From: Phycisphaeraceae bacterium
GTDB taxonomy: Bacteria > Planctomycetota > Phycisphaerae > Phycisphaerales > Zrk34
Direction of reading: 5' to 3'
Length of the DNA: 64,000 bases
NCBI GenBank assembly: GCA_028284925.1
Contig: JANQQT010000093.1
Coordinates: 1 to 64,000, forward strand
In this document: positions 1 to 64,000 of the stretch, one piece after another
Layout: every line of letters begins with the position of its first letter
How positions within the stretch are numbered: the first letter of the stretch is position 1
The notes under the pieces: model-generated
Told to the model about the DNA's origin: nothing
Databases searched by the model: none
What the model saw: the letters and a program-made list of their open reading frames with translations, nothing else
Made by a program: the position numbers and the translations under genes

Positions 1-22
1 TTCACGCGCACACCTCCACCCC

Positions 23-982
23 CTACGCCTTTCCATACAACACCCGATCCATCCGCGCATTAATATCCGCCAGCCTGTCCTTCCCACCACCCCCCACCTC
101 CGCCGTCGACCAACCCGTAAAATTGATCTCCGCCAGCGCCTTCCTCACCGCCGCCCAGTCCACATCCCCATCACCGATCCGATTCCACGTCCGCTTCAAA
201 AACGGCCGGTCCTTCTGCCCACCCCAATCCTTCACATCCAGCTTCACAATCCGCTTTCCCAGCGTCCTAATCCACTCTTCAGGCTTCCCATACCGCCTGT
301 GATTCCCAATATCAAAATACGAACCCACCCATGGCGACTCCGCCGCATCTATATACTTCGCCAGCAACTCCGCACTCTGATCCGGCGGCCCCCCATGCTT
401 ATAGCAGAACCGATTCCACACATTCTCAATCAAAATATGAATCCCCAGCTTCGACGCCAGCGGCAACGCCTTCCGAATCTGCGCCAACGACCGATCCCAG
501 CACTGCTGCTGCGTCGCAGTCTTATTCACCACCCCCGGCACCAGCAGCACCGATGACCCGCCCACCGCGTGCGAGTTCCGAATCGCCGTTTTCAGGTTCT
601 CAAGACCCTTTTCCCGCGTCTCCGCCTTCGGGTCCGACAACCGAATATTCCAGTGCGTCGAGCACACCACCCCATGAATCGGCAGCCCCGTCGCCTCCGA
701 TGCCTTCAACGCTTCCTTCTTATTCACCCCGCCCGGCGAATTCAGCTCAATCCCGTGATACCCCAGATCCTTCACAATCTTGAACTTCTCCGTCATCGTC
801 TTACCCACGCGCGCCATCCCTATTTTCAACGACTTATAAATCGGGAGCGCATCCTTCCCCTTCCCGCTCTCCGCCGCCTTCACTTCAGTCGTTGTTCCGG
901 CCGTCGCCAGAATCGGCGCTGCCGCCGAGGAAATTGCCGCAGTCTTGATGAACTTTCTACGATCAGGGGAGTCTAAGGCCAT
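23..982 (-). CDS. Tat-exported sugar phosphate isomerase/epimerase-like TIM-barrel protein
   Basis: The protein is about 319 aa. It opens with a twin-arginine signal (DRRKFIKTAA, then an Ala-rich stretch), so export in a folded state is likely. The rest fits the xylose isomerase-like/AP endonuclease 2 TIM-barrel family: an early HGIELNSPGG strand, LLVPGVV, HILIENVWN with its conserved Glu, SYFDIGNH, VKLDVKDW and a C-terminal WSTAEVGGGG. Such metal-dependent barrels isomerise or epimerise sugars, and planctomycetes encode many exported versions. The exact substrate cannot be told from sequence. I place the start at 982 because GGAG lies just upstream; an in-frame start at 1021 would add 13 residues before the Tat signal. 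It is divergent from the oxidoreductase gene at 1094, so both probably start from the short region between them. Such a pairing is often linked to sugar catabolism (inference). Confidence 0.85.
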   Translation of the reverse strand: MALDSPDRRKFIKTAAISSAAAPILATAGTTTEVKAAESGKGKDALPIYKSLKIGMARVGKTMTEKFKIVKDLGYHGIELNSPGGVNKKEALKASEATGLPIHGVVCSTHWNIRLSDPKAETREKGLENLKTAIRNSHAVGGSSVLLVPGVVNKTATQQQCWDRSLAQIRKALPLASKLGIHILIENVWNRFCYKHGGPPDQSAELLAKYIDAAESPWVGSYFDIGNHRRYGKPEEWIRTLGKRIVKLDVKDWGGQKDRPFLKRTWNRIGDGDVDWAAVRKALAEINFTGWSTAEVGGGGKDRLADINARMDRVLYGKA

Positions 983-1093
983 GGGATCTCCATAAGGGAA
1001 TGTTACACATTGGCGGTACAAGTCGTGCTATTGTATAATGAACCGACTTGGCTAAACGCCGGTATTAACAGAAAAATCCCGGAGATTTTATCG

Positions 1094-2386
1094 ATGAGTG
1101 ACGCACCCACGACACGACGACGCTTTATCCAATCCAGCGCGACCGCAGCCGCCGGCGCGACGGCCGCTCTCAATTTGACCGCCGCCACGACCGCATACGC
1201 CGCTGGAAAAGGAACCCTCAAAGTGGGCCTCGTCGGGTGCGGCGGACGCGGTACCGGCGCCATCCAGAACGCCATGAACGCCGACGATGATGTCCAGCTC
1301 GTCGCCCTCGGCGACCTCTTCCTGGATCAGGCCCAGGGCACGCTCCGCACCGTCAAACGCAACTACAAGGATCCCGCCAAGGCCAAAAAAGTTGCTAAAA
1401 ACGTGAATCTCTATTACGGCTGGGACGCCTACAAACGCGTCATCGATGATGTCGATGTCGTCTGCATGGCCACCACCCCCCACTTCCGCCCCATGATGCT
1501 CAAATACGCTGTCGACCAGGGCAAACATTCCTTCGTCGAAAAACCCGTCGCCACCGACCCCGTCCACCTCCGGGCCATCTGGGATACCTGCCAGGAAGCC
1601 AAAAAGAAGAATCTAGCCGTCGTCTCCGGGCTCTGCTGGCGATACCACTACCCTAAAGTTGAAACCATGAAACGCGTTCTGGATGGCCAAATCGGCGATA
1701 TCGTCTCCATCGAAACCATCTACAACGCCGGAACACTCTGGCACAAGGGACGCGGCGACAAATGGTCGGATATGGAATACCAGATCCGAAACTGGCTCTA
1801 CTTCACCTGGCTCAGCGGTGACCACATCGTTGAACAGGCCATCCACAGCCTCGACAAGATGGGCTGGGCCTTGAAAGAGAAGGAACCGGCCCGATGCTGG
1901 GGCGTTGGCGGTCGCCAGGTGCGCACCGATCCGAAATACGGCAACGTTTATGACCATTTCTCACTGGTTTACGAATTTGATAATGGAATTCGGGGATACC
2001 ACCAGTGCCGTCAGATGTCCGGCACGGCATCCCGCGTTCGAGACTATATCTACGGCACCAAAGGCATCGCCGACATCTTTGGGCATCGTATCGAGGGCGA
2101 AAAACCCTGGCGATACCCCCGTCGCGGCAAGAAAAACAACATGTATCAGACCGAACACGATGAGATGTTCGCCTCGATTCGAGCCGGCAAATCCATCAAC
2201 AACGGTGAATATATGTGCAAAAGCACGATGCTGGCGATCATGGGCCGTACAGCCGCCTATACTGGCCAGATCATCGACTGGAAAAAGCTCTGGAATTCCA
2301 AGCAGAATCTCGCCCCGCCGAAGTACGAATTAGGCCCCCTGGCCGAGCGACCGGTTGCCATGCCGGGCCGAACGGCATTTATATAA
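1094..2386 (+). CDS. Tat-exported Gfo/Idh/MocA family oxidoreductase
   Basis: The protein is about 430 aa, beginning with a Tat signal (TTRRRFIQSSATAAAG). The Rossmann fold follows (VGLVGCGGRGTGAI, the dinucleotide-binding Gly motif), then the EKPVA motif typical of Gfo/Idh/MocA enzymes, with the catalytic Lys in that motif. The C-terminal alpha/beta domain includes GDHIVEQAIHSLDKMGW, with the His expected at the active site. These enzymes use tightly bound NAD(P) to oxidise or reduce sugars and sugar derivatives; exported planctomycete members usually lack a defined substrate. The start at 1094 has GGAG eight bases upstream. An in-frame start 28 codons earlier would precede the Tat signal and overlap the divergent gene, so I reject it. 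Confidence 0.9.
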   Translation: MSDAPTTRRRFIQSSATAAAGATAALNLTAATTAYAAGKGTLKVGLVGCGGRGTGAIQNAMNADDDVQLVALGDLFLDQAQGTLRTVKRNYKDPAKAKKVAKNVNLYYGWDAYKRVIDDVDVVCMATTPHFRPMMLKYAVDQGKHSFVEKPVATDPVHLRAIWDTCQEAKKKNLAVVSGLCWRYHYPKVETMKRVLDGQIGDIVSIETIYNAGTLWHKGRGDKWSDMEYQIRNWLYFTWLSGDHIVEQAIHSLDKMGWALKEKEPARCWGVGGRQVRTDPKYGNVYDHFSLVYEFDNGIRGYHQCRQMSGTASRVRDYIYGTKGIADIFGHRIEGEKPWRYPRRGKKNNMYQTEHDEMFASIRAGKSINNGEYMCKSTMLAIMGRTAAYTGQIIDWKKLWNSKQNLAPPKYELGPLAERPVAMPGRTAFI

Positions 2387-2485
2387 GAAAAAATGATGAG
2401 GTGACGCTAAACGCCGGTTCACCTCTATAATGCCATGTTAAACCAAGCTGCCACTTTGCCGGATGGACCCACAGGAGTCTAAGCC

Positions 2486-4693
2486 ATGCGTATAGGTATT
2501 TTGCCGTTTCTTGCCGTTATCGTCGGGCTGGTTTTATCGAGCGCGCCACAAGCTCAAGCGAAAGTGACGGACGAGGAGGTTCAAAAGAAGATCAAGGAAC
2601 TCGTCAAGGCGCTATATGATTCGCAAAAAGGCGGTATCTGGGAAGATACCCCCAAACCCCCGGAAGATGAAGGGGGACATCCTAAGTGGGGTGGTACGAC
2701 GGCACTCGCGGTTTACGCACTCCTGACCGCCGGGGAAAGCTACCAGAACCCCAAAATCCGACAGGCAATCGAATTCCTGAAAAAAGCGCCAATTAACGGA
2801 ACCTACGCCATCGGCGTTCGTTGCCACGTATGGAGTTCATTACCCGATTCCTTCAAGGAATACCTCAAGAAAGACGTCTACTGGCTGACCGAGGCCCTGC
2901 ACGCAGCCGGCGGAATCAAGGGCCGGTCATGGCGCTATACCAAGGATGCCAAGGACTGGGACGTCTCTGTCGCTCAGTACGGCCTCCTCGGCCTGTGGGA
3001 AGGCGCCAAACGTGGCATCGGCATTCCCTCAAGCGTCTGGAAAGATGTAGAAGCCTTCTTTCTCGATGTGCAAAACGATGACGGGGGATGGGGATACACG
3101 CGTGGCGGAAGTTATGGCTCCATGACAACAGCAGGTCTCGCATGCTTGCACGTCACCCAGGACTACCTCCATTACCGAGCCTACAAGAAAGCTGGTACCA
3201 CCATCGGCCATCCTCTGCAGAAAAAAATCAACGATGGTTTGGCTTGGTTGAACAAACACTACGAGCCCAACAAGAACCCGGGTAAGGGTGGTTGGACGTG
3301 GTACTACCTCTATGGTGTGGAACGTGTCGGGCTGGCATCGGGCATTACCACATTCAACAAACGAAACTGGTACCAATCCGCAGCGGAATACCTGATCAAG
3401 AACTCAGGCGGACAGACCGTCCAACAGGCCTTTTCGCTGTTGTTCCTGACGCGTGGTCGCGTTCCGGTTTTTGTCAACAAACTCAAAGTCCCGGATTATG
3501 ACTGGAATAATCGCCCCAGGGACATGGCCCGCCTGACGTCATGGGTATCCGACACGGTTGAGAAGGAAATGTTGTGGCAGGTGGTGAACGTCGGTACGCG
3601 TGCCGAATCCTGGCTGGACGCACCAATCCTGTATATTGCCAGCCACAAGGCTTTCGACATGGACGAGGGGACGTACAAGAAGATCAAGAAGTTCATTTCC
3701 CTCGGCGGTCTGGTTGTGACGACGGCGGACGAAGGGAATCGCGAATTTACGCGCAGCATCGAGAAAATGTACAAGAACATGTATCCCAACTTCAAGCTCG
3801 CGGAGCTGGATGAGAAGGACCATCTTTACAACATCGTGTTTAAGCTCAAGAAAGACCCCGCGAAAAAAATCATGTCGCTACACAATGGTATTCGTCACCT
3901 CGCCATTCATCTGCCGTTTGACGTATCCTGGGAGTTGCACAGCCCCGCATCCAGCGATGTGAAGATGAAGCAATTCTTTGTGAATCTCTACTACTACGCG
4001 ACAGAGAAGGGACAACTTCGGCCACGTCTTGCTGAACACGTGATGCGTGTGAAGCGAAACCCCGGTGAACTGGAACCAATCGCGGTGGCGCGTGTGCGAC
4101 ACAGCGGAAACTGGAACCCCGAGCCGGAGGCATGGAACGTCCTGCGGACCTACATGATCAATAACGGCAAAGGCAACCCATCCTACAAGATCGTGACGTT
4201 CGCAGAGCTACCGGATTCAGGGGCAAAAGTCGCCCATATTGGCGGTATCGACGAGGTTGAATTTTCCGAAGCGGACAGGCGTGCATTGAAGACGTTCGTT
4301 CAAAACGGAGGCACAATTCTGTTTGAGCAATACGGCGGCGAAGACCTCGCATTCATTGACGGAGCCGCTGAACTGGTTGAAGATGCGGAATTATCAGACG
4401 GCCGTATCCGTCCGCTAAGCCATGCTGAAACAATCGTCACCGGAAAAGGAATCGGCGGTTTTGATCTCACCAAGATTCAGATGCGTCCTTACGCCTTACT
4501 CAAGAGCGGCAAGAAGGACAAGATTGAGATGGATGCGCTTACCGTAAACGGGAAACCTCGCGTGCTATTATCGCAGTTTGATCTTTCGGAAGGCATGCTT
4601 AACCAACCCGTATGGGGCGTGCAAGGTTATTCATCGAAGTCAGCTCTGGAAATCATGTCGAATGTAATCCTTTACGGCGCAAAAGGCGGCTGA
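2486..4693 (+). CDS. Secreted alpha/alpha-toroid repeat protein with duplicated DUF4159-like domains
   Basis: The protein is 735 aa with a Sec signal peptide (hydrophobic core at residues 5-20, AQA before the mature end). Residues of about 30-340 look like a prenyltransferase/squalene-cyclase-type alpha-alpha toroid: repeated helices with motifs such as QNDDGGWGYTRGG and GGWTWYYLYGVER. Two regions follow that resemble DUF4159, a Rossmann-like domain: one around ILYIASHKAFDMDEG...FISLGGLVVTTAD, a second around VAHIGGIDEVEFSEADRR...FVQNGGTILFEQYGG. GGAG sits seven bases before the ATG. It is a stand-alone transcript with about 100 bp on the 5' side. The function is unknown; toroid-DUF4159 proteins recur in planctomycetes. 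I see no catalytic DxDD motif, so cyclase activity is unlikely. Confidence 0.75.
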   Translation: MRIGILPFLAVIVGLVLSSAPQAQAKVTDEEVQKKIKELVKALYDSQKGGIWEDTPKPPEDEGGHPKWGGTTALAVYALLTAGESYQNPKIRQAIEFLKKAPINGTYAIGVRCHVWSSLPDSFKEYLKKDVYWLTEALHAAGGIKGRSWRYTKDAKDWDVSVAQYGLLGLWEGAKRGIGIPSSVWKDVEAFFLDVQNDDGGWGYTRGGSYGSMTTAGLACLHVTQDYLHYRAYKKAGTTIGHPLQKKINDGLAWLNKHYEPNKNPGKGGWTWYYLYGVERVGLASGITTFNKRNWYQSAAEYLIKNSGGQTVQQAFSLLFLTRGRVPVFVNKLKVPDYDWNNRPRDMARLTSWVSDTVEKEMLWQVVNVGTRAESWLDAPILYIASHKAFDMDEGTYKKIKKFISLGGLVVTTADEGNREFTRSIEKMYKNMYPNFKLAELDEKDHLYNIVFKLKKDPAKKIMSLHNGIRHLAIHLPFDVSWELHSPASSDVKMKQFFVNLYYYATEKGQLRPRLAEHVMRVKRNPGELEPIAVARVRHSGNWNPEPEAWNVLRTYMINNGKGNPSYKIVTFAELPDSGAKVAHIGGIDEVEFSEADRRALKTFVQNGGTILFEQYGGEDLAFIDGAAELVEDAELSDGRIRPLSHAETIVTGKGIGGFDLTKIQMRPYALLKSGKKDKIEMDALTVNGKPRVLLSQFDLSEGMLNQPVWGVQGYSSKSALEIMSNVILYGAKGG

Positions 4694-4888
4694 TACCAGC
4701 GCATCATCTTCCATTTTCGACGTTCGCCTTTGATCTCACAGTCATTGTTCCGTCATGTTGTACATAGCGCAGGACCACTATCTCAAATGTAACGTCGGGG
4801 GAAATCCATGTCGCGAGTATGGCGATTACGTTTGGTTTGTGATAAAATCCGCTTAGTATTCTGATTCTTTTGCGCAGGAGTCGGGTTA

Positions 4889-5938
4889 ATGCGGTTCATG
4901 AATTTCGTAATTGGTTGCCTACTGATCGGTATTTTCAATGCCAGTACGTGGGGATTGGAAACAGATCAGTTCACAACACCTAAGAAACCTTTGCCGGATA
5001 TCGGTCCGCAGTTGTCGGAGTATGTCCACAAAGAACTGCAAAAGATTATTGCCCAAACGCAGAAGGAATATAAGAATCATAAAGCCAAGCTCGCAAACAA
5101 AGAAGTGGCAGCGTGGGACAAGCTGCATCATCGGCATCAGATGAAGCAGATTCGCAACGGAAACCGGCTTATAGACCTGATTTATGACCGGATGGGCAAG
5201 GGGTTGATTGAATCGACCGTCGGCGCATGGCTGAGGACGGTCAAGGTGGGAGATAAGAAAGCCCATTTTGATGTCGGCTACGGTGACTCGGTATTTGGGT
5301 TGTCGGTAATCAGACACCCCCTTCTCCTTCGGGCGGTGGCGCCGACGGTGAATATTTACGGCGTGTACATGGGAACAGATAAGATCGATCATTTCTTCGC
5401 TCAGGGTTGGGATTACCATGAGAAATGTCGGGAAGCACTTCGCGATGGCGCGAAACCGGCAGAGGCGTTGAAGGCGGCGATTAAGCATGGGAAGCAACAG
5501 GAAAAGTCCTATTACGGTCTTTGGCCGGCGGGGACCTACTCCAATGCGGATCTCGCAGCGGATTATGCCGGTTATAAGTTCCTGCTGAACCTGACCCAAC
5601 CGGTCAAAGTCGGAAAAAAGACGGTGACACCTGTACTGATCTGGAAGAAAAATACTTGGACATTTAACCCGAAAGCAGGCAAGGCGTACCTCAAGCCGTT
5701 TATGTCACACCACTTCAATGAGGCGATGAATCCGAATTGGTACGACGGGAGCGTACGCGGGTTTGTGAGGTCTGCGGTTCGCAAACGGTACAAGACGTGG
5801 CTGAAATTTTACAAGACGACGCCTGAAGCAGAAGCGAAGCGTGTCAAACAATTGGCAACCTGGCACGGTGAGGATTACGGCCATAGGGGATTTGCGGATG
5901 TGATCACGATTTCCAACGTGCTGGCCGAAAGCGAGTAA
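4889..5938 (+). CDS. Secreted protein of unknown function with DKIDHFF motif
   Basis: The protein is 349 aa with a signal peptide (FVIGCLLIGIFNASTWG). I do not recognise a named family. The middle contains YMGTDKIDHFFAQGWDYHE, where the Asp-Lys-x-x-His element resembles that of some small membrane-associated DUF families, followed by a Tyr/Gly-rich segment (YYGLWPAGTYSNADLAADYAGYKF). This could be a membrane-proximal or enzymatic site, but that is speculation. The start is supported by AGGAG about nine bases upstream. It lies 196 bp after the toroid gene and is followed on the same strand by a small membrane protein and a lipoprotein, so the three may form one envelope-related transcript. Confidence 0.6.
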   Translation: MRFMNFVIGCLLIGIFNASTWGLETDQFTTPKKPLPDIGPQLSEYVHKELQKIIAQTQKEYKNHKAKLANKEVAAWDKLHHRHQMKQIRNGNRLIDLIYDRMGKGLIESTVGAWLRTVKVGDKKAHFDVGYGDSVFGLSVIRHPLLLRAVAPTVNIYGVYMGTDKIDHFFAQGWDYHEKCREALRDGAKPAEALKAAIKHGKQQEKSYYGLWPAGTYSNADLAADYAGYKFLLNLTQPVKVGKKTVTPVLIWKKNTWTFNPKAGKAYLKPFMSHHFNEAMNPNWYDGSVRGFVRSAVRKRYKTWLKFYKTTPEAEAKRVKQLATWHGEDYGHRGFADVITISNVLAESE

Positions 5939-5999
5939 CGGCGGTACGGCGAGTGGGGTATTATCATTCAAGTTGATGAGAATGGAGAGGTTTGGTCTA

Positions 6000-6620
6000 A
6001 TGTCCCGGCTGATCGAACAGCCGGATGGGATGTTGTCATTGTTAAAAGTATCGAACAGGTATGGTCGACGGGGCGGACGTGGCTGGAGACCTTATCTGCT
6101 AATTCCCAAATATCTGGGCGTATGTCTTTTTCTGGGTGGGCTTGTGGCCATGCTCGCGGTAGGGATTGCTTTTCGACCGGATGAACGTAGTGGCGTTGAG
6201 GCCTGGCGGGACTGGCGCGTCGCGACCGAAGCGATGAGTATCATCATTCGGTTTACGACTGTACCCGGATTGCTGATGGCCATGATGTGCGGCAGTGTAT
6301 TGCTCTATATCCACGGGCTTCCGGTATGGCGCATGCGATGGATCAGGGTAAAGTTGGCGGCCATCGCGATCAGTATCCCCGCGTTGCATTTTTACCTGAG
6401 CGGTAAGCTGGCGGTGATGCGTATGTTTGCCCGGGAAGTTTCGGGAAACGGGAAAACCGTTGATTTTTCCAGAGGAACAGGGGATATCGCCTGGTATCTT
6501 GGCGTCCTGAGTTTGGGGATTGTGGTGACGACATGTATCATTGTGCTTGGAAGGCACAAGCCGCGACTGGGGCAAAGCGTGGCGACATTGACACGGACGA
6601 CCGGAAAGGACAAATCATGA
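6000..6620 (+). CDS. Four-helix integral membrane protein, unknown function
   Basis: The protein is about 206 aa with four hydrophobic segments: KYLGVCLFLGGLVAMLAVG, VPGLLMAMMCGSVLLYIHG, VKLAAIAISIPALHFYLSG and WYLGVLSLGIVVTTCIIVLG. The arrangement resembles DUF2269/CopD-like four-helix membrane proteins (predicted transporters or haem/copper-related), but I cannot see decisive ligands beyond one His per segment 2 and 3. I choose the ATG at 6000 because GGAGAGGT precedes it; an earlier ATG at 5973 has no clear ribosome site. Its stop overlaps the next start by four bases (ATGA), so translation is probably coupled to the lipoprotein. Confidence 0.6.
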   Translation: MSRLIEQPDGMLSLLKVSNRYGRRGGRGWRPYLLIPKYLGVCLFLGGLVAMLAVGIAFRPDERSGVEAWRDWRVATEAMSIIIRFTTVPGLLMAMMCGSVLLYIHGLPVWRMRWIRVKLAAIAISIPALHFYLSGKLAVMRMFAREVSGNGKTVDFSRGTGDIAWYLGVLSLGIVVTTCIIVLGRHKPRLGQSVATLTRTTGKDKS

Positions 6621-7135
6621 GGATTTCGGCTCTTGCGTTTTACGGGATGTTTGGCTTGCTAATGTTGGGGTGCAATGACGCAGTAAAGGTCGATGGAGAC
6701 GGAACGTATCCGACCCCTTTGCATATCGAAGTAAGGTTGTCGGCGACTGAGAGTCGCCATGCTCTCTATCGACTGGAGTCAGACGGGACGTTGTATTTCG
6801 GCGGTGGGCGCGAGGTATTGATCGGGGAATCAAAGCCAGCGGGAACGCTTACGCATGAACAGCGCAGAACGCTTTGGCAAATCGTTGACAAGTACAACCT
6901 GTTTGAAGCGGACAGTACATTCTTCGGCAAGGGCAAGGAGATTGATTATGATGTGAAGTTGCGGGCGGGAGGGAAGAGAAGGAATTTCAAAACGTATGAC
7001 GACAAGGCGAAGGGATTGGCGGAGTTGACCGCAAAACTGGATGAATACCAGAAGGAATTGCGTTATGGGAAAGTGACCCGACTGATTGATGAGCGAGTCA
7101 ATCGGGCCGGTGGGAAGGTAAAAAAACAAGACTGA
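6617..7135 (+). CDS. Small lipoprotein, unknown function
   Basis: The protein is about 172 aa, with a short hydrophobic leader ending in LMLGC, an imperfect lipobox with Cys19 as lipidation site. The mature part is one domain: HIEVRLSATESRHALYRL, a glycine-rich hairpin, then LTHEQRRTLWQIVDKYNLF and a Lys-rich end. It recalls DUF6438-like envelope proteins, in which a sequence for threshold-like beta strands precedes a helix; I only infer this. The start is fixed by the ATGA overlap with the upstream membrane protein gene and by AAAGGA eight bases before it. The gene ends about 60 bp from the convergent flavoenzyme gene. Confidence 0.65.
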   Translation: MRISALAFYGMFGLLMLGCNDAVKVDGDGTYPTPLHIEVRLSATESRHALYRLESDGTLYFGGGREVLIGESKPAGTLTHEQRRTLWQIVDKYNLFEADSTFFGKGKEIDYDVKLRAGGKRRNFKTYDDKAKGLAELTAKLDEYQKELRYGKVTRLIDERVNRAGGKVKKQD

Positions 7136-7194
7136 AGAAGTGCAGGTAGAGAGACGTCGGTTGGCAGGCGAGTGAGAGGTATATGAGGTATATC

Positions 7195-8337
7195 TTATTG
7201 GAATCGACGGCGTGAGAGGAATTCTACAGGGAGATCGGTTGATTGATTCAGGGCCAGATCGGCCAAGATTTGGCCAATGACGGGTGCGAATTTGAAGCCA
7301 TGACCGCTGAATCCGGCAGCGAACGAGACGTTGGGGTATAGGGGATGCTGATCAATGATGAAGTGACCATCGGGGGAGTTGGTGTACATACATATCTGAC
7401 AAGACGAAAGGGGGCCGTGTGCAGATGGAAGGTATGTCTTAAGCGCATTCTGGGGTATGAAATGGTCTTCCGGGCGGGGCTCCCGATCGACGGTGTCGGG
7501 TGTCGCGGGTGATGCAAGTTGATGGAGGGCTGCTTTGATACTGGTTTCATCAGGGAGAATCGGGAATCCATAATAGATCCCCGGATTTTCCGCGTTTTCC
7601 AAATCAATGGCCCAGACGGGTAACACGCCAAGCGTTAGATACGTGGGACTTGAAGGCTTAAACCAGCACAGCGATTGCCGTGTGACACGAAGTTCCACAC
7701 CGAGGTCACGAATGACCGAGCCTGCCCACGCACCGACTGTCAGGATAAGGTTTTGGGCGTGATAGGTGTCCTGCGACGTCGTGACGACTACACCGCGGGG
7801 TGACGCCTTGTAATTAACGATTACTTCATTGGTGTGAATGTCGGCGCCGAGTCGGGTGGCTTGGTCCGCGAAAGCCTGTATTGCCAGTTCACTCATCAGA
7901 AAACCGGCATCGGGCTCGTATACAGCGTGATAATGATCCGGAACGGTGAACTGAGGAAACTGATCGCTTATATCCTGGCGCGTGAGGTGGGAATGGGGAA
8001 GTTGGTGAATGGATGCGGCCTTGAGGGAGTGGTCGACAAGATCGCTCTCAGGTCCGCCGAGGTATATCCCACCCACACGGTAGAGAAGTGTGGATTCCGA
8101 TTCGCACTCAAGTTGGCTCCAGAGGTTGTAGGACTGCCTGAGGAGGGGGACATAGTCTGGATGTTCGTAGTAGGCAAGGCGGATGAGCCTGGTGTGGCCG
8201 TGGGATGAACCGAATTGGTTCGGAATTCCAAATTGCTCGATGCCGAGCGTCCTGGCGCCGCACTTTGCAAGTTGGTAGCAGGTTGCGGCGCCCATCGCGC
8301 CGACACCGATGACAATTACGTCAAACGATTTGGGCAT
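7195..8337 (-). CDS. Monomeric sarcosine oxidase / N-methyltryptophan oxidase-like flavoenzyme
   Basis: The protein is 380 aa, a usual length for the monomeric sarcosine oxidase family. The FAD-binding motif is GVGAMG at residues 11-16, followed by the SSHGHTRLIR element whose Arg is near the flavin. The covalent flavin attachment Cys is Cys316 in CMYTNSPDGHFIID, and SGHGFKF follows at 344-350, both matching the family. The enzyme oxidises secondary N-methyl amino acids to the amino acid, formaldehyde and hydrogen peroxide; whether sarcosine, N-methyltryptophan or another amine is used cannot be told. The start lies only five bases after the lexA stop, so it is probably co-transcribed with lexA; the functional reason is not obvious. 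Confidence 0.88.
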   Translation of the reverse strand: MPKSFDVIVIGVGAMGAATCYQLAKCGARTLGIEQFGIPNQFGSSHGHTRLIRLAYYEHPDYVPLLRQSYNLWSQLECESESTLLYRVGGIYLGGPESDLVDHSLKAASIHQLPHSHLTRQDISDQFPQFTVPDHYHAVYEPDAGFLMSELAIQAFADQATRLGADIHTNEVIVNYKASPRGVVVTTSQDTYHAQNLILTVGAWAGSVIRDLGVELRVTRQSLCWFKPSSPTYLTLGVLPVWAIDLENAENPGIYYGFPILPDETSIKAALHQLASPATPDTVDREPRPEDHFIPQNALKTYLPSAHGPLSSCQICMYTNSPDGHFIIDQHPLYPNVSFAAGFSGHGFKFAPVIGQILADLALNQSTDLPVEFLSRRRFQ

Positions 8338-8342
8338 GGGAA

Positions 8343-8969
8343 TCAGGCGTATGCTCTGACGACACCGATGACCACACCCTGGATTTGGCAGCCATCGACG
8401 AATATCGGTTCATATTTCTCATTGGCGGGCTGGAGCCGTATGCCGTTTCTTTCCTTATAAAATTTCTTGAGCGTGGCTTCGCCATCCTCAAGGAGGGCGA
8501 CGACCGTCTGTCCGTTTCTGGCCGTTTCGGTGCGGCGGCAGATGACGTAGTCGCCGGATCGAATCTGTTCCTCAATCATGGAGTCGCCGGTTACCTCGAG
8601 AACGAATACATCCCCGGTGCGCGACATACCGGGCGGGGCAAAGAGTTCCTCAAGATCGAGGGCATCCTGATCCTCAATGGCTTCGATAGGCATACCCGCA
8701 GCAATGGAGCCGACGAGCGGTAGGCGTGTGTTTCGGGATTCGCTAGGGAGACCGGCCTCAGGCGCCAACTCCAAAGAGCGTGCCTTGTGCGGATCTCTGA
8801 CCAGCGCACCCTTTTTGATGAGTGCTTCGACGTGTTCGAACACCGTGACTTTGCTGACGCCCATTTCGTCGGCGAGTTCCTGCAAGGTCGGGGAATAACC
8901 CTTGGTCAACTGCGAGTCCCGAACGTATTCGAGAATTCGTTTCTGCTTGGGTGTGAGTTTGAGGCTCAT
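8343..8969 (-). CDS. lexA: LexA repressor
   Basis: The protein is 208 aa, a normal LexA length. The N-terminal winged helix-turn-helix is residues 1-65 (SPTLQELADEMGVSKVTVFEHVEAL). The self-cleavage site is Ala91-Gly92 in SIAAGMP; the catalytic Ser130 (VTGDSM) and Lys168 (EATLKKF) are both present. LexA represses DNA-damage genes and cleaves itself when RecA is active. GGAG lies eight bases before the ATG. The gene lies inside the 3' part of a longer upstream frame (overlap about 210 bp) and immediately precedes the sarcosine oxidase-like gene. A perfect palindrome in the promoter about 800 bp upstream could be the LexA operator. Confidence 0.95.
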   Translation of the reverse strand: MSLKLTPKQKRILEYVRDSQLTKGYSPTLQELADEMGVSKVTVFEHVEALIKKGALVRDPHKARSLELAPEAGLPSESRNTRLPLVGSIAAGMPIEAIEDQDALDLEELFAPPGMSRTGDVFVLEVTGDSMIEEQIRSGDYVICRRTETARNGQTVVALLEDGEATLKKFYKERNGIRLQPANEKYEPIFVDGCQIQGVVIGVVRAYA

Positions 8970-9642
8970 CGTTAAGCTCCGTGGTCATGAGCGATGGGTT
9001 GTCCTGTGAGAGATCAAAAGTTGAATCGAGAACCGGCAAGTCCCGATCCAGCCTTAATTCCACCGGTCGATCGTTGATGCGATCGGCTGCGATATCGGCA
9101 AGGACAGTTGAAGCAGCCTTCAACGGGGCGACGGGGAATTGTTTGCCATTAATGGTAATGCGTCGAATCGTGGCGTGAGGAGCGATCGCGATATCCATCT
9201 GTGGGTTGGGGATCGACTGAGCGTCTTCGGTCTCAGGGATCGAACGGGATGAGTCGGCGATGTGCATCATCATGTTTGAGGCCGCCTTAAGCGTGATTTG
9301 CTGCCTGGCAAGCCAGGCGTCAACGGCATTCGCAATGGCGTTAAGCGAACCGGCCCTGACCCAATCTCGATCCGTGGAAGAAATTTCATTCGTATTAGAG
9401 ATTTCAACGGTGTCTACCGCTGGCGTATTGGATGAAGGGGGCGAATGTTTGCAGGCTGATTTCTTTTTAGCATCTTGACGAGGGTATCGGACGTAGGCTG
9501 CGAGCGAATCATTCGAGTCCATATCCTGTTCACCGCCGGGTTTCTGGTAGGGTCCAGAGAACGTGGAAAGTCGATTTCCGTTAGGTTCGTAGCGTTTGAC
9601 ATAATCCCCACCGGGTCCGAGCATAACGAGAGGCAAAGTCAT
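8758..9642 (-). CDS. Unknown protein encoded upstream of and overlapping lexA
   Basis: This reading frame codes for 294 aa and starts with a good ribosome site (CGGAG, eight bases upstream). Only the part before 8970 is clear of other genes, about 224 residues; the last 70 overlap lexA in another frame. No family is recognised. The protein begins with a Gly/Pro-rich region (MLGPGGDYVKRYEPNG), then a Ser/Asn-rich linker, a helix (AGSLNAIANAVDAWLARQQ) and a moderately conserved-looking block with RITINGKQFPVAPLKAAS. The good start and position in front of lexA suggest a real gene in the lexA transcript. The C-terminal 70 residues may instead reflect a frameshift or unusual overlap. Its lack of a signal peptide suggests a cytoplasmic protein. 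Confidence 0.5.
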   Translation of the reverse strand: MTLPLVMLGPGGDYVKRYEPNGNRLSTFSGPYQKPGGEQDMDSNDSLAAYVRYPRQDAKKKSACKHSPPSSNTPAVDTVEISNTNEISSTDRDWVRAGSLNAIANAVDAWLARQQITLKAASNMMMHIADSSRSIPETEDAQSIPNPQMDIAIAPHATIRRITINGKQFPVAPLKAASTVLADIAADRINDRPVELRLDRDLPVLDSTFDLSQDNPSLMTTELNDEPQTHTQAETNSRIRSGLAVDQGLFPDLAGTRRRNGRQQSHGVRTRRSTHQKGCAGQRSAQGTLFGVGA

Positions 9643-9766
9643 AGGATATCTCCGAATATTGGGCCTGTACCTTCATGTAACACACGATGTAGTATGAGGT
9701 GGCGTGTGCCTGATGAAGGTTTCGACCATCGGCGCGATACAACTTGAATGAATCGGCAGGTTTTTG

Positions 9767-9786
9767 TTCGGGTAATATTACCCGAA
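9767..9786. promoter_or_regulatory. Perfect 20-bp palindrome, candidate LexA operator
   Basis: The sequence TTCGGGTAATATTACCCGAA is identical to its reverse complement. It lies about 125 bp upstream of the unknown gene that precedes lexA. It overlaps the -10 element of a candidate promoter, where a repressor would block transcription. LexA autoregulation is usual, but this site matches neither the E. coli nor the Gram-positive LexA box, so assignment to LexA is inference. It has no loop and no following T run, so it is not a terminator. Confidence 0.6.
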
Positions 9787-9803
9787 TAAATACCAAACGG
9801 CAA
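9775..9803 (-). promoter_or_regulatory. Candidate sigma-70 promoter for the gene upstream of lexA
   Basis: On the minus strand TTGCCG (9798-9803) is followed after exactly 17 bases by TAATAT (9775-9780). Both are close to the -35 and -10 consensus. The -10 box sits inside the palindrome at 9767-9786. A transcript starting here would cover the unknown gene, lexA and the flavoenzyme gene. Confidence 0.5.
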
Positions 9804-10060
9804 GCGGTCGCCACAAATTCCCTTCATTGCCGGAGTTATTGCATTTGGAGGAAGGTCTTTTGCTACGAAAAAAATTTTTCGCGTCGCTGAGTTATCGGTA
9901 TCGAACTATTGACGGAACGCGATACGAAATCGTGATCATCCGGCTTCAGATCGACTGAGACAAGTCACTTTGCAACTGTTGGGTCATCTCAAAAGAGCAA
10001 TTGGAACTTGGGGTTGGAAGGACTCGACGCAGAAGCATTTGCCGGTTAAGTTGTTAGTGG

Positions 10061-12607
10061 ATGGTTCAGAACAAATTACAGAATGGATACGGGGAGACTC
10101 AACACCCCCTCAGCCCGCCCATATGGTGCGCTGCCGCGTGGACGTCCGGTATCGTGATCCATAAGAGTAATCTGGATATGCGCATCCTGCTTACCGCAGG
10201 CATCATTGGGCTTGTTGGGGCAGTGATTTTGATTTGGGTTAGAGGGAGATCAGCGAGACCGATCGTACTTATGATCGGTGGCCTGATCATGATGATCACC
10301 GCCGGGGCAATCTGGACAGGCCTTGACGAATCGAGACGAAAGGGATTTGGTCTAAGAGCCGGGCAATCACAAAAGTTGGTGGTCTTGGAAGGTGTGGTGG
10401 AGACCGAACCGCGGTCGATAGTGAAGGCATCCGGAGCAATGGGCCATTTTGATTATCGTCCCCCTCGAACAACATTCCTGTTGCGTGTAACGAGAAGGAA
10501 ATCGGATGAGGCCTGGAGGAAGGTTTCAGCGGGAGTCTGGGTATCCGTTCCCGCGTATGACAATCGACTCGAATTAGGCGATCGCGTGCAATGTACAGGC
10601 TGGCTTACGGCAATCATGCCTCAAATGAATCCGGGAGGAAATGACTTTGCCGAGGTGATGGCCAGTCGTGGGGCGGTAGGTCGACTTCGGCTCGCCAATC
10701 GGGGAAATTGTGAGATTATCGAACGCGCGCGGGAGTCCCGCAACTGGGTTGAGGGTGCACAAAAACATCTGATTGAAGGCGTGCGGTGGGCTTTGCGACA
10801 CGACTACGAAGGGAAAAACGACGAAGAAGATGCTGCAATGGCATTGTTGGAGGCGTTATTGATCGGCGATAGGCGAAATACGCCCAAAGACCTGAATGAG
10901 GCGTTTCGACGAACCGGGTTGGCACACTTGCTGGCGATCAGCGGCTTGCATTTGAGCATCCTTGCGGTAGGGGCGTTATTCCTAATTCAAGCGGTAACAG
11001 GGCGGCCTAAACTGGCATCCGTCTGCGCGATAGGGTTGCTGTTGGTTTACCTGGTCATCGTTCCGCCTCGCGTTCCAGTGTTGCGGGCGGGACTGATGAC
11101 GATCTTTGCGATGTGGGCGTTGACAAGGGGGAGGCGTGTATCGTCGATCAGCGTGATGTGTCTGGCGGGCCTGGTCTTGTTGGTGTGGCGACCCGGCGAT
11201 CTGTATTCGGCGGGTTTTCAGTTGAGTTTTGCCGTGGTAACGGGGCTTGTGTTGTTTACGGGGCGTGTGGCGAACTGGATGTGGCCGAGGCCGTTGATTG
11301 AATGGCAACCGAGCGCGTGGAACGCCGTTGGACGATCGGTAGTGAATTATCTTGCGGTGAGCTTAGTGGCGTGGCTGGTGGCGATGCCGATCGTGGCGTA
11401 TCACTTTCAAACGATCAGTCCGATGACGATTCCCGCAACGATGCTGGCGTTGATCCCGGTGTGCTTCCTCTTGTGGTTCGGATACCTGAAGATTCTGGCA
11501 ACTGCGATCTTGCCGGACTTGGGGGGAACGGTCTTGGGGCCGGTACTCTACAAGGCAAGTGAGAGTGTAGTTTGGTGTGTTGAGACGATGTCGCAACTAC
11601 CGGGGGTTGTCATCCATACACCCGCACCGTCGGTAACATGGAGCCTATCGACACTGGCTGTGGGTGTGGCGCTGATGAGCGGTATGTTTGTGGGGCGCAG
11701 GAAGGCAATGCTCACAAGTGTGTTGATCTGTGTGTTATGGTTATTCTGGCCGGCGATAACCAAGATTCCTGGAAATGAGGCACTTAAGGTCAACATGATG
11801 GCGGTCGGAAATGGGTCCTGTTACCTGTTACAAAGCGGTGGTGAGGTCATGGTTTTTGACTGTGGCTCAAGAGACCTCATCGACATCACGACCGTAGTGC
11901 TGGAACCGGCATTCCGGAGATTGGGCGTGCATCGTGTGGATCGACTGGTGATTTCCCATCCCGATATCGACCATTTTAGCGGCGCTTTGGAACTTGTGGA
12001 TGCATTTGACGTCCAAGAAATATGGGTTGGACAAAGCTTCATGGCCAATGCAGATGAAAAGAAATGCTCCGCCGCGAAGTTCTTATTGGAGGAATTGAAA
12101 AATAGGCACGTTACCGTTAGGGTGGTGGGACAAGGAAAGCGGGTGGCCTTTGGTAAGGCAAGTCTGGAAGTGGTCTGGCCACCTGAAGGCGAGGGATTCG
12201 ATAAGGACAATGACAATTCGTTGATGTTGTCGATACGGGCGGCAGGCCGAAGGGTATTGCTCAGCGGAGATATTCAACAGGAAGCGATGAAAGCGATGTT
12301 GGACGCAAAAGGTGAATTTGATCTTGAGGCGGATGTCATCGAATTGCCCCATCACGGGAGTCTGACAGCTCATGTGCCGGCAGCTCCGAAATGGGTTGCT
12401 GCGACCAGAGCAAAACTGGTGTTACAGTCGTCCGGGTTTGAGCGCGTACGAAAGGATCGGTGGAAGGACCATCTGAAGGATACCCCGAGATATATCACCG
12501 CACGCGACGGCATGGCCGAGGTGACGATCACAACCGACGGTACGATTAAACACCACCGATTCCTTGACATCCCAATAGACCTGACTCCGGATAATCCCTT
12601 AGAATAG
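10061..12607 (+). CDS. comEC: ComEC/Rec2-type DNA uptake channel
   Basis: The protein is 848 aa. The early segment PLSPPIWCAAAWTSGI is the usual N-terminal ComEC membrane start, which favours this start over an in-frame ATG at 10178. An OB-like soluble region follows (GVVETEPRSI...GWLTAI), then the competence domain with many transmembrane helices, including RRTGLAHLLAISGLHLSILAVG, a hallmark of the family. The C-terminal part (about 570-848) is a metallo-beta-lactamase domain with SHPDIDHFSGA and LPHHGS. ComEC moves transforming DNA across the inner membrane as a single strand. The gene stands alone; no pilus uptake genes are adjacent. Start confidence is moderate because no strong ribosome site is visible. 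Confidence 0.9.
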   Translation: MVQNKLQNGYGETQHPLSPPIWCAAAWTSGIVIHKSNLDMRILLTAGIIGLVGAVILIWVRGRSARPIVLMIGGLIMMITAGAIWTGLDESRRKGFGLRAGQSQKLVVLEGVVETEPRSIVKASGAMGHFDYRPPRTTFLLRVTRRKSDEAWRKVSAGVWVSVPAYDNRLELGDRVQCTGWLTAIMPQMNPGGNDFAEVMASRGAVGRLRLANRGNCEIIERARESRNWVEGAQKHLIEGVRWALRHDYEGKNDEEDAAMALLEALLIGDRRNTPKDLNEAFRRTGLAHLLAISGLHLSILAVGALFLIQAVTGRPKLASVCAIGLLLVYLVIVPPRVPVLRAGLMTIFAMWALTRGRRVSSISVMCLAGLVLLVWRPGDLYSAGFQLSFAVVTGLVLFTGRVANWMWPRPLIEWQPSAWNAVGRSVVNYLAVSLVAWLVAMPIVAYHFQTISPMTIPATMLALIPVCFLLWFGYLKILATAILPDLGGTVLGPVLYKASESVVWCVETMSQLPGVVIHTPAPSVTWSLSTLAVGVALMSGMFVGRRKAMLTSVLICVLWLFWPAITKIPGNEALKVNMMAVGNGSCYLLQSGGEVMVFDCGSRDLIDITTVVLEPAFRRLGVHRVDRLVISHPDIDHFSGALELVDAFDVQEIWVGQSFMANADEKKCSAAKFLLEELKNRHVTVRVVGQGKRVAFGKASLEVVWPPEGEGFDKDNDNSLMLSIRAAGRRVLLSGDIQQEAMKAMLDAKGEFDLEADVIELPHHGSLTAHVPAAPKWVAATRAKLVLQSSGFERVRKDRWKDHLKDTPRYITARDGMAEVTITTDGTIKHHRFLDIPIDLTPDNPLE

Positions 12608-12634
12608 AGCAGGTATAAAGAAAGGAAAGCAATC

Positions 12635-13339
12635 ATGATTGACGGCAAATTGACAGGTCGGCAAATAGGATTGAGTGTTTTTCTGGGAATGTGTTTTGTA
12701 TTGAGTCCGGCTGCGACATGGGGAAACGATCATGCAGAAATTGTTGAAATCCAGAAGCAGCTTAAGCAATTGCAGGAATCGCTAAGGGAAACTCAAAAGC
12801 TATTGAAAGAGGCGAAGGAGGGGATGGCTGAATTGAAAGCGTCGAAGCTGGATCCGATGACCATGGCATTTTTCAAGGAGTGGCGTGAGGAGAGACGTAA
12901 GTATGACATTTCCCGGCGATGGCTGGAGCGGGAGCAGAAGCGGACGGAGTATGCCAAGGGCGCATTGCGAAGGACAGCCCAGGCACAAGGCACAGCGATT
13001 GAGAAGCGCGCATCCTCCCTTGCGAAAGCGGATCAGGTTAGTCAACAGAAGGCTCCAGCCAAACGAGCCAAACTCGATGTAGGGCGAGCCCGTCGAGGTT
13101 ATGGGTTCGGATATGGGTACGGGTATGGCCATCCCTATCAACGCTACGGATACGGGTATGGTCATCCGTTTTATTATGCGCCAGCTTACGACTACTTCCC
13201 CATCGGTGGTTTTTATACGGCCCCCCGGACCAGCACATTCATTCCGGGGCGCGGAATTCATTCATCCGGATTCAGGTTTAGAGGGAGTTATCAGGGGAGT
13301 AACTATTCGTTTCGATTCGGGGCTGGGGCATTGAGGTAA
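12635..13339 (+). CDS. Secreted coiled-coil protein with Gly/Tyr-rich tail
   Basis: The protein is 234 aa with a signal peptide (GLSVFLGMCFVLSPAATWG). Residues of about 33-75 form a predicted coiled coil with Leu heptads (IQKQLKQLQESLRETQKLL). From about residue 148 the sequence becomes low-complexity and aromatic: RRGYGFGYGYGYGHPYQRYG followed by another YGYGHPF. Such GYG-rich tails occur in envelope or matrix proteins and can self-associate; the function is unknown. AAAGGAAAG precedes the ATG. It lies 27 bp after comEC and may share its transcript. Confidence 0.65.
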   Translation: MIDGKLTGRQIGLSVFLGMCFVLSPAATWGNDHAEIVEIQKQLKQLQESLRETQKLLKEAKEGMAELKASKLDPMTMAFFKEWREERRKYDISRRWLEREQKRTEYAKGALRRTAQAQGTAIEKRASSLAKADQVSQQKAPAKRAKLDVGRARRGYGFGYGYGYGHPYQRYGYGYGHPFYYAPAYDYFPIGGFYTAPRTSTFIPGRGIHSSGFRFRGSYQGSNYSFRFGAGALR

Positions 13340-13456
13340 GGCTGAGGCCGGGGAAAACAATTGCCGTTGATTTGAAAGCTTGAGGGGAGCAAAATTCAAC
13401 TGGAATTAGTATGCTTACGTGCTATTGGCGAATATGATTCCGCCTAGTGTTCTTGT

Positions 13457-15469
13457 ATGCATGCAGGGCTATCTACCTTGACAATAAACCATAAAAGTTG
13501 CGCAAAAAGAACGATGGTGTTGGTCAGTGTGTGCTGTGCCCTTCAGTTCGTGTGTGCAAAGGGAATTGCAAGTGAAAAGGCGGCGGTGAATGGGAACGCA
13601 AACAGCGTGGCGGAGAAACTTTACAGGGGTCATATCAAACCAATTCTGGCCAAACATTGCCTGAAATGTCACGGTAATGAGAAGAAGCGAAGTCGTCTGG
13701 ATTTGAGGACCATTGCGTCGGCAATCAAGGGAGGTAAATCAGGAACGGCACTGGTGGCGGGGAAACCTGAGAAGAGCGTGATGTATACCTCGGTGTTGCC
13801 CAATGCAGATCCGCATATGCCGCCGAAGGGTAAAGCGTTGACGAGAGATGAAACGGAGCTGATTCGACGGTGGATTTTGTCCCTCGGGGGAAATGATGGG
13901 TGGAAGAAACCCGGCAAGATTACACCAAAACCCAAGGTCGTATGGCAACCGCCTAAGGGGGCAAATCCGACAAAGGTTATTGATCGGCTCGTCGAAGAAG
14001 GATGGAAACGATACAAAGTAACGCCCAGCAAGATTAGCGATGATCGAACCTTTGTGAGGCGGGTTTATCTGGATTTGACGGGGACGATTCCGACGGTAAA
14101 AGAAGCGCGTCAGTTCTTGGCAGATGGGCGTAAGGATAAGCGTGAGCGACTGATCGAGTTGTTGGTGAACAGCAAGGCCTATGCTCGGTATATGCGTGAG
14201 GTTTTCACTGCGAATCTTCTGGGTCGTACGCGATCGGATCGAGAGCAGAGGCGGGAGAGCCAGGGTTGGAGTGAGTACTTGGAGCGGGCCTTTGAGGAGA
14301 ATCGACCATGGGACCAGATGACACGGGATATGCTCTTGGCAAGACCTGATTCGAAAGAAAATCGTGGGAGTGTATGGTTCCTTTATGAACGTCGAAACAA
14401 ACATCAGACGATCGCGGAGGCGGTGGCTCCGGGGTTCTTTGGGGTTCAGATACAGTGTGCACAGTGCCATGACCATCCGCTGGCGAACGAGATCAAGCAG
14501 GCAGACTATTGGGGGTTGGTGGCGATCTACAGTCGGAGTGAGAATGGCGCAGGGCGATTTGGTGTGGGCGTGACGGAAAAGGCGGTGGGCGGGTATTTGC
14601 AGTTTACGAGTTTGAGCGGAAAGACACAGCATGCGCCGTTTTCGTTTTTGGGTTCGAAAGACCTAGAGGAGAAGCGACCCGGGAAAGATGTGAAGGAAAA
14701 GAATTCAAGGGATAAGTACACGCGTGTGGATGGACGGGTCGTGCCGAAATATTCACGTCGAGCGGCCTTCGTGGAGAAGATCGTCAAAGGAAATCCGCGG
14801 GTGGCGAGAAGCTTCGTGAATCGCATGTGGGCATTGTTGATGGGACGAGGAATCGTGCATCCACATGATAAGATGGACTCGGCGCATCCGGCATCACATC
14901 CGGTGCTGTTGGATTGGCTGGCGAAGGATTTTGAATCGAGTGGATATGACGTGAAACGATTGGTGGCCGCGATTGTTCAGAGTAAAGCCTATCAACTGGA
15001 TTCGCGTCCGGGTCAATCGAATCGTCCTGATCCTGCGGCTTTTGCGACAGCATTGGATAAACCTTTGATCGCAGAGGCTTACTTACGATCGATGGCGATT
15101 GCGATGGGTGAGCCGGATAAGCAAGCTAATGCAGCGTTGCTGACAGAGTTTCGCAGGTTGTTTGGCGATGTACTTGCAGAGCAACATACTTCGAAGATCC
15201 AACAGGCACTGTTCCTGACGAACAGCCCAATGTTTGCGAAGTTTGTTAAAGTAAATGAAAAGAACGCTGCAGGCCGGCTGTTGAAGTTAAAGACGCCCGG
15301 AGAGAGGGTGATGAAGGCATTTGAAATCGTGTTTGGCCGAGGGCCCGATGAAAAGGAACTGAGACGAACGGTTTTGTATCTGAAGGAGCGGGAACAGAAC
15401 AGCAAGACGGCGATAGAACAATTGTTATGGGCGATGCTGACAAGCGCCGAGTTTCGAATTAACCACTAA
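13457..15469 (+). CDS. Planctomycete cytochrome C / DUF1549 / DUF1553 protein
   Basis: The protein is 670 aa. A secretion signal is followed by a PSCyt1 domain with a haem-binding CLKCH at about residue 74, typical of planctomycete type cytochrome c domains. DUF1549 (PSCyt2) covers about 180-390, with CAQCHDHP as a second CxxCH haem site, and DUF1553 (PSD1) forms the C-terminal part (SFVNRMWALLMGRGIVHP, HPVLLDWLAKDF). Such proteins always travel with a DUF1501 gene, as here. They are exported and may handle polysaccharide or other redox steps, but no reaction is established. The start has no clear ribosome site; the ATG at 13514 is an alternative that would shorten the signal peptide. Confidence 0.88.
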   Translation: MHAGLSTLTINHKSCAKRTMVLVSVCCALQFVCAKGIASEKAAVNGNANSVAEKLYRGHIKPILAKHCLKCHGNEKKRSRLDLRTIASAIKGGKSGTALVAGKPEKSVMYTSVLPNADPHMPPKGKALTRDETELIRRWILSLGGNDGWKKPGKITPKPKVVWQPPKGANPTKVIDRLVEEGWKRYKVTPSKISDDRTFVRRVYLDLTGTIPTVKEARQFLADGRKDKRERLIELLVNSKAYARYMREVFTANLLGRTRSDREQRRESQGWSEYLERAFEENRPWDQMTRDMLLARPDSKENRGSVWFLYERRNKHQTIAEAVAPGFFGVQIQCAQCHDHPLANEIKQADYWGLVAIYSRSENGAGRFGVGVTEKAVGGYLQFTSLSGKTQHAPFSFLGSKDLEEKRPGKDVKEKNSRDKYTRVDGRVVPKYSRRAAFVEKIVKGNPRVARSFVNRMWALLMGRGIVHPHDKMDSAHPASHPVLLDWLAKDFESSGYDVKRLVAAIVQSKAYQLDSRPGQSNRPDPAAFATALDKPLIAEAYLRSMAIAMGEPDKQANAALLTEFRRLFGDVLAEQHTSKIQQALFLTNSPMFAKFVKVNEKNAAGRLLKLKTPGERVMKAFEIVFGRGPDEKELRRTVLYLKEREQNSKTAIEQLLWAMLTSAEFRINH

Positions 15470-15478
15470 GATATTGAT

Positions 15479-16819
15479 ATGAAAGCACCCGGCTCATCGT
15501 CGAAAGACCCCCGAAGCACATGCGGCAGCGTGGACCATCGTCTCCACCGCCGACAGTTTCTTGAGGGTGTGGTGCTGGGTGGGGCGGCATCAGTTTGCAG
15601 TTTCAGCGGATTGTTTTCCGTGCCGGCGTTTGCGGAGAAGGTTAAGAAGCAGCAGAAGCGATGTATTCTGCTTTGGTTGTGCGGGGCGCCGAGTCAGTTT
15701 GAGACCTGGGATCCGAAACCAGGCAAGCCATCTGCAGGGCCTTTTGGTTCGATCAAGACCAAGATTCCTGGGATTCATTTCAGCGAGTTGATGCCGAAGT
15801 GTGCGACGATCAATGATAAGTTTTCGATTATTCGATCGATGAAGACGAGTCAGTCGGAGCATTTTCAGGCGATCGATTTGCTGAATCGCGGGGATGAGCC
15901 ACGTCCACCATTTGTGCGACCGACGTTAGGAAGTGTGATCGGGGAGCAATTGGCAGAGGCGGAAAGTCCGATTCCAAATTTCGTATTGCTTGATCCGTGC
16001 CCTGAGGGGAACGAGTATAAGCGGTTTAAAGCGGGGAACTGGGGTGGATGGCTTGGCGCGGGACAAAACCCGGTGCGAGTGGGCGGAGAATACAAAATTG
16101 AGAATGTTATTCGTCCCGAAGCGCTGTCAGAAGTGGACCATTCGGAGCGAGAGGCGTTGCGGAAATTTCTTAGCCGCAAGTTTGAGAATGAGCGGAAGAG
16201 TAAGGCGGCGGGCGCGCATAATGCCGAGTTTGAAAGGGTGAAAGGATTGATGAGCTGTGCATCGCTATTCGATCTGGCAAGGCTACCCAAGAAGGATCGG
16301 GAGCGATATGGTCTTGGGACGTTTGCGCAGCATAGTTTGCTGGCACGACATTTGGTAGAAAATGGTGCTCCGTTTGTGATGGTTTCCAATGGAATGCCGT
16401 GGGACTGCCATGTGTTTAACCATGAGATTCATCAGATGCTGGTTCCAGAGCTGGATCAAGTTCTGTATCACCTGGTGAATGATCTGGAGGAAAGGGGGAT
16501 GCTGGACAACACGCTGGTGATTGCGATGGGTGAGTTTGGGAGAACGCCGTGGTTAAATGCCGCACGGGGACGAGATCACTATCCGACAGCATGGAGCATG
16601 ATGATGGCAGGGTGCGGGATAAAGCGCGGTCAGGTCTATGGTGCAACAGACGAATTAGGGTTTCATGTTTCCAAGGATCAGGTTGATCAACGAAGACTCT
16701 TTGCGACGATTTTTACGGCACTCGGGATTGACCCTCATGCAGAATATGACCTGGGCGATCTGCCGACGTTTCACCGTGTTGAAAAGAAGGCAAAGCCGAT
16801 TAAGGAAATATTGAGTTAA
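15479..16819 (+). CDS. DUF1501 protein (exported, sulfatase-like fold)
   Basis: The protein is 446 aa. An export signal resembling Tat starts with HRRQFLEGVVLGGAAS. The body is DUF1501: LWLCGAPSQFETWDPKPG near the start, then FSIIRSMKTSQSEHFQA, and a C-terminal VIAMGEFGRTPWLN...GRDHYPTAWSMMMAGCG. DUF1501 is an alkaline phosphatase/sulfatase-like fold that usually lacks the full sulfatase active site; its role is unknown. It starts nine bases after the DUF1549/1553 stop, confirming the standard planctomycete gene pair. Confidence 0.9.
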   Translation: MKAPGSSSKDPRSTCGSVDHRLHRRQFLEGVVLGGAASVCSFSGLFSVPAFAEKVKKQQKRCILLWLCGAPSQFETWDPKPGKPSAGPFGSIKTKIPGIHFSELMPKCATINDKFSIIRSMKTSQSEHFQAIDLLNRGDEPRPPFVRPTLGSVIGEQLAEAESPIPNFVLLDPCPEGNEYKRFKAGNWGGWLGAGQNPVRVGGEYKIENVIRPEALSEVDHSEREALRKFLSRKFENERKSKAAGAHNAEFERVKGLMSCASLFDLARLPKKDRERYGLGTFAQHSLLARHLVENGAPFVMVSNGMPWDCHVFNHEIHQMLVPELDQVLYHLVNDLEERGMLDNTLVIAMGEFGRTPWLNAARGRDHYPTAWSMMMAGCGIKRGQVYGATDELGFHVSKDQVDQRRLFATIFTALGIDPHAEYDLGDLPTFHRVEKKAKPIKEILS

Positions 16820-16825
16820 GAGACT

Positions 16826-17932
16826 ATGGCAAAACCAACCGCAAAGGCTGCAAAACACTTGAAGGCGCTTGGATTGAATACCAAGCGGCAGGTGGAGCGC
16901 CGTTTGCCATCGGGACCGATGGGGGCGGATATCACTGCGGATGGCAAGGTGGTGTATGCGGGGTGTATTGATACGACAGTCATGCGGGTTGATATGAAAA
17001 CGGGGAAGCATGAGCAGATTGGTAAGCATGACAGTTATGTGTCGACCGTTAAGTTGATAGAAGAGCGGAATATGTTGATTACCGGTGGGTATGACGGTGT
17101 GATTCGATGGTATGATCTGAAGCAGAAGAAGTTAATTCGTAAGGTGAAGGCGCACGAGTTTTGGTCGTGGCGTATGGCGGTGTCGCCGGATTTGAAGACG
17201 GTGGCATCGGCGACGGGGCAGTATCTGAGCGGCGGGTATAAGTATGAACCGGCAGCGGAGAAAGAGCCGTCTGTTAAGCTGTTTGATTTCGAGAGTGGTA
17301 AGCTCCTTCATTCGTTATCGCATGTTCCGTCTGTTCAGTCGGTGGCGATCAGCCCGGACAGCAAGTATGTGGCAGCGGGAAATTTGATGGGGGAGGTTCG
17401 GGTGTGGGAAATCAAGTCGGGTAAGCTACTGGCGACCATGAAGACGAAAGATTTTACGAGTTGGGGGATTATCAAGTCGCATTGCTATATTGGCGGTGTA
17501 TTTGATTTGATGTTCACACCGAACAGCCGTGAGGTGATCCTGACGGGGATGGGACCGATGCGTGATCCGATGGCGGGGAACGGGACGCAGCGATGGCAGA
17601 AGTTTGCATGGCAAGGCAAGACGCCGAAGAAAACCGGGCAGAATAATGATAAGGAAGCAGGGACGGGGTTGATGGAGACACTTGGAATGCATCCATCGGG
17701 ACGAGGATTCATGATGGCGGGACGACTGTTTAAGGGCGGGTGGAACGCAGCGTTGTTCGATACAGCGACCGGAAGGAAACTTGCTTCGATGAATACCGGG
17801 CTGCGCAATACTTGTGCCCGGTTTACGGCGGATGGCAAGAAACTGATGGTCGCGGGTACTTATGGGGGGAAACCGAAGAATGGGCGTATGCCGCCTTACG
17901 GGCGGGTGGATCTGTATGACGTGCGAACATAA
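16826..17932 (+). CDS. WD40 repeat protein
   Basis: The protein is 368 aa with no signal peptide. WD-type blades are visible at VVYAGCIDTTVMRVDMKTG, MLITGGYDGVIRWYDLKQK, VKLFDFESGKLLHSLSH and YVAAGNLMGEVRVWEIKSGK, with later, less regular blades. A beta-propeller scaffold is likely. The gene starts seven bases after the DUF1501 stop, so it belongs to the same transcript, and planctomycetes often place WD40 proteins with DUF1501/DUF1553 pairs. The partner and location are unclear: without a signal it may stay in the cytoplasm while its neighbours are exported. Confidence 0.8.
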   Translation: MAKPTAKAAKHLKALGLNTKRQVERRLPSGPMGADITADGKVVYAGCIDTTVMRVDMKTGKHEQIGKHDSYVSTVKLIEERNMLITGGYDGVIRWYDLKQKKLIRKVKAHEFWSWRMAVSPDLKTVASATGQYLSGGYKYEPAAEKEPSVKLFDFESGKLLHSLSHVPSVQSVAISPDSKYVAAGNLMGEVRVWEIKSGKLLATMKTKDFTSWGIIKSHCYIGGVFDLMFTPNSREVILTGMGPMRDPMAGNGTQRWQKFAWQGKTPKKTGQNNDKEAGTGLMETLGMHPSGRGFMMAGRLFKGGWNAALFDTATGRKLASMNTGLRNTCARFTADGKKLMVAGTYGGKPKNGRMPPYGRVDLYDVRT

Positions 17933-17981
17933 CGGCAGCCGGGCTTTTCTCAAAAAGTATTCATTTCGAAGGATGGCAGAT

Positions 17982-19187
17982 ATGCAAATGTTGCGTAAAA
18001 TGGCGGGTTTGTCGATGTTGTTGATTGTCTTCTCCGGAACCGTGGGATCGACGGGAACCATTGGCGCTGAGAAGACTGGGGGATGGGTAAGCCTGTTCGA
18101 TGGTAAGACGCTCAATGGTTGGTATAACCCCTACGACTGGGGGGAAGCTTCAGTGGTGGATGGTGAGATACGCCTCGTGGCGAATCGAAAGTTTTTTTTG
18201 GTGAGTAAGAAGTCGTATGGCGATTTTGTGTTTGAGGCGGAGATTAAGATGCCTGAGGGTAAGGCAAATTCGGGGTTTATGTTTCGATGCCATGTGAAAA
18301 AAAATCGGGTTTTCGGATATCAGGCAGAAGTTGATCCCTCGAAACGGGCATGGGCTGGAGGTTTGTATGATGAGGGAAGGCGGCGATGGTTGAATCCGCT
18401 TGCGGGGCAACCGAAGAAGCAGAAGGCGTTTGATCGAACGAAATGGAATAAGTATCGCATTGAGTGCGTGGGAGATCATTTACGGATTTATGTGAATGGC
18501 ATCTTGACGACTGATTATCGTGACCCCTTGGATATTGTGGGGCCGGTGGCATTGCAACATCACGGGGAGAAAGGGAAAGTGTACCGGTTTCGAAATATAC
18601 GCATCAAGAATTTGGGAAAGCATGCCTGGAAACCCGTGTTTAACGGGAAAGATCTGAAAGGCTGGCACATGTTGCCGGGTGGGACATGGAAGGTGGAGAA
18701 TGGCGTGATTGTGGGATCGGGAGAGAAAGACCAGAAGCGTCACGGGCTACTGCTTTTCGATCTACCGGTGAGTGATTTCACCGCAAGGTTGAAATTCCGA
18801 ATAAGCAACGGAGACAGCGGATTTTATTTTCGCGTGGAGAAAGTAAAGGGGAATGACAATGCACATGGGTTGCAGGCTCAGATCGCTCCGACGATGGAGA
18901 CCGGTGGGTTGTATGAGGTTGGCGGGAGAAAGTGGATAGTGAAACCTAAGGCGGATCGATTGAAGCGGCATTACAAGCCCGACAAGTGGACAGATATGGC
19001 GGTGAGTGCGCATGGCTCGCGTATTGTCGTGCATATCAACGGATACAAGGCAGTGGAATTGATGAATGATACGGGACGAAAGAAGGGATTTTTCGGATTA
19101 CAGATTCACGGCAACCAAGATGTCAAGGTTGAATTCAAGGACATCGAGCTGTTGACGAAGGCGAAGACTGGAAAGGTGTTAAACTAA
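17982..19187 (+). CDS. Secreted protein with two DUF1080 (3-keto-disaccharide hydrolase-like) domains
   Basis: The protein is about 401 aa. I place the start at 17982, with AAGGA upstream, giving a signal peptide (MAGLSMLLIVFSGTVG). The first DUF1080 domain begins at WVSLFDGKTLNGWY and the second at WKPVFNGKDLKGWHM, each a jelly-roll beta sandwich with the DGKxLxGW signature. Both domains contain the paired GFYFR/FMFR strand (SGFMFRCHV, SGFYFRVEK). DUF1080 includes enzymes cleaving 3-keto glycosides and carbohydrate-binding forms. It is last in the cluster and could act on the cell surface with the DUF1553 proteins; that is inference. Confidence 0.85.
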   Translation: MQMLRKMAGLSMLLIVFSGTVGSTGTIGAEKTGGWVSLFDGKTLNGWYNPYDWGEASVVDGEIRLVANRKFFLVSKKSYGDFVFEAEIKMPEGKANSGFMFRCHVKKNRVFGYQAEVDPSKRAWAGGLYDEGRRRWLNPLAGQPKKQKAFDRTKWNKYRIECVGDHLRIYVNGILTTDYRDPLDIVGPVALQHHGEKGKVYRFRNIRIKNLGKHAWKPVFNGKDLKGWHMLPGGTWKVENGVIVGSGEKDQKRHGLLLFDLPVSDFTARLKFRISNGDSGFYFRVEKVKGNDNAHGLQAQIAPTMETGGLYEVGGRKWIVKPKADRLKRHYKPDKWTDMAVSAHGSRIVVHINGYKAVELMNDTGRKKGFFGLQIHGNQDVKVEFKDIELLTKAKTGKVLN

Positions 19188-19347
19188 GGCGGTATTCGTA
19201 CGACGATGGGCGCGTTGATTTATCCGGTGACAAGGAATGCGTTCAATAAATTCACTTGTATGAGTATCGACTGCTGTTGTGGCACCGGCCCGGTGTGGCT
19301 TGCATTGGCTTGAGAATCTTCGGATCAATCGCGAGCAGAAACAATGA

Positions 19348-19701
19348 TCAAATCTGCCACGGTGTATCGTTGCGAACGTAGCGCCCATCCTGAAAATCGG
19401 AAAAGTAGAGATCAACCAGTGGATGTATGACGGGGGCCGTTTCGGAATCGCTTATCAGGCTATCCTGCGCAGCGTAGGTTGTCGCGGCAGAGCCATCGAC
19501 AAGAACGTGGTACCACGGTTGGTTTCGGTCAGGTTGCGTCTGGTTTGACATGTACCAATGCTGAGAAGCCATACACTGACGATCAAACTCGACAACAACA
19601 CCTCGGTAACCATAGCGATGATGCCGAACAAGTTGTCCAATTTCAAACAAAGGCTCGGTCTGACTGGAACCTTCGCTGGTATGTGATATGGCACGAATCA
19701 T
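19348..19701 (-). CDS. HspQ/YccV-like hemimethylated DNA-binding domain protein
   Basis: The protein is 117 aa. FEIGQLVRHHRYGYRGVVVEFD, QPWYHVLVDGS and TYAAQDSLI match the YccV/HspQ fold (PF08755), a small beta-barrel with a conserved Pro-Trp-Tyr-His. In enterobacteria the protein binds hemimethylated oriC and modulates Lon specificity; in eukaryotes the same domain occurs in FBXO21. In a planctomycete the role is unknown. It lies about 40 bp after a small membrane protein gene in the same direction. The gene ends before an otherwise empty 160 bp. Confidence 0.8.
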   Translation of the reverse strand: MIRAISHTSEGSSQTEPLFEIGQLVRHHRYGYRGVVVEFDRQCMASQHWYMSNQTQPDRNQPWYHVLVDGSAATTYAAQDSLISDSETAPVIHPLVDLYFSDFQDGRYVRNDTPWQI

Positions 19702-19739
19702 TGACGCTTATTTCCTCTCTTGGTCAGACACTGTTCCGA

Positions 19740-20168
19740 TTACGGTGCTTGCCACTTCATGTTCTTACTCTTGTCCCATATAACCGCGGAGCCTAACCCA
19801 TTGCGGTCGCCAACGAGTAACAAGCCGGTCTTTTCACCACCCTGCTGTGAGAGCTGGATTGATCCACCCCATTTGCCCGGGAAGCATGAAGCGACAGGTT
19901 TCTTTTTATGAATAAGTTGCCATGTTCCCTTGCCGGTACCGCGTTCGGATCCGACGAGATAGACGATTTCGTTCTTCTCGTTGTAGATCAACATTTTTCT
20001 GGCTCGAACGACCGGAAGAATGCCGCCCCCTTGCTTGGGCGGAAGGCGAATTTGTCCGAGAGCAATCACACCAACCAGGGCCAAGGCCAATACCCCAAGC
20101 AGCCAACGGTACCGTGAGACTTTTCGTTCAAGACGATTCAATCGTTCGACGACATTGGATTCGGTCAT
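19740..20168 (-). CDS. Small single-pass membrane protein, unknown function
   Basis: The protein is about 142 aa. A short coiled N terminus (VVERLNRLERKVSRYRW) is followed by one transmembrane helix (LLGVLALALVGVIALGQI) and a beta-rich outside domain (MLIYNEKNEIVYLVGSERG, SIQLSQQGGEKTGLLLVGD). AAGGGG precedes the ATG at 20168; an earlier TTG has no site. It lies 75 bp after rnd. This architecture resembles small cell-envelope proteins seen near nucleases in planctomycetes, but no name can be given. Confidence 0.55.
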   Translation of the reverse strand: MTESNVVERLNRLERKVSRYRWLLGVLALALVGVIALGQIRLPPKQGGGILPVVRARKMLIYNEKNEIVYLVGSERGTGKGTWQLIHKKKPVASCFPGKWGGSIQLSQQGGEKTGLLLVGDRNGLGSAVIWDKSKNMKWQAP

Positions 20169-20243
20169 AACCAACCCCTTTCATGGACAAGGTTTGTCGA
20201 TTCTCAATTGAACAAGCACTTCGGCTTAATTCAGATTCGGATA

Positions 20244-21587
20244 TTAGTTTACCGCATCCGCAGATTGGTTGGTGTCTGAGTTGAGAACTTCTCCGGACCA
20301 ACTGAAGTGAGTGTTGACTTCTCCGGCAAGCGTCTGAACGAGCCATTCCCCGATCAACTCATGTCGCCAACCTTCCTTCAACCTGCCGAGTTCCAGGCCA
20401 TTTCCCCCCCGATGGGAACGGAAGAGCCGGACGATTTCATCACGCGTAGCAACGAGTGTGGGGTCTACACCATTCGCAAAGCAATGGGTTTGAAGGTAAG
20501 TCCAGAGGCTGTCCACGGCGAATCGTTCGGCGGGCAACTCATCGCGAATGGGTTTTTCAGGCCTTTGATCACGCGGGAGCGCAAGGCCTCTTTCAATGGC
20601 TTCAATGATTTGGTCGCCCATCTGCTCAGCAACGGTAATGGGAAGCCTCTTTACTTCGAACAGTTCTTCCCGCGTGCGGGGAGGTTTCTTGGCGAGATCG
20701 ATCAACGACTCGTCTTTCAGATAGCTGCGTGGAGGAAGGTCGCGCTCTCGTGCGCCGACATCTCGTACGGCGACCAGCTCGATGAGGATGGCACGATGTT
20801 TGGCGCTCAGGCTTTTGGCTCCGCGTACACGTTTGGCAGCCAAACGGGGATCAAATTCAAACAGGCGTCGATCACACGCAGCCGTGCAGGCTTGGCGTGC
20901 CCAATCCAGACGACCAGAGGACTCGAGTCGGGTTACCAGTTCGTGGTGAATGGCGGCACCGTATCGCACATCATCGGCGGCATATCGCAAGTGTGCTGCT
21001 GAAATGGGCCGTTCATCCCAACTGGTGAATGTCAGGCCCTTGCCCAGTTTGGTTCCGAGCGTCTGCTGCATCAATCGAGTAAGCGAAAGCGGATAAGGCA
21101 AGCCGGTAAAACCCGCAGCAATCTGCATATCGAACACATTGGCGGCGGGCCGATCGAGATGGCGGACGACCGGTTCAAGATCCTGCTCACCGGCGTGAAC
21201 TATTTTCTCTAGATCTTCGTCGGCAATGGCCTCCCAGATCGGGGTAAGGTCGATATCGGTCATGGCATCCACGACGGCAACGCGTTCATGCGTTCCGATC
21301 TGGATGAGGCATAGTTTCGGCCAATAACTCACTTCACCGATGAATTCCGTGTCGTAGGTGAACTTGCCAACACCGCGGACATGTTGGAGGAGATCCTCAA
21401 GTTGATCATTCGTCTCAACGAATTCGTGCTCGCAGGTAGGTACTAATTCATGATCCACCTGCGCCGTTGCAGCAGGAAGATCATTCATCACCTCTTCATG
21501 CTGTAGTCGACGCAGATTGGCGCGAGGATTACTCTTGCGGCGACGACGGCGTTTCCTCGAATTGTTGGTGTTTGAATCCGGTGTCAT
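20244..21587 (-). CDS. rnd: Ribonuclease D-like 3'-5' exonuclease
   Basis: The protein is about 447 aa. The DEDDy exonuclease domain is present: motif I FTYDTEFIGE, motif II IVHAGEQDLEPVV and motif III RYAADDVRYG. An HRDC-like helical domain follows (LSAKHRAILIELVAVRDVGARE). RNase D trims 3' ends of tRNA and other RNAs. The basic N terminus (RKRRRRRKSN) is unusual and could bind RNA. I chose the ATG at 21587 with GGAG five bases upstream; in-frame starts at 21650 and 21680 lack ribosome sites. Confidence 0.9.
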   Translation of the reverse strand: MTPDSNTNNSRKRRRRRKSNPRANLRRLQHEEVMNDLPAATAQVDHELVPTCEHEFVETNDQLEDLLQHVRGVGKFTYDTEFIGEVSYWPKLCLIQIGTHERVAVVDAMTDIDLTPIWEAIADEDLEKIVHAGEQDLEPVVRHLDRPAANVFDMQIAAGFTGLPYPLSLTRLMQQTLGTKLGKGLTFTSWDERPISAAHLRYAADDVRYGAAIHHELVTRLESSGRLDWARQACTAACDRRLFEFDPRLAAKRVRGAKSLSAKHRAILIELVAVRDVGARERDLPPRSYLKDESLIDLAKKPPRTREELFEVKRLPITVAEQMGDQIIEAIERGLALPRDQRPEKPIRDELPAERFAVDSLWTYLQTHCFANGVDPTLVATRDEIVRLFRSHRGGNGLELGRLKEGWRHELIGEWLVQTLAGEVNTHFSWSGEVLNSDTNQSADAVN

Positions 21588-21746
21588 AAACTCCGACCGG
21601 TAAAAAGAGGTATGTTTGATCAACTCACTATCGATCCCGGAATATTCCATAGGGTACGACGAACCACTACCTGTCGTCAATAGGTTAATTCAGATTGGAC
21701 GGAATTGACGCAAAGTATTGAAACAGAATCTTCCAAAAGCCGCCGC

Positions 21747-22625
21747 CTATAGCTGGGAGCTATCGAGAGAACGAATCGTGTTACCATCGAGATGTATTCC
21801 ACACTCCGTCTTGCTTAATCCAGCCCACCGGCCGGACCTGGGATCTTCACCGTCTGCTACCGGCCGGGTGCAGACAGGTGTGTTGCAGCCGACGCTTGGA
21901 TAACCCTGATCGTACAGTGGGTTAAATGGGACGTTGTTGGCCTTGATGTAGCCCCATATGGTCGCATCGTCCAAGGTTGCGAACGGATTAAACTTGGCGA
22001 GGCTGTTGACTTCGTCCCATTGGGCAACGGGCAAATTGGCGCGGTTGGCGGATTGGCGTCGTCTCATACCGGTGATCCATCCGGATTTTCCGACGAGATA
22101 TCGGCGTTGAGGCTCGACCTTACGTATGTGGCAGCATTCGTTGACGCCTTCAATACCTCGTTCGTAAAGAAGGCCACCGTATTTGTGCTTTTGCTCGTCC
22201 CAACTCAGGTCAGCAGCGACGCGTTTGGCGCGGAAGCCGTAGCGCTCCTGAATACGAAGTCGCGTTTGATGCGTTTCGGCAAAGAGAACACCCGTATCTA
22301 AATAATACACTTCGAGGCTCTTGAGAATATCCATAGACGCAAGCATGTCGATAATCGCGACCGACTGCATTCCAAAACTACAGGCGAGAGAGAGGTTTGT
22401 CGGATAATACTCCACGGCCCAACGCAGAATATCCTGTGGGGCGGCCAGATCGAATTGCTCGGCGGCGGCCGACAAGTCAGCCTTTTGAGATTCGATCGAT
22501 CGAGATGTTTGCTCGGTCTTTGGCACTTGCTCTTCGTCCACTTGATGTTCACCTTCGATTGATACCCGCCAAGACACATCGCCTACCGCATTGCGTGCGG
22601 GATTCGGTGGAGTTTCGGTTTTCAT
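21747..22625 (-). CDS. cysH: Adenylyl-sulfate reductase (CysH family, 4Fe-4S type)
   Basis: The protein is about 292 aa. It reduces adenylyl sulfate (APS) or PAPS to sulfite in sulfate assimilation. The PP-loop nucleotide-binding part contains LACSFGMQSV, and the active-site Cys is in KTECGIH (Cys275). Two Cys pairs of the 4Fe-4S type are present: Cys164-Cys165 (ECCHIRK) and Cys247...Cys252 (GCNTPVC), a four-residue spacing where APS reductases usually have two. An Fe-S APS reductase is the most likely identity. The N-terminal 50 residues are variable and not conserved. It is the third gene of the riboswitch-controlled operon, 250 bp after the carrier gene. Confidence 0.85.
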   Translation of the reverse strand: MKTETPPNPARNAVGDVSWRVSIEGEHQVDEEQVPKTEQTSRSIESQKADLSAAAEQFDLAAPQDILRWAVEYYPTNLSLACSFGMQSVAIIDMLASMDILKSLEVYYLDTGVLFAETHQTRLRIQERYGFRAKRVAADLSWDEQKHKYGGLLYERGIEGVNECCHIRKVEPQRRYLVGKSGWITGMRRRQSANRANLPVAQWDEVNSLAKFNPFATLDDATIWGYIKANNVPFNPLYDQGYPSVGCNTPVCTRPVADGEDPRSGRWAGLSKTECGIHLDGNTIRSLDSSQL

Positions 22626-22876
22626 AAATCCGACCATGATCCGCAACAACGTCGCGTTCAAATTTGCGTCTTACATGCAGACGCCGCAACAGATTGAACA
22701 ACAGGATTTTGCGGTCGAATCGGTGAACATCTGGTCAAGCTCCATTCAACGCTGCTGGGTGTGTAATTGCACAGCGTTAAATCTTGGATGCATCATATTC
22801 GGTGGCCGTTACGCGTTCAATGCATTCATTCGGGACTCATCTTATTTCGAATGAACGCCTTGAATCGGTTGTGCAA

Positions 22877-23152
22877 TCAGCCTCCAGCAATCGCGGGAAT
22901 GATGGATACTTCATCACCATCGTTCACGGGAGTGTCAGGCCCGTTTTCAAAACGAATATCTTCACTGTTAAGGTAAATGTTGACGAAGCGACGTATGGCA
23001 CCGGATTCATCAAACAATCTCTCTTTCAGACCATCATGCCTGGCACAGATGTCGGAAAGAACAGCGGCGACGGTTTGCCCATCTCCGGCTACGGTTTCGG
23101 CGCCATCGGTAAGATTACGCAGTGGCGTGGGAATTCGTACTGTGACTGACAT
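22877..23152 (-). CDS. CysO/MoaD-like sulfur carrier protein
   Basis: The protein is 91 aa, ubiquitin-fold, and ends in AIAGG. The C-terminal Gly-Gly is the site where an E1-like enzyme adenylates and then forms a thiocarboxylate. It aligns without gaps to the carrier domain of the fusion protein at 26209-27654, identical at about 44 of 91 positions by hand count. It overlaps the preceding threonine synthase-like gene by 38 bp, and GAGGT precedes the ATG. In Mycobacterium, CysO carries sulfur for cysteine synthesis; MoaD does so for molybdopterin and ThiS for thiamine. The placement between thrC and cysH, under a SAM riboswitch, suggests sulfur amino acid synthesis (inference). Confidence 0.88.
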   Translation of the reverse strand: MSVTVRIPTPLRNLTDGAETVAGDGQTVAAVLSDICARHDGLKERLFDESGAIRRFVNIYLNSEDIRFENGPDTPVNDGDEVSIIPAIAGG

Positions 23153-24419
23153 GAAGTGCTACCTCTTCCTGGTTTTTCAGTTCATCCAAATAAGCGTTAA
23201 ATTCATCAAGCGTCGGCTCAATATGGCTGATCTCCCTGAATTCGCCAGCGATTGCTTCCTTGGTTTTCAACCCATTGCCGGTGATGCAGAGTACAACGCT
23301 TGAATCGGCGTCGAGCTTGCCGGAATTGACCAATCGCTTAGTCGCGGCGACCGTTACCCCACCCGCCGTTTCGGCAAAGATGCCTGTGGTTTCAGCAAGA
23401 AGACGTATGCCGGCGACGGTCTCCTCATCGGTGGGGTCTTCACCCCAACCACCGGTATTCCGCATGGTGGCTGCGGCGTAAATGCCGTCAGCCGGATCAC
23501 CAATAGCCAGTGATTTGACTATGGTGTCAGGTGTTCGAACGGGTTTGATCCAATCTGACTCGCTTTTGACCATATCAATAATGGGGTTGCAGCCTTTGGC
23601 TTGCGCGCCGTAGATCGCGGAGGTCTTTTCCTCGACAAGCCCCAATTTGACCAGTTCCTTAAAGGCTTTGTCAATCTTGCAGATCAATGAACCGCCTGCC
23701 ATCGGGCTAACGACGGCATCGGGCAATTGCCAGCCGAGTTGCTCGGCAATTTCAAAGCCCATCGTCTTGGAACCCTCAGCGTAATAGGGTCGCATATTGA
23801 CATTAACCATGGCCCAGCCGTGCTGTCCGGCAACTTCGGATACAAGGCGGTTGACGTTATCGTAAGTTCCGTTGATACCGACCACGGTTGCGCCAAATAC
23901 GAACGAGCCGAGCACCTTGCCAATTTCCAGATCAGAGGGGATCAGGACATAGGCTTTGAGGCCCGCTGAAGCGGCGTTGGCAGCGACGGAATTGGCGAGG
24001 TTACCGGTGGAAGCACATCCAACGGTGGTGAATCCGAATTCCCTGGCACGACTCAAAGCGACGGAAACAACGCGATCCTTGAAAGAGAGGGTCGGATAGT
24101 TAACGGTATCGTTCTTCACCCAAACTTCGCGAACACCAAGCGCTTCCGCAAGACGATCAGCCTTAACGAGAGGCGTGTAGCCGACATGTTCACCGACTGT
24201 AACGGATCCGGCAATGGGAAGCAGTTCGCGGTATCGCCACATGTTGGGTTGACGTGACTCGATGGTGTTTCGGGAAAGTACTTTCCCGATGGCATCGTAG
24301 TCATAATCCACTTCCAGCGGTCCGAAGCACTCATCACACACATAGAGCACGTCAGCCGGGAAGGACTTGGCGCATTCGCGACATTTCAGCCCCTTGAAAT
24401 ATACGTTCTGCTCGGCCAT
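23115..24419 (-). CDS. thrC: Threonine synthase-like PLP enzyme, SAM-riboswitch controlled
   Basis: The protein is 434 aa, PLP fold type II. The PLP Lys is Lys114 in SFKDRVV and a phosphate loop is seen at GCASTGNLANSV. The N terminus has a small zinc ribbon: Cys13/Cys16 (KCREC) and Cys28/Cys31 (VCDEC). Threonine synthase turns O-phosphohomoserine into threonine, but relatives in this family carry out other replacements at the same position, for example cysteate synthase. It is the first gene of an operon with a sulfur carrier and cysH, behind a SAM-I riboswitch, which fits methionine/homocysteine synthesis better than threonine. I would keep thrC as family name only. The ATG is preceded by AAGGA. 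Confidence 0.8.
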   Translation of the reverse strand: MAEQNVYFKGLKCRECAKSFPADVLYVCDECFGPLEVDYDYDAIGKVLSRNTIESRQPNMWRYRELLPIAGSVTVGEHVGYTPLVKADRLAEALGVREVWVKNDTVNYPTLSFKDRVVSVALSRAREFGFTTVGCASTGNLANSVAANAASAGLKAYVLIPSDLEIGKVLGSFVFGATVVGINGTYDNVNRLVSEVAGQHGWAMVNVNMRPYYAEGSKTMGFEIAEQLGWQLPDAVVSPMAGGSLICKIDKAFKELVKLGLVEEKTSAIYGAQAKGCNPIIDMVKSESDWIKPVRTPDTIVKSLAIGDPADGIYAAATMRNTGGWGEDPTDEETVAGIRLLAETTGIFAETAGGVTVAATKRLVNSGKLDADSSVVLCITGNGLKTKEAIAGEFREISHIEPTLDEFNAYLDELKNQEEVALHVSHSTNSHATA

Positions 24420-24460
24420 TTTCCGTGTGTCCTTTCCGTTTCGGACCGACTGTCAGCCCA

Positions 24461-24511
24461 AAATAAAAACCCCTTCCAACTCACCCCGAATTCGGGGCAG
24501 ATTGGAAGGGG
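24461..24511 (-). terminator. SAM riboswitch expression platform: nested intrinsic terminator
   Basis: On the minus strand, CCCCTTCCAA (24502-24511) pairs with TTGGAAGGGG (24470-24479). An inner palindrome CCCCGAATTCGGGG (24484-24497) lies within, and a T-rich run TTTTTATTT follows at 24461-24469. In addition ATCTGCCCC in the 5' arm (24494-24502) is complementary to GGGGCAGAT in the aptamer 3' end (24541-24549), giving a 9-bp antiterminator. SAM binding should release the terminator and switch the operon off. Confidence 0.9.
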
Positions 24512-24537
24512 CTTTGATGGGTTAATCAAACAGCCTA

Positions 24538-24668
24538 CTTATCTGCCCCTGAATCGATGTCATACCGATCTTCAGGGCTGGATTTAGCACCGAAACCCCT
24601 CAATAAATAGAAATTGAAGGCGGTTGCCGCGGTTTCGTAGGGCCAGTCCCTCCACCGCTCTTGATAAG
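24538..24668 (-). promoter_or_regulatory. SAM-I (S-box) riboswitch aptamer
   Basis: Reading the minus strand from 24668: CTTATCAAGAGCGGTGGAGG, then GACTGGCCCTACGAAACC and GCGGCAACC match the conserved S-box core. Further on, GGTGCTAAATCCAGC matches the P3/J3-4 region, and the 3' strand GCAGATAAG closes P1 with the starting CTTATC by perfect 6-bp pairing. The aptamer senses S-adenosylmethionine. It precedes the thrC-like gene by about 120 bp, with the terminator between. Promoter and expression platform are listed separately. Confidence 0.95.
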
Positions 24669-24699
24669 TCCGCAATAGCGGTATTCAATTGTTGGGGAG

Positions 24700-24728
24700 A
24701 TTATACACATTCCACCCGCCCTTTTCAA
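24700..24728 (-). promoter_or_regulatory. Near-consensus sigma-70 promoter for the SAM riboswitch operon
   Basis: On the minus strand TTGAAA (24723-24728), a 17-base spacer and a perfect TATAAT (24700-24705) are visible. Transcription would begin near 24693, about 25 bases before the aptamer. No operator overlaps it, so regulation is probably mainly by the riboswitch. Confidence 0.75.
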
Positions 24729-24800
24729 TCATTCCTTTAGTATTCATAATACCCCTCCCAGCCCGTTTAACCGGGAGCTAACCCCCAAGCAATCCTAGAA

Positions 24801-25397
24801 ATGGCACAGTTTTCATCTATTCTGGACTTTTGGCTCGGCACGACCGATATCACGGAACCGCCTACCGAAAAGGCTCAGGCCCAGTGGTTTGCGGGTGGGC
24901 AGGAGTTGGACACCCAAATCGCCGAGGATTTTAAGTCGCTGGTCAATGCCGCAGCATCGGGCAAATTCGAAGATTGGCAGGAACAGTCAGATTCGTGCAT
25001 GGCACTGCTGATCCTTTTGGATCAGTTTTCGCGAAATATCTGGCGTGATAGTGCCAAAGCATTCGCAAACGATGCTCATGCACTTGAGATTGCCAATGAC
25101 GCAATTTCGCGCAAACTCGATCGAGAGGTCCATTTGCTTTCCCGCCCCATGTTCTACTTGCCGCTTATGCATGCGGAAGATCTGCGCACGCAGAACCGTT
25201 GTGTGAAGCTATACGAAAAGCTAGTCGATTCAGCCCCCCGCAAGATACAGAAACCACTTAAGCATAGTCTGAAATTTGCAATTGCTCACCAAAAGGTGAT
25301 TCGACAATTCGGGCGATTCCCTTCACGCAATTCAGCACTGGGAAGATCAACGACACCGGATGAACAGACCTATCTGGACGCAAACGGTGGATTCTGA
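24801..25397 (+). CDS. DUF924 family protein
   Basis: The protein is 198 aa, the usual DUF924 length. The signature is clear: ILDFWLG near the start, QWFAGGQELDTQIAEDF, LILLDQFSRNIWRDSAKAFANDAHAL and FYLPLMHAEDLRTQ. DUF924 forms a helical TPR-like bundle of unknown function. It is the only plus-strand gene in the 19-34 kb minus-strand block and separates the two sulfur operons. It reads towards the peroxiredoxin gene and shares the terminator between them. No strong ribosome site precedes the ATG. Confidence 0.85.
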   Translation: MAQFSSILDFWLGTTDITEPPTEKAQAQWFAGGQELDTQIAEDFKSLVNAAASGKFEDWQEQSDSCMALLILLDQFSRNIWRDSAKAFANDAHALEIANDAISRKLDREVHLLSRPMFYLPLMHAEDLRTQNRCVKLYEKLVDSAPRKIQKPLKHSLKFAIAHQKVIRQFGRFPSRNSALGRSTTPDEQTYLDANGGF

Positions 25398-25427
25398 AAG
25401 ACCGTTTGGTTCAATATTTCAGCGCAC

Positions 25428-25452
25428 AAAAAAACCCGCCGTTTTGGCGGGC
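25428..25452 (-). terminator. Intrinsic terminator between DUF924 and peroxiredoxin genes
   Basis: The hairpin CCCGCCGTTTTGGCGGG (25435-25451) is followed on the minus strand by seven T (25428-25434), so it ends the peroxiredoxin transcript. In the plus direction it has no long T run but probably also slows the DUF924 transcript. Confidence 0.85.
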
Positions 25453-25465
25453 TTTGGAAAGTGAC

Positions 25466-26101
25466 TTATTTGTTGGGCTGAGGTGTATATCTGAGGTAAG
25501 GCTTAATTTCGGTATGCCCTTTCGGAAAGAGTCCAGGGATATCTTCATTGGCGACGGCAGGGACAATAATGCAGTCCTCACCATCAACCCAATTGGCCGG
25601 GGTGGCGACCTTATGGTTAGCCGTAAGCTGAAGAGAATCGATCACACGAAGAATCTCCTCAAAATTACGACCTGTGGACGCAGGATAAGTGATCATCAAC
25701 TTGATCTTCTTATCCGGACCAATAATAAAGACGCTTCGTACCGTGAGAGTGTCATCAGCGTTAGGGTGAATCATGCCGTAGAGTGAAGCTACATTTCTGT
25801 CGGGGTCACCAATGATCGGATAATTCATCGTAGTGTTTTGTGTTTCGTTGATATCACCGATCCAGCGATTGTGGTCATCTACGGAGTCCACGCTTACGGC
25901 AATAACCTTGCAGTTGCGTTTTTCAAATTCACCCTTTGACTGTGATACAAATCCCAGTTCCGTCGTACAAACCGGCGTAAAATCCTTGGGGTGTGAGAAC
26001 AAAACGCACCAACCATCGCCGATCCATTCATGAAAATCAATGGTTCCTTCAGTCGTGTCCGCAGTAAAGTTTGGCGCTACATCGCCTAGTTGAAGTGACA
26101 T
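25466..26101 (-). CDS. 1-Cys peroxiredoxin (Prx6 type)
   Basis: The protein is 211 aa. Cys45 in DFTPVCTTELG is the peroxidatic Cys, with Pro and Thr in the usual PxxxT/SxxC setting. The length and the C-terminal region with IVPAVANEDIPGLFPKGHTEIKPYLRYTPQP indicate the Prx6 1-Cys group. It reduces hydrogen and alkyl peroxides. AAAGGGG precedes the ATG. It lies about 108 bp after the carrier/MoeB/rhodanese gene on the same strand; the sulfur operon may read into it, and a terminator follows its end. Confidence 0.93.
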   Translation of the reverse strand: MSLQLGDVAPNFTADTTEGTIDFHEWIGDGWCVLFSHPKDFTPVCTTELGFVSQSKGEFEKRNCKVIAVSVDSVDDHNRWIGDINETQNTTMNYPIIGDPDRNVASLYGMIHPNADDTLTVRSVFIIGPDKKIKLMITYPASTGRNFEEILRVIDSLQLTANHKVATPANWVDGEDCIIVPAVANEDIPGLFPKGHTEIKPYLRYTPQPNK

Positions 26102-26208
26102 ACCATGCCCCTTTCCAAATGAGATTCCCGTTCCTTGTAAATCGCGCCTCCTTTAGGCACGATCTACACCATAAAACCCCGTGCATTCAGTATCCGAAGG
26201 CAAGCAGA

Positions 26209-27654
26209 TTAATATTTCGGCATGGAGGGGTCAACCTGTTCGGCCCATGCGCCGACGCCCCCGTGAAGATTGCGAACCTTGTCGTAGCCCTGGTCTTTGA
26301 GAAAGTGAGCTGCCTTTGCGCTACGTCCGCCCATCTTGCAGTGAACAATAATGTCAGCATCACGTGGAATTTCTTCAAGTCGCCCAGGAAGTTCCGCAAG
26401 CGGAATGAGGTTTCCGCCGAGGTTGCAAATCTCGTACTCATTCGGCTGTCGCACATCAAGTACGAAGATTTCAGACTCGCTGTCTAGTAGATCCTTCACC
26501 TCGCGAGCGGAAATGTCCCATGGGCTTTGCGGTTCGATTTTGGCCGCTTCACTGGTCTCACTGGGCATGCCACAAAACTCCTTGTAGTCGATTAATTCCT
26601 TGATGGTTGGATTGTCGCCGCAAATCGGGCAGTTTTTATCACGACGTATTTTCATTTCCCGGAATTTCATCCCGAGCGCATCGAATAGGAGCAATCTTCC
26701 AACGAGCGAATCGCCGTTACCCAGAATAACCTTGATCCCCTCGATGGCCTGAATGACACCAATGATGCCGGGGAGAACGCCAAGAACGCCACCTTCAGCA
26801 CAACTGGGAACCATGCCCGGCTCGGGAGGCTCAGGATAAAGGCAACGATAACACGGGCCACCCTGATAATTGAAGACGCTTGCCTGGCCATCGAATCGGA
26901 AAATCGAACCATAGACGTTGGGTTTGCCAAGGAGAACACACGCATCATTAACGAGATATCGGGTTGGGAAATTATCCGTACCGTCGATGACGATGTCATA
27001 CTTGGAAACGATGTCTAATGCATTGTCACTGGTTAACGGAGTGTTGTATGTTTCGACGATGCAATAGGGGTTGATTGCCTCGATCGTGCGTTTGGCGGAT
27101 TCATGCTTCGGGCGACCCACATCGTCTGTGCGATGGATGATCTGACGTTGAAGGTTGGAATAATCAACGACATCAAATTCAACAATTCCGATGCGACCGA
27201 TGCCCGCAGCAGACAGATACATTCCGAGCGGAGATCCAAGTCCGCCGGCGCCAATCAACAGGACGCTAGCCGCCTTGAGTTTTTTCTGTCCTTCCAAACC
27301 TACTTCAGGAAGAATAATGTGGCGGGCATAGCGTTCAAGTTCCTCCTTGGACAACTCTGCTCCCGCAACGGCAACGTCCAAACCGCCGGCAACGGCGGGC
27401 ACGATGGCAACTTCGTCACCGTCGGACAGAGATGTATCAGATGACTCACGATCACGAATATTCTCATCGTTGACAAAGACATTGACAAAGTTTCGTAGAT
27501 CGCCGGTGTCGCTGAACAGTTGTGCTTTCAGTTGAGGGTGCTGATCGGTGAGTTTCGTGAGAACTTCGCGTACATTGCCGCCTTCAAGTTCCACGGTGTC
27601 GTGGCCGTCCGCGTAGGAACGCAGAGCCGTAGGTATCATAACTTTTACACTCAT
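26209..27654 (-). CDS. Fusion: sulfur carrier (CysO/MoaD-like) + MoeB-type E1 + rhodanese
   Basis: The protein is 481 aa with three domains. Residues 1-91 are a MoaD/CysO-like carrier ending in AVAGG, but the chain continues after the Gly-Gly. Residues of about 102-345 are the E1-like domain: LSKEELERYARHIILPEVG, the ATP loop GAGGLGSPLG, and two zinc Cys pairs (CYRC, CPIC). From about 385 a rhodanese domain follows, with its active Cys in IVHCKMGGRSAKAA. MoeB adenylates a carrier C terminus and the rhodanese supplies sulfur. Here the carrier is fused upstream, so its Gly-Gly is not free unless cut. The start overlaps the JAMM gene stop by four bases (ATGA), and AGGAG precedes it. Confidence 0.9.
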   Translation of the reverse strand: MSVKVMIPTALRSYADGHDTVELEGGNVREVLTKLTDQHPQLKAQLFSDTGDLRNFVNVFVNDENIRDRESSDTSLSDGDEVAIVPAVAGGLDVAVAGAELSKEELERYARHIILPEVGLEGQKKLKAASVLLIGAGGLGSPLGMYLSAAGIGRIGIVEFDVVDYSNLQRQIIHRTDDVGRPKHESAKRTIEAINPYCIVETYNTPLTSDNALDIVSKYDIVIDGTDNFPTRYLVNDACVLLGKPNVYGSIFRFDGQASVFNYQGGPCYRCLYPEPPEPGMVPSCAEGGVLGVLPGIIGVIQAIEGIKVILGNGDSLVGRLLLFDALGMKFREMKIRRDKNCPICGDNPTIKELIDYKEFCGMPSETSEAAKIEPQSPWDISAREVKDLLDSESEIFVLDVRQPNEYEICNLGGNLIPLAELPGRLEEIPRDADIIVHCKMGGRSAKAAHFLKDQGYDKVRNLHGGVGAWAEQVDPSMPKY

Positions 27655-28103
27655 CCCAAGGTCTCCTGGGTCTGCTCAATTTCAATGGTTTGGGGTTTGA
27701 ACTTAGCGCGATCATCCTGCAAAAGCCAGCTTGTCAGTTCCTTTGCGGCTCCGTGATGCACAGAGATAATCGCAAATGCTGATCGCGGCCAGGTAGCATG
27801 GTCCAGGTCGTACTGAGATGGCCGTGAAGGATGATCCGGGTGTGAATGGTAATGGCCGATGATGTCCAGACCTTCGCGTCGCGCTTCCTTCTCTGCGATG
27901 AAAGATGCTTCAGGTGTAATGATGAACCGGTTGTGCTGCTCTTCCTCGCCCCTCATGTTCGTCGCGGGCAAGACACGCACAACCTGGAATTGCTCATCCT
28001 TGATTCGGCCGAGGAGAAATCCACAACACTCATTAGGATAAGCCCGCTCACCGTGTTCGCGAATGGCCTGATCGTGTTGAGTTTGTAACACCAGGTTCAA
28101 CAT
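27651..28103 (-). CDS. mec: Mec-type JAMM metallopeptidase (CysO-cysteine peptidase-like)
   Basis: The protein is 150 aa. It has the JAMM zinc motif: Glu in NECCGFLLG and HSHPDHPSRPSQYD, which fits H-x-H-P-x6-S-x2-D exactly. Mec of M. tuberculosis frees cysteine from the CysO-cysteine conjugate; other JAMM proteins remove ubiquitin-like proteins. In this operon it sits after the CysM gene and overlaps the fusion gene by four bases. Besides freeing cysteine it could cut the fusion after Gly-Gly to release the carrier (inference). It starts six bases before the CysM stop region. Confidence 0.93.
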   Translation of the reverse strand: MLNLVLQTQHDQAIREHGERAYPNECCGFLLGRIKDEQFQVVRVLPATNMRGEEEQHNRFIITPEASFIAEKEARREGLDIIGHYHSHPDHPSRPSQYDLDHATWPRSAFAIISVHHGAAKELTSWLLQDDRAKFKPQTIEIEQTQETLG

Positions 28104-28109
28104 TTGAAT

Positions 28110-29057
28110 TTACCAAAAACGATGGTCCAAATACTTGGACGCGCTATCAGCCATGACGGTTACGACGACGCCGTCATTCAAATCGCGCGCCACACACATG
28201 GCCGCCTCCACTGAGGCGCCGGCGCTCATCCCCACCAGCAAACCCTCCTCACGCGCGAGACGCTTGATCATGGCCTGTGCATCCTCTGTCCGAATCCACA
28301 GATTCTCGTCAGCCATCTGCTCATCATAAAATCCAGGCTTGATGGAAGTGGGCATGTGCTTCCAGCCTTCCATTGCATGCATGGGTGAATCTGGCTGACA
28401 TGAAATGCACCTGATGTCAGGGTTGAATTCTCTTAAACGTTTGGTATTCCCCGTGAATGTGCCGCTTGTACCGAGACCCGCTACAAAATGGGTAATGGAA
28501 CCGTCCGTCTGTTCGATGATTTCATTGGCCGTCCCATGATAGTGAGCGAGCCAATTGGCATCGTTGTTGTATTGGTCGGGGTAGAAATAGGCGTCAGGCT
28601 CTTCTTCATAAAGACGGATGGCCTCCCGAATAGCGCCATCGCTTCCTTCGGTAAGAGAGGTTAACACCAATTCCGTCCCGTAGGCTTGCAGGATCCGCTT
28701 ATGAAGATCACCTGCGCTCTTGGGTAGGCATAACTTGACTTTGTAGCCCATCGCCGCCCCGAACATGGCATAGGCGATCCCGGTATTGCCGCTGGTCGCA
28801 TCCAGAATCGTTTTTTCCTTCGTCAGCTTTCCCTCTCGTTCACCCTTGAGGATCATATTCAGGGCAGGGCGATCCTTGACGCTGCCGCCGGGATTAAACC
28901 ACTCGGCCTTGGCGAATACGCGAACAGGCGCCACCTCACGACTTAGGTGTCGCAATTCAATCAGAGGTGTATTGCCAACCGCTGAAAGGAGACTGTTGTG
29001 ATGCGTGGCATCACAGGTCACTTCCACCGGTGTATTGGTTAAGATGCTCATGTCCAT
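28110..29057 (-). CDS. cysM: Cysteine synthase (CysK/CysM family)
   Basis: The protein is 315 aa. The PLP Lys is Lys61 in NPGGSVKDRPA, followed by DATSGNTGIAYAMFGAAMGY, and GLGTSGTFTG is the phosphate loop. The enzyme exchanges the activated group of O-acetylserine or O-phosphoserine for sulfide or for a carrier thiocarboxylate. With a Mec peptidase and a carrier/E1 fusion directly after it, the CysO-dependent CysM route using O-phosphoserine is likely, but the substrate is not proven here. A second in-frame ATG two codons later is equally possible. The gene ends six bases before mec. Confidence 0.92.
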   Translation of the reverse strand: MDMSILTNTPVEVTCDATHHNSLLSAVGNTPLIELRHLSREVAPVRVFAKAEWFNPGGSVKDRPALNMILKGEREGKLTKEKTILDATSGNTGIAYAMFGAAMGYKVKLCLPKSAGDLHKRILQAYGTELVLTSLTEGSDGAIREAIRLYEEEPDAYFYPDQYNNDANWLAHYHGTANEIIEQTDGSITHFVAGLGTSGTFTGNTKRLREFNPDIRCISCQPDSPMHAMEGWKHMPTSIKPGFYDEQMADENLWIRTEDAQAMIKRLAREEGLLVGMSAGASVEAAMCVARDLNDGVVVTVMADSASKYLDHRFW

Positions 29058-29110
29058 ATCCGTGTGATCAGTTGCAATTCAAGCTTACGATGCAAGATTC
29101 GGCATCCACG

Positions 29111-29692
29111 TTACGACGTCGCAGGAACAGCCAAGCGATTTGAAATCTGTTCAATATCCGCCGACGCCGCTTCAATGCAAATCGCAATGCAATCTCTGGG
29201 ATCTTCACTGCCACGCAAAACCTTCACATCTGCCCCGAATATCTCACGAATCAAGGGACCGGCAAGCTCCGACAAAATCGCATAGGTTTCAGACGAATTG
29301 GGCGCTGCCAGACGATCATGGACTTTGATTCGTACATTACAGACATTGAAAGAAATACCCTGCATATTGTCTTCTTCCGCCAATCTTTGGCACGCCGAGA
29401 ATACACGTGTAAATACAAGCCTGAGATCGGTTGCAAAGTCACCGGATGAATCCCGCTTCATCATGTATTTCATTCCTGGACGAGAGGCCATATCCAGAGC
29501 ATAATCGCCTTCGTGGCCGATCAGCATCACGCCGGGCCCGTGAGGAACGTGTATGTAATCCGCCACGTCAATCAGCATGCCATCGACAACTTTCTCCCGA
29601 ATCCAGCGATGAAAGATTGGAATTAAGGCGGCTTCGTTGACGCTCGCATCGTCGTCTACAAATATTTTTGCACTTACTCGTGAAGGATTCAT
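29111..29692 (-). CDS. Unknown protein in the sulfite reductase - cysteine operon
   Basis: The protein is 193 aa, probably cytoplasmic. I do not recognise a family. It has a mixed alpha/beta pattern: FHRWIREKVVDGMLIDVADY, VPHGPGVMLIGHEGDYALD, FSACQRLAEE, and a C-terminal DCIAICIEAASADIEQI. Its placement between the sulfite reductase and cysteine synthase genes, with gaps of about 40 and 53 bp, suggests a role in sulfite reduction or cysteine synthesis. GGA eight bases upstream supports the start. The HGPGVMLIGHEGDYALD stretch looks like a possible conserved core. Confidence 0.6.
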   Translation of the reverse strand: MNPSRVSAKIFVDDDASVNEAALIPIFHRWIREKVVDGMLIDVADYIHVPHGPGVMLIGHEGDYALDMASRPGMKYMMKRDSSGDFATDLRLVFTRVFSACQRLAEEDNMQGISFNVCNVRIKVHDRLAAPNSSETYAILSELAGPLIREIFGADVKVLRGSEDPRDCIAICIEAASADIEQISNRLAVPATS

Positions 29693-29732
29693 AGGAAAAT
29701 TCCAATCTCACATCGACTTTGACTCTTCGAGG

Positions 29733-31991
29733 TTATTTCAAAACCTCTGCGGTCGACGCAGTGAGTCGGGCTTCGCAGGCGTGCGTTGCCTCGATGAACA
29801 AGTTCGTTTCCTCGATGGTCGATCGCGCTGTATCTCGTTCTACCTCAACGTCATCGCGTTCGTGTCTGTCAAACAGATACTGAGCAAATTTACCCTTAGC
29901 ATATCGATCGTAAAATAATTCGGTGTCAAAAAATCGTTTGCGGAATTCATCAACGATCTGATCCGCATCATTGCTGATATCCCAGAACTGGGTTCGGACG
30001 AGCGCCTGGGCAGCCAAGACCATTCCCTTGTATGCCAGGGCGTCGGCCCCAGCGTAATCTTCATCATCGAACGCAACCTGGGCATCGAAGGCTTCGGATT
30101 CCGCTTTACTGATCTCCATCGAGAACATGGAGACAACCTCACCAGCACACTCACCGACCCCCATGTCGCCAAGTGTAAACTCTCGGGCATCCCCCCAGTC
30201 GGTGTAAAAAGACGGATCCTCGCCGTAAGAGGGAACAGTCATAAAAGGCTTGAGCAATTCGCGAACTTCCTTTTTACCCAAACGGGCGATCCACTGGCGA
30301 AACGATTCATCGCCTTCGCGCTGCTGCACAAACGTATCGGTTAATGAATCAACCAGCTCCGGGATTCGCTTGGATGGAACGGCGCCCATCATCATGCCGT
30401 AGGCTCCACCGTTTTCCTCCCACTGTCCACCGAGTACCACCTGGAAGTGGGGTACCGCGTAGTTACCCACTTTCCGAGAGTTGCCGTAAAAACCCAGGTC
30501 CGAAAGGTGATGTTGCCCGCAGGAGTTAAAGCAGCCGCTTGCCTTGATCTTCAATCCCTTTACCGAATCGGGAAGAGTATCACGCTTGGCGGTCAAATGG
30601 CTTCTCAGCTCACCCGCCACCCCACGAGAGGCGGCGATGCCCAATTTGCATGTGTCCGTACCGGGGCATGCAGTAATGTCGACAATTGTGCCGGCGCCCG
30701 GGGTTGCAAGATGGATATCCTTGAGCCGCAGATATAAAGAAGGCAGATCCGCTTCACTCACCCACCTCAGAACCAGATTCTGCTCGACCGTCGTCCGTAC
30801 TGAATCGCCAACATATTCCGCGGCGACATCCGCAAGTTTTCGGAATTGGTCGGAGGTCGCATCCCCCAAGGGCAAATTGATGGTCACGACGACATAACCA
30901 GACTGACGCTGCTTATAAACATTGGTACGAACCCAGTCTTCAAAGCCATCCGGCTTAGCTCCCGCGCTCAATTGGACAGCATCCTTCAAAGGTGAATCCT
31001 CATAATGAGGTAATTCCTTCAAGTATGCGGTCCATCGATCATCGTGAGGAACGACCTTCCGCTCTTCCTCAACCAAACGCCTGTATTCATCGATACCCAG
31101 CTTGGCTACCAGAAACTTGATACGAGCACGATTGCGGTTGCGTTTTTCGCCCAGACGGGTATAGACACGCGCCACACACTGGCTCACAGGCAACAGCTCT
31201 TCCTCGGTGACGAAATCAAAAAGCAACTTGGCTTCGTGAGGAACGGCGCCCAACCCGCCGCCGATGTACATCGCGAATCCTCGCGTGGGTTTACCATCCA
31301 CATCCTTAATCTTTGCAATTAAGCCAAGATCGTGCATGTTGGTAAGTCCGCAGGCGTGTTGCGCACAGCCACTGAAAGCGGGCTTGAATTTACGACCAAA
31401 ATCCTGAACATCCGGGTGTCCGAGGAAAAAATGCATCAATGCCTTCGCATAAGGTGAAATGTCAAAGGCCTCATCGCGGCAAACACCCGCCAGGGGGCAT
31501 CCGGTTATGTTGCGAACAGAGTTTCCGCAGGCTTCCCGAGTGGTAATCCCAACCGCGGCAAGACGACGCATGAGATCAGGTGTGTCTTCAATATGCACAA
31601 AGTGCAACTGGATATCCTGACGGGTTGTGATGTGGAGAATCCCATCGGAGTAATCATCCGCCAGATCCGCCAATACGTTCATTTGCTCGTTCGACATCCC
31701 CCCATAGGGAATCTTGATACGATGCATTCCAGGTGCGTCCCAGACGGTTTCAGGCCCCTTAGTGTGGTCACCTGGAAATGCAAGCTGGCGCGTATCCACG
31801 CCATCGTGCCGTTGGCCGTTGTCATATCGCTGTCCGTAAGCACCGCGTCGCAAGCGTGTTTCAGCGAAAATCTTGTCTTCCAACTTCCCCAGTTTTTTCA
31901 GCTCCATCTGGGCTTCAAATTGATCGATCTCGTGTGCCCAACCCTCGGGCATTTGATCAGCAAGCAAATTCTTCCATGTCCTGGCCGACAT
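29733..31991 (-). CDS. sir: Ferredoxin-type sulfite/nitrite reductase with C-terminal extension
   Basis: The protein is 752 aa. It reduces sulfite to sulfide (or nitrite to ammonia) with siroheme and a 4Fe-4S cluster. The cluster ligands are TACPGTDTCKLGI and SGCFNSCGQH. Two duplicated ferredoxin-like halves are visible: HITTRQDIQLHFVHIED and TVEQNLVLRWVSEADL. The context is sulfur assimilation, so sulfite is the likely substrate. Usual members have about 570 residues; residues of about 580-752 are extra and appear helical (FSMEISKAESEAFDAQVAF, KFAQYLFDRHERDD), somewhat like HEPN domains. GGAG precedes the ATG. It is probably the first gene of the operon. Confidence 0.92.
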   Translation of the reverse strand: MSARTWKNLLADQMPEGWAHEIDQFEAQMELKKLGKLEDKIFAETRLRRGAYGQRYDNGQRHDGVDTRQLAFPGDHTKGPETVWDAPGMHRIKIPYGGMSNEQMNVLADLADDYSDGILHITTRQDIQLHFVHIEDTPDLMRRLAAVGITTREACGNSVRNITGCPLAGVCRDEAFDISPYAKALMHFFLGHPDVQDFGRKFKPAFSGCAQHACGLTNMHDLGLIAKIKDVDGKPTRGFAMYIGGGLGAVPHEAKLLFDFVTEEELLPVSQCVARVYTRLGEKRNRNRARIKFLVAKLGIDEYRRLVEEERKVVPHDDRWTAYLKELPHYEDSPLKDAVQLSAGAKPDGFEDWVRTNVYKQRQSGYVVVTINLPLGDATSDQFRKLADVAAEYVGDSVRTTVEQNLVLRWVSEADLPSLYLRLKDIHLATPGAGTIVDITACPGTDTCKLGIAASRGVAGELRSHLTAKRDTLPDSVKGLKIKASGCFNSCGQHHLSDLGFYGNSRKVGNYAVPHFQVVLGGQWEENGGAYGMMMGAVPSKRIPELVDSLTDTFVQQREGDESFRQWIARLGKKEVRELLKPFMTVPSYGEDPSFYTDWGDAREFTLGDMGVGECAGEVVSMFSMEISKAESEAFDAQVAFDDEDYAGADALAYKGMVLAAQALVRTQFWDISNDADQIVDEFRKRFFDTELFYDRYAKGKFAQYLFDRHERDDVEVERDTARSTIEETNLFIEATHACEARLTASTAEVLK

Positions 31992-32385
31992 TCGGCGTCT
32001 CCTGTTCTAATACCAAGCCCTTCAATCAGGCTTCCAGAGGACTAGTCCTTCATAATCCATACCCTTGGGTCTTTACCGCCCGTATTGGCATGTTTGCTTA
32101 ACCCTGATACCGCCGCCCCGCAAGTCAACCAGACCGATTACCTGCAGTCCGTTGCCGGCAGGGCCAATGAGCCGGGGCCGTATTTACTTCGATGAATACT
32201 CAGCCAATCAGTTACAGATTGAGCCGGAATCCAAGCCGTAACACAGCGCAGCTCCGCACATACATAAACAGCAGCTACACATTTGGTCTGACATGGTTGA
32301 CTCCAATCAGCTTGAGCGTTCGGCCAATACTGTATGTGTCTCGTACTTTACAATCAACCCGATGAACGCCAATATTACGCCGAAA
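31992..32385. other. Leader region upstream of the sulfite reductase gene
   Basis: This 394-bp stretch contains no gene. A GC-rich part at about 32110-32180 on the minus strand contains GGCCC and GGCAAC elements that superficially resemble part of an S-box core, but the rest is missing, so I do not call a riboswitch. No terminator is seen. Confidence 0.4.
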
Positions 32386-33663
32386 TCACCGCTTCAAACC
32401 CCGAACATACTTACGCCAGGCCGTTTCAACCCCTTGAACAGGGCCAAACGAATCCTCGAATGCCTTTAGCATTCTTCCGGGGGTCGCCTTGGCCAGAGAA
32501 ATACGATTAACCTCCCGCATGTATTTGCGAAGCGACTCGGTCCGTTCATTGAAAAGGTAGTGAAACAAGCCCCATGCCTGGGCGTAAAGGTGAGATCTCT
32601 CCATCGCAGTCTTGCCCGGCGGCCTGACGATCTTGACGAATCTGGCTAACGATACTAGTTTTCCGGACACATCCAGCTTTTTGAGCGATCGCCGGCGTAA
32701 TGCGTTATCTTTCGAGGGACCAAAGTCCAGAGCCGGGGCAATCGTCTCAAAATTGGTGGCCAGCCCCTCACTCAACCAGAAAGGATGGGCGGCGCCCCGA
32801 CGCTGGATGCCGGAGTTGTACGCTAATTGGTGCGCAGCCTCGTGGGCGGATGTGGAGAGGTTGTTCAATCCGGCTGACCGCATAAACCGATTCATCAGTC
32901 TGGATCGCTCATAAATCAACCTAGACCGGACGCCTCGAAGTTGACGAATTCGATTGGATCGACCTTCTCGATTGGCAACGGAAAGCTGTTTCTCAACGTT
33001 TGCCAATTGCTTCTCTACCTGCTGAATGGGTGCGCTCAGTTTCGCCAAACCCGGGTTGGACTGATTATTGAAAAACGCCACACGATTCGTGCGGGATGAG
33101 TAATAACCCGCCGACCCGCCCATGTCGATTCCATCTTTGTTTTTCGCGTATGCAATGTATTTTTCATGACGATTAAACAGCACGGCGACCAATCGTCGTT
33201 CGAGTGGAATCGGCCGAAATCCCGCACGGGTCATTTCCTTGTAGAACATCTCATGGGTCCGCTCCAGAAGAACCTGGCGTGAACGGGCAAACGTCGCCGA
33301 GGTGTCGTAGACGATCAGAAAATGTGGTGTAACTTGCAGTTTTGTGCCTTCGGCAAACTCTTTGGCCAATCCGTCCAAAACGCCGGGTGGATCAATGAGC
33401 CTGGCGCCTTTGGCCAAAGCAACAACTCGGTTGTACGCCTTGGTCTTCTCAGGAGATAATCGGAGGACATGTCGGTATACGACCAGAGCTTTTTCGGACG
33501 CCCCAGCCGCCTCCAGATCGGCAGCTCGCTTCATCAGGCGATCGATCATGTCCGCAAGAGCGGAACTCCTCGCAACAGGCTGCCCTGATACGACCTGCGA
33601 GGTTGACCAAAAAATCCCTCCCACCGCGAAGACGCAGGCGAACAATCGAATGCGCATCTTCAT
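32386..33663 (-). CDS. DUF1570 secreted metallopeptidase-like protein
   Basis: The protein is about 425 aa. A signal peptide (RIRLFACVFAVGGIFWSTS) precedes a short TPR-like helical part (AADLEAAGASEKALVVYRHVLRL), then DUF1570. A zinc site HEAAH is in the segment STSAHEAAHQLAYN, with the third ligand likely in SEGLATNFE, a peptidase MA-like (gluzincin) arrangement. Planctomycetes carry many such exported proteins; the substrate is unknown. I start at the ATG at 33663 because the frame also extends to a TTG at 33708 without ribosome site. It faces the same way as the sulfite reductase but about 400 bp upstream of it. Confidence 0.8.
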   Translation of the reverse strand: MKMRIRLFACVFAVGGIFWSTSQVVSGQPVARSSALADMIDRLMKRAADLEAAGASEKALVVYRHVLRLSPEKTKAYNRVVALAKGARLIDPPGVLDGLAKEFAEGTKLQVTPHFLIVYDTSATFARSRQVLLERTHEMFYKEMTRAGFRPIPLERRLVAVLFNRHEKYIAYAKNKDGIDMGGSAGYYSSRTNRVAFFNNQSNPGLAKLSAPIQQVEKQLANVEKQLSVANREGRSNRIRQLRGVRSRLIYERSRLMNRFMRSAGLNNLSTSAHEAAHQLAYNSGIQRRGAAHPFWLSEGLATNFETIAPALDFGPSKDNALRRRSLKKLDVSGKLVSLARFVKIVRPPGKTAMERSHLYAQAWGLFHYLFNERTESLRKYMREVNRISLAKATPGRMLKAFEDSFGPVQGVETAWRKYVRGLKR

Positions 33664-34035
33664 CGACGCAGGCCTTGGATCACGATGAGTAACACCGAAC
33701 CAATTCAAAGCTCAATTCCTTTCCAACAACATACGTGATCAACAAACAGATCATTTCGCCTCCATGCGTCAATATTCTGGATTCCATCCCAATTGAGTTG
33801 CGACACCATCCGCCGGTTAATCTCCACCTCGTTCTTGCTTACCGGTTATTTTATCACTCTATTTTACTCACTCGTGCCCTCACGTGTTCATCGATACCCA
33901 AAAAGTAGTTATTGGTCACAATCCGGCTCTCATTCTCCAGAACCAGCGATTCTTAGAGAATTCTCATGACAAGTTCAGGCCAAAAAGTTCAAAGACATGT
34001 CTTCATCCGAAGGCTATGATGTGTGCCTCAACACA
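33664..34035. other. Intergenic region before tRNA-Leu
   Basis: This 372-bp AT-rich region separates the divergent DUF1570 gene and tRNA-Leu. It must contain both promoters, but I cannot assign clear -35/-10 pairs. I see no other feature. Confidence 0.4.
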
Positions 34036-34117
<82 letters not shown>

Positions 34118-34135
34118 TTTCACTTCTTTCTTCAC

Positions 34136-34969
34136 ATGTCGCAAGGCCTTCCTTACACATACGTCGACTCGAAACTCCATGAGAGGCGTGAACGCGTTTT
34201 TCTGATTTTTGCCGGGATTTTCCTGGGATCGATGACGATGCTCAACATTCTGGGTGTGACCAAGTTCATCGCCTTCGTCAGTTGGGATGCGGAGGGTAAC
34301 ATGAACTGGGGACAATGGGGTGATATTACACTGGCGGTGGCCATCGGTGTACTCCCTTACCCCATCACCTTCCTGTGCACGGACTTTATCTCCGAATTCT
34401 ACGGAAGAAGACGCGCCAACTTTGTCGTTCTGGTGGGTGTCATCCTTAACCTCTGGGTCATCTTCATTCTTTGGCTTGGCGGTGAATTGCCTCCCGTGCC
34501 CACGATGGACTCTGAAACGGGCCTCCCCGCAGAAACCGATGATGCCTACGCCTTCTACAAAATCAGAATGCTCACAATGGGGGCCGTTCTGGCCTCCATG
34601 TGTGCCTATCTCGCCGCCCAGTTCTGCGATGTTTATCTCTTCCATTTCTGGAAAAAAGTCACACGCGGCAAACATCTCTGGCTGCGCAACAACGGCTCGA
34701 CCATGATCAGCCAGTTCGTCGATACGTTTGCGGTCATTACCATCACCCACTTCTACGCCGCCGCGCTGCCCGTCAAATCGGATACCGCCATTTGGCCGCA
34801 GCTCTGGATTTTCATACTCACCGGTTACGTCTTCAAACTGGTCGTCGCGGCTCTGGATACCATCCCCTTCTATATTGGCGTCCACTACCTTTCGCGCTAT
34901 CTCAAGATAGACCCTGCACGTGAACATGATGCGGATCGGGAGGAATCACAGCCTCCTCCAGGCAGATAA
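34136..34969 (+). CDS. YhhQ-like queuosine precursor transporter
   Basis: The protein is about 277 aa with six or so hydrophobic segments. The family motif FLCTDFISEFYGRRRAN is plain, as is the later QFVDTFAVITITHFYA, both typical of the vitamin/queuosine precursor transporter superfamily (YhhQ/DUF165). It takes up 7-deazaguanine precursors, such as preQ1/preQ0, used to modify tRNA anticodons. The ATG at 34136 has no Shine-Dalgarno site and lies 18 bp after the tRNA, so it may be translated from a leaderless or processed transcript. The link of a tRNA and a tRNA-modification transporter is suggestive but tRNA-Leu(UAG) is not a queuosine tRNA. Confidence 0.9.
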   Translation: MSQGLPYTYVDSKLHERRERVFLIFAGIFLGSMTMLNILGVTKFIAFVSWDAEGNMNWGQWGDITLAVAIGVLPYPITFLCTDFISEFYGRRRANFVVLVGVILNLWVIFILWLGGELPPVPTMDSETGLPAETDDAYAFYKIRMLTMGAVLASMCAYLAAQFCDVYLFHFWKKVTRGKHLWLRNNGSTMISQFVDTFAVITITHFYAAALPVKSDTAIWPQLWIFILTGYVFKLVVAALDTIPFYIGVHYLSRYLKIDPAREHDADREESQPPPGR

Positions 34970-35017
34970 GTCGTACAATTTAGTCACATCAATACCAGTA
35001 ATTAAGAGGGCTTCGCC

Positions 35018-36049
35018 ATGCGGCATTTCGTCACCAGCGTATCGATCTCAGTCCTGACAACTGTCATAGGTCTTGCGACAAACGCCGCCCCACTCACCCC
35101 CCTACCGCAAGGACATGGAATTTCGGCGAATTTCCTCAATGACAAGAATATCGCGAAAGATAAGTCAGTGCTCTTGGCTGAGCAATTCGATGGGAAGAGT
35201 GTTGCATCCCTAAAGAAATTATGGACAAGCGTCTCCAATCGTGACGGTACCGTCGTTAAACTTATGCCTGGCGGAGCGAGCAAATCGTCCAAACAATTCC
35301 TTCAACTCACAGCCACGGTCCCCCAAAACACTGGCGGCCATCTATATACCCGTTCACCAAAACCGGTCGACAAGGCGTTCGCACGCTTCTATGTTCGGTT
35401 TCCCAAGCAGAAAAACAATTACATCCACCACTTCGTTCACTTCGGTGGATACAACCCTTCCACGCCGTGGCCGCAGGGCGGAGCGGGCACGAAGCCGCGC
35501 GGCGATGATCGAATCACCGTAGGAATCGAGCCTTATGGAAAATCAGGTAAATTCAATGCGCCGGGCGCATGGAATTTCTACGCCTACTGGTACGAGATGA
35601 AAGTCTCAGCCAGGAATAAATACTGGGGAAATGGATTACATCCTGTCACGCCGCAGATCGTACCGACCGACCGCTGGCAATGCGTGGAATTCATGATCAA
35701 ACTCAACACCCCCGGAAAGCGTAACGGAGAATTGGCACTTTGGCTGGATGGCAAGCTGGTTGCCCACTTTTTGAAGGGTGTCCCACGCACAAGGTGGACA
35801 GGCATGGGATTTACGCTATTGGATGCCAAGAGTGTTCGTCAGAACCCACAGAAACGCGTGGAGCGCTTCGAAGGCTTTGATTTCCGAACAACAAGCAAGC
35901 TCAAGATCAACTTCTTCTGGCTTTTACACTACGTCACTGACTCCGCCTATCGACGCAACGGTGTCGCCAATGCCCCGAAACACAACCACGTTCATTTCGA
36001 CAACATTGTCATCGCGACAAAGTACATCGGCCCCATCAAATCCAATTAA
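35018..36049 (+). CDS. Secreted beta-sandwich protein, polysaccharide lyase-like
   Basis: The protein is 343 aa with an N-terminal signal peptide (VSISVLTTVIGLATNA). The remainder has a jelly-roll-like beta pattern with aromatic repeats: FARFYVRFPKQKNNYIHHFV, HFGGYNPSTPWPQGGAGTK, WNFYAYWYEMKVS and LKINFFWLLHYVTD. The strand order and the concave-face residues resemble polysaccharide lyase or concanavalin-type carbohydrate-binding folds. I cannot name the family or the substrate. The neighbours give no support for any pathway. A GAGG site lies about nine bases upstream of the ATG. Confidence 0.6.
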   Translation: MRHFVTSVSISVLTTVIGLATNAAPLTPLPQGHGISANFLNDKNIAKDKSVLLAEQFDGKSVASLKKLWTSVSNRDGTVVKLMPGGASKSSKQFLQLTATVPQNTGGHLYTRSPKPVDKAFARFYVRFPKQKNNYIHHFVHFGGYNPSTPWPQGGAGTKPRGDDRITVGIEPYGKSGKFNAPGAWNFYAYWYEMKVSARNKYWGNGLHPVTPQIVPTDRWQCVEFMIKLNTPGKRNGELALWLDGKLVAHFLKGVPRTRWTGMGFTLLDAKSVRQNPQKRVERFEGFDFRTTSKLKINFFWLLHYVTDSAYRRNGVANAPKHNHVHFDNIVIATKYIGPIKSN

Positions 36050-36244
36050 GCAGCATGGGTAGACGAACGGATAGTCTAATTCACAGTTAATCCTTCATAT
36101 CGGCATCAGTTGTGCAATGAAAGTCGAATCAGTGTAAAATCATCGCCCGCAACCCCGACTGGCACCTCTGATAAATCCCAAGGTGTCGAAGCGACCATAG
36201 ACGACCCCGCCCTCACAAGGCGGTATTTGAGGCTGAATATCAAT

Positions 36245-38122
36245 ATGACAGACCAAGCACCGAATGAAATGGCCGACGCTCAGCATGATCCGAAGGTCGA
36301 AGCCGATCGTAAACTGATTGTTGACGCGAAGGCAAAGGGCAAGGCCGCGACGGCAGGCGCTTACATCAAACTCTCCGGCCCCGGATGGCTTCAATCGGCC
36401 ATTACGCTGGGCGGTGGTTCGCTGGCGGGGTCGCTTTATCTGGGCGTCATTGGTGGCTATCAGATGCTATGGCTTCAACCGATCATGATGATTCTGGGAA
36501 TCGTCATGCTCTCCGCGATTGCGTATGTAACACTATCTACCGGTCAGAAGCCGTTTGGGGCGATCAATCAGCACGTCAGCCCGGTGCTTGGATGGGGATG
36601 GCTTATTGCGGCGATGTTGGCGAATCTGGTTTGGGCGATGCCACAGTTCTCGCTCGGGACGGCCGCCCTTGGTCAAAACCTTGCGCCGGACATTTTTGGA
36701 GGTGGAGGCAAGTACCTCGCGGTAGCACTCTTATTTATCATTGGTAGTGTGGTGGTATGGTGCTACGACTCAGGAGGCTGGGGTGTAAAAGCATTTGAAA
36801 TCATCCTCAAAATTATGGTTGCAGTTGTGGTGTTGTCGTTCTTTGGTGTTGTCGCCACCATGGCATTCAAGGGCGATGGACTGGGATGGGGCGCCATTTT
36901 CTCCGGATTCATTCCCGACTTCTCTTTGCTTTCGGAACCTGCGGATGAATTCAAAACTCTCTTGAGTCAGACGGATCACGCGGATTACTGGAGGGAGAAA
37001 ATTCTTGGCACACAACGTGACCGAATGGTGACCGCGGCTGCGACTGCCGTCGGCATCAACATGACCTTCCTTCTCCCCTATTCCATGCTGAGAAAAGGCT
37101 GGAACAAGGACTTTACGGGACTGGCGACATTCGACCTGTCTACCGGACTGTTTATTCCCTTCATTCTTGCAACCAGTTGTGTCGTCATCGCGTCCGCATC
37201 TCAGTTCCACGGCAAATATGACCTTGGTCTTCTCGGTGAGGGGGAACGAACAAAGTCCACGCTCTCACTTCTTGGCAATTACGAAAAGAATACGTATGGC
37301 CTCGTCAAGAAAATCAAGAAAGATCAGGCAGGCAAGGATGCGGACGCCGAAGCAATAAAGAAGGTCATCAAAGGACTTGAGGAAGGCCAGAAAGCACACG
37401 ATAAAAAAGTTGCAGATGCCCTTAACGCTTTGAAAGGCAGGAATAAGGATGACAAGAGTGCCGCCTTAAAGGCCCGACTTGCGGATCCGGACCTAGGGTT
37501 GGGGCTTGGACCGATGGACGCTGAAGCAGCCAAACTCAAGACTATTGACAAAAAACTCGCCGCCATGCTTGTTCCCAGGGACGCCTTTATTCTCGCCGAT
37601 TCTCTTGAGAATCTGACGGGTAAGGGAGTGTCCCAGTTTGTCTTTGGTATAGGCGTTGTCGGAATGGCGATTTCCACCATTATCATCCTTATGCTCATCA
37701 ACGGCTTTTGCTTGACAGAAATGCTAGGAGCGCCATCGCGAGGAACAGTTCACCGAATCGGTTCCATTCTACCAGGCATCACCGGAGCACTCGGTTTCCT
37801 GCTCCTCTGGGTACACAACGATGTGAAATTCTGGCTAGCCGTGCCAACCAGCGTCTTTGGAATGGTCCTTCTGCCTATCGCCTACATCACATTCTTCTTC
37901 ATGATGAACAGCAAGAGCTTGCTGGGTGAACACTTGCCCAAGGGCAACAAGCGTATCGCCCTCAATCTCATTATGGTCCTAGCCATTGTGGCCGCGAGCA
38001 TAGGTGCAGGTTGGAGTATTTGGGCGAAGGCTGGCTGGGTTGGCGTTGGTGGCGTCGCAATCTTTGTTGCTCTTACTTTGGCGATTAGACCAACTTCAAA
38101 TCGAAAAACTCATCCTGATTGA
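36245..38122 (+). CDS. Nramp-superfamily membrane transporter with soluble insertion
   Basis: The protein is about 625 aa with about eleven transmembrane helices. The start KLSGPGWLQSAITLGGGSLAG matches Nramp helix 1, but the DPGN metal motif is replaced by LGGGS, and the usual MPH motif of helix 6 is LLPYSM. Canonical Mn/Fe ligands are therefore missing and another substrate is likely; Mg-type and non-metal relatives are known in this superfamily. A charged, Lys/Ala-rich insertion of about 110 residues (KKIKKDQAGKDADAEAIKK and following), probably a coiled coil, separates two helices. I chose the ATG at 36245 over a TTG at 36110. The gene converges with alr, leaving 15 bp. Confidence 0.8.
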   Translation: MTDQAPNEMADAQHDPKVEADRKLIVDAKAKGKAATAGAYIKLSGPGWLQSAITLGGGSLAGSLYLGVIGGYQMLWLQPIMMILGIVMLSAIAYVTLSTGQKPFGAINQHVSPVLGWGWLIAAMLANLVWAMPQFSLGTAALGQNLAPDIFGGGGKYLAVALLFIIGSVVVWCYDSGGWGVKAFEIILKIMVAVVVLSFFGVVATMAFKGDGLGWGAIFSGFIPDFSLLSEPADEFKTLLSQTDHADYWREKILGTQRDRMVTAAATAVGINMTFLLPYSMLRKGWNKDFTGLATFDLSTGLFIPFILATSCVVIASASQFHGKYDLGLLGEGERTKSTLSLLGNYEKNTYGLVKKIKKDQAGKDADAEAIKKVIKGLEEGQKAHDKKVADALNALKGRNKDDKSAALKARLADPDLGLGLGPMDAEAAKLKTIDKKLAAMLVPRDAFILADSLENLTGKGVSQFVFGIGVVGMAISTIIILMLINGFCLTEMLGAPSRGTVHRIGSILPGITGALGFLLLWVHNDVKFWLAVPTSVFGMVLLPIAYITFFFMMNSKSLLGEHLPKGNKRIALNLIMVLAIVAASIGAGWSIWAKAGWVGVGGVAIFVALTLAIRPTSNRKTHPD

Positions 38123-38137
38123 ACAGAGCTACTCGGT

Positions 38138-39373
38138 TTAATTGCCGACACTTGCCCGAGTCGCCACGCGGCCAGGCGTCACCGGCAATGTCACGACATG
38201 ACATGGTTTGCCTGTTTCTCCGTCGGGCGTCACAAATCGTCGTGCGGTACGTCCGCCCAATCGGCATAGCAGTTCGTACATGCTCGTCCCCGCCGCTTCC
38301 GCCACACGCGGCACTGAGTTAACTGCCGAAGCATCGTCGGCAATCAACTCCACATCCGTACCCACATCCGCATGCGGAAGGTCGGACAGATCAATAATAA
38401 CTTGATCCATATTGACCTGTCCGCGCACTGGTGCCTCTTCTAGCTTGAGTCCCACACGCACAATCCCCTTGTTAGACAACCCCAAAGGGTACCCATCGGC
38501 ATACCCCACTGGAACCAAACCCAACCGACTTGGACGTTCGGATACCCAGGTGCCGCCATATCCTACAGGTTTTCCCGCTCCGACTTCCAACGTATGGACA
38601 ATTCGACTTGTCCAACGCACAGCAGGTCTTAAGCTTGGCAGATTACCCAGTGCTGTTTGGCCGATAAACTCGTCGGACCCGAAACCAAACATCCCCAACC
38701 CGATTCGCGCCATCGCCTTGTGGTAGCGTCTGTCCCGTAATACGCCAAATGTTCCGGTGAAATGTACGGCGACGTCTTCACCAATCAAACCAGCATGACG
38801 AAACAGCAATTCATCCAGTCGATTCAACTGCACATCGCAAAAGGCGGATTCATCGTTTGGCCTGGCGGTATGGGTATATAACCCGGCAAGTTTGACATGA
38901 CGCAACTCCGCTACCGTCACCAGCAATTCCGCCACTTCATTGGAAGGCACGCCACCACGACTCAACCCGGTATCGACCATTAAGTGAATGGGCACGGTAC
39001 ATCCGAATTGCCTCCCTGTTTTGTCAATTCTTCTCAATTGACGCACATCGTGCACGGATAGATGCAGTTTACCCGACACCAATGATCGATACATCACATC
39101 TGACCGATCAATTTCATCCACTGGCATCAATACCAAAAATTCCATAGCCACCCCCGCCTTCACAAGCTCTCGGGCCTGATCCAGACTATATACCGCCCCC
39201 ATTCTTACACCCACCGATTCCAGTTTCTTGGCAATTGGAACAGCCCCCAACCCATACGCATCCGCCTTTAACACCGCACATAATTCACAATCCTGCCCCA
39301 GAAAAGACTGCCAGGATCTAGCGTTCGATTCCACCGCGACCAGATCAATCTGAATCAAACTTGTATGGTCCAT
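38138..39373 (-). CDS. alr: Alanine racemase
   Basis: The protein is about 411 aa. The PLP Lys is Lys36 in AVLKADAYGLG, and the second catalytic base, Tyr, lies in PVGYADGYPLGLSN. Further matches are VDTGLSRGG, RIGLGMFG and GQVNMDQVIIDL. It interconverts L- and D-alanine for peptidoglycan. Planctomycetes do make peptidoglycan, so the gene is expected. AAGGA precedes the ATG at 39373; a longer frame to 39409 adds 12 residues without site. Confidence 0.95.
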   Translation of the reverse strand: MDHTSLIQIDLVAVESNARSWQSFLGQDCELCAVLKADAYGLGAVPIAKKLESVGVRMGAVYSLDQARELVKAGVAMEFLVLMPVDEIDRSDVMYRSLVSGKLHLSVHDVRQLRRIDKTGRQFGCTVPIHLMVDTGLSRGGVPSNEVAELLVTVAELRHVKLAGLYTHTARPNDESAFCDVQLNRLDELLFRHAGLIGEDVAVHFTGTFGVLRDRRYHKAMARIGLGMFGFGSDEFIGQTALGNLPSLRPAVRWTSRIVHTLEVGAGKPVGYGGTWVSERPSRLGLVPVGYADGYPLGLSNKGIVRVGLKLEEAPVRGQVNMDQVIIDLSDLPHADVGTDVELIADDASAVNSVPRVAEAAGTSMYELLCRLGGRTARRFVTPDGETGKPCHVVTLPVTPGRVATRASVGN

Positions 39374-39626
39374 CCGCGATCTTCCTTGATCCACAACTCT
39401 AAATCGCAATCCGCCGGTCCGCCGTGACCCGGCCTTGTTCCAACGCCGTTCCTATCCTACGATTCGGCAATTGTAGTGTCATAAAATAAATCCTTTTTTG
39501 TAAGGAGTCGTCGCGTTTTTTTCAGTTGAGGGTTTTTGCGCCGAAAACGTCGTTGCTCAACCTGTTCAGCAACTACGCCTTCCGCGCCAAGCCCTTGGCT
39601 GGTCACAACAACTGACGAAATTCATA

Positions 39627-40988
39627 ATGAGCGATATTTTTGATCTCGACCAGAGTTTCGAGTCTCTTGGGTTGAATCCGGATGTATTGGCAGGCATTGA
39701 AGAAGCTGGATTCCAACACCCCACGGTCATTCAATCTACACTTATCCAACCCATCCTTGCCGGCAAAGATGTCTTAGGCCAGGCCAAGACAGGATCAGGC
39801 AAGACGGCAGCATTCAGCCTTCCTCTTCTTCACATGGCCAATAAGGATAACGGAATACAGGGACTGGTTCTCGCACCAACACGTGAATTGGCGATGCAGA
39901 TAGTCACCGAGATCCATGACTTGGGCAAACACACGTCAATCCGTGCCATTGCGGTTACGGGAGGGGCATCCTACAAAAGCCAGATAAACAAAATCGCACG
40001 CAGCGAAGGGCAAATCATCGTCGGAACACCCGGCCGCGTCATGGACCTGCATGGCAAAGGCCACCTACCTTACGACAAAATTAAGTGGGCCGTTCTGGAC
40101 GAGGTCGATCGTATGCTCGATATCGGATTCCGAGACGATATCAAAAAGATCCTCGGCAGAATCCGCCATGAACACCAGACGATCTTTGTCTCGGCGACTA
40201 TCAGCGAAGAAATCGAACGCCTGGGTCGAAATTTCATGAAAGAGGATGCCGAAAAAATCTGCACAGTTGCAGATTCACTGACGGTAAACGCGGTTGTACA
40301 AAAGTACGTTCCCGTTCAACCCTGGGATAAACGCCGCATGCTTAAACATCTTCTTACTCACGAAGAAGCGGCACTCACGGTGGTTTTCTGTCGCACCAAG
40401 CGCACGGTGGCGAAAGTCACCTCCTTCCTTAACCGAAACAAGATTGAATCATTTGAGATTCACGGCGACCTTCCACAGGGGAAGCGTAATCGAATCATGA
40501 AGCAGTTGCGGGCGGGAAACCTTGAAGTACTCGTCGCGTCCGACCTTGCATCACGAGGGTTGGACGTCGAAGGCATTACCCACATTATTAATTTCGACCT
40601 TCCCGATGATCCTGAAGTGTACGTACATCGCATCGGGCGTACCGCCCGCGCAGGACGATCCGGAACAGCCTGGTCGTTCGTAGAACCGGACCAGGGTCAG
40701 TTGCTTACGGAAATCGAAAAACTCACCTCTGTTCACATTGAGAAGTTGGATTACCCTGACTTCAAACCCACCGAGCAACCGGAGAACTGGAAACCGGAAG
40801 ATCGAGGCGGTCGCAAGACTCCGCCGCCACCGGTTGCCCCTGAAAGAACCAATCGATTTGAAGCGGAAAAAGTTAAGGTGAATCAAGAAGGCAAGGTCGA
40901 CGCCAGTATGTTCCCCTCGGGAATCGTGCCAAAATCCGGCCCGAAGAAATCACTCGGATCCAGATTCAGGACAAAACGAGGTCGCTAA
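39627..40988 (+). CDS. DEAD-box ATP-dependent RNA helicase (DEVD variant)
   Basis: The protein is 453 aa. All helicase motifs are present: Q motif (FQHPTVIQ), motif I AKTGSGKT, Ia PTRELA, TPGR, motif III SAT, V ASRGLD, VI HRIGRTARAG. Motif II reads DEVD rather than DEAD, an accepted variant. The C terminus is a basic, Lys/Arg/Pro-rich tail (PPPPVAPERTNRFEAEK) that probably binds RNA. Such enzymes act in ribosome assembly, cold response and mRNA decay. It has no operon partner. No strong ribosome site is visible before ATG, but the start fits the family. Confidence 0.95.
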   Translation: MSDIFDLDQSFESLGLNPDVLAGIEEAGFQHPTVIQSTLIQPILAGKDVLGQAKTGSGKTAAFSLPLLHMANKDNGIQGLVLAPTRELAMQIVTEIHDLGKHTSIRAIAVTGGASYKSQINKIARSEGQIIVGTPGRVMDLHGKGHLPYDKIKWAVLDEVDRMLDIGFRDDIKKILGRIRHEHQTIFVSATISEEIERLGRNFMKEDAEKICTVADSLTVNAVVQKYVPVQPWDKRRMLKHLLTHEEAALTVVFCRTKRTVAKVTSFLNRNKIESFEIHGDLPQGKRNRIMKQLRAGNLEVLVASDLASRGLDVEGITHIINFDLPDDPEVYVHRIGRTARAGRSGTAWSFVEPDQGQLLTEIEKLTSVHIEKLDYPDFKPTEQPENWKPEDRGGRKTPPPPVAPERTNRFEAEKVKVNQEGKVDASMFPSGIVPKSGPKKSLGSRFRTKRGR

Positions 40989-41061
40989 AATTCGCTGCCC
41001 GTCGTAGCGTGCGACGACGCCAACTCGCCATTTCTCACGTCCTGCATTATCATGAACCAAC

Positions 41062-42207
41062 ATGAAACGCGTCGTCCTCATCACCGGGCACTACTATCAG
41101 AGTAAGCGTAAGGCAGGATTTCACTGGCTGGCCGATGCGTTTCACAGCCGCGGCGACGAAATTCTTTTTTTGACCGCCCCTATTTCGACGCTTTCCCGCA
41201 TCAAACGAGACTTTCGATTCGATTATCCGATCAGGGAACAGGCGAACCGCCTCCTGGAGATTCACCCACGCCTGTTCTCCTATATACACTATACACCTTT
41301 TCATCCCGCAAATTTAAGGCTCCGGCTCTTCAACCATCTCGCATCATCAATCTGGCGAAAGTACGATCTCTTTTCACTCGGAGCAGCGGCCGGATTCATT
41401 GCCTCTTCTGATGTGATTATTTTTGAATCCACTCCTGCCCTTCTTCTCTTTGATCGCTGTAAGAAATTGAACCCCCATGCCCGTTATGTTTACCGCGTCT
41501 CGGATGATCTTCGCCTTCTCAAGAACCACGATGTCGTACTTCAGGTCGAATCTCGAATTGCAAAACAATTCAATCTGATTTCTGTACCAAGTAAGGCCAT
41601 CTTAGATAAGTTCAGAAACGTCGATATGGCCCGGCTGCAACCTCATGGCATACAGCAAGAACGTTTTGACCGCCCAAGCGTCAGCCCTTACGACAACGAT
41701 TTCGACATTCAGTGCGTGTTTGCCGGCAACTCTCACTTTGACGACAATTTTCTCCATCACGCCGTCATGGCCAAACCCACATTCGCATTTCATATCATCG
41801 GAAACGTCGGCCCGCTACCCAACACACCCAATCTCTTCCGCTATGGTGAGCTGACATTTGACCAGACCATTCCATACATCAAGCATGCTGACATCGGTCT
41901 CCAAATTCGTTCGTATCAACCGAATATCGAATCGCTCACAGACAGTCTGAAAGTTATGCAGTATACCTATTGCCGGCTTCCCATTGTCGCCCCGGATTTC
42001 CTCCGATCTGAACGTCCTAACTTGATCACCTATCAACCAGACAAACCCAAGTCGATCGCGTCGTCTCTCGACGCCGCAGCCCAATTTCCACGAAATTCAA
42101 TCGATCCCTCATCCGTGCGATCATGGAACCAACTTGCCTCCGAACTAGCAGACGATGAAGGAACCCCGTCCGGCCAACACCAGGCCAATTCCTTGACACT
42201 TGCTTAG
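41062..42207 (+). CDS. GumK-like glycosyltransferase
   Basis: The protein is 381 aa of the GT-B type. The N terminus VVLITGHYYQSKRKAGFHWLA followed by GDEILFLTAPISTLSRIKRD resembles GumK (GT70), a glucuronosyltransferase of xanthan synthesis. In the C-terminal half FHIIGNVGPLP and YIKHADIGLQIRSYQPN...DSLKVMQYTYCRLPIVAPD form the sugar-nucleotide binding site. It likely adds a sugar to a membrane-bound intermediate of an exopolysaccharide. No other polysaccharide genes are near. It converges with plsC, leaving 11 bp. Confidence 0.75.
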   Translation: MKRVVLITGHYYQSKRKAGFHWLADAFHSRGDEILFLTAPISTLSRIKRDFRFDYPIREQANRLLEIHPRLFSYIHYTPFHPANLRLRLFNHLASSIWRKYDLFSLGAAAGFIASSDVIIFESTPALLLFDRCKKLNPHARYVYRVSDDLRLLKNHDVVLQVESRIAKQFNLISVPSKAILDKFRNVDMARLQPHGIQQERFDRPSVSPYDNDFDIQCVFAGNSHFDDNFLHHAVMAKPTFAFHIIGNVGPLPNTPNLFRYGELTFDQTIPYIKHADIGLQIRSYQPNIESLTDSLKVMQYTYCRLPIVAPDFLRSERPNLITYQPDKPKSIASSLDAAAQFPRNSIDPSSVRSWNQLASELADDEGTPSGQHQANSLTLA

Positions 42208-42218
42208 CCTCGGCCATT

Positions 42219-42923
42219 TCATACCTGGTCATCTCGTTCGCCCCGACCAAGCTTAATGCGCAATTCATCACGTAACTCAATCACCGTATTCTTCAAGTGA
42301 TTCAATGCCCCCTTGGTTCCCATGGCTATTAGATCTTCAGCAGGAATCGCTTCACCCACAAGTGACCCCGAACGACCGGTCAGCCTCGGCCCTTTCGCTC
42401 CGATCGGCCAAGCCTCATACAAACCATCCACTGCCACCGGAACGACCGTCGGCTTGGCACGACGAATCAAGAGCATCACACCTTCCTGAAATTCGTGAAT
42501 CTCGCCATCTTCCGACCTCGACCCTTCCGGAAAAATCAACATTGTACGACCAGCCCTCAACACATCGATCGCCATTCGTAACGCCCGGACATCCCCACGT
42601 TCCTGATCTACCGGAATAGCATTGACGGTTCGAATCAATAACCCAAACACCGGATTATCGAAAAGCGTTGCCCGAGCCAGACTGAAAAACTGTCGCCCCC
42701 ACACGATTGATCCCAACGCAGCCAAGTCCAGAAATGACTGGTGATTGCTCACCAACAATACCGGTCCGTCCTGTGGAATCCGCTGTGCGCCCCACCAGCG
42801 ATGCCTGTAAAAAACCACAATTAGCAGGACAAGCAACATCCGGGCAATCTCCCACCACAACACTTGCAGCCAAAATGGCTTGTAGTTAGATCGCTCTCTA
42901 TTCTTGCCCTTATTCTCACTCAT
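42219..42923 (-). CDS. plsC: 1-acyl-glycerol-3-phosphate acyltransferase
   Basis: The protein is 234 aa. The acyltransferase motif NHQSFLDLA carries the catalytic His and Asp, and FPEGSRSEDG is the glycerophosphate-binding block. A membrane segment lies near the N terminus (MLLVLLIVVFYRH). It adds the second acyl chain to make phosphatidic acid. The start overlaps the cmk stop by four bases, and cmk-plsC pairs are common in several phyla. Confidence 0.93.
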   Translation of the reverse strand: MSENKGKNRERSNYKPFWLQVLWWEIARMLLVLLIVVFYRHRWWGAQRIPQDGPVLLVSNHQSFLDLAALGSIVWGRQFFSLARATLFDNPVFGLLIRTVNAIPVDQERGDVRALRMAIDVLRAGRTMLIFPEGSRSEDGEIHEFQEGVMLLIRRAKPTVVPVAVDGLYEAWPIGAKGPRLTGRSGSLVGEAIPAEDLIAMGTKGALNHLKNTVIELRDELRIKLGRGERDDQV

Positions 42924-43627
42924 TCATCGACTCCTACACCTATCTCAGCCCTAGCCCGCTTCGTCATCAACTCCACCACCTCGTCCAAACTCATATCGGA
43001 TGAATCAATCCGCTCGGCATCCTCCGGGCACATCAACGGTCCATCGGTACGCGTCGAATCACGCTCATCCCGATGCACAATCCGATGTAATATCTTTTCC
43101 TCGTCCACATTGGTCCGCCCTGCCGCCCGTAACTGGTCCGCCCTGCGTCTCGCCCGTACCTCGGGAGATGCATCCAGATAAAACTTAATCGTAGCGTTCT
43201 CGAATACTACGCTTCCCTGATCACGTCCCTCTGTCACCAGGCGAGGATGCTCCTTCCCAATCCATCGCTGCGCTTTAACCAGCACGCGCCTCACTCGGGA
43301 ATTCCCTGCTACCAGACTGACATTCGCCGTGACATCTGCGTCCCTTAATCGATGCGATACATCTACACCATCAACCTTCAAACGTGGAGGATCAGTCCCC
43401 CAGTTAAATCCGATATGCATCCCCTCAGCCAAGGCTCCTACGGCATCCGAATCCTCCGCATCAATCCCCGCGTCAATGACTGCCGCCGCCACGCCCCGGT
43501 ACATCGCGCCGGTATCCAGAAAGTCCACACCAAGCGCTCCGGCCACGCGACGTGCAACGGTAGACTTTCCTGCGCCCGCCGGGCCATCAATCGTCACAAT
43601 CAAAGGCATGTCACCTGAAACACTCAT
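42920..43627 (-). CDS. cmk: Cytidylate kinase
   Basis: The protein is about 235 aa. The P-loop is GPAGAGKSTVARR, followed by FLDTGAMYRGVA, the substrate Arg-rich part LVTEGRDQGSVVF and RARRRADQL. It phosphorylates CMP and dCMP. I start at the ATG at 43627; an ATG at 43609 immediately before IVTIDGPAG is also possible. The frame continues upstream without a good start. It is coupled to plsC by a four-base overlap and lies about 110 bp from eno. Confidence 0.93.
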   Translation of the reverse strand: MSVSGDMPLIVTIDGPAGAGKSTVARRVAGALGVDFLDTGAMYRGVAAAVIDAGIDAEDSDAVGALAEGMHIGFNWGTDPPRLKVDGVDVSHRLRDADVTANVSLVAGNSRVRRVLVKAQRWIGKEHPRLVTEGRDQGSVVFENATIKFYLDASPEVRARRRADQLRAAGRTNVDEEKILHRIVHRDERDSTRTDGPLMCPEDAERIDSSDMSLDEVVELMTKRARAEIGVGVDE

Positions 43628-43735
43628 CGAAGTCAGATCCAAGGAATTCTCGCGCCAATCAATCCCGTAGCATTCACGAACAACGCCCACCGAGATCAAC
43701 CGATGGGCGCTGAGTTGATTTAGCCGGTATCAAGA

Positions 43736-45025
43736 TCATCCTTTATTCCACATGTCACCACCGTAAACAGCCGAGTCGCCCAGATCATCCGCAATTCGAA
43801 GCAACTGATTGTACTTTGCATTTCGATCGGATCGGCAGGGAGCCCCCGTCTTTATCTGCCCGCAATTCGTGGCCACTGCCAGATCGGCAATAGTCGAATC
43901 CTCACTCTCACCCGATCGGTGACTCAGTACGGCGGAGTAGCCATTGCGAATCGCCATATTCACTGCTTCAAACGTCTCACTAAGCGTACCAATCTGGTTC
44001 ACCTTGACCAGAATCGCATTGGCGGTGTCGCTATCAATACCCTTCTTGAGGAATTTGGAATTCGTGACAAACAAGTCATCACCCACCAGCTGCACTTTAT
44101 CGCCAATCTTGTCTGTCAGCTTTTTCCAGCCCTTCCAGTCATTCTCATCCAAACCGTCCTCAATCGATCGAATCGGATACCGATCACACCAATCCGCCCA
44201 ATAGTCGACCATATAGTCGCTCTTAACTACCTTTTTCGGATTGGACTTGAAGAACTTATATCCCTTCTTGGAGGCATCCCACATCTCGCTGGTGGCCGGG
44301 TCCAACGCCACAAACACCTGTTTACCAAAGGTATACCCCGATGCGTCCACAGCTTCTTCAATCACCCTCAGCGCGTCTTCGTTGTCCTTCAAATCCGGTG
44401 CAAACCCACCTTCATCCCCCACTGCCGTGGAAAGACCACGTTTCGTCAGCACTTTCTTCAACGCGTGATAAATCTCAACACCGCACCTCAATGCATCATG
44501 AAAGCTCTTAAATCCCCATGGCTGAATCATGAACTCCTGAAAATCCACGTTGTTATCCGCATGACTACCGCCGTTAAGGATATTCATCATCGGAACAGGC
44601 ATGGTTTTGGCGCCCGTACCGCCGAGGTATCGATAAAGGGGCAACCCCGATCCTTCCGCGGCAGCATGCGCCACCGCCATCGACACGCCCAGCAACGCGT
44701 TGGCACCCAACTTCTTCTTATTCGAAGTGCCATCCAATTCGAGCATGATTGAATCGATCGCTTCCTGCTCTCGCGCATCAATACCAACCAATTTCGGTCC
44801 GATCACATCATTCACATTCTTTATGGCCTTCGACACGCCTTTACCCACCCACTTCTTGCCCCCATCACGCATTTCCCACGCTTCATGCTCTCCGGTCGAC
44901 GCTCCTGAGGGTACGATTGCCCGTCCCAGAGTATCACCGCTCAGAGCAACCTCGACCTCAACCGTAGGATTACCCCGACTATCAAGCACCTGGCGACCAA
45001 AAACGTCAACAATATCGAAAGCCAT
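43736..45025 (-). CDS. eno: Enolase
   Basis: The protein is 429 aa, the usual length. The N-terminal cap has [19 protein letters not shown]; the catalytic Glu is in [11 protein letters not shown], the catalytic Lys in [12 protein letters not shown], and [14 protein letters not shown] is the signature. It converts 2-phosphoglycerate to phosphoenolpyruvate. GAGAGGA precedes the ATG. It is read with cmk and plsC on the minus strand, divergent from the rhodanese-like lipoprotein. Confidence 0.98.
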
Positions 45026-45288
45026 GCATATGTCCTCTCTTGATTTTCTGATTGACCAACACCCTCAGTCCGCCATCCAGACCCCGCCATTTCGTTTGCG
45101 ATTGTACCCATCATTCACTACCGGTCAAAACCGCTTCCTTCCCCGAGGATTCGACCATAATTCACAACCGTCCAGCATTGATTTGTACTCCAATTCTGCA
45201 AGAATACTCTCAATTCAGTAAGAGTTTGAACAAAAAATCGCCACAAACACCTCCATACTTGAAATCTAAGATCTCAGAGGAAACGCCC

Positions 45289-45732
45289 ATGGATATCAAG
45301 GTACCCGCGTTCTCGCTCATGACCCTTTTCATCATGGCAACCATCACAGGATGTGACAGTGAAGTCAAAATCTCCGACTATGACCTGGAATACCTCGACA
45401 TTGTTGGTGTAGAAAAGCTCGCCAAACAAAAGAAAACCGTCATCGTCGATGTACGGAAGTCCGTTGACTACCAGAAGGGCCACATCCCCAACGCGGTAAA
45501 CATTTTTTCACCCGATATTCGCCGACATGACCCCCGCCTGACATCCGCGCGCACCATTATCGTATATGGCCAGAGTCAGGGTGACTTCAAGGTCCGCCAC
45601 GCCGCGAAGAAACTACTCGCCATGAATTATCCCAATATCCGAGTCTTTGCAGGCGGTATCATCGACTGGACTGCCGCCAAAAAGCCGCTCAACAAGCCAC
45701 TCGATAAAGAACTAATTAGGCCAAACAGGTAA
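45289..45732 (+). CDS. Rhodanese-like lipoprotein lacking the active-site Cys
   Basis: The protein is about 147 aa. The lipobox ITGC gives Cys22 as lipidation site. The rhodanese fold is recognisable (KTVIVDVRKSVDYQKGHIPNAVNI, RVFAGGIIDWTAAKKPL). The active-site loop reads IVYGQSQGD, with Gly where rhodaneses have Cys, so sulfur transfer is unlikely and a binding role more plausible. AGAGG precedes the ATG. It is divergent from eno and converges with the large LamG gene. Confidence 0.8.
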   Translation: MDIKVPAFSLMTLFIMATITGCDSEVKISDYDLEYLDIVGVEKLAKQKKTVIVDVRKSVDYQKGHIPNAVNIFSPDIRRHDPRLTSARTIIVYGQSQGDFKVRHAAKKLLAMNYPNIRVFAGGIIDWTAAKKPLNKPLDKELIRPNR

Positions 45733-45744
45733 CTCATCCTCCCG

Positions 45745-48700
45745 TTACGGCCCCTCCACCCACCGAACATTAAACGATTCATTTTCTTCCTGAGGCTCAT
45801 TACCACCGTAAACGGCCGTCGCCTGGTTGTCGGTAAACGCCTTGTTGTAGATCGCCACACGATGCAATGTACCCAACCACGGCAATGTATCGTCACCCGA
45901 ATTCCCCAATACCAACGGAAATGCCGAGTTCCATCCCGATAAATCGCCCGCTGATGCTTTAGAACCGACATTGGTCCCATTGTAATAAACTTTGCCGTTC
46001 GCCCCGTCATACGAGAGAATGAGCTGGTCCTTCTGACCAATACTCTGTCCGAGACTTGCCAGTACCGAATCCATTCCACCCGCCGTATCCACACTCCCGG
46101 TAAACGAATCCTGCGCAACACTCAATGAAAAATTTCTATTGGTGGAGTCCGACCCATAATTGACGAGTCGTCTCGCATTGGCATCCACCACGCCCGGCGT
46201 GTAATCCACGACAATCGCCACTCCCTTGGACAATCCGATTGCCGTTGCGATCTTAGTTGCCGCCGAGCCGGAACTGATGGACGTTGCGCTGTCCAGCGTC
46301 AATCCGCCACCGCCTACCCAGGTCACAGCACTGGTATCCGCAATCGTAAGATCAAGCGCAAGACCCGATCCACTCGTATCCACAACCGAGGCGCCCTTTG
46401 ACACGCCCGGCGAATTACCCAACATCACCCGCCCTACCTGTGTTGCATCCATCCCGGCATTAAATATCCTCACATCGTCAATCCACCCTTCAAAGTGATT
46501 GTAAAGTGAATTCACCGTACCATTTCCGCTCCACATCGTATCAGCCCCAAACACAAATGGTTCCGTATTCCCTGATCCCCCCGATGTCGTCCCCAGTCCC
46601 CCGGTATAACTATCCTCACTCACCAGTGTCCCATTCACATAGAGTTTCAAACCCTTACTACCGAAACAGAGAGCTACGTGGTACCAGACACCCGAGGATA
46701 AACTTCCCATCCCATCGCTGGACTGAAGCGTATAGGACGCTGAGGCGCTTTGAAATCGGACGCGTAACGTCGAACTATCCAGATAGATATGCACATGTCC
46801 GCCGTTGTCATATCCACTCGAGTCCTTGGAAAACAACCCCTGATCCCCATTCGTATCATCAGATTTGAACCAGAAACTGATCGTCCCATCATCCAACAAA
46901 AGACTCGACGCATGGGGCAATTCGACGTAATCGTTATTCCCATCAAAGTATGCCGAGTTCCCAATCTGGCCCGTCTGCGCCCATAAAGCGCCTTCATATT
47001 GGCCATTCAGAGTGCCAACGCTATCTTTCGCCGGAGGAGTAGCGACTGCAGTCAAATTGACATCCAGATGAATCTGACCGGAATTGGTGACTTCGATATC
47101 GTCATAACACAAAATACGACCGTAAAATACACCCGAACTCGAAACCTTAAAATCATCGCGCGTCCAAACGTCCGCGGCAACAACTCCGTTTCCGTTTATC
47201 AAAAATTCCCGGTCAGCAATCTGATAAATCACCACGCGCCCTGTGGCCTGCGAGTCTCCATTCAACTGCGCAGAATCCGTCACCTCCGAGTCCTTGTCAA
47301 GGTAAAGTGTCAAGCTCGATCCCACAGGCGTCACAATTTGCGCGCTGTCCTGCATTTTGAAATCGTCATCTACCAATACTCGAATATGACCGCTAATCGT
47401 AACCACTGCGGATCCGCTAATCGTCAGATCGGCAAAGGTTTGATCGCTGCTCCACGTCGTGTTACTACTGATCGTCACATCACCCTGGTTAGCAGGCATT
47501 CCGCCAGGCGCCGACACGCTTGACGCTATCGAAATCGCCTCATCCAATACTCCTTTCGTTCCGGTCACCTCACCATCATCCTCCAAATCGAATCCATCCT
47601 CATCGTCCCCGCCAACACCCACATATGCGTCTCCCTTGATCACCGCATCATCCAAAAGATGGATTTCATCGTCCGATGTCGAATTCGTCGCGACGTATGC
47701 CGCCTGCCCTACGTTTCCACCACCGTAAACACCCGCCGATGAGTCATAGCTGTCGACGACACCAAACCCTTCAATACGCACATTGTCCCTCGCTGCCATA
47801 CCACCACCTTTATCCGCCCCGTCAAGTGCCCAATGGTGCAAGAGCGTCGGTTCCGGTTCCACTACCTCATTGAACTCATAGAGCGCAACAAGCTCCGGCG
47901 CACTGTTGCCACCGGTATCGTTCGTCACACTTACATAATCAAGCGTAGCCGTCCCCAACGTGCCTGAATTCTGCGATGTTACGGCCAACCCGACATAAAC
48001 GACGCTCGACAACCCGCTTAGCGTAAGATCACTTCCCACCTGTACCCAGGTACCTGAAACCCCCGTCGCCGACTCATACCCCCGGATCACATCACCCTCT
48101 CGCACCACACGCACCCAATATGGAGCGTTTGAAGCAGCTCCTGATGTATAAGAAGAAGACCCGCTGGTCGCCGATCTCCTTAACCAGATCGAACCGATAT
48201 CCCTGGTTAAACCCATAAATCCGTGCCGCGAGTCATCCGCCAGACTCTCGCGAACCATTACACCGGCCTTCGCATACGCTGATGTACTCGGAACAGCCGT
48301 CACTCTCGCGACAATTTCTCCATCATCAACAATCGTCTTATAGACAAATCGAAATTCATCAGAATAATCATTGATGTTCGTACCCTGAGCAATAACGGTG
48401 TACTCTCCACTACTCACGCTATCACTCCCCGCGGGCGACGTATAACCGATATCCAAACCCACCCACGCGCGCCCCGGTTCGGCAGCCCACTCGATTGAAC
48501 GCTTTACAATGTCCAGACAAGTCGCATTCAACGCTGCAAAGTCCATCGAGCCTCCACCAAACGGCAACGCGACCCGCCTAGACGCAGCCGTACCACCACC
48601 ATACAGACTTGCCCCCGTCTCCATCACCATCAGATTCTCTGTGTTGGTATCCCCTACCCTCGTCGCCAGAACTGTCGCCCCGCTCGCCATCGACCCGCTC

Positions 48701-49530
48701 GCCTGCAACAGTGGTTGATTGGAGCTCATTACCACCACCGTCCCCAAACTTAAGTTCTGGGTAATGTAATGAGAATTATCCGTAATGTTGATCGAGTCAC
48801 TCGTGAAATTACTACCACTTGACGAAAAACCAAAGTCATTCAGTAACGCCTGTTCCTCATGCACGACGCCAATTCCGACACTCTTTAACTTCGTATTGAC
48901 ATAACTGGAATAAACATCCTCAGTAACGTATACCACATCCGATGAAGCAACCGCAGCGTCATAAGCACTCTGTGAATCCGATGCAGTAATCGCCGTCACC
49001 TCATACCCCCACCCCTCAAACTTATCCTTGCGCAGCGTATCCTGAGAACTCAAACTCGACGCATCGGGCACTACAAATAGAAGCCGGGTCGCCGTCTCCT
49101 CAGCTCCCGCCGTCACCACGGCTCGCACGGTATGGGTTACGCCATCCACCGTTGCCGTCACCGTAATCAATACAGTATCCGACGTGTCATCAGCCAAGTC
49201 CCCATCTCCGCCTGATTCGTCACCGTCTACCCCTGTAATCGTAAAATTCCCATCCGCAGTCGTATGCGTTGCCCACAATCCGTTGGACATCTGCGTACGC
49301 CAATCGGATGTCGCCCGAATATACTCCACCGCCATCTCCATCCCTGTCTCCGCCAGAAAGCGTGCCTTACCCACCTTGCGAATATTCTCAGCGATGGGTG
49401 TTGTCGTCGTAGCCCCACCCAGAAAACCCAACGCCAACACCATTACCGTTGCCACTGCTCCCATGACAAGAACCAACGCGATCCCTCGCTCCCGATGCAT
49501 GAACCGATTTGGGGATGATCGCCTAACCAT
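45745..49530 (-). CDS. Giant GspK/PilX-like pseudopilin with LamG domains
   Basis: The protein is 1261 aa. The N terminus (RERGIALVLVMGAVATVMVLAL) is a prepilin-type signal of the GspK/PilX kind, which lacks the Glu5 of major pilins, followed by KARFLAETGMEMAVEY. Then come a ThuA/GATase-like domain (about 145-345), a DUF1349-like beta sandwich (about 370-540), a bactofilin-like beta-helix part (about 690-800), and LamG domains (about 850-1035 and about 1060-1240). PilX/GspK proteins cap pilus or type II secretion tips; LamG domains bind carbohydrates or proteins. A tip adhesin is my inference. AAGGA precedes the ATG. It ends the pseudopilin operon. Confidence 0.8.
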   Translation of the reverse strand: MVRRSSPNRFMHRERGIALVLVMGAVATVMVLALGFLGGATTTTPIAENIRKVGKARFLAETGMEMAVEYIRATSDWRTQMSNGLWATHTTADGNFTITGVDGDESGGDGDLADDTSDTVLITVTATVDGVTHTVRAVVTAGAEETATRLLFVVPDASSLSSQDTLRKDKFEGWGYEVTAITASDSQSAYDAAVASSDVVYVTEDVYSSYVNTKLKSVGIGVVHEEQALLNDFGFSSSGSNFTSDSINITDNSHYITQNLSLGTVVVMSSNQPLLQASGSMASGATVLATRVGDTNTENLMVMETGASLYGGGTAASRRVALPFGGGSMDFAALNATCLDIVKRSIEWAAEPGRAWVGLDIGYTSPAGSDSVSSGEYTVIAQGTNINDYSDEFRFVYKTIVDDGEIVARVTAVPSTSAYAKAGVMVRESLADDSRHGFMGLTRDIGSIWLRRSATSGSSSYTSGAASNAPYWVRVVREGDVIRGYESATGVSGTWVQVGSDLTLSGLSSVVYVGLAVTSQNSGTLGTATLDYVSVTNDTGGNSAPELVALYEFNEVVEPEPTLLHHWALDGADKGGGMAARDNVRIEGFGVVDSYDSSAGVYGGGNVGQAAYVATNSTSDDEIHLLDDAVIKGDAYVGVGGDDEDGFDLEDDGEVTGTKGVLDEAISIASSVSAPGGMPANQGDVTISSNTTWSSDQTFADLTISGSAVVTISGHIRVLVDDDFKMQDSAQIVTPVGSSLTLYLDKDSEVTDSAQLNGDSQATGRVVIYQIADREFLINGNGVVAADVWTRDDFKVSSSGVFYGRILCYDDIEVTNSGQIHLDVNLTAVATPPAKDSVGTLNGQYEGALWAQTGQIGNSAYFDGNNDYVELPHASSLLLDDGTISFWFKSDDTNGDQGLFSKDSSGYDNGGHVHIYLDSSTLRVRFQSASASYTLQSSDGMGSLSSGVWYHVALCFGSKGLKLYVNGTLVSEDSYTGGLGTTSGGSGNTEPFVFGADTMWSGNGTVNSLYNHFEGWIDDVRIFNAGMDATQVGRVMLGNSPGVSKGASVVDTSGSGLALDLTIADTSAVTWVGGGGLTLDSATSISSGSAATKIATAIGLSKGVAIVVDYTPGVVDANARRLVNYGSDSTNRNFSLSVAQDSFTGSVDTAGGMDSVLASLGQSIGQKDQLILSYDGANGKVYYNGTNVGSKASAGDLSGWNSAFPLVLGNSGDDTLPWLGTLHRVAIYNKAFTDNQATAVYGGNEPQEENESFNVRWVEGP

Positions 49531-49551
49531 GAATTGCTCATCCTTTTCCTA

Positions 49552-50208
49552 TCACCCGCGATTACGCAACGCCGCGGCGCCGATCGCCGTACTCGTCGTC
49601 CCCCCCGCATCCAACGTCATTCGATAACTAATCAGGTAGGTCGTAGTCGGATCCCCATTGTCATCAAAGCTCATCGTCCATGCCGTGACACCCTCGCCCC
49701 ACACCTCCTTGGGGAAGTAGCTTCCACTCTTAAGCGCAGTTGTAACGGTGTCGAAATTATCCGTCAGCTCATACGCCGTATCCGCAGCCGTCACCGCCGC
49801 CTCGCTCCATCCACTTGGAAACGTTCCCACATACCCCGAAAGCTCATCCGTCGAACCATCAAGCTCTATTCGTCGAAGCTCAGAAATATTGGGCTTGCCG
49901 TCAGCCCTCGTATCTTCTATCCAAAGCACAAGATAACCATCACCGGAAGCCAGAACCTGCTTAGCCCCCCGCATAGCCGAATCAAGCCTCGCACCAATCG
50001 TCTTATGCCTTACCACCAGATTCCGCATTCCCTTCTGACTCGTCAACCCATATGTGCTGGATACCATCATCGCCGCTACGCCAAGACCCACCAATCCGGT
50101 AATCCCCAGCGCAAGCACCAACTCAACAAAGGTTACGCCCGCCATTCGCCTGACAGTCCGAGATTGAAAATGCCTACATCCCAATCCAATCATCCTTCTC
50201 TTATTCAC
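49552..50208 (-). CDS. Type IV pilin/type II secretion pseudopilin (GspJ-like)
   Basis: The protein is up to 218 aa. MAGVTFVELVLALGITGLVGLGVAAMM is a prepilin signal, cut after Gly with Glu at +5. The rest is a variable beta-rich domain: GDGYLVLWIEDTRADGKPN, RRIELDGSTDE and MSFDDNGDPTTTYLISYRMTL. It resembles GspJ-type minor pseudopilins. I use the GTG at 50208, which has GGAAG upstream; an ATG at 50193 and one at 50145 just before the signal are alternatives. The gene lies 20 bp before the LamG pseudopilin and 31 bp after the next pseudopilin. Confidence 0.78.
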   Translation of the reverse strand: MNKRRMIGLGCRHFQSRTVRRMAGVTFVELVLALGITGLVGLGVAAMMVSSTYGLTSQKGMRNLVVRHKTIGARLDSAMRGAKQVLASGDGYLVLWIEDTRADGKPNISELRRIELDGSTDELSGYVGTFPSGWSEAAVTAADTAYELTDNFDTVTTALKSGSYFPKEVWGEGVTAWTMSFDDNGDPTTTYLISYRMTLDAGGTTSTAIGAAALRNRG

Positions 50209-50239
50209 TCAACTTCCAAAACGAGTGACTGCCCCTGCC

Positions 50240-50758
50240 CTACTGAGGCTCTGCAATAAAACGCTCGACTGTAAATTCACGTCCACCGCGACTCGTCACC
50301 GTCACCACGACCGTAATGCCATCCACAGACTGCCCCAGACTCGCCACACTCATTTGTCCAGCGGTCATGGAAACCGACCGAGTAAACCCTTGAAACTCAT
50401 CCGGAAGCAAGACCCCCTTCGCATCGCGCAAATCCCCAGCCGTCTCGCCGTAACCGTGGTAATCATCAAGGCTGTCAAAATCAACTGCCGCCGACTCTCC
50501 GCCTTCCGCACCCATCGTTAGTGTCGCCGTCGAATCAAAATAAGGCATCGGCATCAAACGCTCGACCATGGATTCGCACAGCATCATGCCCCGCTCGGTT
50601 TCTATTCCCGCATAAGCATGCATCTGCCCTGATACGATTGCCTGCGAAATCGCCAACACGGATAAACCCAACACCACACTCGCCATCAATACTTCCGCAA
50701 GCGTAAATCCCGCGCCTCGACCACCGTGCCGCCCACATTTGTGACCATCCATTTCCAT
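50240..50758 (-). CDS. Type IV pilin/type II secretion pseudopilin (GspI/PilV-like)
   Basis: The protein is 172 aa. GAGFTLAEVLMASVVLGLSVLAISQAIVSG is a typical prepilin signal, cut between Gly and Phe with Glu at +5. It resembles GspI/PilV: an ERGMMLCESMVERLMPMPYFD stretch follows the helix, which is common in these proteins. The gene is first in a three-gene minus-strand set of minor pseudopilins, divergent from another pseudopilin gene at 50997. The set probably forms the tip complex of a type II secretion or pilus-like machine. Confidence 0.82.
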   Translation of the reverse strand: MEMDGHKCGRHGGRGAGFTLAEVLMASVVLGLSVLAISQAIVSGQMHAYAGIETERGMMLCESMVERLMPMPYFDSTATLTMGAEGGESAAVDFDSLDDYHGYGETAGDLRDAKGVLLPDEFQGFTRSVSMTAGQMSVASLGQSVDGITVVVTVTSRGGREFTVERFIAEPQ

Positions 50759-50996
50759 TTTCGATCATCCCACAAATCGCCGGAGACTCCATATTCTTAT
50801 CGACTACATCACATGGCACTTTGAATACCCATATATGCCAAACGCTCCATATGCCGCAGATACCCGCCCCCATCAAAATTCGAGATCCGGCTGTAACGAT
50901 CTTAACGATTGCGACGCACTCAATTTTTCATATATCCACCGCTGATATCACTCACCCCGCATACACCAGGGGAAAGAACACGATATTCATAAATAT

Positions 50997-51509
50997 ATGT
51001 ATTCCAACACCACATCGTTACGCGCTTTCTCTCTGGTGGAACTCCTCACGGTCATTATGGTCATCGCCGTCGCTTCCGCACTCGCTATACCCATGATCAG
51101 CAACGGCCCTGCCAATGAACTTCGCGCAGCCGCCGACTTACTTGAAGCAGACCTCTCCTTCGCCAGAATGAACTCCATCACCGATGCTTCCAACCCACAC
51201 ATCGTGGTCTTCGATTCGACCAATCACAGATACCATATCGCCCTAGCCGCCACCCCAACCGTCCCCATTGCCAATCCTGTTGACAACACTCCCTACACCC
51301 TTACGTTCGGCCAAGGTAGATCAAAAGCCATACCGAACGTCACCATCCAGGCCTACTCCCTTGATGGCGATGACCGTATTCAATTCGGGCAATATGGCCA
51401 GATCGACCAAACGTCCGATGCGACCATCACGCTCTCCGCCAAATCAAAATCAATTACACTCACCATCAAAGCGTCCACCGGCGAAACCACCATAGGCGAC
51501 ATCAACTGA
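50997..51509 (+). CDS. GspH/FimT-like pseudopilin
   Basis: The protein is 170 aa. FSLVELLTVIMVIAVASALAIPMI is a prepilin helix with Glu at +5, but the residue before the cut is Ala rather than Gly (LRAFSLVE), an unusual processing site. ELRAAADLLEADLSFARMNSI and the C-terminal beta domain resemble GspH/FimT. It is divergent from the other pseudopilins, sharing about 240 bp of intergenic DNA, and completes a set of H-, I-, J- and K-like minor pseudopilins. No strong ribosome site precedes the ATG. Confidence 0.8.
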   Translation: MYSNTTSLRAFSLVELLTVIMVIAVASALAIPMISNGPANELRAAADLLEADLSFARMNSITDASNPHIVVFDSTNHRYHIALAATPTVPIANPVDNTPYTLTFGQGRSKAIPNVTIQAYSLDGDDRIQFGQYGQIDQTSDATITLSAKSKSITLTIKASTGETTIGDIN

Positions 51510-51551
51510 ATCCAATGTCAGATCTGGGGCAACCACTCACGACATTTTCTA

Positions 51552-51591
51552 AAAATGAAAAACCGATCATACGTGGCACGCACAATCGGTT
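51552..51591 (-). terminator. Intrinsic terminator downstream of clpX
   Basis: On the minus strand AACCGAT (51585-51591) pairs with ATCGGTT (51561-51567), with an inner CGTG/CACG stem, followed by TTTCATTTTT. It ends the clpX transcript; the plus-strand pseudopilin gene ends just before it. Confidence 0.75.
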
Positions 51592-51623
51592 GTGATTTGC
51601 TTCACATATTGGATCAAGACAAG

Positions 51624-52964
51624 CTACGCAGATTCCTTCTGCTTCAATTCTGTCTCCGCAAGTGTCTTCTCGCCGCTCATCACAGCCTCATCAATCACAT
51701 ACGTTGCGCCTTCACTATCCAGATCCGGTAAGTCATACATCAAATCCAGCATCACCTCTTCAACAATCGCTCGCAAAGCACGGGCACCGGTATCGCGTTC
51801 CAATGCGCGATTAGCAATCGTTCGCAATGCACCGTCGGTGAACTCCAGCTTTGAACCTTCAAGACTGAAAAAGTGCTGGAACTGCTTCACAAGCGCATTC
51901 TTTGGTTCGGTCATGATGTGAATCAGATCGTCCTCGCTCAATGGCGCAAGCGGCACGACCATCGGAAGACGCCCCACCAACTCAGGAATCAACCCAAATT
52001 CAAGCACATCGTCCGGCGTAACATGCGCCAAAACAGACCCATCACGTCTTATGCCGCCATCATCTTCATGCTCCGCAGCAAATCCGATGCGACTCGACCC
52101 AAGGCGTTTGCGGATTATGTCTTCGATCCCGACAAAGGCGCCCCCGCAGATGAAGAGAATATTCGATGTGTCCATCTGAATATACTGCTGCTCGGGATGC
52201 TTACGGCCACCCTGTGGTGGAACGTTTGCAACCGTCCCCTCCAACATCTTCAACAAAGCCTGCTGGACGCCTTCACCCGATACATCACGCGTAATAGACA
52301 CGTTCTGTGACGTTCGACCGATCTTGTCCAATTCGTCTATGAAGATAATACCGCGCTGAGCCGCGTCCAGATCATAGTCGGCAGCCTGCAACAACTTCAG
52401 CAACAGGTTCTCAACGTCTTCACCCACATAGCCCGCCTCCGTCAGCGTCGTGGCATCGCCGATCGCAAACGGCACGTTCAACATCCGTGCCATCGTCCGA
52501 GCCAGGAGTGTCTTACCACTTCCCGTCGGACCGATCAACATAACGTTGGATTTTTCGAGTTCGACCTGGTCGTCACCCTCACGATTATCCTCAGCGCTTA
52601 GTCGCTTGTAATGGTTATGGACCGCCACGGCCAGTGCCTTCTTCGCCATCACCTGACCGATAATGTACTGGTCCATAAACTCCTTCACCTCACGAGGCGT
52701 CGGAATTGTCCCAAACATCGGTCGCGCGGATGAAACACGCCGCTTCTCTTGCTTAAAAATATTCTGGCATAAATCGACACAGTTCGCACAGATATACACA
52801 TCGCTTGGCCCCTCAACCATCGGACCAACTTCACGGGAATTCTTACCACAAAACGAACAGGTCGTAATCTTGCGGCCACGGAACCCTGTAACACCGCCAT
52901 CTCCGCCGTTGCCGCTTCCGCCACCTCCCCCCCCCCCTTTTTTGCCGCCTGAGTTATTGGACAT
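51624..52964 (-). CDS. clpX: ATP-dependent protease ATP-binding subunit ClpX
   Basis: The protein is 446 aa. The zinc-binding domain is CSFCGK...CANCVDLC; the AAA+ part has Walker A GPTGSGKT, Walker [31 protein letters not shown] and sensor 2 [10 protein letters not shown]. ClpX unfolds proteins for ClpP. A Gly-rich N-terminal extension (about 25 residues) is encoded by a run of six A followed by 11 G (52927-52943), a site prone to slippage. AGGA precedes the ATG. clpP is not in this window. Confidence 0.97.
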
Positions 52965-53305
52965 GACTTTTCCTTAAAATTATCAGCTTACTCGAAAATC
53001 ATTCCGCGGATTCTAGCAAGTACCTTCGCAATAAAAAGAATCAATTCCGACTGATCAATAATATCGGCGAACGCCCTCCAAAATCCTGCACACGCCTCGG
53101 CAATTATCCTGTCCTCAACGTGACCTGCTCACGCAAAGCCCGCGCTATGCAATAAGCCCATCTTTACATCGACCCGATTCCCACTTACCTTGATAACTCA
53201 TCTTAACCTCTTTTCAAGCGTCCAATTCGACAACTTCATCAGAATTCATAATTGCTGGTTCGTACGGCATTTCCACAGGGAAGTGCACTACACCGTTCCG
53301 CGCAT
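52965..53305. other. Intergenic region upstream of clpX
   Basis: This stretch should contain the clpX promoter on the minus strand. I cannot assign clear boxes. No gene or repeat is evident; it ends at the terminator at 53306. Confidence 0.4.
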
Positions 53306-53333
53306 AAAAAAACCGCCGAGCAATGCTCGACGG
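53306..53333 (-). terminator. Intrinsic terminator after the HEWGTFT protein gene
   Basis: On the minus strand CCGTCGAGC, a three-base loop and GCTCGGCGG are followed by seven T (53306-53312). The strong hairpin lies about 25 bp after the gene stop. Confidence 0.9.
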
Positions 53334-53356
53334 TTCAGTCTACCCGTCAAAACCAC

Positions 53357-54802
53357 TTACCTGCCCACACCCTCACCCTCAACCGCTTCGTGGTAGGCCG
53401 GATTGCGTAAACGATATCGATCCACGAAATTCTTCAACGCCTGACTCGGACGCTTACGCAATTCATCCATGACCAACGCGTCCCGAAAGCGTCCAAGCGC
53501 AACATACGCCTTATAGTCAGCTGGAACTTTGAGCCCTGCTTCGTTTAGCTTCATTTCTCCCTTACTCAATTTGTAGTAGATCTTCGACGCGTTTTTTCGA
53601 CCGTGCGTTTCTACCAAACCGCTCCATAACCAACTCCGATTCGAAATCTGCTTCATCTTCGACATTCTTTTTAAAATCTCTCGCTGCTCATCGGTCACCA
53701 ACTCAACACGACCCACCATCACCCGATCCACTTTCGCCTTCCGCGAAATATGCAGAGGCAACACCTCATCCGTCCATGCCTGCGGAATCAGAAAGAACAA
53801 CCGCTTGCCTGGACTCTTGAAGTAACTCAACTTCCAGGTTTCCAGGAGTGCTTTGGCTTCATCCTCATACAATCCGTCCCGGATAAGCTCCTTGAGCATG
53901 GAATGATGCAATTTCGCAAGGTTTTCACTCGTATAGTCCGAAGCCTTGAATTTGCCGGCAATAGTCCCCAACACACCATTCGGCTTCTCCGATCGGAGCT
54001 TACTCGAATCAAGCATGGTGAACGCCACCCGACCATCCGGTTTAATATCAGCAAGCCACAAAGCTGCGAATCCGTATCCCCCCTTCATCTTCTCCAGCGA
54101 TCCGAAATTACCCACCAGCTTCAATTTCCCCTGACCCCCGTCGCGCAGAACGCGCACCGGTGCCGCCAGGTCTGCTACACCGCGATAAAACAGATATTTC
54201 TCATTCAGCCCCTTGGCCGTTGTGACCGTCGCCGCATTTCGTACTGCACGAGGCGCCAGCCAGACATGCTCCTTCGTCGAAGGCCCTCTTCCATTCGTCC
54301 CTACTTTCAATCCGTTCCACTCAACCCTTCCGACCGTACCCGTTCTGAGCTTACCCACCCTCCGCCCATCTCCGCGGTACTCAAAACCGGGCGAGACATT
54401 CTTCGCATTCGGATACCATTCGGTAATCCAGCCATTCTTAAACTCCACCTTCACATCCAACTCCAGAGGCAGTTTTGCATTCTTGGGTGGATAAAAATAG
54501 ATAATCGGCGTCTCCATCCTCATCACCACCTTGGGATAATTACGGGGAATCCCTTTCGAACGCATCTCGCGGCGAAACAACGTACCCAAAGAGTGGGAAT
54601 CGGGCGCTAACCCTGGAGCAAGTCGAAAAACAAACTGTGGCAACGTCTCTTCGTTGATGTTCACACCTCGCACCGCCGCCCCTTCAAAATCCTGCAATAC
54701 CGTAAACGTCCCCCATTCATGAACCACCAGCTCATCCCGTTCTCCCGCAAGACATGGTCCGGAAAAAACCAACACTACCAACAGGCCGTAAATCACTCGC
54801 AT
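53357..54802 (-). CDS. Secreted protein of the HEWGTFT type, unknown function
   Basis: The protein is 481 aa with a signal peptide (VIYGLLVVLVFSGPCLAG). The mature part begins ELVVHEWGTFTVLQ, a motif I know from uncharacterised secreted proteins of planctomycetes, verrucomicrobia and myxobacteria. The middle has KVVMRMETPIIYFYPP, VGRVEWNGLKV and KYLFYRGVADL; a helical C-terminal part follows (AKALLETWKLSYFKSP). No enzyme motif is evident. It has its own terminator and shares a 124-bp divergent promoter region with the LysR-type regulator at 54927, so that regulator may control it. Confidence 0.65.
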   Translation of the reverse strand: MRVIYGLLVVLVFSGPCLAGERDELVVHEWGTFTVLQDFEGAAVRGVNINEETLPQFVFRLAPGLAPDSHSLGTLFRREMRSKGIPRNYPKVVMRMETPIIYFYPPKNAKLPLELDVKVEFKNGWITEWYPNAKNVSPGFEYRGDGRRVGKLRTGTVGRVEWNGLKVGTNGRGPSTKEHVWLAPRAVRNAATVTTAKGLNEKYLFYRGVADLAAPVRVLRDGGQGKLKLVGNFGSLEKMKGGYGFAALWLADIKPDGRVAFTMLDSSKLRSEKPNGVLGTIAGKFKASDYTSENLAKLHHSMLKELIRDGLYEDEAKALLETWKLSYFKSPGKRLFFLIPQAWTDEVLPLHISRKAKVDRVMVGRVELVTDEQREILKRMSKMKQISNRSWLWSGLVETHGRKNASKIYYKLSKGEMKLNEAGLKVPADYKAYVALGRFRDALVMDELRKRPSQALKNFVDRYRLRNPAYHEAVEGEGVGR

Positions 54803-54926
54803 AACAAACCTCCAATCTTCAGTAAGGAGTTTCAGTTCACAAAAATAGTACGGCCCTTATGGAACAACTTATTACAGCTATTAATAATATAAACAACTTT
54901 TTTAATTGTTTTAATCGAGGTCTCCC

Positions 54927-55841
54927 ATGCCCGCCACCATAAATCCACTATCCACAGATCAGGTCCTGGCCTTTGTTCAACTCGCACAAACCGGCTCTAT
55001 CCGTGCCGCCGCGGATACACTCCACCTGACTGAACAAGGCGCGAGAAACCGACTCATCGCGCTCGAGAAGTCACTTGGCGTTGACCTATACGTCAAGAGA
55101 AAAGGGCGAAGACACAAAACACAACTCACAACACAGGGCAGACGCTTTCTCCCCCAGGCAAAAGCCTTTCTCGCCGTCGCCTCCAACCTCACACAACTCT
55201 TCCGCACGCCTCAGGCAACCCACGAAGTTCACATCGCCGCCTCTGCATACCTCACCAACTACGTCCTTATCAACGCCATCAAAAAGTTCCACGCCCAAAA
55301 CCCCAACATTCGCATTCGCTTGTCGACACGCCCTGAACGCGATATCGAGTCCGCTCTCCTGGACGATCCTACCCTCTCCCTCGGCTTTGCAGCTCCATAC
55401 GAAACGCCCACCGAACTCGAATACACCCACACGTTCTCCATGGATTGGTCGCTAATTACCCCTGCCGATCATCCGCTATTGAAGAGAAAATCGATCCGGC
55501 TCAAAAACCTCACCAACCAACCGCTCATCCTCTTCGAACAGGGCTCCACTGGCAGACAACACATTCTCGATGCATTCGGCACCAGTGACCTCTCGCCCCA
55601 GATCGATATGGAAGCGACCACTACCCAGATCATTCTCGAAATGGTTGAAGCCGGCCTCGGAATTTCCATTGTCCCTCTGCTGCCTAACGGAGTCGTTACC
55701 AAAAACCACAAACTCGGCATCCGATCTCTGGGTAAACAGATCCGCCCTATTCTTTCCGGAATCCTTCAACGCAAGAACGAACAACTTTCAGACGCCGCCC
55801 AGCAATTCATCCACTTCATTCAATCCAACCCACCCACTTGA
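54927..55841 (+). CDS. LysR-family transcriptional regulator
   Basis: The protein is 304 aa. The N-terminal winged helix (FVQLAQTGSIRAAADTLHLTEQGARNRLIALEKSLG, shown in part) fits LysR; the remainder is the periplasmic-binding-like effector domain (ESALLDDPTLSLGFAAPYE, HPLLKRKSIRLKNLTNQPL). GAGG lies nine bases upstream. The gene is divergent from the HEWGTFT protein gene. LysR regulators usually control a divergent neighbour, so it may regulate that gene. An AT-rich stretch at about 54875-54910 with ATTAATAAT-like repeats may be its binding region. Confidence 0.93.
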   Translation: MPATINPLSTDQVLAFVQLAQTGSIRAAADTLHLTEQGARNRLIALEKSLGVDLYVKRKGRRHKTQLTTQGRRFLPQAKAFLAVASNLTQLFRTPQATHEVHIAASAYLTNYVLINAIKKFHAQNPNIRIRLSTRPERDIESALLDDPTLSLGFAAPYETPTELEYTHTFSMDWSLITPADHPLLKRKSIRLKNLTNQPLILFEQGSTGRQHILDAFGTSDLSPQIDMEATTTQIILEMVEAGLGISIVPLLPNGVVTKNHKLGIRSLGKQIRPILSGILQRKNEQLSDAAQQFIHFIQSNPPT

Positions 55842-55924
55842 ACCATCGCCAAATTCCTACACATGGCCCGCGAAGAACGCATGCATGACCCATCAAATTC
55901 GCGTGCTTCATGAAAACCCAACAT

Positions 55925-55957
55925 AAAAAAACGGGCGACGAATAAATTGTCGCCCGT
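55925..55957 (-). terminator. Intrinsic terminator after the PEP-CTERM protein gene
   Basis: On the minus strand ACGGGCGAC (55949-55957) pairs with GTCGCCCGT (55931-55939) around a nine-base loop, followed by six T (55925-55930). It lies about 30 bp after the PEP-CTERM gene and also faces the end of the LysR gene. Confidence 0.88.
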
Positions 55958-55985
55958 CAAAATCATTTCACAGTTGCTGGAAATA

Positions 55986-56855
55986 TTAAGCGGTCGCCCC
56001 CTGCACACTCAGCCGTCGTCTCCAGCGACCAAAGTAATTTAAGACCAATAAACCGAATCCCGTCATCCCGGCCCAGACAGCCGCGGGGGCTGGAATGATC
56101 GTCTCGCCGGTGGGATCCGCACTTATCGAAAGATCCAAACCGAATGAGTAAGGATCTTTTTTCACCACTCCGGTCTTCGTTACAGGGTCATAACTTCTCC
56201 AACGTTTCCCATCAATGACACCTGCTGAAGGACGATTATCACCCCAAAGCGACATCTTGAGTTCGGGACTGTCGACGCCGTCAAACTTGATCGAATTGAA
56301 TCCACTCATAATGATCAGATCCTGAAAATAAAAAGTTCCCGTCAACCAGTTTCCAGCGTAGATGCCGTCTGGCGCAGACGCAGTAAACTCTATCTCGTAG
56401 TCCAAGGATCCTCCAAATGCAAACACACCACCTCCTGCGTCGGACCCCACTGTCAATGTCCCCTTCAAATCCATTTGACCAATCTGAACGTTAAGATCAT
56501 TCCTTTTCGTAATGGGCAAATCTATTATATTCAGGTGAATCTTGTCGCCAACATTGAATCCATCCGAACTGATATCTGTACGAGTGAAAGTAAACACTGG
56601 ATCAGGATCGACGGCAAACAAAGTTTTCCCGCTGGGCCTCTGCCTATAACCGCCCAATTGAGGTCCAAAACTACCTCCGGTCGCTCGGTGTCCGTATGAA
56701 TAAAATACGTTCCCGGTACGCCCCTTATTCACGGTGCCCAAGTATTCGATAATGGTATCTGCACGCGTAATGGATACGCTACTTAGCGACAAAAACAGCC
56801 CACACAAAACCATTGCTGAAGTCTGATGACGTCCGGATTTCGTACTCAAGTACAT
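55986..56855 (-). CDS. PEP-CTERM-like sorted secreted protein
   Basis: The protein is 289 aa. A signal peptide (AMVLCGLFLSLSSVSITRA) is followed by a beta-rich mature part of unknown function (YEIEFTASAPDGIYAGNWL). The C terminus reads IIPAPAAVWAGMTGFGLLVL followed by an Arg cluster: the PEP-CTERM-like sorting signal, here with Pro-Ala-Pro in place of the Pro-Glu-Pro. Such proteins are processed by exosortase and usually reach the cell surface or extracellular matrix. No exosortase is in this window. It has its own terminator. Confidence 0.82.
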   Translation of the reverse strand: MYLSTKSGRHQTSAMVLCGLFLSLSSVSITRADTIIEYLGTVNKGRTGNVFYSYGHRATGGSFGPQLGGYRQRPSGKTLFAVDPDPVFTFTRTDISSDGFNVGDKIHLNIIDLPITKRNDLNVQIGQMDLKGTLTVGSDAGGGVFAFGGSLDYEIEFTASAPDGIYAGNWLTGTFYFQDLIIMSGFNSIKFDGVDSPELKMSLWGDNRPSAGVIDGKRWRSYDPVTKTGVVKKDPYSFGLDLSISADPTGETIIPAPAAVWAGMTGFGLLVLNYFGRWRRRLSVQGATA

Positions 56856-57104
56856 CTCTCTTTACCTTTCAAATCTGCATCATTTATTCAATTACGAGCA
56901 ACATTTCAAGCTAATCTTGACAACCCGCCTCTGATAAAATCTTGAGGGAATATTGCTCACATGGCGTATATTTTATACCCCTGAAGGCACTCATAGCAAT
57001 GAAAACTTCGATCTTTGCGACAAAGACATATACCTAAATTCAATTAACATACTTTCCGATCCGCGGGTATTTCTTATATAACACACGAATACTTCGGAAC
57101 GACA

Positions 57105-60100
57105 TCACACACCCAAAGAAAGTGAATAACACCTCACCGTCTTATCCCAACTCCCCGATACCGCCAAACTTCCACTACGACCGATTCGAACACTCGAAAC
57201 CCAAGCACTATGCCCATTGATCGAATCCAAACACGTCTTTACCTCCAAATCCCACAACTTCATCGCTCGATCATCCCCACCGGTCATTAAGAATCGCCCC
57301 CCCTTATCTATGCTTATCCCGTTCACCCGATGGGGATAATGCCCCTCAAGTTCACCAAGATATTCACACGTTTTCAGCGACCAATATCTAATCCTCCCGT
57401 CATCCCCACCACTGATAACCCACCCCAGTCGCGCGCTCGTCTGTATCGCATTGATGCGACATTCCTGGTCAGATGAAATCTGTTCACACGCCCCCGTTTC
57501 AAGAGACCACAAACGCCATCGACCATCCCAGCTCCCCGTCACAATTCGGTTCTCATCTCCATCCACATACGCAGCACAAACCACACGATCTTCATGACCT
57601 TCAAACACCCTCAAACATCTTCCCGCCTCCAGATCCCACAGCCTGGCCGTGCCGTCATCACTCGCAGAGATAGCGACCGTCTCATCCTTATTCATCCCGA
57701 CCCAACGAACCGCCCCTTGATGACCCTCATATATCTTGACACATTGACCCTTGACCACATCCCATAAACGCATAAGGTTATCCGCATCGCCACTCAACAC
57801 ACGCCTGCCATCCCCACTCATTGCAACCGACCAGATCGAGGCGGGCGAATCAATCCTTGCAGCACAACTCCCACTTTCCATATCCCATATCCGTAACGAC
57901 ATGTCTGTCCCACCGGAAACCGCCCTACCATCATCCCCACTGCTTGAAAACGCAAATACCGGACCTTCATGCCCACTCAGCACTCTCCGCACCTTCACCG
58001 TTGCGCCAGCTTCTCCACCACCTGCATGGGCCGAAACATCGGACTCGCGCGCAGACACGGCATCCTCACCAATAGCGTCTCCGACACTATTCTCCTCAGA
58101 CATCATTGACATCTGTTGCTCAAGCCCCTTCGCTCGCTTTGCCAATTCCCCTTCTCGAGCCGCAAGTCGCATTTCCGCTGCCTCAACAGCCGACTCTCGC
58201 CTCGTCAAAACGTCTACCGCTTCCGCCGCCGCCTCTTCGACCGACCGATCAACCTCGACGCCACGGGCAACCACCTCTTCCTCTCTTACTCGAACACGCT
58301 CCTCTGCCTCAGAAACACTGGCATTTCGCTGCGCCATCTGAGTTTCAAAGTCGTCCCGCTCCTTTTCAAAAACAGCCTCTCGGTCTTGCAATTCCAATCG
58401 TGCATCTTCGAGTTGCCGCCTGATACTCTCAAGCTCCTTCTCTCGGGACTCAAACTCGCTTTGGACCTCCGCTTCCCTCTTCTGTAACGCCGCGCGCTTC
58501 ACCTCCACCTCCGCCAATTGCTCCTCCACCGCCTTATGCTGATCCAATTCCGCCGCTGACATATCACGTTCACGCTGACTGAGCGACTCAACAAGTATCT
58601 CACAATCTGAAGACTTTGACTCCACCTCTGCGGAACGTGCCTTCAATTCTTGGGATTTGCGATCAACTTCCTCTTCACGCAAATCCAACTCCTGGCGGCG
58701 AACTTTGATCTCCTCTTCCAACGCAATCTCTTGCTGCCGCAATTCACTCACACGATTCTCATGTTCCTTTGTAATTGCCGACGCCTGATCATTCGCCTCC
58801 CTTGCAACTCGTTCATTTTGGTCGCGCTCGGCATCCATCGCTTCACGCATCGCCTCGAGCTTCAATCGTTCTTCCCCCAGCTCCTCCTGCTGCTTCGCTA
58901 TCGCACCCATCGACTCACCAAGCGTTTCTTCCAATACCTCCAATTGCTCACGCTCAGCCTCCAGCCCCTTTTCCTTCGCCTGAATCTCATCACTCAAGGC
59001 ACTCAAACCCAACGCCGTTTCCGCCAATGCAGACTCCTGCTCTGCCGCAGAGGCTTCGCGAATCTTCAATTCCTCTTCCCGCCGAACCACATTCGCCTCA
59101 CGATCATCGACATTCACTGATGCCACCCGTTTCTCCATATCGATGACATTCTGTTCGCGTTCTTCGACTCCCCTTTGCAACTCTGCGACTACGCGCTCCT
59201 GATCATCAACTTCAACCTTACGCTCCTCGCAGGCCTTCTCCCGATCCTCCAATTCCCCCAGACGAACGTCCAATTCGGCAGCCCGTTCATCAATCCGAAC
59301 ATTCTCCGCCTCGATTGACGCCTCATACGCCTTCGCAGATTCCTCTTTTTTGGCCACTTCCGCCTGCGCAAGTTCAATCTCCGCTTGGCCGGCTTCTACC
59401 CCTTTGCGTTCCTCCTCTATTTTCAATGCCAACTGTTCCAGTTCGATTGCCTTGGATTCCAGCTCTTCATCAACCTCCCCTGCCTCCACTTCCCGCCTCG
59501 CCAATTCCGCCTCCTTCTCTTCAAGTGTTGCCACGCGCGCCGCCAAAGCACCCTGCTCGGCCGTGACATCACTAAGCAGAGCTTCCAAATCAACTTTCTC
59601 CTTCTCCAACTCACGTGACACCCCCCCCACCTCTTCAAGTTCTTTTTGCAATCCCTTCAGACGCTCATCTAACTCTACTTCTCGACTGGCAACCTCCTCC
59701 TCCTTAGCCTTCAATTGCTTACGCGCCTCCGCCAGTGCTTTGTTTTCTTCACCCTTACTGTGATCATACTCCGCCGCCATCTCCATGAGTCGCTTATGGT
59801 GTTGGTCCTCCAACTCCGTGATCCTGGCCTCTAACGCATTCACCGCCTCCCCATGATCCGCTTCCCTGGAACGAAGTGCTTCCTCAAGCCCCGCCCGCTC
59901 TTCTGCAAATTGGTCGGCCTCACTTTCAAGCCTCTCGATCTCCTCCCGGCACCCGGCAATCTCCTGCTCCAAATCGTTGCATCGACTGCGCTCATCTTCC
60001 AGCGACTGCCCAAGCTCTTCTGTTAGTTGAACGTTTTTCTCGCGCAGCCCGCTAATTCGTGCTTTATACTCCGTCTCTACCGATTTCATACGCTCATCAA

Positions 60101-61250
60101 ACGACTTTTCCTTTTCAGCAAACTCTACAGCCACCACTTCAGCATCTGCCATAAGTGCCGCCTGATCCACCTCACCCTTAGTCACCTTTTCCTCACGTTG
60201 TGATAAAGCTTCCGCACGCGCCTCGAGTTCCGCTTCCTTCTTCTCCTGCCTTTGACTCGCCCCCTCAAACTCTTGTTCAGCCTTCGACCGGGCGGCGCCC
60301 AACTCCGCCTCAATGGCCTGCATTCGTTTTTTGAAGGTCGATTCGACCTCAGCTTCGCGTAAGGACAGTTCACGCATACGGCTGTCTAATTCAATAGATT
60401 TTTTCTCGAGTTTCGCCTCTTCTTTCGTTAGTTTCTTTTCACTCTCTGACAATTGGCTTTCCCGATCAGCCAAGCCACGCTCAATCTCTGTCGACTTCGC
60501 CTCAAGATTCGCAAGCTCCCGCTGACGATCATCCAATTCGCGTTCGACTCTCTTACGATTCTCTTCCAATTGCGACGCCTCACGCGCCTGCTCCGCCCTC
60601 AACGCTTCGAGCCTTTGTTTCTCTACCTCTATTGCCTGCCGCTCCCGCTCCAATTGACCCAATTCCGCACTTATGGCTTTGGCGTTTTCGCCTTCATTCG
60701 CGTCCGCCCCCTGAATCAATGAATCATGACTACCCACCGGCGTCGACATCGGATCTTTCTGCACCACCCCAGCAATCCCTCCAGTGTCGCCACCCAACTC
60801 AGACGTCATCGAACTCTTTGGCTGAATGAGAAAACGTTCTCCACACGCCTTGCACTTCGTCCGCTTGCCCAGCTTCGAAATGGGGACCATGTAAGTAGCG
60901 TGACACGATCCACATTGAACCTCACAAATACTTCCCCCCATCTCACCTCCACCGCTCACACCCAGGGGCCCTTCAACCCGAAACTTCTTGTGACAATGAC
61001 CACACTGTCCAACATCACCTAATTGTGACAGACGCGTCGCATATGCCACCTTACAAAACGGACAGGCAATCATCGTCCATCGCATTCGTGCAGGCAGCTT
61101 TCCAAGTCGACGCTCGGAAAGACGAAAACGTACATTGTCTCCACAACTCTCACATATGCGATCATGCCCAAGATAGCGCCAATCCATAGACACTTCGTCC
61201 TGACATGACGGACACTTCGCGGATACGTTACTGGAGGTCAAACCTGACAT
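57105..61250 (-). CDS. Giant protein: three zinc ribbons, long coiled coil, WD40 propeller
   Basis: The protein is 1381 aa. Three MJ0042-type zinc ribbons start it: Cys13/16-33/36, 63/66-83/86 and 113/116-133/136, exactly 50 residues apart. Then about 900 residues of Glu/Lys/Arg/Leu-rich coiled coil follow, with almost no Pro. The end carries seven WD40 repeats (LRIWD, MRLWD, ARLWD, WRLWS, IRYWS, MKLWD, VRCYS), one propeller. No signal peptide or membrane segment is seen, so it should be cytoplasmic. It may be a long scaffold or a structural filament; the function is unknown. Confidence 0.8.
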   Translation of the reverse strand: MSGLTSSNVSAKCPSCQDEVSMDWRYLGHDRICESCGDNVRFRLSERRLGKLPARMRWTMIACPFCKVAYATRLSQLGDVGQCGHCHKKFRVEGPLGVSGGGEMGGSICEVQCGSCHATYMVPISKLGKRTKCKACGERFLIQPKSSMTSELGGDTGGIAGVVQKDPMSTPVGSHDSLIQGADANEGENAKAISAELGQLERERQAIEVEKQRLEALRAEQAREASQLEENRKRVERELDDRQRELANLEAKSTEIERGLADRESQLSESEKKLTKEEAKLEKKSIELDSRMRELSLREAEVESTFKKRMQAIEAELGAARSKAEQEFEGASQRQEKKEAELEARAEALSQREEKVTKGEVDQAALMADAEVVAVEFAEKEKSFDERMKSVETEYKARISGLREKNVQLTEELGQSLEDERSRCNDLEQEIAGCREEIERLESEADQFAEERAGLEEALRSREADHGEAVNALEARITELEDQHHKRLMEMAAEYDHSKGEENKALAEARKQLKAKEEEVASREVELDERLKGLQKELEEVGGVSRELEKEKVDLEALLSDVTAEQGALAARVATLEEKEAELARREVEAGEVDEELESKAIELEQLALKIEEERKGVEAGQAEIELAQAEVAKKEESAKAYEASIEAENVRIDERAAELDVRLGELEDREKACEERKVEVDDQERVVAELQRGVEEREQNVIDMEKRVASVNVDDREANVVRREEELKIREASAAEQESALAETALGLSALSDEIQAKEKGLEAEREQLEVLEETLGESMGAIAKQQEELGEERLKLEAMREAMDAERDQNERVAREANDQASAITKEHENRVSELRQQEIALEEEIKVRRQELDLREEEVDRKSQELKARSAEVESKSSDCEILVESLSQRERDMSAAELDQHKAVEEQLAEVEVKRAALQKREAEVQSEFESREKELESIRRQLEDARLELQDREAVFEKERDDFETQMAQRNASVSEAEERVRVREEEVVARGVEVDRSVEEAAAEAVDVLTRRESAVEAAEMRLAAREGELAKRAKGLEQQMSMMSEENSVGDAIGEDAVSARESDVSAHAGGGEAGATVKVRRVLSGHEGPVFAFSSSGDDGRAVSGGTDMSLRIWDMESGSCAARIDSPASIWSVAMSGDGRRVLSGDADNLMRLWDVVKGQCVKIYEGHQGAVRWVGMNKDETVAISASDDGTARLWDLEAGRCLRVFEGHEDRVVCAAYVDGDENRIVTGSWDGRWRLWSLETGACEQISSDQECRINAIQTSARLGWVISGGDDGRIRYWSLKTCEYLGELEGHYPHRVNGISIDKGGRFLMTGGDDRAMKLWDLEVKTCLDSINGHSAWVSSVRIGRSGSLAVSGSWDKTVRCYSLSLGV

Positions 61251-61628
61251 TCAGAGAAAGTCTCCCGATGCACCCCCGCCACACTGACACCGCCCCGTGA
61301 CGCTTCATGGAATTCAAGTCTCATAGACGAGTCATCTGTCCGCGAAAGACAGCCCAATTCGTTACGCTGCAATTAGACCTTTTCCGCAACTGGAACACAA
61401 ATCCCAACTCTCTATTGTAACAATCCGTACCACCTTTTTCAATCAGTATTAAATGATCTGATGCTTCATTCATATCAATCTCGACTTTGTGTCGATCTAC
61501 ACCCAAATCCCACACTCACTCACGCCACATGCTGTTTTCGCCGATAACACCGGATGATGCCCAACGAAAACACTGTGACCGATAACCATTCCTGAAACAC
61601 ATTCGAGACCGGCGCAAGGAACAACCAA
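61251..61628. other. Intergenic region between the giant protein and first FeeM-like gene
   Basis: The region separates two divergent genes and should contain both promoters. I see no gene and no clear box pair, and no repeat. Confidence 0.4.
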
Positions 61629-62393
61629 ATGACTGGTCGTAACGCCTACCTTCACCCAAACGAACCGTCCGCCGACAATCGTTCCATCGCTCACTCCACA
61701 TTCGCGTCGCAACCCCCTCTTCACGGCCTGAACCTGCACGTCGCCCAAACTGTCAACCAAATCACCGAAGCCTGGTCACTCGCCTATCGCTCATACCTGA
61801 GAGCCGGCCACATTCGACCAAACAAATCACAGCTATTCACCTATTCTCACGCCATCAACAGACAAACCTTGGTCGTCAACGGCTACATTGGCCCGGTACT
61901 CGCTTCAACCGTCACTGCCATCGTAGACAGCGCAACCGGAATTCCGGCAGATCAACACTTTTCAGACTTCACCAACGCACTACGCAAGCAAAACAAACGA
62001 GTCTTACAGGTTACCCTCTGCGCAGACCGCCGTGAGAAACTCGCTCGCTCCGTCTATTCCCTCCTGGATATGATGCGATACGTTTACTTCTATGCCCGAG
62101 TACAGAACATTCACGAAATCATTGCTGAAATCGACTTTAATGACGCCTCCATGTTTAGGGATTACATGGGATTCGACCCGATTTGTCCGCCGCGCACACA
62201 TCACGGAAGCAAAGATATCCAACTGATACTTGCCCATCTCAACGTGGACGAATCCAACAACCCCAACTCCCATCCCATGATCTGCAGATACTTCTCCGAA
62301 AACCCCGTGCCGACTGAAATCTTTGACTCCCGGTTTGATTTTGCCACTTCAGAACTCACCAATGCTCCATTCAGAGAATTCCTGGATGTCTAA
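61629..62393 (+). CDS. FeeM-like N-acyl amino acid synthase (GNAT fold)
   Basis: The protein is 254 aa. It matches the FeeM-type GNAT layout: SLAYRSYLRAGHIRPNKSQL, VNGYIGPVLASTVTAIVDSATGIPADQHF, ALRKQNKRVLQVTLCA and a C-terminal MFRDYMGFDPICPP. FeeM transfers an acyl chain from acyl carrier protein to an amino acid. AAGGA precedes the ATG. It is followed 300 bp later by a second FeeM-like gene and then by a probable adenylate-forming enzyme, a plausible acyl-amino-acid cluster. Sequence identity with known FeeM is clearly low, so substrate is unknown. Confidence 0.7.
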   Translation: MTGRNAYLHPNEPSADNRSIAHSTFASQPPLHGLNLHVAQTVNQITEAWSLAYRSYLRAGHIRPNKSQLFTYSHAINRQTLVVNGYIGPVLASTVTAIVDSATGIPADQHFSDFTNALRKQNKRVLQVTLCADRREKLARSVYSLLDMMRYVYFYARVQNIHEIIAEIDFNDASMFRDYMGFDPICPPRTHHGSKDIQLILAHLNVDESNNPNSHPMICRYFSENPVPTEIFDSRFDFATSELTNAPFREFLDV

Positions 62394-62694
62394 ACCTGAA
62401 TCATAATCCATCAAATTTTTCTTCATTGTATCCAAATAATAATTTACGTCCGCCCTGTTATATTTCAGAATTTCTATACTGACAGTATGGCAAAAGGCCG
62501 TAATTTTCCCGCTAGAAGCAAGTTGAGAGTTGATCAAAACATGCAAGCCAGCGCAAAAATGTCCAATAAAAACAGTGTTTCACCACTTAACTTGGATCCA
62601 GAAGATCACTTTCGACAAAACTCACATCCTAGCCAATCGCCTTTATAAGCCTATGTTCCGACGGAAAGCGCGTCATATTCAGGAGGCGGACTTG
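62394..62694. other. Intergenic region between the two FeeM-like genes
   Basis: AT-rich 301 bp. It contains the small inverted repeat ATACTGACAGTAT (62476-62488), a possible regulator site, and ends with the strong AGGAGG ribosome site of the next gene at 62681-62686. No gene is seen. Confidence 0.45.
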
Positions 62695-63651
62695 GTGAAA
62701 AGCAAAAACAAAAAAACGAGCCCGAGAGAATTTAGAGACAGCATTAATCAACCCCGCGCACTCTACGCCCAATCTGACCCGGACAAATTTCGAAGACGTA
62801 TCGCTCTGTTCAAGAAATCTGGCGTCCTCGGAAACACACCGGATCACATCCTTATCCAACGAGCTACAACTCTGAAACAACTCAAAGAGGCATACGAGCT
62901 GGTACACGATATCTTTGTCGAACAGCAATACATCAACCCACAACGAAACAATATTCGAGTTCGAATTTTCGAATCGCTGCCCGAAACTGCCACCTACGTC
63001 GCGATTGTCAATCAAAAAATAATAGGCGTGATGAGCTTGGTACCCGACTCCGTCGATATAGGACTTCCGTCAGAATCCACGTTCTCGAGAGAAATCGGCC
63101 TTCTTCGCTCCAAAAATCAGACTATTGGCGAGATAACCAATCTTGCTATCGCTTCAGAGTATCGTCGCAGCAATATCTTTGCCGCCTTAACACAAGCACT
63201 ATATGCCCACGCGCTTTATTGTGGCATGGACCACCTATTCACCGCCATAAGTGCTAGTCATGCACCTTTTGTCGAATGCGCCCTTCAGTTCGACAGGTGG
63301 GGAGAAGAAAGAAATTACTCGCATGAAATAGAAGATTTGGTCGTCGGAATGCGATTTGATATCAATAATGCTCTTGATCGAGGAAGAACTGTAGACACAA
63401 TACTCGGCGATCAAGCATTTCTATTTGATTTCTTCCGTGACGGTAACCCATGGATCCAACGAGCGCCGCTAGAAGATGCACTCGCAACGAAAAACTTTCT
63501 CACCATGAAGACTCTCAATAAACTATTCGGAGGGTCGGATAGCATACTAGCTAAATGCACGCCCCAGCAACTCTCGGGAATCTGCAGAAGATGGTCACCT
63601 GATCTCTATGCCCAAGTGTGTTTCGGTCTTGCCGCAAACCATGCAGCCTAA
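62695..63651 (+). CDS. FeeM-like N-acyltransferase
   Basis: The protein is about 318 aa. I chose the GTG at 62695 because AGGAGG lies eight bases upstream; the frame extends further but has no other site. A basic N terminus is followed by a FeeM-like GNAT domain: KEAYELVHDIFVEQQYINP, LPETATYVAIVNQKIIGVMS, EITNLAIASEYRRSNIFAAL and FTAISASHAPFVECALQF. A C-terminal domain with a helical part (ALATKNFLTMKTLNKLF) follows. It lies 54 bp before the next gene with a similar ribosome site, so the two are co-transcribed. It and the 61629 gene are distant paralogues. Confidence 0.75.
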   Translation: MKSKNKKTSPREFRDSINQPRALYAQSDPDKFRRRIALFKKSGVLGNTPDHILIQRATTLKQLKEAYELVHDIFVEQQYINPQRNNIRVRIFESLPETATYVAIVNQKIIGVMSLVPDSVDIGLPSESTFSREIGLLRSKNQTIGEITNLAIASEYRRSNIFAALTQALYAHALYCGMDHLFTAISASHAPFVECALQFDRWGEERNYSHEIEDLVVGMRFDINNALDRGRTVDTILGDQAFLFDFFRDGNPWIQRAPLEDALATKNFLTMKTLNKLFGGSDSILAKCTPQQLSGICRRWSPDLYAQVCFGLAANHAA

Positions 63652-63705
63652 TTAAGTAAACAAAGCGCGCCAACACCACAACATCGCGACGAGGAGGACA
63701 ACAAC

Positions 63706-64000
63706 GTGACGACATCGGCAATAACAACACACGGATCGTCCTCACTCGTCAACTCAACATTGATCGATCAATCATTCTCCACGAACTCGGAAAGAAACAT
63801 ATCAGCGTCCCCTCAACCCAAGACCCTTCGTTCACGCATCGCAAATTGGTGGATCGCCAAGTTTACTGCCCGCTCTCAAGCCAAAGCGCTCCGCATGTTC
63901 AAATGCGCGGCAAGAAACATTCCGGCATATCAACATTTTCTTGCAAATCACAATATCGATCCGTCAAAAGTTACTACCATTCAAGATTTTATACGCCATG
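63706..64000 (+). CDS. Partial PaaK-like adenylate-forming enzyme (runs off window end)
   Basis: A GTG at 63706 with GAGGAGG nine bases upstream opens a frame that stays open to the window end (98 codons). The translation has a Ser/Thr-rich start, then FKCAARNIPAYQHFLANHNI and VTTIQDFI. The last two segments resemble the N terminus of PaaK/CapK-type phenylacetate-CoA ligase-like enzymes (a helix, then a Pro-Ala-Tyr, then a DF motif). The enzyme would activate an acid as adenylate or thioester, which would fit with FeeM partners. Only the N terminus is visible, so the call is tentative. Confidence 0.5.
   Translation, partial: MTTSAITTHGSSSLVNSTLIDQSFSTNSERNISASPQPKTLRSRIANWWIAKFTARSQAKALRMFKCAARNIPAYQHFLANHNIDPSKVTTIQDFIRH

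Follow-up and report, generated by a model that had tools for sequence, protein, structure and literature searches.

A SAM-I riboswitch ahead of a threonine synthase paralogue in a planctomycete: a probable MetM/MetO-type operon for homocysteine synthesis under SAM repression

The riboswitch leader and its gene neighbourhood

The locus lies in the window (the whole stretch of DNA that was analysed, 64,000 nucleotides from a Phycisphaeraceae bacterium), where the minus strand from 24728 to 24459 carries a promoter, a SAM-I aptamer and a terminator hairpin with a U-run, in this order. They are followed by three genes, coding for a paralogue of threonine synthase (ThrC), a small sulfur carrier and CysH (Table 1). 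The start of the carrier gene overlaps the end of the ThrC paralogue by 38 bp, and the succession of carrier and cysH is found also in two other genomes of the same family (G198 and G220). Further genes of sulfur metabolism are located at 26209-31991. One of them, the MoaD-MoeB-rhodanese fusion, has an internal GG after its MoaD part, so that this carrier would need to be cut free to act as a thiocarboxylate, and its gene overlaps that of the JAMM protease. The CysM-like gene is separated from that of the sulfite reductase by a gene for a 193-aa protein (29111-29692, minus strand) that matches nothing in Pfam or NCBIfam.

Table 1. Features of the locus and of the neighbouring sulfur genes (positions in the window).
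Feature	Position	Strand	Evidence
Sigma-70-type promoter, TTGAAA-17-TATAAT	24700..24728	-	11/12 matches; chance expectation of 0.4 promoter-like sites over the stretch scanned
SAM-I (S-box) riboswitch aptamer, P1 to P4	24536..24670	-	RF00162 80.5 bits; purpose-built covariance model R1 104 bits; covarying helices
Antiterminator 5' strand GGGGCAGAU (3' strand of P4 and start of P1)	24541..24549	-	9-bp exact complement
Antiterminator 3' strand AUCUGCCCC, within the terminator	24494..24502	-	pairs with GGGGCAGAU; pairing kept in sister genomes
Intrinsic terminator, long hairpin and U-run	about 24459..24513	-	-34 to -36.5 kcal/mol, then TTTTTATTTT / UUUUUAUUUU
ThrC paralogue, candidate homocysteine synthase of MetM type, 434 aa	23115..24419	-	PALP fold-type II; TIGR00260 268 bits; changed motifs; separate clade 100/100
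ThiS/MoaD-like sulfur carrier, MetO-type candidate, 91 aa, ends ...PAIAGG	22877..23152	-	PF02597 64 bits; SAMP1 model 63.2 bits, cut-off 60
cysH, APS/PAPS reductase	21747..22661	-	NF002537 243 bits
MoaD-MoeB-rhodanese fusion, probable activating enzyme and sulfurtransferase for carriers	26209..27654	-	PF02597, PF00899, PF00581
JAMM-type metalloprotease, possible carrier processing (Mec-like)	27651..28103	-	PF14464 90 bits
CysM-like cysteine synthase	28110..29057	-	TIGR01138 323 bits, below cut-off 394
Sulfite/nitrite reductase-family protein, probable assimilatory sulfite reductase	29733..31991	-	PF01077, PF03460

The original prediction had read this leader as a SAM-I riboswitch with a TTGAAA-17-TATAAT promoter and a P1 closing helix, and each of these elements was recovered. 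The Rfam covariance model of the class (RF00162), whose use it had proposed, matches the window over its full length (model positions 1-108) with an E value of 2.3e-17, the score of 80.5 bits exceeding the gathering score of 44.4 bits, and the aptamer is the sole match in a search of the 4.9-Mb genome assembly. Helices P1 to P4 are backed by covariation in an alignment of 20 aptamers of the phylum, in which 99.4% of the pair cells are kept and 11 pairs show double changes. These amount to 61; shuffles give 15.6, and the number drops strongly when the alignment is slid. The RNA switch ahead of the ThrC-like gene is therefore a genuine SAM-I element, which would be expected to bind SAM. In its full-length match, covarying helices and terminator/antiterminator platform it follows the S-box scheme; only the target gene differs from the textbook.

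The expression platform had been predicted as well, and folding of the leader gives the strong terminator hairpin with its U-run. A consensus terminator scanner reported no terminator in the leader, probably because the stem is interrupted. The proposed antiterminator is an exact complement of 9 bp between GGGGCAGAU and AUCUGCCCC, equalled by 15 of 5000 shuffles; its formation comes chiefly at the expense of the P4 3' strand, the junction and the beginning of P1. In equilibrium folding the terminator structure is favoured by a wide margin over the antiterminator structure (-101 vs -83 kcal/mol), so that any switching must be kinetic and would depend on how the RNA folds as it is transcribed. 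The pairing (GGGGCAGA-type) is kept in two genomes of the same family, with 8-9 bp and a C-G to U-G change in one of them, and an equivalent pairing, AUAAGAUAGG/CCUAUCUUAU, appears in other families, including the largest. When 18 relatives with the same downstream gene were examined, the aptamer was in most of them separated from the gene by a hairpin with a U-rich tail, and many had a clear antiterminator complement; in a few leaders (L091, L093) no convincing terminator was found. This conserved layout supports the OFF-switch arrangement that had been claimed, in which termination would depend on SAM.

The ThrC paralogue and the methionine pathway of the genome

The protein encoded behind the leader shares with threonine synthase the superfamily, the N-terminal extension and a match to the thrC equivalog TIGR00260 (268 bits, cut-off 167), and it falls slightly below the cut-off of PRK08197 (297 against 303 bits). 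The differences concern the pocket motifs, the clade, the genomic partner and the regulation. Where classical ThrC has the pocket motifs NSVNPxR and GNxGN (judged from an alignment with two classical ThrC rows and a solved ThrC), the window protein has VNVNMRPYYAEGSKT and MAGGSL. In threonine synthase these positions bind the phosphate of the substrate. The clade to which the protein belongs has the consensus VN(V/I)NxRP(Y/F)YxEGSKT and MAGGSL, and departs from classical ThrC throughout. In a maximum-likelihood tree the window protein groups with its relatives in a 65-row clade (100/100 support), on a long branch and apart from both classical ThrC rows; the joins between long branches in this tree are unsure. 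The same tree contains genomes of the phylum with proteins near-identical to those of named Brocadiaceae, on which basis the phylum of the window is taken to be Planctomycetota.

The genome has a second ThrC (478 aa, G000:C18) with the motifs NSVNPFR and GNLGN, which resemble those of solved threonine synthases and of the classical ThrC of a Nitrospira MAG. Judged by sequence, the gene at 24419-23115 is thus a paralogue and not the threonine synthase of this genome. The description "threonine synthase-like" given to it by the original prediction holds as far as the family is concerned; a role in threonine synthesis is not borne out by the separate clade and the altered pocket.

A full-length methionine synthase, MetH (TIGR02082, 1299 bits), is present in the assembly and, save for the candidate MetM, no known homocysteine synthase. 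The assembly contains no enzyme of the MetB/C/Y/Z type (PF01053): no match exceeds 31 bits, and those examined, four in number (L002 to L005), are aminotransferases. The assembly is 92% complete and a MetY could be absent from it; in the same family, G220 (97% complete) is also without a strong PF01053 match and G198 has one at 1.5e-61. MetX had no match in the assembly, and neither had DUF39/HcyBio (PF01837), for which both methanogen control genomes were positive. The homocysteine route through DUF39 and a NIL-ferredoxin was thus set aside, as was a thiocarboxylate route with HcyS and MetY of the Wolinella type, which would require a real PF01053 enzyme. As for homoserine kinase, ThrB (TIGR00191) was rejected at only 19 bits in favour of a candidate, an ApgM-like protein that scores above its own cut-off and also resembles phosphoglycerate mutases. 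A phage origin of the locus was discarded as well, no relative having appeared among viral contigs.

These observations point to the ThrC paralogue as most likely an enzyme of the methionine pathway, a homocysteine synthase of the MetM type with its own sulfur carrier. The pairing of SAM-I with a ThrC-like gene would then be normal feedback control. It had been considered unusual that such an element should govern a ThrC-family gene together with a sulfur carrier and cysH; given the distinct clade of the paralogue, the presence of another ThrC and the lack of any conventional homocysteine synthase, we do not share that view.

Distribution of the arrangement

A survey of SAM riboswitches before thrC homologues in planctomycetes, suggested along with the original prediction, found the association to be the rule: in the phylum sample the ThrC-paralogue clade occurs in 28 genomes (counted at 650 bits or more, together with one whose gene is divided by a contig end), and 26 of them have a SAM-I match. 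The genes downstream of 60 SAM-I loci in the phylum were named by tblastn to a few reference proteins, themselves named by eye, giving the ThrC paralogue in 24, homoserine dehydrogenase in 17, a MetH-like gene in 7 and a MetX-like gene in 1, with the remaining 11 unassigned. MetX and MetY come next in several of the 17 homoserine dehydrogenase loci. The slot behind SAM-I is accordingly occupied in this phylum by either the ThrC paralogue/carrier pair, or Hom/MetX/MetY, or MetH. In three members of one family (L047, L049 and L057; f68), SAM-I precedes homoserine dehydrogenase and a relative of the ThrC paralogue lies downstream with no carrier nearby; their genomes contain strong PF01053 enzymes.

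A real PF01053 enzyme is absent from 15 of the 28 clade genomes and from 15 of 266 others (Fisher p 5e-10, uncorrected for kinship, the 15 clade genomes falling in four families). In the other 13 of the 28 a stronger PF01053 match is found alongside the clade, so that a route of the MetM type would not always be the sole one.

The arrangement extends well beyond the phylum. We examined 80 named relatives, chosen as the top hits in a pattern scan rather than sampled at random, from Verrucomicrobia, Kiritimatiellae, KSB1, Deltaproteobacteria, Nitrospira, Nitrospina, Omnitrophota, NC10, Rokubacteria, Dadabacteria and Planctomycetota. In 77 of these 80, across many phyla, a carrier lies within 1.5 kb downstream of the ThrC paralogue, and SAM-I was found upstream in 55 (53/74 among those with enough upstream sequence). 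NIL, MoeB, CysM or JAMM genes often follow the carrier. Brocadia, Scalindua and related anammox bacteria have the same SAM-I, ThrC-like gene and carrier, and so does the actinomycete Nonomuraea gerenzanensis, in the same order and with a ThrC-like protein of the same clade that is 52% identical. One Nitrospira MAG (L144) has Hom, MoeB, the ThrC paralogue, the carrier, NIL and a classical ThrC in one cluster, which places both presumed users of O-phosphohomoserine side by side.

A proposed route to homocysteine, its alternatives and its reach

We propose that this planctomycete locus is a MetM/MetO-type operon for homocysteine synthesis that SAM represses, and would give this reading a probability of about 0.8. 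When SAM is low, the 3' side of the aptamer would pair into the terminator, and RNA polymerase would read through to metM, metO and cysH; with SAM bound, P1 to P4 would be held, the terminator would form and transcription would stop. MetM, a ThrC-like PLP enzyme, would eliminate the phosphate from O-phosphohomoserine and add sulfur to give homocysteine; MetO would donate this sulfur as a thiocarboxylate at its C-terminal Gly-Gly. MetH would then methylate homocysteine to methionine. The substrate, the sulfur donor, the reaction and the loading of the carrier are all deduced from the genes and their context. The nearby MoeB-rhodanese fusion probably loads the carrier, with reduced sulfur coming from CysH and sulfite reductase. 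The genes for the fusion, the JAMM protease, the CysM-like enzyme and the sulfite reductase are a plausible sulfur supply, and a CysH in the operon would fit it.

Several known systems combine some of these parts. In the CysO/CysM/Mec system of Mycobacterium, a fold-type II PLP enzyme uses a phosphorylated substrate and a carrier thiocarboxylate, together with a JAMM protease. A similar set is found in the window at 26209-29057, although the mycobacterial product is cysteine from O-phosphoserine and not homocysteine. In Wolinella succinogenes a ThiS-like carrier reportedly delivers the sulfur for homocysteine synthesis by a MetY-type (PF01053) enzyme; a ThiS-like carrier as sulfur source would be common to both, and the enzyme is the part that the window genome does not have. 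Methionine synthesis from a protein thiocarboxylate in this organism is attributed to Krishnamoorthy and Begley (2011, as cited in PMC5764234). The closest likeness is to Streptomyces, for which MetM is reported as a new homocysteine synthase that uses O-phosphohomoserine and is accompanied in S. albulus by a metO sulfur-carrier gene and an upstream SAM riboswitch (Hasebe et al., 2024, doi 10.1128/aem.01247-24, as described in PMC12172450). ThrC-like enzyme, adjacent carrier gene, upstream riboswitch and homocysteine role (reported there, predicted here) are shared; the window differs in coming from a planctomycete, in the cysH added to the operon and in a genome without a PF01053-type enzyme. 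The conserved order in Nonomuraea, itself an actinomycete, appears to link the two. The window locus is most likely another such system, of a kind already reported.

An improbable variant is that homocysteine is made from O-phosphohomoserine and free sulfide, the adjacent carrier serving another thiolation pathway. Na2S was indeed used in assays of MetM-like enzymes (PMC12172450), and in three genomes of one genus (L046, L048 and L056; g92) the carrier gene lies away from the ThrC paralogue, with the riboswitch still before the enzyme gene. Against it stand the adjacency of the carrier in nearly all the relatives across phyla, the gene overlap in the window and the clustering with NIL, MoeB and JAMM genes. 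A true threonine synthase, controlled by SAM in order to balance O-phosphohomoserine between threonine and methionine, would explain the TIGR00260 score and the position of this compound at the branch point. It was rejected as the main reading and we hold it to be very unlikely, given the other ThrC with classical motifs, the pocket changed throughout the clade, the coexistence of paralogue and classical ThrC in the Nitrospira cluster and the fact that threonine synthase needs no sulfur carrier, not to mention that a repression of threonine synthesis by SAM has no obvious logic. The least credible possibility is an enzyme with two functions, or one that serves mainly as threonine deaminase, whose methionine link is indirect. 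This has been proposed for a Microcystis homologue that is 51.6% identical to S. albulus MetM, behaved mainly as threonine deaminase and lacks an upstream SAM riboswitch (PMC12172450), and that result is the chief caution for our reading. Against it, SAM-I control, the carrier pairing and the missing homocysteine synthases point to methionine, and the genome has a separate PALP protein resembling threonine/serine dehydratase (L009, judged by eye).

If the locus encodes a MetM/MetO system, the consequences reach beyond this genome. Standard models name the protein threonine synthase, which would hide the methionine route from annotation and from predictions of auxotrophy. SAM-I before a ThrC-like gene with a sulfur carrier could instead serve as a genomic marker of a probable homocysteine synthase, revealing a large and systematically misannotated methionine route in many phyla, anammox bacteria included. 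At least one pathway to homocysteine is considered still unknown (PMC5764234), and anammox bacteria, in which cystathionine enzymes are missing, have for that reason been suggested to benefit from others in obtaining methionine (PMC6714388); the latter inference is weakened by the anammox relatives that share the arrangement.

The NIL domain is otherwise known from methionine transport and from DUF39 homocysteine synthesis. It is fused to the MetO-like carrier or follows it in three genomes of one family (L092, L093 and L103; f52), and free NIL genes are found at many of the loci L105-L184. We put forward tentatively, and think rather unlikely, the wider idea that carrier-bound sulfur is the main or only entry to cysteine and methionine here and in many phyla including anammox bacteria, with NIL beside or fused to MetO acting as a methionine-sensing feedback on the carrier. 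Were such an entry true, many supposed methionine auxotrophs would be prototrophs. The MetO-like carriers of six other loci (L051, L052, L054, L055, L064 and L066) extend a few residues past the GG, a hint that the C terminus is trimmed before the carrier is used.

Follow-up and report, generated by a model that had tools for sequence, protein, structure and literature searches.

An orphan H-I-J-K minor pseudopilin cassette with a giant nested K-type pilin, a putative filament tip adhesin, in a Phycisphaeraceae bacterium

What could a pseudopilin of 1261 amino acids do in a gene set of the minor pseudopilin type? The question is raised by a 64,000-nucleotide stretch of DNA from a Phycisphaeraceae bacterium (the window), in which the ORF list shows four minor-pseudopilin genes at 45745-51509, an I-J-K operon and, divergent from it, an H-like gene. 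Our analysis suggests that they form a stand-alone (orphan) HIJK tip cassette of a type IV filament, with K as a putative multi-lectin tip adhesin or receptor, and we give this reading a probability of about 0.62.

Gene order and conservation of the cassette

The H-like minor pseudopilin gene (50997..51509, plus strand) encodes 170 amino acids with a leader ending in Ala before FSLVE and a Glu at +5. It is divergent from I-J-K, an orientation absent from the original prediction. The I/PilV-like (172 amino acids, 50240..50758) and J/PilW-like (218 amino acids, GTG start, 49552..50208) minor pseudopilins are both encoded on the minus strand and both have Glu at +5, and the giant K/X-like putative tip pseudopilin follows on the same strand (45745..49530). 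The 238-bp spacer between H and I (50759..50996) may be a promoter region common to both genes; a consensus sigma-70 site was not found in it, and promoter and terminator scans gave no more matches than shuffles did. H matched GspH (PF12019) of Pfam at E=0.0038, below the cut-off, and among NCBIfam-type models ComGD (1.6e-7) and GspH (3e-6), all below the curated cut-offs. I and J showed weak N-methyl motifs only, with an additional PilV match of I (E=0.016).

The grouping of H-, I-, J- and K/X-like genes that had been proposed was borne out, the ORFs being as claimed. All four genes, with H divergent, were present in 23 of the 26 distinct fetched loci having a K relative, so the arrangement is not due to chance. 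As the genes lie together and K lacks Glu5, they constitute an H-I-J-K minor pilin set. The carriers are Phycisphaerae and similar planctomycete MAGs, a wide conservation that the original prediction did not cover. Altogether 31 K-type proteins were collected, 27 of them giants (1071-1493 amino acids), and tandem K copies occur in some genomes. The smallest member, with 430 amino acids, consists of pilin, helix and tail only and had no match in the PDB by phmmer.

Pilin core and nested domains of K

K begins with a predicted prepilin leader ending HRERG (residues 1-16, 49483..49530; Met11 is a possible alternative start), a hydrophobic N-terminal pilin helix without Glu5 (residues 17-80, 49291..49482; Leu21) and pilin beta strands (residues 81-145, 49096..49290). 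It ends with a conserved W-x-E strand (residues 1253-1261, 45748..45774), which may be the final strand of the pilin fold; these and all further features of K are on the minus strand. The GspK model covers residues 14-89 (E=5e-5) and is matched by 16 of the 17 K homologues. Against GspK NF037980, K scored 22.9 bits with a cut-off of 130, and the Pfam scan found no T2SSK domains in the giant K. The structure model of a full-length K homologue contained the full pilin helix and strands. With its leader (HRERG before IALVL), its long helix and its non-pilin domains, K is, as judged from the sequence, a modular (type IV) pilin.

When the whole K was scanned with Pfam and NCBIfam, LamG and the weak GspK match were the only results besides sub-threshold ones. 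Because these scans were so sparse, the domain borders were derived from an alignment of the homologues together with structure models and splice tests. By these, the pilin strands are followed by an alpha/beta domain (residues 146-352, 48475..49095), a variable slot (residues 353-544, 47899..48474), the first strand of LamG-B (residues 545-558, 47857..47898) and the first strand of LamG-A (residues 559-574, 47809..47856). A beta-helix, a solenoid like those of DUF7305 and ice-binding proteins, is placed inside LamG-A (residues 575-830, 47041..47808), and the remainders of LamG-A (residues 831-1036, 46423..47040) and LamG-B (residues 1037-1243, 45802..46422) come after it. The nesting of the beta-helix inside LamG-A, and of LamG-A inside LamG-B, is supported by two structure models, the splice tests and homologues that lack the helix. 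Structure prediction had been proposed as a check and agreed with such a layout; neither the LamG nesting nor the variable slot had been recognised in the original prediction. Some giants (L076, L077) have LamG-A without the inserted helix. The LamG-B splice test picked the expected strand as best for the window and for 6 of 12 homologues, while in the others one best segment held both strands and five lay elsewhere. The overall pTM of the models was low (0.39 and 0.37), so the packing of the domains in them is uncertain.

K belongs, by profile and predicted-fold matches, to the LamG / ConA-like lectin superfamily. LamG_3 (PF13385) was matched at 2.1e-32 and was present in 17/17 homologues. 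In the fold search, LamG-B resembled the AbnA arabinan-binding domain (Z 21.7, rmsd 2.7, 196 aligned) and LamG-A of the homologue model resembled sialidase CBM40 domains (Z 19.4, rmsd 2.5, 171 aligned); a LamG fold in common is no proof of sugar binding. Jelly-roll domains filled the fold-search lists, and the lack of a pilin or ThuA-type chain among the matches listed excludes nothing. Among the named matches listed from the viral structure library there were LamG proteins only. Any reading of K as a toxin was rejected, as the many matches to clostridial neurotoxin binding domains and one weak Pfam match of that type in a homologue reflect the shared LamG fold only.

The content of the slot varies among the 27 giants. 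Here it is predicted to hold a beta sandwich (fold match at residues 355-538) resembling 3mep_A (Z 20.9, rmsd 2.2, 168 aligned, model 294-477), which we take to be of the DUF1349-type family. By sequence, Pfam DUF1349 had no match in K, and PF07081 had none in G000. The beta-helix region carried DUF7305 in 8 of 17 homologues, and its fold matches included ice-binding-protein solenoids, 4nu2 among them. Thus the DUF1349-like sandwich, the beta-helix part and the LamG domains of the original prediction were all recovered. Its ThuA-like domain, which corresponds to the alpha/beta domain, was not confirmed as to family and had no profile support. Comparison of this domain with the PDB, Pfam and NCBIfam and by hhalign gave nothing firm, and ThuA (PF06283) had no match in 13 members in Pfam and NCBIfam searches. 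Against nine ThuA proteins, hhalign gave a probability of 9.7%, yet the alignment was colinear over 176 columns. In the K family, the mean pairwise identity was 45% in the pilin helix and 41% in the pilin strands, which are among its most conserved long parts, and 44% in LamG-A, well above the variable slot and the beta-helix (29%).

Filament machinery and the possible role of K

The original prediction depended on core secretion or pilus genes existing elsewhere in the genome. Matches were found to type IV filament ATPases, platform proteins, secretins, a prepilin peptidase and PilT, so the absence that would count against it does not hold. PilT was present in 61/61 genomes and therefore does not discriminate. 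A separate T2SS-type operon, on C113, includes pilins of its own together with a K of 546 amino acids that bears T2SSK domains, and the other filament clusters of the genome have minor pilins of their own. No gene for filament assembly lies next to the cassette. Both points speak against our reading. The machine on C77 is not favoured as the partner, as its PilM-like protein had no match in the K-positive genome G039. PilY1 (PF05567) had matches in 0/61 genomes, in a search in which no control gave a signal.

We propose that H, I, J and K, with their prepilin-type N-termini, would be cleaved by prepilin peptidase and assembled by one of the machines of the genome. If they behave like known HIJK sets, the four would make up the complex that starts the fibre, in which K, a subunit without Glu5, would sit outermost. 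The fibre would then present at its distal end about 1100 extra residues of K, namely the alpha/beta domain, the swappable module and the block of beta-helix in LamG-A in LamG-B. A K with lectin-type domains of the jelly-roll class may serve at the tip as an adhesin or receptor. Its likeliest ligands would be polysaccharides or glycoconjugates on particles or cells, and the swappable slot might tune the binding. Against this, a K of such size would need to cross an outer-membrane secretin.

The original prediction had left two options for K, a huge tip adhesin or a substrate-recognition part of a secretion machine. The former is the better supported, and core filament genes exist, adhesion itself being putative. 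The latter would make the cassette the tip of a T2SS pseudopilus, in which the domains of K would serve to recognise secreted cargo or to gate the secretin. The GspK match of the K N-terminus and the presence of several T2SS-type clusters speak for it, but the C113 operon already has its own pilins and a real T2SSK-domain K; the giant K is without T2SSK and its extra domains are of lectin type, not the GspK alpha domain. We consider it unlikely. It is similarly improbable that K is a multi-domain protein held at the surface or in the inner membrane, for which the pilin signal is an anchor only and which never enters a fibre. The size of the giants, the lack of adjacent assembly genes and one locus (L046) with K but without H, I or J nearby would fit such a protein, but K is co-inherited with H, I and J in the 23 loci mentioned above, and its pilin helix and strands are among its most conserved long parts.

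It seems very unlikely that K resembles Thermus ComZ in being a tip receptor for DNA uptake and that the beta-helix was its original functional domain. The helix matches ice-binding-protein solenoids, the fold class that ComZ resembles (PMC6561018), the smallest family member is pilin, helix and tail, and PilT is universal. Against this, the helix belongs to the less conserved parts of K, in comparison with LamG-A, and it is missing from LamG-A of the giants L076 and L077.

The tip adhesin reading may be extended to a joint one, which we hold as tentative and rather doubtful, that orphan HIJK tip cassettes of Phycisphaerales re-tip a shared type IV pilus machine. The best candidate machine would be the universal PilB-PilT-PilC. 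The nested lectin rod would have grown in the terminal pilin loop of K, the exchangeable slot would set the ligand, and K would stand in for a separate PilY1-type tip adhesin, with the tandem K copies of some genomes giving alternative tips.

Comparison with known tip pilins

The cassette is best read as a striking enlargement of the known modular tip-pilin kind. HIJK sets are described at filament tips and as interchangeable in PMC9934059, and modular pilins are widespread, with LamG_3 (PF13385) among the common modules; the most extreme one named in a passage of the 2021 survey has 860 residues (PMC8179133). The Streptococcus sanguinis PilC likewise joins a pilin N-terminus to a ConA/LamG-type lectin module, presented on the pilin for tip display (PMC9934059, PMC8179133). 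PilC keeps Glu5 and has a C-terminal Ig-like and lectin module, at about 53 kDa (PMC9934059), whereas K lacks Glu5, has 1261 amino acids and nested domains, and is part of an H-I-J-K set. In Thermus thermophilus ComZ, a large beta-solenoid is inserted in a GspK-like pilin, precedes its last strand and resembles the ice-binding protein FfIBP (PMC6561018). FfIBP (4nu2) is also matched by the K helix, and K ends in a conserved strand, present in both models, that may belong to the pilin fold. K differs from ComZ in having, in addition, the alpha/beta domain, the slot and, enclosing the helix, two LamG shells. PilY1/PilC tip adhesins are also very large proteins shown at the pilus tip by minor pilins (PMC9934059), but PilY1, unlike K, is not a pilin. 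K resembles GspK in its N-terminal model match, the lack of Glu5 and a gene position after I and J, and differs from it in the lack of T2SSK domains, a length about four times greater and a stand-alone cassette.

If our reading is true, the protein gives a measure of the growth that a tip subunit can undergo in a type IV filament. In a nested arrangement, as opposed to an end-to-end chain, each domain would have its two ends near one another, and a pilin could in this way carry a long rod without breaking its fold. The 31 K-type proteins are a natural set in which a single slot varies on a scaffold that is fixed. With them, the specificity of tip ligands becomes testable in planctomycetes from the environment, about whose attachment organelles little is known. 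Our literature search found no published account of giant nested pilins in planctomycetes and, in the literature searched, no mention of "Verru_Chthon". The Verru_Chthon A-D families form a four-gene cassette. Verru_Chthon A (TIGR02600), a model of 1296 positions, matches residues 16-88 of K only, at 19.6 bits against a cut-off of 332.3, and 1 of the 17 homologues matched it at E<=0.01. Verru_Chthon D (TIGR02596) was matched by H.

Gene arrangement and distribution of the cassette

Re-reading of the open reading frames in the window agreed with the positions given by the original prediction for the four minor-pseudopilin genes, namely the giant K/X-like member K (45745-49530, minus strand, 1261 aa), J (49552-50208, minus), I (50240-50758, minus) and H (50997-51509, plus). 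The gaps between I and J and between J and K are just 31 and 21 bases, so from the sequence these three genes look like a single operon, and H is divergent from them with a spacer of 238 bases. Residue +5 is Glu in H, I and J and Leu in K, and the residue before the predicted cut of H is Ala, not Gly. A gene for a Rhodanese-domain protein (45052-45732, plus) adjoins K and is convergent with it.

The four genes were found together, with H on the opposite strand, in 30 of the 33 loci examined (23 of 26 distinct loci, as seven were repeats of the same contigs). The exceptions are L046, where K stands alone, L075, whose contig starts inside K, and L079, where H is missing and a second, small K accompanies K, I and J. 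Tandem pairs of giant K, each with a pilin N-terminus, were observed in four loci, L039 (6687-15076, 1308 and 1493 aa), L040 (4520-12882, 1311 and 1469 aa), L070 (8926-16802, 1315 and 1357 aa) and L071 (6471-14830, 1310 and 1463 aa).

When 61 genomes (the own genome and relatives from the same order) were searched, K had some match in 48. The pilin and alpha/beta parts were present, among the matches listed, in 16 genomes, comprising 5/9 of the window's family f1 and 11/15 of f6. Across an even draw of 294 genomes of the phylum, residues 1-352 were matched in eight at E<=1e-15; five of these matches included the pilin part, all in f1 or f6, and three covered the alpha/beta part only. The named relatives comprise the complete genome CP087563.1 together with MAGs of Phycisphaerae, Phycisphaeraceae and other planctomycetes.

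Domain architecture of K

The conserved parts of K are the pilin helix (mean pairwise identity 45%), LamG-A (44%), the last nine residues (44%) and the pilin strands (41%), while the slot, a stretch at residues 353-544 (19.5%), and the linker before the C-terminal tail (19%) are not conserved. Pfam detected LamG_3 in 17/17 homologues and DUF7305 in 8/17. The W-x-E motif stands at the very end of 28 of 31 K-type proteins, the exceptions being L053, L078 and L080. By analogy with the ComZ structure, as described in the available text of PMC6561018, and given the tail conservation, the tail strand may join the pilin sheet. Beyond 27 giants there are four short K-type proteins (430-787 aa), and the minimal one, in L079 (430 aa), has pilin, beta-helix and tail only.

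Structure models of K and of a 1083-aa homologue gave mean pLDDT of 79.0 and 75.9; as pTM was only 0.39 and 0.37, the single domains can be considered credible and their packing not. The AbnA LamG domain, contiguous in its chain (638-846), aligned with the K model over 196 residues (Z 21.7, rmsd 2.7) across model positions 480-1182, or K residues 541-1243. It indicates that in the model LamG-B is split, with about 480 residues separating the first strand from the body. In the homologue model, the AbnA match spans 359-1067, the match to a CBM40 domain 377-855 (171 residues aligned, Z 19.4) and that to an ice-binding protein 390-637.

In splice tests, each of 680 possible 30-residue segments was joined to the LamG-A body and scored with a profile built from 78 non-nested LamG segments, and the best segment ended at residue 576 (274.0 bits; mean 264.9, sd 1.85). 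For LamG-B, scored against one non-nested protein from the own genome, the best of 890 ends was 555 (score 211; mean 189.6, sd 3.4), and the expected strand was obtained in 6 of 12 homologues. The beta-helix (K residues 575-830) is missing from LamG-A in homologues L076 and L077.

The slot, from the alpha/beta domain to LamG-B, was sorted by content in the 27 giants (1071-1493 aa). It was empty in five and held a DUF1349-like module in five, a LamG in seven, a split LamG in three, a beta-helix in three and unassigned content in four. In L081 (8271-12608), the slot beta-helix is followed by a predicted LDL-receptor/DUF5050-type beta-propeller.

Filament machinery and possible function of K

The original prediction depended on pilus or type II secretion genes existing elsewhere in the genome, and these are present, since the draft (4.9 Mb, 91.7% complete, with the window on contig C300) has 16 matches to the T2SS ATPase family, 5 to secretin, 16 to the platform domain and 2 to prepilin peptidase. 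PilT is present in 61/61 genomes searched.

HIJK complexes are described, in the available part of PMC9934059, as located at filament tips with K topmost and exchangeable among systems. With its two LamG domains, exchangeable module and rigid solenoid, K is most plausibly an adhesin or receptor at the filament tip and, by comparison with arabinan- and sialic acid-binding relatives of its fold, it may bind glycans. A role of the cassette in secretion is less likely, since contig C113 bears a separate operon with an ATPase, a platform protein and pilins that has its own K of 546 aa with T2SSK domains. K could also be a DNA receptor like ComZ; this is possible but less likely, as the helix is missing from LamG-A of some giants and LamG-A is better conserved than the helix.

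Modular pilins, including LamG-bearing ones, are known and widespread according to the available part of PMC8179133. Features that appear to be new in the literature searched are the size of K, the double nesting of its LamG domains, its variable slot and the conservation of the orphan cassette.

Two more K-type N-termini, in open frames of 634 and 645 aa, lie in tandem on contig C74 of the own genome (14815-17333) and probably mark a second orphan cassette of pilins. On contig C34 (L146, 513-13208), a single 4231-aa open reading frame has 35 Secretin_N stretches and one secretin domain at the C-terminus; it is a giant secretin, possibly with a very long periplasmic stack. In the window, a 1381-aa protein (57105-61250, minus) has a long Glu-rich coiled-coil-like stretch, and its C-terminal part gives the impression, from sequence alone, of WD40 repeats.
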